A stretch of 21,719 bases of DNA, taken from positions 1 to 21,719 of the IMG/VR virus record IMGVR_UViG_3300034104_002893; one strand, given 5' to 3'. Shown here piece after piece: positions 1-21,719 of the stretch (its first letter is position 1; each line of letters starts with the position of its first letter). This DNA is from a virus. Made by a program: the position numbers and the translations under genes. The notes under the pieces were generated by a model. That model had not been told where the DNA came from and searched no databases. It saw nothing but the letters and a program-made list of their open reading frames with translations.

Positions 1-1001
1 GGGGCAAAGGAAGCATTCCTACTCTTTTGTCTGATGCTCTGGGGGTTAGTTTCGATCCTCACATTGGTCATGATTTTTTGGATAGTTACGCTGATCGCTA
101 CGATTTTTATCATCGCGTCGAAAAAAGAATCCCCTTCGATCTTGAATATTTCAACAAAATCACTAAAGGTGGATTACCACAAAAGACCCTTAACATTGCT
201 CTTGCAGGTACTGGTGTCGGCAAGTCTCTGTTTATGTGTCATGTGGCTGCTGGTTGCCTGACGCAGAACTACAATGTTCTATACATTACTCTAGAAATGG
301 CTGAGGAGAAGATTGCTGAAAGAATCGACGCTAATCTCCTCAATGTTTCTCTTGACGATCTCATGAACATGCCGAAAGACATGTATGAGAAGCGAATGGG
401 TAAACTCAGGGGTTCTGTCAAAGGCAAGTTAATTATTAAAGAATATCCAACTGCGTCTGCGAATCCTGCTCACTTCCGCGCATTGATTAACGATCTTGCA
501 CTGAAGAAGAACTTCCGCCCAGATATAATCTTCATTGACTACCTAAATATTTGCGCATCGTCTAGAATTAAGGCGGGTGCGAATGTAAACAGTTATACTT
601 ACATCAAGGCTATCGCCGAAGAACTGCGCGGTCTTGCGGTGGAGAATAATGTCCCGATTGTTTCTGCAACTCAAACAACTCGTTCAGGGTTCAGTAACTC
701 GGATCCTGGACTCGAAGATACTTCTGAATCGTTCGGTCTACCTGCGACTGCTGACTTTATGTTTGCTCTTGTTAGCACTGAAGAGTTGCAGCAACTTAAT
801 CAGTTACTCGTCAAGCAACTTAAAAATCGTTATAACGATCCCAACCTCCATAAACGATTTACGATTGGAGTTGACAGAGCCAAGATGAAGTTGTACGATC
901 TTGAACAGAAAGCCCAAGATTCAGTGATGCAGGAAAACAACTCAAAGCCAGCCTTTGATCGTGGTCGAAGCACAGATAAGTTTAAGAATCTAAAAGTATG
1001 A
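1..1001 (+). CDS. 41: Replicative DNA helicase, T4 gp41-like (5'-truncated by window edge)
   Basis: This is the C-terminal RecA-type motor of a DnaB-family helicase that unwinds DNA 5'-3' at the phage fork and partners the primase. The reading frame is open from base 3 and continues off the left edge, so the N-terminal domain is missing; the TTG at 27 is not the true start. The Walker A motif AGTGVGKS lies at 204-227 and the Walker B strand (IIFIDY, Asp codon 537-539) lies downstream. The line LLSDALGVSFD before the motor, RIDANLL after the EMAEE helix, and the AIAEELRGLAVE and GLPATADFMFA stretches all match my memory of T4 gp41. The C-terminal tail after about base 900 is low complexity, as in gp41. 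The stop overlaps the next ATG (ATGA), which suggests translational coupling. The family call is firm. Confidence 0.94.
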   Translation, partial: GKGSIPTLLSDALGVSFDPHIGHDFLDSYADRYDFYHRVEKRIPFDLEYFNKITKGGLPQKTLNIALAGTGVGKSLFMCHVAAGCLTQNYNVLYITLEMAEEKIAERIDANLLNVSLDDLMNMPKDMYEKRMGKLRGSVKGKLIIKEYPTASANPAHFRALINDLALKKNFRPDIIFIDYLNICASSRIKAGANVNSYTYIKAIAEELRGLAVENNVPIVSATQTTRSGFSNSDPGLEDTSESFGLPATADFMFALVSTEELQQLNQLLVKQLKNRYNDPNLHKRFTIGVDRAKMKLYDLEQKAQDSVMQENNSKPAFDRGRSTDKFKNLKV

Positions 1002-1624
1002 GAATTATGAAGGATGTGCATAAACGCCAAAAGCAGATTGCTGACTTAATTGATAATTGGGTTGGCGAAAAAAGAATTGCACCTCTGATTCGTAAACTCA
1101 ACAAACTTTTTGAGAAGGATAAAGTTGTATTTGCTTCCAGTCGATACGATGAAAAGTATTATGCAGATTATCCAATACTTGTTTCTGGTTTATACCAGTC
1201 TCGTTTTATGGGTATCCCCGACTGCATTTACATCTATCTTAGCCTTCCATCTGATAAACTGTCAGTGACCATGACACCAAAGGGTGCTAAAAATTTGTCA
1301 GTCAATGTCACCAAAGTGCTTTTTCATGAGCTGCGTCATCGACAGCAAAACATCAAGAGAAAGTATAAAATTACACCTGCACCATATAAAGTAGAAGATG
1401 TAGAACGCGATTATCAGATGATGTATCTGGGTTCGACTGATGAAATAGATGCTTATGCATTCGAAACAAAGTTCGATAATGTTGCGCTAAATAAATTACG
1501 AAAAGCGCATACGATTGGCTGGAGAAATTCTGAAGCCATCTTTATGTATCGCAAAAACTTTCGGGATCAAGATCCTAAAGTTTGGAAAAAGTTTTTAAAG
1601 AAGGTTTATAAAAATGGCAGATAA
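998..1624 (+). CDS. Putative zinc-metallopeptidase-like phage protein (HELRH)
   Basis: The product has 208 residues. A classic gluzincin-type motif HELRH sits at residues 110-114, followed about 35 residues later by DEIDAYAFE (D148-E149 onward), which could supply the third metal ligand. This layout is typical of small zinc metallopeptidase-like domains. I cannot assign it to a named peptidase family, and the substrate is unknown. The N-terminus is basic and there is no signal peptide or membrane segment, so it should be cytoplasmic. The chosen ATG overlaps the helicase stop (ATGA); a second ATG three codons later (1007) is an equally plausible start. The 3' end overlaps the next gene by 11 bases. 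Catalytic activity is inference from the motif alone; a non-catalytic metal-binding role is possible. Confidence 0.62.
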   Translation: MRIMKDVHKRQKQIADLIDNWVGEKRIAPLIRKLNKLFEKDKVVFASSRYDEKYYADYPILVSGLYQSRFMGIPDCIYIYLSLPSDKLSVTMTPKGAKNLSVNVTKVLFHELRHRQQNIKRKYKITPAPYKVEDVERDYQMMYLGSTDEIDAYAFETKFDNVALNKLRKAHTIGWRNSEAIFMYRKNFRDQDPKVWKKFLKKVYKNGR

Positions 1625-2825
1625 AACGGCACTCCAAGAAGCAGCCCAAGCGTTATTCTGTGCATTAGCAGATTATTTGGGACATAGAGAATCAACAAAA
1701 GTTTTTGATAAAAAAGTTTATAAGACTTATGAAGATTTCACTGCCAAATATAATCCTCCTGGACAAAAAAATATAACGCAAGTTATAAAAGAAGCATATA
1801 AAACTAATGTGAATACGCCTGGAGTTTCTTTAGCAGACATTGAAAAGTTTTTAATTTCTGATAAAACTTGGTTTCATTCCTCTATGCATATTGCAAAACA
1901 GGTTTTAGTAGAAGTTGGTAATATCAATCAAAAATTCAATAGAATTAAAAATGTCAACTGGAGTAATATCATTTATGTTCGTGGTGATGATGAAGTTATG
2001 GGTAATATCCAAACTCTATTTTCACGAGCAAATAAAATCTTAAAAGAAGTCGAAGGTCCATCAAAAGCATTTGGTAATATTAATAAGTGGAGTCCAGCAG
2101 ATATTTACTTTGCAACCCCAGTAGCAAAAAAAAAGTTGGCTGTGGCAGTTTCAAAACAGCCAAAAATAACATTTGAAGAACTTAATGGAATGATCTCAGG
2201 TATGATTGATTCTGCAGATCTTCTTCCACTTTCTTTAAAGAAGCAAACAGGAGAGGTTGAAGTTGTTAAAGTTAACTTTGAGGGTGGTGGTGAACTGCCA
2301 TATATATTTGCAGGCATTGGTGGTAAAGCAGAAGATGCAAGATCATTAGTTGTGGAGATAAGTAAGACCGATAAATCCACAGATATTGTGATTCGTCATG
2401 ATGCTGCGACAGGCACATTTTCTGGTGGAACATATAAAATGGAAATACGGTCAAAGGGTGGGGCGCGAGGTGGTTCACTCTCAGGAAATAAAATAATTGA
2501 CGTGGCAAAATCAGTTGATTCTCAATTTGGTAATAAATTAGAATTATCTATGCAAACAGCTAAACGAGGTTTTGCAGAAGAAGCAACAAAAAAATTAAAA
2601 GATCTTAAGAAAGAACCAAAAGATTCTCCAGAAGGTATTCGATACAGAGAAATTAGAAATGATTTGAGTAAAAAGTATTTTACTGATTCTGGACCAAATA
2701 AAGAGATAAAAGATTATCTTGTGAGTAATGCGCGCAGTGGAAAATCAACTAAATTAATAAAATCATTTATAGTTGCTGCAGCATCTGGAAGTGATTACTC
2801 AGCGAAATATGTTATTGCAAAATAA
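1614..2825 (+). CDS. Phage protein of unknown function, possible restriction-endonuclease-like fold
   Basis: The product has 403 residues, is lysine-rich and soluble, and has no membrane segment. I do not recognise a named family. Two conserved-looking blocks stand out: NKWSPADIYF (residues 157-166, with D163) and LPLSLKK (residues 204-210). This D...(x)LKK spacing recalls the core of PD-(D/E)xK nucleases, and I remember similar 'PADIW ... PLSLKK' blocks in hypothetical proteins of marine T4-like phages. A later stretch has EIRSKGGARGGSLSG (about residues 278-292). The start ATG lies inside the end of the preceding gene, so the two are probably coupled. The codon composition is more A-rich than that of the sugar genes that follow, which may mean a different history. 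The nuclease idea is a weak inference. Confidence 0.6.
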   Translation: MADKTALQEAAQALFCALADYLGHRESTKVFDKKVYKTYEDFTAKYNPPGQKNITQVIKEAYKTNVNTPGVSLADIEKFLISDKTWFHSSMHIAKQVLVEVGNINQKFNRIKNVNWSNIIYVRGDDEVMGNIQTLFSRANKILKEVEGPSKAFGNINKWSPADIYFATPVAKKKLAVAVSKQPKITFEELNGMISGMIDSADLLPLSLKKQTGEVEVVKVNFEGGGELPYIFAGIGGKAEDARSLVVEISKTDKSTDIVIRHDAATGTFSGGTYKMEIRSKGGARGGSLSGNKIIDVAKSVDSQFGNKLELSMQTAKRGFAEEATKKLKDLKKEPKDSPEGIRYREIRNDLSKKYFTDSGPNKEIKDYLVSNARSGKSTKLIKSFIVAAASGSDYSAKYVIAK

Positions 2826-2835
2826 TTGAGGTTTT

Positions 2836-3783
2836 ATGACTACATTTGTGACTGGTGGATTGGGGTTTATTGGTTCTAATTTTGTAATCTCCCACCTTAA
2901 AAAATATCCTTCGGATGAGATTGTCGTCCTCGACAATTACTCTTATTCTGCAAACAGCAGTAATCTAGATAAATTTTATGATGACTGGCGATTGCAAGTC
3001 AAGAGAGTTGACATTCGCAATCTTCAATTTTTGGAGCACATGTATTCCAGCTATGAACCAGATATTATTTTCCATTTTGCGGCTGAGTCTCATGTTGATA
3101 ATTCTATCCGTGGTGACGATGACTTTCTTAGCACCAATATTAACGGCACCCATAACATTCTAAAGTGCATCAAGAAATATGGCGGCAAGTTAGTCCATGT
3201 TTCTACTGATGAAGTTTATGGAAGTCTTGGTCCAGATGATCCTTCGTTCAGCGAAACAACGCCATACGACCCACGCAACCCATACTCTGCAACTAAAGCA
3301 GCCAGCGACCACCTAGTTCGCTCGTATGTAAACACGCATAACCTAGAAGCAGTTGTAACTAACTGTTCGAATAACTATGGTCCTCGTCAGCACAAAGAAA
3401 AGTTTATTCCAACAATCATTCAACATATCAAAAACAACACACCTATTCCTGTTTACGGTAATGGTTCTAATATTCGTGACTGGTTATTTGTTGAAGACCA
3501 TTGCGATGCACTTTTAACTATTGGCGAAAACTTTAAGCGTGGTGAACGGTACAACATTGGTGGTGGATTTGAGTGTGACAATCTAAGCATGGTATCTATG
3601 ATTTTGGATATCATGGGCAAGCCACCAGAAACACATAAAAACTGGATTAATTTTGTGGATGATCGAAAGGGTCATGATTTGCGTTATTCGATGGATTCAA
3701 GTAAACTTAAAAATGAACTTGGATGGGAAGCAAAAACAAATATATTTGATGGTTTGAGAAAAACTGTGGAGTGGTATCTATGA
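2836..3783 (+). CDS. rmlB: dTDP-glucose 4,6-dehydratase (RmlB)
   Basis: This enzyme makes dTDP-4-keto-6-deoxy-glucose from dTDP-glucose, using bound NAD+, as the second step of dTDP-L-rhamnose synthesis. The product has 315 residues, somewhat shorter than the usual 340-360 for bacterial RmlB. It is an extended short-chain dehydrogenase: the nucleotide-binding motif TGGLGFIG is at residues 6-13, the catalytic STDEVYG segment holds T124-D125-E126, and the YxxxK pair is Y150 and K154 in YSATK. The NNYGPRQ and IRDWLFVEDH segments are also typical of RmlB. A GAGG ribosome site sits about six bases before the ATG. The stop overlaps the ATG of rmlA (ATGA), so the two are co-translated. All key residues are present and it should be active. 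Confidence 0.94.
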   Translation: MTTFVTGGLGFIGSNFVISHLKKYPSDEIVVLDNYSYSANSSNLDKFYDDWRLQVKRVDIRNLQFLEHMYSSYEPDIIFHFAAESHVDNSIRGDDDFLSTNINGTHNILKCIKKYGGKLVHVSTDEVYGSLGPDDPSFSETTPYDPRNPYSATKAASDHLVRSYVNTHNLEAVVTNCSNNYGPRQHKEKFIPTIIQHIKNNTPIPVYGNGSNIRDWLFVEDHCDALLTIGENFKRGERYNIGGGFECDNLSMVSMILDIMGKPPETHKNWINFVDDRKGHDLRYSMDSSKLKNELGWEAKTNIFDGLRKTVEWYL

Positions 3784-4655
3784 GAAAGGGTATAATTTTA
3801 TCAGGTGGAATGGGCACTCGTTTGTACCCATGCACCGAAGTGACTTCGAAACAATTACTGCCAGTTTATGATAAACCGCTGGTGTATTATCCGCTATCGA
3901 CATTGATGATGGCTGGTATTCGCGATATCATGATTGTCAATTCACCAAACGACGCAGAAGCATTCAAGCGACTCTGTGGTGATGGATCTCAATGGGGCAT
4001 CAATATCTCATACTCAATCCAGCCAGAGCCAAAGGGTATTGCTGAGTGTTTCCGTATCTGCGAAGAATGGATCGGAAAGGATGATGTTGCGCTTATTCTT
4101 GGCGATAACATTTTCTATGGAAATGATTTGATTAATCGTTTCGCTCATGCTAACTGGAACAGAACAGGATGTACTCTATTTGCATATCATGTCAGTGACC
4201 CTGAGCGATTCGGCGTTGTTGAGTTTAACGATAACAATGATCCCATTGATGTTCACGAAAAGCCAGCCAACCCACCTAGCAATTATGCAGTAACAGGTTT
4301 ATACTTTTATGATAATAAAGTGGTAGACTATGCTTGGCAGATTACACCGTCGCATCGCGGTGAACTGGAAATTACTGACATCAATAAATTGTACATGAAG
4401 AATCATGATTGTAAAGTTGAGTTTTTGAATCGTGGTGTTGCATGGATTGATACTGGGACATTCGAGTCTTTGTCAGAGGCATCTGTTTTTGTTGGATCAG
4501 TACAAAAAAGAACTGGAACGATGATTGCATGCCCCGAAGAGATTGCTTACAAGCATGCATGGATTACGCAGAAACAAGTTGAAGAACAGGCTAATAAGTA
4601 TGCCAAGTCGGATTATGGTAAGTATTTGTACAAAATTATTCACACGAGGATTTAA
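3780..4655 (+). CDS. rmlA: Glucose-1-phosphate thymidylyltransferase (RmlA)
   Basis: This enzyme joins glucose-1-phosphate to dTTP to give dTDP-glucose, the first step of the pathway. The product has 291 residues, the normal length. The N-terminal signature GGMGTRLYP (residues 9-17) is followed by the SKQLLPVYDKPL block, and the metal-binding Asp is D109 in LGDNIFYG. The RGELEITD and VAWIDTGT segments further on are also diagnostic. I prefer the ATG at 3780, which overlaps the rmlB stop and puts the standard MRKGIIL start in place, over the in-frame GTG nine bases upstream. It lies between rmlB and the reductase with gaps of a base or two, so the three form one transcription unit. The assignment is firm; the sugar made next depends on the downstream reductase. 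Confidence 0.95.
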   Translation: MRKGIILSGGMGTRLYPCTEVTSKQLLPVYDKPLVYYPLSTLMMAGIRDIMIVNSPNDAEAFKRLCGDGSQWGINISYSIQPEPKGIAECFRICEEWIGKDDVALILGDNIFYGNDLINRFAHANWNRTGCTLFAYHVSDPERFGVVEFNDNNDPIDVHEKPANPPSNYAVTGLYFYDNKVVDYAWQITPSHRGELEITDINKLYMKNHDCKVEFLNRGVAWIDTGTFESLSEASVFVGSVQKRTGTMIACPEEIAYKHAWITQKQVEEQANKYAKSDYGKYLYKIIHTRI

Positions 4656-4657
4656 TT

Positions 4658-5431
4658 ATGCATTTTCTAGTAGTTGGTCGAGGATGGACGGGTAAAAAGG
4701 TATTCAAGGAATTGCTTCAGCGTGGGCATGTGGTAACATTTTGCTCCCATGAAGATGCAATCGATACTATAGAAAGAACCACATTTGATTGGGTTGTAAA
4801 CTGTGCTGGTAAAACGGGAACCCCAAATGTTGATGCCTGTGAGTTGGACAAGCAGGGTACTATTGACGCCAATGCAATTTTCCCAGCATTATTGGCTAAT
4901 GCATGTGGATGGAGAACTCGTTTGGCGCATTTCTCCAGCGGGTGTATCTACATGGGTGATATTGATGATGTGGACGCTCCACCAAACTATTTTGGTAGCA
5001 TCTATTCAGTATCCAAGGGTGTTTCAGATGTCTATCTTGGCGATAAAGCGCAGGTTTATCGTATTCGTATGCCATTTACTGGTGTCAACGAGTCTAAAAA
5101 TTATCTTACAAAGGTCTATAACTACGCCAAACACGGTAAGTTAATTGATGCTGGCGAAAACTCATTAACAGATCTTGATGAGGCTGTAAGCGTCGCCTGT
5201 AATCTTATGGAAGAACACGAGCCTAATGGGTACTATAACCTGGTAAATAAGGGTTCTGTAAACATGCATGAACTTGCGGATCTTATGAAGATTGACCCGC
5301 AATGGTACACTCCAGAAGAATTTAAGGCAGCAACAGCAGCTGGGCGGTCAACCTGCACCATTCCTGCTTATGAGGGTATGTCGGATATTCGAGATGCACT
5401 CAAGAACGCTATTGCAAGTATGAAACTCTAA
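4658..5431 (+). CDS. NAD(P)-dependent 4-keto-deoxysugar reductase, NRS/ER-type (possible epimerase/reductase)
   Basis: The product has 257 residues and is a short extended-SDR protein in the RmlD position. GRGWTG (residues 7-12) forms the nucleotide site, and the YxxxK pair is Y116 and K120 in YSVSK. Several blocks match the C-terminal epimerase/reductase of plant rhamnose synthase and the mimivirus equivalent better than bacterial RmlD: GKTGTPNVDACE (51-62), SGCIY (C96), PPNYFGSIYS, RIRMP (135-139), NYLTKV (K152) and GYYNLVNKG. Those eukaryotic and viral enzymes perform both 3,5-epimerisation and 4-reduction. As I recall, a Cys and a Lys were proposed for the epimerase step; C96 and K152 are candidate counterparts. 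No rmlC is present in the window, which fits a bifunctional enzyme. A plain RmlD-like reductase is the alternative. Confidence 0.8.
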   Translation: MHFLVVGRGWTGKKVFKELLQRGHVVTFCSHEDAIDTIERTTFDWVVNCAGKTGTPNVDACELDKQGTIDANAIFPALLANACGWRTRLAHFSSGCIYMGDIDDVDAPPNYFGSIYSVSKGVSDVYLGDKAQVYRIRMPFTGVNESKNYLTKVYNYAKHGKLIDAGENSLTDLDEAVSVACNLMEEHEPNGYYNLVNKGSVNMHELADLMKIDPQWYTPEEFKAATAAGRSTCTIPAYEGMSDIRDALKNAIASMKL

Positions 5432-5443
5432 ATATACTAAATA
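5428..5443 (+). promoter_or_regulatory. Candidate tandem T4-like late promoter boxes
   Basis: Two exact copies of CTAAATA lie at 5428-5434 and 5437-5443, nine bases apart, across the end of the reductase gene and the 40-base gap before the next gene. T4 late promoters carry TATAAATA at -10, and CTAAATA variants are reported for marine T4-like phages. A start site about ten bases downstream would leave a short leader before the ATG at 5472. The place fits: it separates the sugar cassette from head-type genes. The window is AT-rich, so single boxes occur by chance; the tandem pair in the only sizeable intergenic gap is what supports this. Confidence 0.5.
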
Positions 5444-5471
5444 AAAGGTAATCCCACAGTGTGGAGAGAGT

Positions 5472-6608
5472 ATGTTACAGTTCTCTGCCTTTTTAACAGA
5501 GGCGTCTAAAGCCGTAGGAATCCAGCATCTAGAGCATCCCTCTGATCGCACATTTGACGGTTCAAAACCAGCATCTCAAGCACTCACTGCTCTCCGAGGC
5601 GTTGCTCTCGGAAGGACTCCAATTACACGCAAAATCGATGACAAAATGTCATTCCAGATCGTCCGCGAAAAAGACGGTCGCGTTGGCGTAAAATACAAGG
5701 GTCCAGGCGCCAAGTATAACTACACTGCATCCGACGTCGACACTCAGCATGGCAAAAAACCATACCTTGCTGAGCCGCTTAAAGCCATTCTAGCACACGG
5801 CTACAAGGTTCTTCCTAAAAGAGCTGGCGAGTGGCAAGGTGGATTTATGTCCACTCCAGAAACTCGTGAAGAAACCGATGGTAAGATCTCACACACTCCA
5901 AACACTATTAAGTATGCCGTCGATAAAAATTCTCCAGAAGGTAAAAAACTAGCCAAGTCTAAACTCAGCATCACAGTCCACACTGAGTTAAAAGGTAGAA
6001 ACAAAAAGGCAACACCTATCACGGATCAGTCGGAGTTTGGAGAACATCCAGATGTTCATCTAGTTAAACATGCTATCGGTAAAGAAGAACAAAGGTTAAG
6101 CCCAAAAGATCGTAAAGCCGTTGTGGAAAGATTAGCGGCTGCTCAAAAACTGATGAAAGGTCATTCCTATGAGCATCTTGCTGGTCACGAAGCAACACTC
6201 AGAACCTATGTAAACTCAACAGTCGACTCTGGCGAAAAGCCAACTGTTCAGGGATACACTCGCCATCTTACAAACAGATGGGCAAAAGAAATCGACAAAG
6301 TTAAAACTGAGAAAGCCAAGAACGCTAAAGCCGCTGCTCGTGACTCTGCACTGGAGCATGTAAAGAACAATTCTGCTGCGTTTAAAACTACATTCGATAT
6401 TCATCATAACACGCAAAAAGCAACTAATCTGCTTGCTCGCGGTTTAAATAAAACTGCAAGTGGCGAATATTCGCATTCTATTAGCGGTAAAGAATCTGGA
6501 CCAGAAGGTTACTTTGCGAAAGGATTAAAAGTTGTAGATCGTGAGGAGTTTAGTAAACTTAACAGAGCAAGATCTGCAGTGCTACGAGGACAAAAGAGTA
6601 TCATATGA
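5472..6608 (+). CDS. Phage head-associated protein with capsid-targeting N-terminus and degenerate nucleotidyltransferase-like core
   Basis: The product has 378 residues. It begins MLQFSAFLTEA, which closely resembles the T4 internal-protein capsid-targeting sequence (MKTYQEFIAEA) that the prohead protease cuts after Glu; here the cut would be after E10. Residues 20-125 resemble a phage family (I believe DUF6267-like) with a ligase-like layout: a KxDG-type lysine motif, here K54-I-D-D57, then VGVKYKG and GEWQGGFM (119-126). The usual Gly of KxDG is Asp, so nucleotidyl transfer may be lost. The rest is lysine-rich and helical, with charged stretches near 285-300. A GGAGAGAG ribosome site precedes the ATG. 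The stop overlaps the next gene by four bases (ATGA). The head-packaging and ligase links are inference. Confidence 0.65.
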   Translation: MLQFSAFLTEASKAVGIQHLEHPSDRTFDGSKPASQALTALRGVALGRTPITRKIDDKMSFQIVREKDGRVGVKYKGPGAKYNYTASDVDTQHGKKPYLAEPLKAILAHGYKVLPKRAGEWQGGFMSTPETREETDGKISHTPNTIKYAVDKNSPEGKKLAKSKLSITVHTELKGRNKKATPITDQSEFGEHPDVHLVKHAIGKEEQRLSPKDRKAVVERLAAAQKLMKGHSYEHLAGHEATLRTYVNSTVDSGEKPTVQGYTRHLTNRWAKEIDKVKTEKAKNAKAAARDSALEHVKNNSAAFKTTFDIHHNTQKATNLLARGLNKTASGEYSHSISGKESGPEGYFAKGLKVVDREEFSKLNRARSAVLRGQKSII

Positions 6609-8953
6609 GTAAAGCAACATTTACTTTTGGCAGATTTAACCCACCAACCGAAGCAGGTCATGGTAAACTTGTATCTGCTGTTCAATCACATGCTGAGGAA
6701 AGTGGTGGCAAGCATTACATTTTCCCATCGCACACACAAGATTCTAGAAAAAATCCATTGTCACACGGCGAAAAGGCAGGCGCGTTAAGAAATTTATTCC
6801 CGAATGCCAATGTTGTATCTAATAGCAAAGTTAAAACTGCAATTGATGCAATGAAGCATCTAGAATCTAAAGGTCACACGCATGTAACAATGGTTGTGGG
6901 TTCTGATCGAGTAAAAGAGTTCCACACTTTACTCAATAAATATAGAAAGAAAGAATTTCCAGGAATTAAAAAAGTCGAAGTTAAGTCTGCTGGTCAACGA
7001 GATCCAGACGCAGAGGGTGCAGAAGGTATGTCTGCTTCTAAACTTCGTGGTTTAGTTAAGGCAGGTAAACGCGACGAGTTTGTTAGCCATTACAGTAACA
7101 AAGAACTCGGTGCATCAATACATGATAAGGTAAAAAAAGCAATGAGCGAAGAAACAAATTCACCAATCGGCATTTTCCTACTTGGCGGTCCAGGTAGCGG
7201 AAAGGACTATGTCCTGAAGAATATCTTTTCTCGATTTGATCTTGTTGAGGTTCAACTAGACCAAGTGCTTTCGGGTAAAGCCTCTGAACTATTGGAATCA
7301 AATGCAAACATTGTCGTCAATGGTGCTGCTGACGCGGATAAGATTGAACTCGTTAAGACTATGCTCGAAGGCTATGAGTTTGATACTGTATATGTTTCTG
7401 TAACTAACAAAGTTTCTCGCGCTCGTAATGATGAACGAGCAGATCCACTACCAGAAAACAAGCGTTTAGAAAAGTGGTATCGTTCTGAAAAACTATCAGA
7501 AGAACTAGATTGCTTCGTGTTTAATAATTCAATTAATCTAAACGAATCTAGTCAAATGGAACAGATTATGTTCGCAAGCCAGATCGAAAAACTACTGGAG
7601 CGTCTAGTAGAAAGAGGGCTGGCATTATCTGAAAAAAAGTTGCCATCAGTTGCAAAAGATAAAGCGTCTGGATTGCCAAAGAAGTATGTTGCTGGATTGA
7701 GTGCATCAACGGCGAAGGCTAGAGCATCACATTGGAGAGAAAAGGCAAAACTTTCTGACAGCGATCCTCGTGCATACGAACCAGCTCCTGGCGATGCAAC
7801 TGCCAAAACAAAGCCAAGCAAGTATACACTAAAAGTCCGTAAGATGATGGACGAAGCCAATGAGAAAAAGATTCGTCGCATAGCTCGCAGTGGAAACATC
7901 ACTGCTGTTATGAACAAGAGAAAAGAAACGGGTCGTGTTTCTGAGGAAACAGTCGACGAAGGTGCGGCAGATAAGTCTTTATCAGCAAAAGCAGCCAAGT
8001 CAGGAATCTCAGTTTCTACTTTAAGAAAGGTGTATCGTCGTGGCGTTGCTGCTTGGAACTCTGGTCACCGCCCAGGAACCACGCCATCACAGTGGGGTCA
8101 TGCTCGCGTGAACTCATATATCTCTAAAGGTAAAGGCACTTATCATGGTGCTGATAAAGATCTAAGAGAAGATATTGATCAGATGTTTGAACAAGAGATG
8201 GATTGCTGTCCAGAAAACTACGAAGAAGCCGTAGATCTAACACCAACATTGGCAAAATCATCCAAAAAGAAAAAGTCGCAAACAGTTCCACCTAATGCAA
8301 GAGATGCTGCTTTGGATGGTCTACCAGTCGTTACGAGCGGTTCGTATGTGCGCGAAGATATTACTTTGGAAGAAGCTGTCCAATACCATCTAGAAAATAA
8401 AATCTCGTTTACTGAAAATGCTTTCCGTCCAGGGTCAGAGATGTTTTTTGAAATGATCTCTGAAGCCAGACGCCTTTATTCTGAAGGCAATTATGCTCCA
8501 AAAGACGAGTGGGAAAGGGATATGCTTAATTCAAACATTGGCGAAATTGCCGAGTTTGAAGGGCAACAAGTTGTCCTAGATTATCCAGTAGAAGAAGGTT
8601 TAGAAGAAGCCTGTTGGTCTGGGTATACACAAAAAGGATTAAAGAAGAAGGGCAACCGAATGGTTCCCAACTGCGTTCCTGTAAATGAAGAAGATAAAAC
8701 TGATGGCAAGGGCATTGGTAAGCCATGGCGCGAAGGTGGCGGTGGTGCGGTTTATGTTCGCACTGGTGATGGTGGCGTCAAGAAAGTCCGCTTCAGTCAG
8801 TCTGGAATGGCAAAGAAGTTCAATGATCCAGGAGCAACAAAGTCATTCGTTGCTCGCCATCGTTGCTTAACCAATAAGGATAAGACCAGCGCGTCTTATT
8901 GGGCATGTCGTTATCCAAGATTCTTTAGCAATTCAGGCAAGATATGGTGGTAA
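6605..8953 (+). CDS. Multidomain fusion: adenylyltransferase-like, P-loop and several small phage domains
   Basis: The product has 782 residues. Residues 1-150 form a nucleotidyltransferase of the NMNAT/cytidylyltransferase superfamily: FGRFNPPT (8-15) with GH at 18-19, VVGSDRV, and the MSASKLR phosphate-binding loop (142-148). The spacing in PTEAGH has one residue more than the common TxGH. Residues about 185-320 carry a P-loop GGPGSGKD (194-201, K200), like a small kinase. Residues about 345-418 (SGLPKKYVAGLS, APGD, KTKPSKY) look like DUF5872. Residues about 455-524 (STLRKVYRRGVAAWNSGHRPGT) are another common phage domain. The end (CWSGYTQKGLKKKG, then 706-782 with RHRC and YWACRYPR) matches short domains often found in marine phages. 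Nucleotide salvage, DNA modification or a virion polyprotein are all possible. Domain calls are from memory of motifs. Confidence 0.75.
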   Translation: MSKATFTFGRFNPPTEAGHGKLVSAVQSHAEESGGKHYIFPSHTQDSRKNPLSHGEKAGALRNLFPNANVVSNSKVKTAIDAMKHLESKGHTHVTMVVGSDRVKEFHTLLNKYRKKEFPGIKKVEVKSAGQRDPDAEGAEGMSASKLRGLVKAGKRDEFVSHYSNKELGASIHDKVKKAMSEETNSPIGIFLLGGPGSGKDYVLKNIFSRFDLVEVQLDQVLSGKASELLESNANIVVNGAADADKIELVKTMLEGYEFDTVYVSVTNKVSRARNDERADPLPENKRLEKWYRSEKLSEELDCFVFNNSINLNESSQMEQIMFASQIEKLLERLVERGLALSEKKLPSVAKDKASGLPKKYVAGLSASTAKARASHWREKAKLSDSDPRAYEPAPGDATAKTKPSKYTLKVRKMMDEANEKKIRRIARSGNITAVMNKRKETGRVSEETVDEGAADKSLSAKAAKSGISVSTLRKVYRRGVAAWNSGHRPGTTPSQWGHARVNSYISKGKGTYHGADKDLREDIDQMFEQEMDCCPENYEEAVDLTPTLAKSSKKKKSQTVPPNARDAALDGLPVVTSGSYVREDITLEEAVQYHLENKISFTENAFRPGSEMFFEMISEARRLYSEGNYAPKDEWERDMLNSNIGEIAEFEGQQVVLDYPVEEGLEEACWSGYTQKGLKKKGNRMVPNCVPVNEEDKTDGKGIGKPWREGGGGAVYVRTGDGGVKKVRFSQSGMAKKFNDPGATKSFVARHRCLTNKDKTSASYWACRYPRFFSNSGKIWW

Positions 8954-9216
8954 AGCCATATATTGACGAACAACTAAATAAATCGAGTTTTGTGCGTACA
9001 TTCAAACACGATGTTTTAACAGAAGAATTGGTCTGGCATCGTGACGAAAAGGGTAGATATATTGAGGTTATAGAAGGTTCTGGTTGGGAAGTTCAATTAG
9101 AAAATAAACTTCCAATACCATTAATTAAAGGCGATAAGTTTTTTATTCCCGCAAAAACTTTTCATAGAATAAAACGTGGGACAAATGATCTTACAGTAAA
9201 GATCGAGGAATCATAA
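8944..9216 (+). CDS. Small cupin-like phage protein
   Basis: The product has 90 residues. The segment RTFKHDVLTEELVWHRDEKGR, then GSGWEVQLENKLPIPL and KGDKFFIPAKTFHRIKRG, reads as a single compact cupin barrel, with His residues in WHRD and FHRI positioned as possible metal ligands. Similar short proteins with LVWHRD...GW..Q.DN.LP...IP...HR are, as I recall, common in marine T4-like phages. Role and ligand are unknown. The ATG lies inside the last ten bases of the preceding gene, so translation is probably coupled; the stop is directly followed by the next ATG. It is too small and lacks the right catalytic pattern to be the rhamnose epimerase RmlC, although both are cupins. Confidence 0.65.
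   Translation: MVVKPYIDEQLNKSSFVRTFKHDVLTEELVWHRDEKGRYIEVIEGSGWEVQLENKLPIPLIKGDKFFIPAKTFHRIKRGTNDLTVKIEES
8973..8979 (+). promoter_or_regulatory. Possible late-promoter box (CTAAATA)
   Basis: A single CTAAATA lies inside the cupin gene, about 240 bases before the mosaic-protein gene. It matches the motif at 5428-5443, but it is an isolated 7-mer in AT-rich coding sequence and may be chance. Confidence 0.2.
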
Positions 9217-11598
9217 ATGGCAGACGTAAAAGTTCCAGCATTATTGCATAAGATGTCAAAGGCTGCTCAAAAGGCATGGTATAAAAAGAATAACATGACG
9301 ATGCCTTCAGAAGTCGAAGGCGGTAGATCTGCAGCTGCTGCGAAACGAGTTGTCGCTCCTGCACCTAGAAAGCAGATGACAGCTGCGCCACAATCTATTC
9401 GTGCAATGAATGCTGCGCGCCAAAAAGCGTACTACGAAAAAGGTGGTCGCCAACCAATTGGCGCTGGTGGATCTGGTGGCAGCAGTTCAATGGCTGGTGT
9501 CGGTCAAAGCAGCGCAAAGGAAATCATCAAGGGCATCAAAGCAGGATATAATCCAAAGGTTGCTCTAGTTCGTTACACTAACGAAGAAGCCGAGCAAATC
9601 GACGAAGTCACCAAGAAAGAAGCTGAAGCAGCTCTTGGTGGTCCAGTAAAAACAAAGCCAAAGATGCCAGCAGGAAAGCAACCAGAAGGGTATCGCTATG
9701 TTCGCGCTCTTGCTCGCAGGGCAATGAAGGCAGGATTGAAGAAAGAAGAAGTCGAGCAGATGGATGAAGCTCGTAGGTATAAAATTGAACCTAAAGAATC
9801 TCCTGTATTCAAAAATTCAGAAGCAAACCCAAAGATGCGACACTTTAGTATCTCTGTTAAGAATAAAGAAGTTGGCTGGCTAGAACATGACAAGGAAGAC
9901 GACACAGTCCGTGGTAGTTTGCATGGCAAGCCTGTCAACATAAGCAGACATAAAGGGGATACTGTTGCCGACAAATTCAAATCATATATCAATAGAATGA
10001 AAGAAGAAGTCGAGCAAGGCAGAGGCAGATTAATGAACTCGCATGTTGCCTATCTAAGACCAAAAAAAAGTGCTCCATCGGATGTAAAAGATCACTTTGA
10101 AGTTCCAGTTAACTCAGATAGCAAAAAAGGTGCTCACGGCAAGTTTGCCAAAATATTTGGTAGCAGCATGGCCAAACACTATGAAGTTGTTCATGTAAAG
10201 CCATTTGTAAAACCAACAGTTGCAGAAGAAGTCGAGCAAATTGATGAAATTGATTACAAAAAGTATCTCAAAGTGAGTAGAGAAAAAAGACCACTTACGA
10301 TGAAATCCGTCGATTCTGCTCTAGCTGCGGACAAAGCTGGTGACCCAAATCCACTTAGAAAACTTCAAAACACTAATGCAGCACGAAAATTTGCTCAAAA
10401 ACAATTGACTAAAAAGTTCAATGCATCTCAACCAGCAAAACCATTTCCTGTATATGAACCAGGACGTAGATATGTTGGTGATAGCGTTGAACTTGATGGT
10501 CCTACGATTGATGAGGCTGGCTATCAGGTTGTCGGAACCACAAAAGATAAAGAAACCTTTAGATCAAAAGTGCATCCTAAAAAGGCTGATGCTCTAAGCA
10601 CGCATTATAAAATGACAAAGAGCCGTAAGTACAAAGACATTAAACTTGTCAAAGTTCAAGAAGAAGTCGAGCAGATGGATGAGGCTCGTCGCCGTATGAG
10701 TGCAGCAGAAAAGTTGGGTCGTGCATTTGATCAAGAACAACAAAGAAGTGCATTGAGCCGTCAGCGTGGGCTAGATTTATTGAAGCAAAAAGACACCGAA
10801 AGAATGCAAAATAAACTTGCATCTGGTAAAATGTCCCCATCAGAAGTTATGACAAAACTAAAGAAAGAAGAAACCGAGGAATCCACTATGAAGTACATCG
10901 AAGAAAAACTAACAGCTGCTGATCCAGCATCAAAGTGGATTAGCGATTTCGTCAAGTCAGACAATCCAAAGTTTGCTGGGAAGAGCAAGAAAGAGCGTAT
11001 TCAACAGGCTCTAGGTGCTTACTACGCGAAAAAGCGTGGAACAAACGAAGAAACCGAGCAGGTGGATGAAGTTAATCGAAATAAAACAAAAACAGACGAT
11101 TATGGTGGACGCTATTTGGATTCAATCAATCGCGATAAAGAAATAAAAGAACTAGAAAGAAAAATCAGTAAAATGTCGCCAAACGATGGCGGTGGACGCT
11201 ATTTGGCTGGACTCAAACTTGATAAAATGAAGGCAATGAAAGAAGAAGTCGAACAGGTGGATGAAGTAAATGCTCGCAATAGTTTTGTTGCTACTCAGCA
11301 AGCACTCACACCTCGCGCTAAAGATGTTAAAGCATCTGTAGGAACTACACGCCGTGACGCTGCTGTGACGAATAAGTATGCTCGCCGCATATCAAAACTA
11401 TCTGGTGGCGACTATTCAAAACAAGATGTTAAGGGCAACCTAAAGAGTCTTGCGAAAGAAGAAGCCGAAGGTAAAGTTGCTGTAACTCCAAAGGAAAAGT
11501 CGCTCGCTGCGCATCACGGCGATAAGACCAAAATTACTTTCGGTGATGTGCTCAAGGCTCGCTTAAAGTCAGCCGCTGCAAAAAAGATGGGTAAATAA
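9217..11598 (+). CDS. Mosaic phage protein with modules separated by EEVEQxDE-type motifs
   Basis: The product has 793 residues, is rich in Lys, Ala and Glu, and has no membrane segment. It is built from short, mostly basic modules punctuated by an acidic motif at residues 123, 177, 263, 337, 482, 551, 611, 676 and 748. The motif takes the forms EEAEQIDEV, EEVEQMDEA, EEVEQG, EEVEQIDEI, EEVEQMDEA, EETEEST, EETEQVDEV, EEVEQVDEV and EEAEG. The module after the sixth motif (SDNPKFAGKSKKERI, GAYYAKKRG) is one I recognise from many marine phages. One module has an internal GGRYL duplication (nt 11104 and 11191). The xDE|(A/V/I) endings resemble T4 prohead-protease sites (I/L-x-E), so the protein may be cut into peptides inside the capsid. 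That is inference; the motif could instead be a recombination-friendly linker. GAGG precedes the ATG. Confidence 0.7.
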   Translation: MADVKVPALLHKMSKAAQKAWYKKNNMTMPSEVEGGRSAAAAKRVVAPAPRKQMTAAPQSIRAMNAARQKAYYEKGGRQPIGAGGSGGSSSMAGVGQSSAKEIIKGIKAGYNPKVALVRYTNEEAEQIDEVTKKEAEAALGGPVKTKPKMPAGKQPEGYRYVRALARRAMKAGLKKEEVEQMDEARRYKIEPKESPVFKNSEANPKMRHFSISVKNKEVGWLEHDKEDDTVRGSLHGKPVNISRHKGDTVADKFKSYINRMKEEVEQGRGRLMNSHVAYLRPKKSAPSDVKDHFEVPVNSDSKKGAHGKFAKIFGSSMAKHYEVVHVKPFVKPTVAEEVEQIDEIDYKKYLKVSREKRPLTMKSVDSALAADKAGDPNPLRKLQNTNAARKFAQKQLTKKFNASQPAKPFPVYEPGRRYVGDSVELDGPTIDEAGYQVVGTTKDKETFRSKVHPKKADALSTHYKMTKSRKYKDIKLVKVQEEVEQMDEARRRMSAAEKLGRAFDQEQQRSALSRQRGLDLLKQKDTERMQNKLASGKMSPSEVMTKLKKEETEESTMKYIEEKLTAADPASKWISDFVKSDNPKFAGKSKKERIQQALGAYYAKKRGTNEETEQVDEVNRNKTKTDDYGGRYLDSINRDKEIKELERKISKMSPNDGGGRYLAGLKLDKMKAMKEEVEQVDEVNARNSFVATQQALTPRAKDVKASVGTTRRDAAVTNKYARRISKLSGGDYSKQDVKGNLKSLAKEEAEGKVAVTPKEKSLAAHHGDKTKITFGDVLKARLKSAAAKKMGK
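9583..11472 (+). repeat. Nine dispersed copies of a ~27-bp coding repeat (EEVEQxDE linkers)
   Basis: In-frame copies start at 9583, 9745, 10003, 10225, 10660, 10867, 11047, 11242 and 11458. Six copies encode the full nine residues; the copies at 10003, 10867 and 11458 are truncated after four to six residues. The DNA core is gaagaagtcgagca, with third-base changes. Spacing is irregular (about 160-435 bases) and the sequence between copies is unrelated, so this is not a tandem array. Confidence 0.9.
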
Positions 11599-11599
11599 A

Positions 11600-12046
11600 A
11601 TGACAGACGCAATTGAACGATCCGCTGAAGATAAAGGTGAATACGATTACGAAGGCGACATGGCGAAGTCTCAGCTTCGCAGCATTCTAGCCAACGCAAA
11701 GCGTCTTCATGACATGTTGAAGCCTGACTCAAATTTACCTGAGTGGGTTCAAAGCAAGATTACACTTGCTGAGGATTATATCCTTACAGCAGCTAATTAT
11801 ATGGAAGGCGAGATGAACGAAGAAATGAAGCCATATGTAAAAGCTGCTCAGCAAAAATTTGATCTGGAAGCCAGAGCAAATCGAAAAAATACAAAACAAG
11901 CAGGAAGTGCAGCTGCCGATTACGAACGAAAGAAACAAAAAGAAGCCGATGTTGCACTCAAAGCAATTAAATTTGCTAAAGGCAAGAAAAATAAGATAGA
12001 CATGAAGCCACAATTAAATGGTGAGAAAGATGCAAACATTCAATGA
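11600..12046 (+). CDS. Small conserved phage protein of unknown function
   Basis: The product has 148 residues. The block EYDYEGDMAKSQLRSI followed by LPEWVQSKITLAEDYI and TAANYM is one I recognise as recurring in marine and other T4-like phages, where it has no assigned role. The second half is a lysine- and alanine-rich helix (about residues 80-135) with low-complexity KKQKEAD and KGKKNK stretches, so it may bind nucleic acid or be a structural filler. The gene starts one base after the preceding stop region (TAAAATG), with no room for a separate promoter, and its end overlaps the next gene by about 17 bases. It is likely expressed with the mosaic protein. Confidence 0.65.
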   Translation: MTDAIERSAEDKGEYDYEGDMAKSQLRSILANAKRLHDMLKPDSNLPEWVQSKITLAEDYILTAANYMEGEMNEEMKPYVKAAQQKFDLEARANRKNTKQAGSAAADYERKKQKEADVALKAIKFAKGKKNKIDMKPQLNGEKDANIQ

Positions 12047-12488
12047 CTTTTTAAACGAAGCATTTGATGATGTTATTCAGATCGATGCGCGTTATCTAGA
12101 AGAAAATTTAGATCAGATCAACAGTGAACTTGATGCGTTGACTGAAAAACCATATCAAAATGCACCTATCTTTTTAAACCAATTGCGTGGTGTTACAGAA
12201 AAATTTGGTTTCCCGCTACCGCAGTCTGCAACCAATAACTTTTTAGATCTTGGTGCCGAACTAGTTTATATGCTAGGCGAATCAGACTATCATCTCTATG
12301 TCGTTTATGACACTGGAGAAGATGGATTCGTTGACGGTTATGCTCAAGTCGTATCAAACGACGAGCTGGAAGATCTATTAAATATGGACTCCGAGGAAGT
12401 TCTCGGGGATCGCGAAGAGATGCCAGTAAGACATTCAGACTGGTATCGTAAGCGCGATGATGATGCAGGTAACACGAACGAATATTAA
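12030..12488 (+). CDS. Small acidic phage protein with capsid-targeting-like N-terminus
   Basis: The product has 152 residues from the ATG at 12030. An ATG four codons upstream (12018) is possible, but the later start gives MQTFNDFLNEAF, which matches the T4 capsid-targeting pattern (MKTYQEFIAEA) almost position for position, with a predicted prohead-protease cut after E10. The body is acidic and contains YHLYVVYDTGEDGFVDGY (about residues 88-105), a beta-rich, calcium-loop-like acidic stretch that I cannot assign to a family. The start lies within the end of the upstream gene. If the N-terminus acts as in T4, this is an internal head protein that could be injected with the DNA; that is inference from the motif. 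Confidence 0.6.
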   Translation: MQTFNDFLNEAFDDVIQIDARYLEENLDQINSELDALTEKPYQNAPIFLNQLRGVTEKFGFPLPQSATNNFLDLGAELVYMLGESDYHLYVVYDTGEDGFVDGYAQVVSNDELEDLLNMDSEEVLGDREEMPVRHSDWYRKRDDDAGNTNEY

Positions 12489-12491
12489 TCT

Positions 12492-12881
12492 ATGCTTTTT
12501 GATGAATTGAATGAGTCCAATGTTTTGTTATATGCAGCCAAGTGCTATGATAAGCCTAACTGCATACAAAGTGAATTCGATGACGATTACAAAACATTTA
12601 GATATATTAAACGATTACTTCACCGTTATCGTTTGACTGGAGAGATAAAAGAAAGGTTACTGTTAAACCATCTTATATTGTGCCAGAATGTATTTGGTGT
12701 AGAGGCGAGCACAAGAATATTATTTTTGCGTATTAGCGAAAGCGATTATAGCGCATTAAAGACTTTTCTAGTGTTCACTTCAGCTATGCCAAATATAATT
12801 AAGGGCATCGATGGTAAAGATATTCGATCGAGCGATATTCAATTAGACGGCAGACTGGTCAGCATATTAAGAAACATCTAA
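12492..12881 (+). CDS. Small conserved T4-like phage protein (DUF7207-like)
   Basis: The product has 129 residues and is soluble and helical. The core YAAKCYDKPNC, then FRYIKRLLHRYRLTGEIKER, LLLNHLILCQNVFGVEA and TRILFLRI is a pattern I recognise from a small protein conserved across T4-like phages (I believe DUF7207). No catalytic motif is visible, and a role in virion assembly or host takeover cannot be told apart. The gene sits three bases after the previous stop and shares its last base with the next ATG (TAATG), so it is part of the same transcription unit. The N-terminus MLFDELNES also contains an L-x-E step, but without the rest of a capsid-targeting pattern. Confidence 0.65.
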   Translation: MLFDELNESNVLLYAAKCYDKPNCIQSEFDDDYKTFRYIKRLLHRYRLTGEIKERLLLNHLILCQNVFGVEASTRILFLRISESDYSALKTFLVFTSAMPNIIKGIDGKDIRSSDIQLDGRLVSILRNI

Positions 12882-13231
12882 TGAAAAGATTAAAGCAAAT
12901 CAAAGAAGAAACAATTGTTAACACTGTTGGCAGTGGGCAGATTGCTGGATTAGAACCAGACACGCCACCAGTACCAAAGGGTGTTACGACTAAAGGAAGC
13001 ATGCTTCGCCGCAAAAAATTTGCTGGTAAAGAAGTATTCGTTGTTTCTTCAGACGCATTTAATAAAGCAAAACTAGGCAAAAAGAAATTTGAACATTACT
13101 CTAGTTATGTTGGTCGTGATGAGATTGGCGAAGCCATTCGTCAATACGCGAAAGAAAATAGGGATGCGCCGATCATCCTCGAGGATGAATTGACTGGCGC
13201 CATGGTATATTTAAAATACGGTAAGAGGTAA
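12881..13231 (+). CDS. Small conserved phage protein of unknown function
   Basis: The product has 116 residues. It opens with a basic MKRLKQIKEE stretch, then NTVGSGQIAGLEPD (about residues 14-27), a block I recognise from marine T4-like phages. The C-terminal half (KEVFVVSSDAF, KKFEHYSSYVG, APIILEDELTGAMVYLKYG) looks like a compact alpha/beta domain. No known catalytic residues are visible. The first ten residues loosely resemble a capsid-targeting sequence (I-K-E at 7-9), but this is weak. The ATG overlaps the preceding stop by one base, and the stop is followed after five bases by the holin candidate, so it is the last gene before the lysis pair. Confidence 0.6.
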   Translation: MKRLKQIKEETIVNTVGSGQIAGLEPDTPPVPKGVTTKGSMLRRKKFAGKEVFVVSSDAFNKAKLGKKKFEHYSSYVGRDEIGEAIRQYAKENRDAPIILEDELTGAMVYLKYGKR

Positions 13232-13236
13232 TTACA

Positions 13237-13569
13237 ATGGATTTACTACAAACAGCTGAACAAGGTTTAAAGAATTGGATTTTAAAGGTAACAGTCGGTA
13301 CACTAGCAAGTATTGTGCTTATTGTTGTTCTTATTCTCATGGTTGGCATTTTCTTACCTAATGAGCAGGTAGATAACAAGGATATCTTTGCAATCATCGG
13401 ACCAGCATTTAACACCGTAATCGGTGCGTTCGTTGGTCTACTCGGTGGAATGCAGATTGCTAAACTTGGCGAAGATAAGAAAGACAAGCCAGCCGATCCA
13501 ACACCAGAGTCACCATTACAAGAAACTGTTCAAGACGCAGTTGAAGAAATCGACGATCATATCGCCTGA
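13237..13569 (+). CDS. Putative holin (two-helix membrane protein)
   Basis: The product has 110 residues. Two hydrophobic segments are visible, at about residues 15-40 (IVLIVVLILMVGIFL core) and 50-74 (IIGPAFNTVIGAFVGLLGG core), joined by a short charged loop (NEQVDNKD). They are followed by a charged, acidic cytoplasmic-type tail with KKDKPAD and EEIDDH. Size, two helices and a charged tail fit a class II-type holin, which would make the inner-membrane hole that lets the endolysin out. The strongest argument is position: the gene ends eight bases before the endolysin start. GAGG precedes the ATG. Holins share little sequence, so the call rests on topology and neighbourhood; a generic phage membrane protein is the alternative. 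Confidence 0.6.
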   Translation: MDLLQTAEQGLKNWILKVTVGTLASIVLIVVLILMVGIFLPNEQVDNKDIFAIIGPAFNTVIGAFVGLLGGMQIAKLGEDKKDKPADPTPESPLQETVQDAVEEIDDHIA

Positions 13570-13577
13570 GGTGAAAC

Positions 13578-14726
13578 ATGAGTCTTAAGAATCTACAGAC
13601 TAAGATTGGTATTTCTGCTGATGGTTCCTGGGGAGCAGGAACCTTTAAAGCAGCAATGGCTTACTACAAACTAACACCTGTTCGTGCTGCTCACTTTTTT
13701 GCTCAAACAGCACACGAAACAGGTGGGTTTAAGGCATTCTCAGAAAACTTGAATTACTCTACAAAGGGTCTTCGAGGAATCTTTGGGAAGTATTTCCCAT
13801 CAGATGCTATTGCTTCACAGTATGAGCGCAAGCCAGAAAAGATTGCTAACCGCGTGTATGCGTCTCGTATGGGCAATGGACCAGAATCCTCGGGTGATGG
13901 TTGGAGATATCGCGGTCGCGGAGCATTACAATTAACAGGTAAGGATAACTACAAAGCCTTTGCTGATTACTGCAAGCGTCCAGATGTAATGTCTAACCCA
14001 GATCTTGTTGCTACAGAACTAGCATTCGAATCAGCAATGTTTTTCTTTGAGCGCAATAAACTCTGGGCAATCTGTGATCAAGGCGTGACTGATGCTGCTA
14101 TTTTATCCATCACCAAAAAGATTAACGGTGGAACACATGGTCTAGCCGATCGCTCTGAAAAGACAAAGAAGTATATTGGCTGGGCAACTAGTGCAACTCC
14201 TGCACCAGCAGTAGTGACTGCACCAAAAGCAGCTCCTGCTGCAGTTACAGCAGATATGCAGTTGTCTGAGCACTTCAATCTTAAAGAGTTTACCAAGTCA
14301 GAAACTGCTATTCGCAAACGCATTGATAACACACCTGGACCTGAACATGCGCAAAACCTTAAAATTGTCTGTGAAAAAATCCTTGAGCCTGTTCGTAAAC
14401 ATTTTGGCAAGCCTGTCCGCATTAATTCTGGGTATCGTGGTCCTGCCCTTAATTCTGCTGTTGGTGGGTCTAGTAAGTCTCAGCATTGCAACGGCGAGGC
14501 TGTCGACTTTGAAATCGACGGATTAGCCAACCCAGAACTTGCTAAATGGGTAAGTCAAAACTGCGATTTCGATCAGGTTATTCTAGAATTTTATGACCCG
14601 AAAGAAGGTCCTAATTCTGGATGGGTACATGCATCGTATACTTCTAAGGGTACAAATCGCAAGCAATTACTCACAGCAGTAACTGTAAACGGAAAAACTG
14701 TATACAAGCCTGGATTAGTTTCTTAA
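13578..14726 (+). CDS. Two-domain endolysin: GH19 glycosidase plus M15 peptidase
   Basis: The product has 382 residues and degrades host peptidoglycan at lysis. The N-terminus (LQTKIGISADGSWGAGT, 6-22) looks like a short peptidoglycan-binding or leading element. Residues about 25-195 are a GH19 (chitinase/lysozyme-type) domain: HETGGF with E47 as likely acid, ENLNY with E56 as likely base, and YRGRGALQLTG. An Ala/Pro linker (about 196-218) leads to a Peptidase_M15-type domain (about 220-375). Its zinc-site pattern is SQHCNGEAVDFEI (H303, D310) with H351 in GWVHASY, and INSGYRGPALN is also typical. The pair would cut both glycan and stem peptide. There is no signal peptide, so it needs the adjacent holin. 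Having two catalytic domains in one phage lysin is uncommon in Gram-negative phages. Confidence 0.92.
   Translation: MSLKNLQTKIGISADGSWGAGTFKAAMAYYKLTPVRAAHFFAQTAHETGGFKAFSENLNYSTKGLRGIFGKYFPSDAIASQYERKPEKIANRVYASRMGNGPESSGDGWRYRGRGALQLTGKDNYKAFADYCKRPDVMSNPDLVATELAFESAMFFFERNKLWAICDQGVTDAAILSITKKINGGTHGLADRSEKTKKYIGWATSATPAPAVVTAPKAAPAAVTADMQLSEHFNLKEFTKSETAIRKRIDNTPGPEHAQNLKIVCEKILEPVRKHFGKPVRINSGYRGPALNSAVGGSSKSQHCNGEAVDFEIDGLANPELAKWVSQNCDFDQVILEFYDPKEGPNSGWVHASYTSKGTNRKQLLTAVTVNGKTVYKPGLVS
13623..13643 (+). other. Perfect 7-bp stem-loop inside the endolysin 5' coding region
   Basis: GGTTCCT (13623-13629) and AGGAACC (13637-13643) are exact inverted copies around a seven-base loop, 45 bases into the endolysin gene. 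A short T-run of three follows. It may be a coincidence of the coding sequence, or a weak RNA structure tuning lysis timing. It is too weak and too deep in the gene to call a terminator. Confidence 0.3.
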
Positions 14727-14730
14727 GAAT

Positions 14731-15663
14731 ATGAAAACGCTGGAGGAGAAGAAACTCCTAGTCAAGATGATGCGCCTTTTTGGTCAGCCTGTTGACCTAG
14801 CACTTCTTGAATCTATCAAAAGAGAAGAAGAATTAAGTAAGGCATTCTTCAAAGAACAGATCCAGCAGCCAAAGATTGAAGTGCAGATGGCAGTTGAACC
14901 TATTGTTCAACCTGTCATTGAATCTCCAGTCAAGATTCTTAAAACGGATTCTAATCCAAGGCTAACGAAGGCACTGGAAAGTCTATCCAAGGAAGATCTT
15001 ATCGATGTTATCGAGGAGATGACCACAGACATCGATATTATGGAACTTTATGAGTTAGAAGAAGAATCATTAATCTACATGATTCGTGAGTTGTCTAAGA
15101 GCAAAAGCGAACCAATTGTTGATGTTCCAAAAATAGTTGAGGCTGTAGCTGAAGAAGAAGATAAATCTGTACTTCTACAAAAAGAGTTTGAGAATTTACA
15201 GAAAAAACTTGACATGCTACAAAAAAGGTTTAATAATAGTATAGCCACAGGAGGCGGTGGCGGTGCTGTTAGAATGAGTGACCTGGATGATCTTATTGCG
15301 AAACGCGATATCATTCCTGATCTAGATGAAGTGTTTAGCCTTGGTTCTCCTGATAGAAGATTTAAAGATCTATTCTTGAGTGGTAATACAATTACTCTTG
15401 GTGGAACAACGATTAGTGCTGATACTTCTGGTGGTGGGTTAATTATTGGGCAAACATCTGAAGAATCAAATACTCCACCAGTAACTATCTCTACTGAATC
15501 ATTTAGAACAGCTGCAGCACCTATTGACGAGAACGAAAATGCGGTCAAACAAAGTTATACAGTATCAACAAATAAAAACGCCACAAGCACTGGTCCCATA
15601 AAACTAAATAGGTCGGTGGTGTTTAAAATACCTAAAACTTCGAAGTGGAAAATTTTGGCATAA
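14731..15663 (+). CDS. Tail-fibre/virion structural protein with coiled coil
   Basis: The product has 310 residues. An acidic N-terminal half (about residues 1-140, with SKEDLIDVIEEM and LYELEEESLIYMIREL helices) leads to a coiled-coil stretch (about 150-172, FENLQKKLDMLQKRF), a GGGGG hinge (about 176-180), and a beta-rich end. The LGSPDRRFKDLFLSGNTITLGG block (about 204-225) is one I recognise from many phage tail-fibre and virion proteins, where it precedes fibre or chaperone-like domains. The C-terminus (TSTGPIKLNRSVVFKIP) is also beta-type. No catalytic motif is visible. The gene starts four bases after the endolysin stop and is followed by the collagen-like fibre, so it probably belongs to the same fibre module, perhaps as attachment or shaft. 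The exact role is not known. Confidence 0.7.
   Translation: MKTLEEKKLLVKMMRLFGQPVDLALLESIKREEELSKAFFKEQIQQPKIEVQMAVEPIVQPVIESPVKILKTDSNPRLTKALESLSKEDLIDVIEEMTTDIDIMELYELEEESLIYMIRELSKSKSEPIVDVPKIVEAVAEEEDKSVLLQKEFENLQKKLDMLQKRFNNSIATGGGGGAVRMSDLDDLIAKRDIIPDLDEVFSLGSPDRRFKDLFLSGNTITLGGTTISADTSGGGLIIGQTSEESNTPPVTISTESFRTAAAPIDENENAVKQSYTVSTNKNATSTGPIKLNRSVVFKIPKTSKWKILA
15604..15610 (+). promoter_or_regulatory. Possible late-promoter box (CTAAATA)
   Basis: CTAAATA lies about 65 bases upstream of the collagen-like gene, inside the end of the previous gene. It matches the 5428-5443 boxes and could drive the fibre genes separately, but it is a single 7-mer in AT-rich sequence. Confidence 0.28.
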
Positions 15664-15675
15664 TAGGAATACTCA

Positions 15676-17856
15676 ATGTCTAGCGCAAGTCTTATTCTAG
15701 AAGGTGCAAATACTGGTCAGGTAACATTAACTGTTTCCGAAAATGCTGGTGGCGCCACATTTATTCTGCCGAGTGTAGATGGCACTAATGGTCAAGTATT
15801 AACCACAGATGGACAAGGGTTTCTTAACTGGACATCGTTAATCTCTGGTAATGGTGCCTTCGGTTCGCAAGGTTATCAAGGATACCAAGGCTATCAGGGA
15901 CACCAAGGTTTTCAAGGCGCGCAAGGTCGACAAGGCGCTCAAGGTGCTACTGGCGTTCAAGGATTTCAGGGCGCTCAAGGTGTTATCGGTGCTCAAGGTG
16001 ATGTAGGCGCACAAGGCGCAGCTGGTGTTCAAGGTGCTCAGGGCGTGCAAGGTGCAACTGGCGTACAAGGATTCCAAGGCGCAGCTGGTGCTCAAGGTGC
16101 TCAAGGTGCTCAAGGTGCTCAAGGTGTTCAAGGCGCGCAAGGTAATGATGGTGGTGAAGGTTCTCAGGGGCATCAAGGTATTGCTGGAGCACAAGGTGTT
16201 CAGGGTGCAGCAGGAACTGGTGCTCAAGGCGCTCAAGGTGCCGCTGGATCGCAAGGATTCCAGGGTGTTCAGGGTGCAGCAGGAACTGGAGCGCAAGGTG
16301 ATGTAGGTGCCCAAGGAGCAGCTGGAGCGCAGGGCATCCAAGGTGCACAAGGTGCTGTTGGCGCACAGGGTGCTGTAGGCGCACAGGGAGCAGCTGGTGC
16401 TCAGGGTGTTCAAGGAGCAGTCGGCGCACAGGGAGCAGCTGGTGTTCAAGGCGCGACAGGATCTCAAGGTGTCCAAGGTGCTCAAGGTGTTCAAGGTGCG
16501 ACAGGAACTGGAGCACAGGGTGCTGCTGGTGCTCAAGGCGTCCAAGGTGCTCAAGGTGTTCAAGGCGCGACAGGAACTGGAGCGCAGGGCATTCAAGGTG
16601 CACAGGGTGTACAAGGTGCCACTGGCGAATTTGGTGGCGCAACATTCGAATATGTTTTCAACACCAATACAGCAAACACAGATCCAACGGCTGGCTTTGT
16701 TAAGTTTAACAATACAACATTGCTATCTGCGACTGAGATGTATATTGATAACATCGATCGTTTAAGTGGAAATGTTTTCAATTACTTGAATACAATCGAT
16801 GACTCGACGTCGACAATCAAAGGCACATTCAAGATTGCAAATTCTGCAAATGTTCTAGAATACACATTCTTCAATATTAACGGTACTCATCTTCATGTTG
16901 CTGACTGGTTCGTTGTTCCTGTTGCTGGATTGAATACAACATTAACTGAATCAAATTTCCCAAACAGCACTAATGTTATTATGACATTTGTTCGTACTGG
17001 TGACAAGGGTGATACTGGAACACAAGGACCACAAGGTATTCAGGGTGCTGTTGGCGCACAAGGTGTTGCTGGAGCACAAGGCGTAACTGGTGCTCAGGGT
17101 GATGTTGGTGCACAAGGTGCTACTGGAGCACAAGGTTTTGTTGGTGCTCAGGGAGCAGTCGGAGCACAAGGCGCAACTGGTGCTCAAGGTGTTCAAGGCG
17201 AGATAGGCGCGCAGGGAGTAGTCGGCGCGCAAGGTGTTCAGGGAGCAGTCGGTGCGCAGGGTGCTGCTGGTGTTCAAGGAGCAAGTGGCGTTCAAGGAGC
17301 AATAGGCGCGCAGGGTGTTCAAGGTGAAGTTGGAGCACAAGGCGTTCAAGGCGCAAGTGGTGCTGGTGTTTCTAGTGGTACAACTAACAATATAGCAAAA
17401 TATATTGGTGCAACAACATTAGGGAATAGTTTAATCTTTGATACCAATACTAGCATTGGTATTGGAACATCAACCCCAACAGCGACACTAGATGTTGCTG
17501 GAAATGGAAAGTTTGTTGTTGTTGATTCTACTCGCGTCAATCCTCGTGTTATCTCTGTTGCAGATGCAGCTTCAATAACACCTAATGTCGCAGTTGGTGA
17601 CCAGTACAATATTACAGCATTGGCACAAGCGTTAACAATTAATGCGCCAGTGGGTGTTCCAGTCGATGGAAATAAACTCACAATTAGATTGCTCGACAAT
17701 GGAACAAACCGCGCATTGACTTGGAATTCAACATATACTGTTATTGGTACAGTATTGCCTACATCAACAACAGCAAATAAAATGTCATATATTGGTTGCA
17801 TATATAATTCTGCTGACACTCGTTGGGATGTAATTGCAGTAACAACACAAGTATAA
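15676..17856 (+). CDS. Collagen-like tail fibre protein
   Basis: The product has 726 residues. The N-terminal 60 residues ([32 protein letters not shown]) are a typical marine-phage fibre start. Two collagen-like Gly-x-y regions follow: residues about 63-318 and 442-561. They are dominated by GAQ, GVQ and GAA triplets, with Gln in the y position and almost no proline. A globular beta-rich insert (about 319-441, [24 protein letters not shown]) lies between them. The C-terminus ([16 protein letters not shown], then [28 protein letters not shown]) is a likely trimeric tip domain. It should form a rod-like trimer on the virion that contacts the host surface. AGGA precedes the ATG. Attachment role is inferred; collagen folding needs trimerisation. 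Confidence 0.85.
15862..16629 (+). repeat. First collagen-like Gly-x-y repeat region
   Basis: About 256 residues of Gly-x-y triplets built from near-identical 9-18-bp DNA units (ggtgctcaa and ggtgttcaa variants). Four single-residue breaks (G-T-G) interrupt the triplet phase at 16213, 16282, 16504 and 16573. Two pairs of 69-bp tandem copies carry them (16195/16264 and 16477/16546). Confidence 0.92.
16999..17361 (+). repeat. Second collagen-like Gly-x-y repeat region
   Basis: About 40 uninterrupted Gly-x-y triplets, beginning [10 protein letters not shown] and again dominated by GAQ, GVQ and GAV. No G-T-G break is seen here, unlike in the first region. The shift from charged triplets at the start to neutral ones resembles a nucleation segment. 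Confidence 0.9.
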
Positions 17857-17872
17857 TTGAAGGAAGTATCAT

Positions 17873-18079
17873 ATGAAGATTAATTTTGAATATGACACAA
17901 AGTATGGTAAATTCAGCGACTCATTAGATTTACCAGACGACCAATTATACACTGATGTTGAAATTGAGGCTATGAAAGAAGCTCGTAGAGATGCTTGGGT
18001 GTCGTACATCGACAACGCTCAACTAGAAACAACACCAATCGATGAATCGCCTACTGAAGCCCCACTAGAAGGTCAATAA
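17873..18079 (+). CDS. Small acidic protein of unknown function
   Basis: The product has 68 residues, acidic, and I do not recognise it. The first half (INFEYDTKYGKFSDSLDLPDDQLY) is beta-like, then an acidic helix (VEIEAMKEARRDAWVSYI) and a Pro/Glu-rich disordered tail (TPIDESPTEAPLEGQ). A clear AAGGA ribosome site sits before the ATG, and the gene fills the space between the collagen-like fibre and the giant adhesin with no other plausible frame, so it is likely real. A chaperone or cap for one of the neighbouring fibre proteins would fit the position but is not shown by the sequence. Confidence 0.6.
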   Translation: MKINFEYDTKYGKFSDSLDLPDDQLYTDVEIEAMKEARRDAWVSYIDNAQLETTPIDESPTEAPLEGQ

Positions 18080-18082
18080 ATT

Positions 18083-21000
18083 ATGGCAGATAGATATTGG
18101 GTTGGTGGCACAGGCACATGGAATACAACAAGCACAACTAACTGGAGCGCCAGCAGCGGCGGTCCCAGTGGTGCCAGCGTGCCGACAGTAGCAGATAGTG
18201 TTTTCTTTGACCAGGCAGGCACATATACTGTAACCATGACAGGCGCATTAGCCTGTTTAGATATAACAGTTAGCACAGGTACAGTAACATTTGCTACTGG
18301 TACTACCCCAACATTAACAGTAGCAGGTAATGTAGCAATTACAGCAGGTACAACTACATGGAATAGTACTGGCACCATAACATTATCAGCGACTACATCA
18401 AAAACAATTACAAGCGGCGGCACAACTTTTAATTGCAGTATGACAGTAAGTGGAGCAGGTGGAACAAAAACATTACAAGATAATCTAACATTAAGTAGCA
18501 CAAGCACTTTTACAGTTACATCAGGTACACTGGCATTAGGTAGTCATACATTAACGACAGGATTATTCAACTCAAGCAATAGCAATACAAGAGTATTGAA
18601 TTTTGGTACAGGTAAAATTGTATTAACTAGTGCAACAACAAGCACAATTTGGACTACTGGAACAACAACTAACCTTACAATAAGCGGAACTCCACTAGTA
18701 GAATGTGTAACCACTGGCACAGGAGTTACCAAAACTATTAATACAGGCGCACCGTCAGAAGCAAACTCAATAAGTTTTAGTTTATTGAATACTGTGACAG
18801 GTACAACCTATGCATTTTCAGCAAGTAATGTTGTAAGAAATTTAATCGTAAATGGTGTGCAAACAGTAAGTAATATTAACTTGATAATTTATGGAGCATT
18901 TACTCACTTAACCACAAACGGAACTACTACATTTACAGCTGGTGCAAATGCATGGACATTTGCTGCTACAAGTGGCAGTTTTACGATTAATAATATTGCT
19001 GGCTTCACTTATGATTTTCCATGGACATTTGGCAGCGCAACTAGCACTGCTACCTGGACATTAGCAAACAACCTAACACTAGGTGCAACTAGGCAACTGA
19101 CATTAAGCAATGGTTCGTTTGATATAAACAGCAAAACTATTTCTGCTGCTGGTATTACAATATCAACAGGCACACCAACACTATTAAACACAGGTACAGG
19201 TAGTTTTACAACAACATTACCATTTACACATACTAGTGGATCGTTTACATTACCATTTAATATTACTACAAGTTCAGCAAGTGGTTATACATTTACAGCA
19301 GGCACTTTAGCATTAAGTACATTCACATTAACCACTACATTATTCGGTAGCAGTGGTTCTAGTTCCAGAACATTAAACTTTGGCACTGGTCAGCTGGCGT
19401 TGACTGGCAATGGTGTAACAATCTTTAATGTTACTACAGCAACCAATTTTACAACATCTGGTACTGTTTATATTAATTCTACATATACTGGTAGTGTTGG
19501 CACACGCACCATTGTAACAGGCTTTACAGAAGCGCAAGCGGCAGGATATAATGTTGCTACTAGTGGAACTACTGGCATTGTATTGAGTCCAAGTGCAACT
19601 GATATTGTTGCATTAACTGGTAGTTTTAATACAGTTAATTTGACTGGATTTACAGGAACATTAAGTAATACAACAAGAACTATTTTTGGTGATTTAACTG
19701 TGCCTGCCAGTGGCGGCACGTTTACGGCAGGTACAAATATTACCACTTTTGCTGGTACTGGCACTGAAACTATTACTACGAATGGCAGAACACTTGATTT
19801 TCCTATTACTTTTGCTGGTGTAGGCGGCACATTTGTGCTAGCAGGTGCATTAACACTAGGTTCAACAAGAACAGCAACATTAGACAATGGTACACTTAAT
19901 TTAAATGATTTTACACTTACTGCTGCAACTTTAAGTTCTTCTGGTAGCGTTGCTAGAGTAATAGCATTTGGCACCACAGGTCAAATTACACTGGTTGGTA
20001 ACGGTACAAATATTGTACTCATGACGAGTATGACCAGTTTCACATATACTGGCACTCCTAGAATTTACAGTACATATAACGGCGCTACTGGCACTAGAAC
20101 ATTTACTTTCGGCAGTACAGCTGGCGCTACATCCACAAATATATTTGATGTGAGTTTCGGTAGCAGCGGCACTGGACTTGTGATCACGCCTGCAACTGAT
20201 ACAATAGCACTTACAGGTGGCTTCAATAGCATAGACTTCACTGGATTTACAGGAACATTAAGTAGTACAAGAAGATCTATTTTTGGCGATTTAACTATAC
20301 CTGCTTCTGGTGGAACATACTCAGCAGGCACTAGTGTTACAACATTTAGTGATACTGGCACTGCAACGATTACAACTAACGGCAGAACACTTGATTTCCC
20401 GATGACATTTGATGGTGTTGGTGGAACATTTGTGCTAGCAGGTGCACTAACACTAGGTTCAGCAAGAACAGTAACATTAGAAAATGGTACACTTAATTTA
20501 AATAATTTTACGCTTACTGCTGGATTTTTAGATTCTAGTGCTACCACTACTAGAGTAATAGCATTTGGCACCACAGGTCAAATTACACTGGTTGGTAACA
20601 GTGCATCTACTGTAAGTATGACTAATATAACCAATTTTACTTATACTGGTACGCCTAGAATTTACTGTACATATAACGGTGCAACTGGTACAAGAACATT
20701 TGATATTGGCGGTACAGCTGGCGCGACATCTACAAATGTGTTTGATTTAAGTTTTGGTAGCAGCGGCACTGGACTTGTAATTACCCCTGCTACGGATACT
20801 GTTACATTATCTGGTGTATATTATAATGCTGATTTTACAAACAATACTAGCACAATAGATAATTCTACAAGATCACTTTATGGAAATTTAACCATACCTG
20901 CATCTGGCGGAACTTTTACTGCTGGCGCTTTAGTCACAAGCATTACAGCTGGTATATCAGTTGACATAAACATTCAGCGTACCATAGATTTTCCAATTAC

Positions 21001-21719
21001 CTGCAACAGTGTTGGTGGCACACTTAACTTTTTAAATAATTTGACGCTAGGTTCTACTAGAACATTCACACTTACAGCGGGTGCTCTGAACCTAAACAAT
21101 CTTACGCTATCTGCTGCAACATTCAGTAGTAGTGGCACTGGTGTAAGATCTGTTGCATTTGGCACTACTGGTCGAATTACTTTAGTAGGAAACAATGCTA
21201 CAATAGTAGATCTTACTACTATGACAAATTTTAGTTACACTGGTACACCTAGAATTGTTAGCGCATACAATGGTGCTACTGGCACAAGAACATTTAACAT
21301 TGGTGGAACTGCGGGAGCGAATTCAAATAATATTTTTAGCGTCACAACACTCGAAATAATTACCACTACTGGTGGCAATGGTAACGCTGAATCTAGCGAT
21401 GATGGTGGTGGCGGTGGTGGTGGTATTGGCGGCGGTGTTGGTACAACTGTTGATGTGAATGGTGGATACACAGGCGGTGCTGCGAATACTGCTAGCGGTA
21501 ATTCGTTGTTTACGGCAGTAACTGCCGCTGGATATACAATCGGTAGTGGTGCAGGCACTGCTGGTGGAACAGCCACTAGTCCTGCTAATGCAATCAATGG
21601 TGGTAACGCCACTGGCTTTGGTGCAGGTGGTGGTGGTGCTGGTTACTATGGCGGTAATGGCGGTAATGGCTTCTTAGGTGGTGGTGGTGGTGGCGCAGCA
21701 GGATTTAATGGTACTGCAA
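18083..21719 (+). CDS. Giant repetitive adhesin/tail-fibre protein (3' end off the window)
   Basis: An open frame of more than 1,212 codons from the ATG at 18083, with no stop before the window ends; I checked the frame line by line. It begins MADRYWVGGTGTWN...NWSASSGG...VPTVADSVFFD, a start I recognise from large marine-phage fibre proteins. The body is extremely rich in Thr, Ser, Gly, Leu and Asn, with short beta-strand patterns (TLTLGSTRT-like, GTLNLN, FTYTGTPRI), suggesting a beta-solenoid or stacked beta-repeat shaft. Related units recur at FGTG anchors 18602, 19379, 19967, 20564 and 21158. From about 21371 it turns glycine-rich, like the tip domains of phage adhesins. AAGG lies upstream of the ATG. 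It has almost no Lys or charged residues, quite unlike its neighbours. Host-receptor binding is likely. Confidence 0.88.
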   Translation, partial: MADRYWVGGTGTWNTTSTTNWSASSGGPSGASVPTVADSVFFDQAGTYTVTMTGALACLDITVSTGTVTFATGTTPTLTVAGNVAITAGTTTWNSTGTITLSATTSKTITSGGTTFNCSMTVSGAGGTKTLQDNLTLSSTSTFTVTSGTLALGSHTLTTGLFNSSNSNTRVLNFGTGKIVLTSATTSTIWTTGTTTNLTISGTPLVECVTTGTGVTKTINTGAPSEANSISFSLLNTVTGTTYAFSASNVVRNLIVNGVQTVSNINLIIYGAFTHLTTNGTTTFTAGANAWTFAATSGSFTINNIAGFTYDFPWTFGSATSTATWTLANNLTLGATRQLTLSNGSFDINSKTISAAGITISTGTPTLLNTGTGSFTTTLPFTHTSGSFTLPFNITTSSASGYTFTAGTLALSTFTLTTTLFGSSGSSSRTLNFGTGQLALTGNGVTIFNVTTATNFTTSGTVYINSTYTGSVGTRTIVTGFTEAQAAGYNVATSGTTGIVLSPSATDIVALTGSFNTVNLTGFTGTLSNTTRTIFGDLTVPASGGTFTAGTNITTFAGTGTETITTNGRTLDFPITFAGVGGTFVLAGALTLGSTRTATLDNGTLNLNDFTLTAATLSSSGSVARVIAFGTTGQITLVGNGTNIVLMTSMTSFTYTGTPRIYSTYNGATGTRTFTFGSTAGATSTNIFDVSFGSSGTGLVITPATDTIALTGGFNSIDFTGFTGTLSSTRRSIFGDLTIPASGGTYSAGTSVTTFSDTGTATITTNGRTLDFPMTFDGVGGTFVLAGALTLGSARTVTLENGTLNLNNFTLTAGFLDSSATTTRVIAFGTTGQITLVGNSASTVSMTNITNFTYTGTPRIYCTYNGATGTRTFDIGGTAGATSTNVFDLSFGSSGTGLVITPATDTVTLSGVYYNADFTNNTSTIDNSTRSLYGNLTIPASGGTFTAGALVTSITAGISVDINIQRTIDFPITCNSVGGTLNFLNNLTLGSTRTFTLTAGALNLNNLTLSAATFSSSGTGVRSVAFGTTGRITLVGNNATIVDLTTMTNFSYTGTPRIVSAYNGATGTRTFNIGGTAGANSNNIFSVTTLEIITTTGGNGNAESSDDGGGGGGGIGGGVGTTVDVNGGYTGGAANTASGNSLFTAVTAAGYTIGSGAGTAGGTATSPANAINGGNATGFGAGGGGAGYYGGNGGNGFLGGGGGGAAGFNGTA
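19682..21340 (+). repeat. Three tandem ~597-bp repeats in the giant adhesin
   Basis: Units start near 19682, 20279 and 20876. Matching codons (for example IFGDLT and AFGTTG) are 597 bases apart between units 1 and 2, and 597 then 594 apart between units 2 and 3, so unit 3 has lost one codon. Units 1 and 2 are close at the DNA level; unit 3 is more diverged. A looser copy precedes them (anchor 19379, 588 bases before unit 1's anchor). Confidence 0.92.
21371..21719 (+). other. Glycine-rich adhesin segment (continues off window)
   Basis: This part of the giant adhesin has runs of five to seven glycines separated by short polar stretches (GGNGNAESSDD, GGYTGG, GAGYYGGNGGNG). It resembles the polyglycine-sandwich, variable-loop tips known from T-even-type adhesins (gp38), where the loops decide receptor choice. 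The likeness is by composition only. Confidence 0.5.

Follow-up and report, generated by a model that had tools for sequence, protein, structure and literature searches.

The protein encoded at 9217–11598 of this viral DNA raises the question of why one acidic motif recurs along a single chain between otherwise unlike parts. The window (the whole stretch of DNA analysed) is a complete virus record of 21,719 bases and a piece of a larger genome, in which this open reading frame (ORF; + strand, 793 aa) is present and open throughout. An earlier note had offered two readings as alternatives, a polyprotein cut into many peptides in the capsid or a modular gene assembled by recombination at the shared sequence. 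Each found support here, but the two are compatible rather than exclusive, and their combination is what the data favour. Below, the ORF is listed part by part, with ↓ marking a putative cut position. Motifs 1–6 were located as matches to a degenerate DNA word and partial motifs from the ORF translation and a repeat search; the modules were mapped onto relatives.

9217–11598, + strand: putative mosaic cargo polyprotein ORF, 793 aa, identical or near-identical in the related loci L002–L004
9217–9582, + strand: N-terminal module A (aa 1–122), the family's conserved first module, net charge +16
9583–9606, + strand: motif 1, EEAEQIDE↓V
9607–9744, + strand: module B (aa 131–176), VTKKEAEAALGG..., with differing xE sites ahead of it in relatives
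9745–9768, + strand: motif 2, EEVEQMDE↓A
9769–10002, + strand: module C (aa 185–262)
10003–10017, + strand: partial motif EEVEQ (then GRG), without xDE
10018–10224, + strand: module C2 (aa 268–336)
10225–10248, + strand: motif 3, EEVEQIDE↓I
10249–10497, + strand: module D (aa 345–427), in the order D-E in the window and E-D in L007
10498–10515, + strand: junction GPTIDE↓A, an I-x-E site without EEVEQ; tenth junction, with a cut-like end
10516–10659, + strand: module E (aa 434–481)
10660–10683, + strand: motif 4, EEVEQMDE↓A
10684–10866, + strand: module F (aa 490–550)
10867–10881, + strand: partial motif EETEE (then STM), without xDE
10882–11046, + strand: module G (about aa 556–610), MKYIEEKLTAADPASKWISDFV..., widely shared, with a possible extra site YIEE↓K inside
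11047–11070, + strand: motif 5, EETEQVDE↓V
11071–11241, + strand: module H (aa 619–675)
11242–11265, + strand: motif 6, EEVEQVDE↓V
11266–11457, + strand: module I (aa 684–747)
11458–11472, + strand: partial motif EEAEG (then KVA), without xDE
11473–11595, + strand: C-terminal module Z (about aa 753–793), common to L014, L020, L025, L026 and L033

Six complete copies of the motif, EE(V/A/T)EQ(I/M/V)DE, were present in the ORF. The count of nine given in the earlier note arose by adding to these the three partial copies (EEVEQ-GRG, EETEE-STM and EEAEG-KVA), which have no xDE end. The degenerate DNA word GARGARRYNGARCARNTNGAYGAR had six matches in the window, all within this ORF (9583, 9745, 10225, 10660, 11047 and 11242), and none when the window was shuffled 100 times with dinucleotides preserved. 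The residues following xDE in motifs 1–6 were V, A, I, A, V and V, in agreement with the described ending of I/M/V-D-E and then A, V or I. The intervening modules had been called unrelated, and a repeat search within the protein detected no similarity among them; the mosaic protein had no significant match in Pfam, PHROG, PADLOC or PDB, and these searches revealed no recognisable enzymatic or conflict domains. The six motifs and GPTIDE divide the protein into eight segments, each with a positive net charge (+6 to +16), as expected of packaged proteins that contact DNA. An AlphaFold model from an 18-sequence alignment was mostly helical or disordered and of low confidence (mean pLDDT 50), and was thus too weak to judge linkers or motif exposure.

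A scan of environmental viral contigs yielded 38 loci, including the near-identical copies L002–L004, of which L004 sits on a 74.9 kb contig (G001). Many relatives begin with the same first module and then diverge. Once the window modules had been mapped onto relatives, module order, the conservation of which had been set against the proposal, proved not to be conserved: it was A-B-C-C2-D-E-F-G-H-I-Z in the window, A-B-x-E-D-F in L007, A-x-B-x-F-G in L010, A-F-B-D-I-G in L013, A-F-B-D-G-x-Z in L033 and D-x-G-x-Z in L014. The gene that directly follows the mosaic in the window is itself an internal mosaic module in several relatives.

11600–12046, + strand: stand-alone gene for the GEYDYEGDMAKSQL... 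module, embedded in the mosaics of L007, L020, L025, L026 and L037

A degenerate-motif scan gave at least 120 stretches, and the surrounding ORFs were further mosaics of like style; thus, the motif is widespread and not the peculiarity of one phage. Isolated phages searched with the whole mosaic protein gave no match, and relatives among them were reached via a neighbouring gene. Single-linkage clustering placed most modules in one cluster because of unsplit junctions, and we therefore claim no count of module families.

Comparison of these relatives demonstrated that modules are shuffled at the motif. In 148 mosaic proteins cut at motif-like junctions, the neighbour of a homologous module was different in 723 cases vs the same in 100 at the right junction, and different in 585 vs the same in 100 at the left. 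The junction profile of these proteins, in which the compared pairs are non-independent, showed identity jumping on the left side from 0.05–0.10 to about 0.5 at the residue directly behind the motif, and falling to background past the motif on the right. At the DNA level, 60% of 85 internal ends of blocks with at least 93% identity lay within 6 nt of a junction, compared to 10% (maximum 21%) of random positions. The junction profile and the DNA block test took the place of two protein breakpoint tests: a motif-masked protein BLAST of all 143 proteins gave a signal at noise level, and a restricted version gave a signal only at ≥45% identity, with too few ends at higher identity.

Pairs of closely related loci located the exchanges more precisely. 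L008 and L011 were at least 95% identical on both flanks, with motif-module-motif in L008 and a single motif in L011. L020 and L026 shared 97% identity over a 1335-bp stretch that reaches a motif's final bases; different modules followed, and beyond them the match resumed at 96%. L013 and L033 were 99.4% identical up to GTAATTGATGA, followed by a deletion difference that begins in ATTGATGA. Between the window and L007, modules D and E were both 94% identical and their order was swapped, in blocks that end in motifs. The search of related phages suggested in the earlier note thus revealed modules that had been deleted, replaced and transposed, whose breakpoints fall inside the motif DNA or where it ends. 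Strong support for recombination at the shared word, as proposed for a modular gene, comes from these base-level junctions between near-identical relatives, and module exchange almost certainly occurs at the motif.

The near-identity of the motif DNA that had been reported was borne out, and it exceeds what conservation of the protein requires. Among motifs of the window family, Glu-4 was encoded by GAG in 37 of 40 and Gln-5 by CAG in 32 of 40, whereas non-motif Glu-Gln pairs from the same loci used GAG in 112 of 270 (41%) and CAG in 114 of 270 (42%; P = 3e-10 for GAG and 7e-6 for CAG). This bias kept the same direction over 193 motif instances from all loci and, since the locus searches were codon-degenerate, is not a search artefact. 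Homologous recombination that joins copies through the word would be expected to conserve its codons.

In T4, the prohead protease gp21 cuts after L/I-x-E (PMC9026906). The six window motifs carried I, M, I, M, V and V at P3. The strict T4 rule was followed by IDE at 9583 and 10225, and by TIDE at 10498; two MDE and two VDE motifs fell outside it, and the cognate protease may have a P3 preference of its own. The likeness to the T4 rule that had been pointed out is thus strict for two of the six motifs, the other four having M or V. For a test of module starts, we took the first 30 residues after canonical motifs, located homologues elsewhere and read the residues upstream of these. At non-canonical module starts, Glu occupied P1 in 134 of 150 cases and [ILVM]xE was present in 124 of 150, vs a background of 2.2%; in a strict set with no EExE remnant, the corresponding counts were 40 of 48 and 35 of 48. 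Across homologues, hydrophobic-x-E is thus conserved at the putative cut position even where the EEVEQ word is lacking. Were the motif a mere joint, modules behind other sequence would not need such an ending. Depletion of [IL]xE inside modules was looked for and was absent (z +1.4); thus, nothing indicates that cutting is confined to motifs. A gp21-type protease probably cuts at the motif.

Modules of this kind were also found directly behind T4-type capsid-targeting N-termini (MLKFKQYLDE↓VKKPTG..., MLKFKDFILE↓VAAWQRKEGK... and MKSFKQYLGE↓DLRQWF...). In the T4 record, IPII and IPIII begin MKTYQEFIAE↓A, and in the T4 capsid-targeting sequence positions 4 and 7 serve targeting and positions 8 and 10 processing (PMC9026906). 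N-termini of the form M..[FY]..[FYL][ILV].E occurred in 107 of 1886 ORFs from loci L002–L191 and L193–L233, vs 0.64 expected; P3 was V in 10 of these 107, in a search pattern that excluded M. Two such N-termini are encoded in the window, so that the neighbourhood of the mosaic is probably a cargo region.

5472–6608, + strand: DUF6267 protein with the T4-type capsid-targeting N-terminus MLQFSAFLTE↓A (profile match and N-terminus pattern)
6605–8953, + strand: cytidylyltransferase-like protein that includes DUF5824 and CWSGY modules; EETVDE↓G and EGLEE↓A occur in it as punctuation
12018–12488, + strand: protein with the T4-type capsid-targeting sequence MQTFNDFLNE↓A, from the second Met (N-terminus pattern)

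Unlike its neighbours at 5472 and 12018, the mosaic has an N-terminus, MADVKVPALLHKMSK..., with no capsid-targeting sequence; among 115 motif proteins, just 8 had such a sequence. No T4 late promoter (TATAAATA) was found within the window. The locus lies between the cytidylyltransferase and a lysozyme, not between portal gp20 and protease gp21.

Several features of the surroundings were recorded separately. The 6605–8953 protein is a mosaic too: EETVDE↓G precedes its DUF5824 module and EGLEE↓A its CWSGYTQKGLKKKGNRMVPNCVP module, and both modules recur in other mosaics. By eye, 2836–5431 holds three adjacent nucleotide-sugar genes (dTDP-glucose dehydratase-like, thymidylyltransferase-like and reductase-like). 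A tail-fibre-like protein with a long collagen-like G-x-Q/G-A-Q repeat region is encoded at 15676–17856, and the ORF at 18083–21719 exits the contig; its version on G001 has 1984 aa and repeated fibre-like units. Curlin-like and CsgG-like genes were seen by eye at about 33.8–35.8 kb of G001 (L184), and the paper on phage Melnitz discusses phage-encoded curli operons as well.

Homologues of gp21 (Peptidase_S77) and gp23 are encoded by T4-like contigs that carry the motif. A gp21 gene was present in the syntenic isolate Melnitz and in 7 other motif-bearing contigs; the window and its nearest contigs are fragments without gp21, and neither gp21 nor gp23 was found in the searched window-family contigs, which stop short of these head genes. 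Melnitz, a cultured Methylophilales phage, keeps the order of the window (helicase, DUF6267-like, cytidylyltransferase, short cupin-like and mosaic-like protein). Candidate sites in Melnitz_20 read EEVILE↓V, EEIEIDE↓M and PEMDE↓A. The interval from a gp67-like gene to gp21, where T4 has gp68, is occupied by motif-punctuated proteins in contigs G029 and G022 and, with less clarity, in G017; four other contigs have different proteins there. Capsid proteins of these contigs carry LxE near residues 50–60, and those of the isolates Melnitz and C48C1 carry FLSE↓A and FLTE↓T, respectively.

Homologues of the 6605–8953 protein are known from virions of the isolates S-SM1 and S-CREM2: the cytidylyltransferase of cyanophage S-SM1 was detected in virions (PMC3037559), as were S-CREM2 gp154, gp155 and gp160 by mass spectrometry, which reports detection and not cleavage (PMC10665884). 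Here, gp154 is the cytidylyltransferase, with the N-terminus MKNFSSFLTE↓A, and a comparison over all ORFs revealed that gp160 and gp155 have modules in common with motif-bearing proteins; gp160 has the candidate site KEETEISE↓G. In L040 (2422–4242, − strand), gp160-type and gp155-type modules are fused via KEEFEIDE↓, whereas they belong to separate virion proteins in S-CREM2. The presence of gp155 and gp160 in virions indicates that this class of protein enters virions in at least one relative, and it is quite likely that the mosaic is head cargo. The polyprotein reading gained independent, though indirect, support from the hydrophobic-x-E kept at module starts, the modules adjacent to capsid-targeting sequences, the position of some mosaics next to gp21 and the related virion proteins, but the strict I/L-x-E rule holds at only two of six motifs. 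As a separate observation, S-CREM2 gp160 (L238, 14343–15236) contains GFTGAAAPEGPVAGYDPLM, which closely resembles GFTGAAAPGGPNAGFDPVM behind the cut site of the phage's own major capsid protein and is possibly a captured fragment of it.

Taken as a whole, these comparisons make it likely that the ORF encodes a T4-like internal-head cargo polyprotein, which a gp21-type protease cuts and recombination at the motif remodels. The chain would consist of about ten modules, small and basic, with a DNA-conserved word between them, GAAGAAGTCGAGCAR-NTN-GAYGAR (EEVEQxDE in protein). As DNA, the word would act as a homology patch through which phage recombination could delete, insert and transpose modules whole and in frame. 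The protein form of the word has a hydrophobic-x-E end, which is the rule of gp21-type prohead proteases, so that within the maturing head every module that has newly been joined would also be set free as a small protein of its own; released modules could then be injected along with the DNA. We infer that the mosaic is packaged, cut at the motif and injected, and likewise any role that its modules may have once released. Counted against cutting or cargo are M or V at four sites, an N-terminus without its own capsid-targeting sequence, undepleted [IL]xE and the absence of TATAAATA. Counted against cutting is also that most head proteins of SPN3US (about 80%) are uncut by its prohead protease (PMC10052503).

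It is unlikely that the word is a recombination linker only, that is, a homology patch for in-frame swaps in a multi-domain chain that stays intact in the head or the infected cell. Such a linker would account in full for the motif DNA conservation and the junctions, and would agree with the V or M at P3 of four of six sites and the undepleted [IL]xE. It leaves unexplained, however, why [ILVM]xE marks module starts that lack EEVEQ (35 of the 48 strict cases), why the same modules stand right behind capsid-targeting sequences, and why the modules that L040 joins in one chain occur in S-CREM2 virions as two distinct proteins. An ancestral tandem duplication, with the motifs as relics of an internal repeat and the parts between them diverged with no exchange between phages, would fit modules and motifs that lie head to tail in a single frame, and the likeness of motif DNA between copies. 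This is highly improbable: modules within the protein have no detected mutual homology, and modules at least 90% identical in DNA stand in other orders and neighbourhoods in other phages, such that the transposed near-identical modules contradict it.

A prohead core or scaffold-like role, disposable like that of T4 gp67, gp68 and gp22, in which the protein is chopped by gp21 and lost and its modules are idle after assembly, is somewhat less likely even than the linker. All eight motif-bounded segments are basic, whereas the T4 gp67 and gp22 sequences are acidic; S-CREM2 gp155 and gp160 stay in mature virions (PMC10665884); and rapid shuffling, together with a place among capsid-targeted proteins, cytidylyltransferase and lysozyme, resembles variable cargo. 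For this role speak the mosaics of G029, G022 and G017 in the gp67–gp21 slot, the cutting of T4 gp22 and gp67 into many fragments (PMC9026906) and the mostly helical or disordered low-confidence model. The likeness to core proteins lies in the multiple xE sites per protein, gp67, gp68 and gp22 each being cut by gp21 into several fragments. Core fragments are mostly lost from the T4 head, however, and T4 core proteins are not built as mosaics with modules that can be exchanged; the gp67–gp21 slot is common to some relatives' mosaics, but since the window locus lies elsewhere we did not class its mosaic as a prohead core protein.

The cargo polyprotein reading places the mosaic closest to the T4 internal proteins. 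T4 internal proteins such as IPI* are injected and disarm host restriction. IPI, IPII, IPIII and Alt are capsid-targeted and gp21-cleaved before injection, and their cut site has the hydrophobic-x-E form of the mosaic's putative sites. In T4 IPIII, replacing the P1 Glu with Asp prevents processing and leaves targeting intact. The capsid-targeting sequence on the mosaic's neighbours agrees with T4 at the tested positions 4, 7, 8 and 10, the T4 ip genes adjoin a lysozyme gene as the window locus does, and both the internal proteins and the window modules are small and variable. In contrast, T4 has a single protein per gene with a single N-terminal cut, whereas the window chain has at least six putative sites, and its modules are exchanged at the site. 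Because the mosaic lacks a capsid-targeting sequence we did not file it as an internal protein; by analogy, it may work like a multi-site version of one.

Protease substrates of phiKZ, 201phi2-1 and SPN3US follow a three-residue rule with cutting after Glu, as proposed for the mosaic, and likewise have long multi-site regions. According to the accessible parts of those reports, however, their sites are S/A-x-E or A-x-E and mostly serve propeptide removal, and those parts describe no conserved DNA word or site-bound module exchange. Polyvalent proteins (Iyer et al. 2017, PMC5512222) are multi-domain and mosaic, are proposed to be packaged and then released as separate domains, and were likened to polyproteins by their own authors; they contain known enzyme domains, in many cases with a peptidase embedded, whereas the mosaic has no known domains and its putative cutter is the head protease acting in trans. 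A survey of phage protein mosaicism (Smug et al. 2023, PMC10684548) describes ongoing exchange of fragments between phages, as here, and the passages covered here make no mention of internal head proteins or of a shared linker serving also for cleavage. Within the open-licence literature, our searches met with neither this motif nor any account of phage head polyproteins whose modules can be exchanged.

To our knowledge, how phages renew their injected cargo is little understood. We lean slightly towards the broader view that T4-like phages of water bodies share a pool of cargo modules, with the word serving as recombination joint and protease site at once. Exchange at the word would then automatically give an in-frame fusion that is re-separated by the head protease, a combinatorial system by which a phage head could be loaded with changing sets of injected proteins. 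The pattern M..[FY]..[FYL][ILV].E offers a simple means to list candidate packaged proteins of environmental T4-like phages. If the motif is indeed both joint and cut site, new cargo would be gained without destroying the old, and environmental T4-like phages would hold a large number of uncharacterised proteins that are candidates for injection and have recognisable boundaries.
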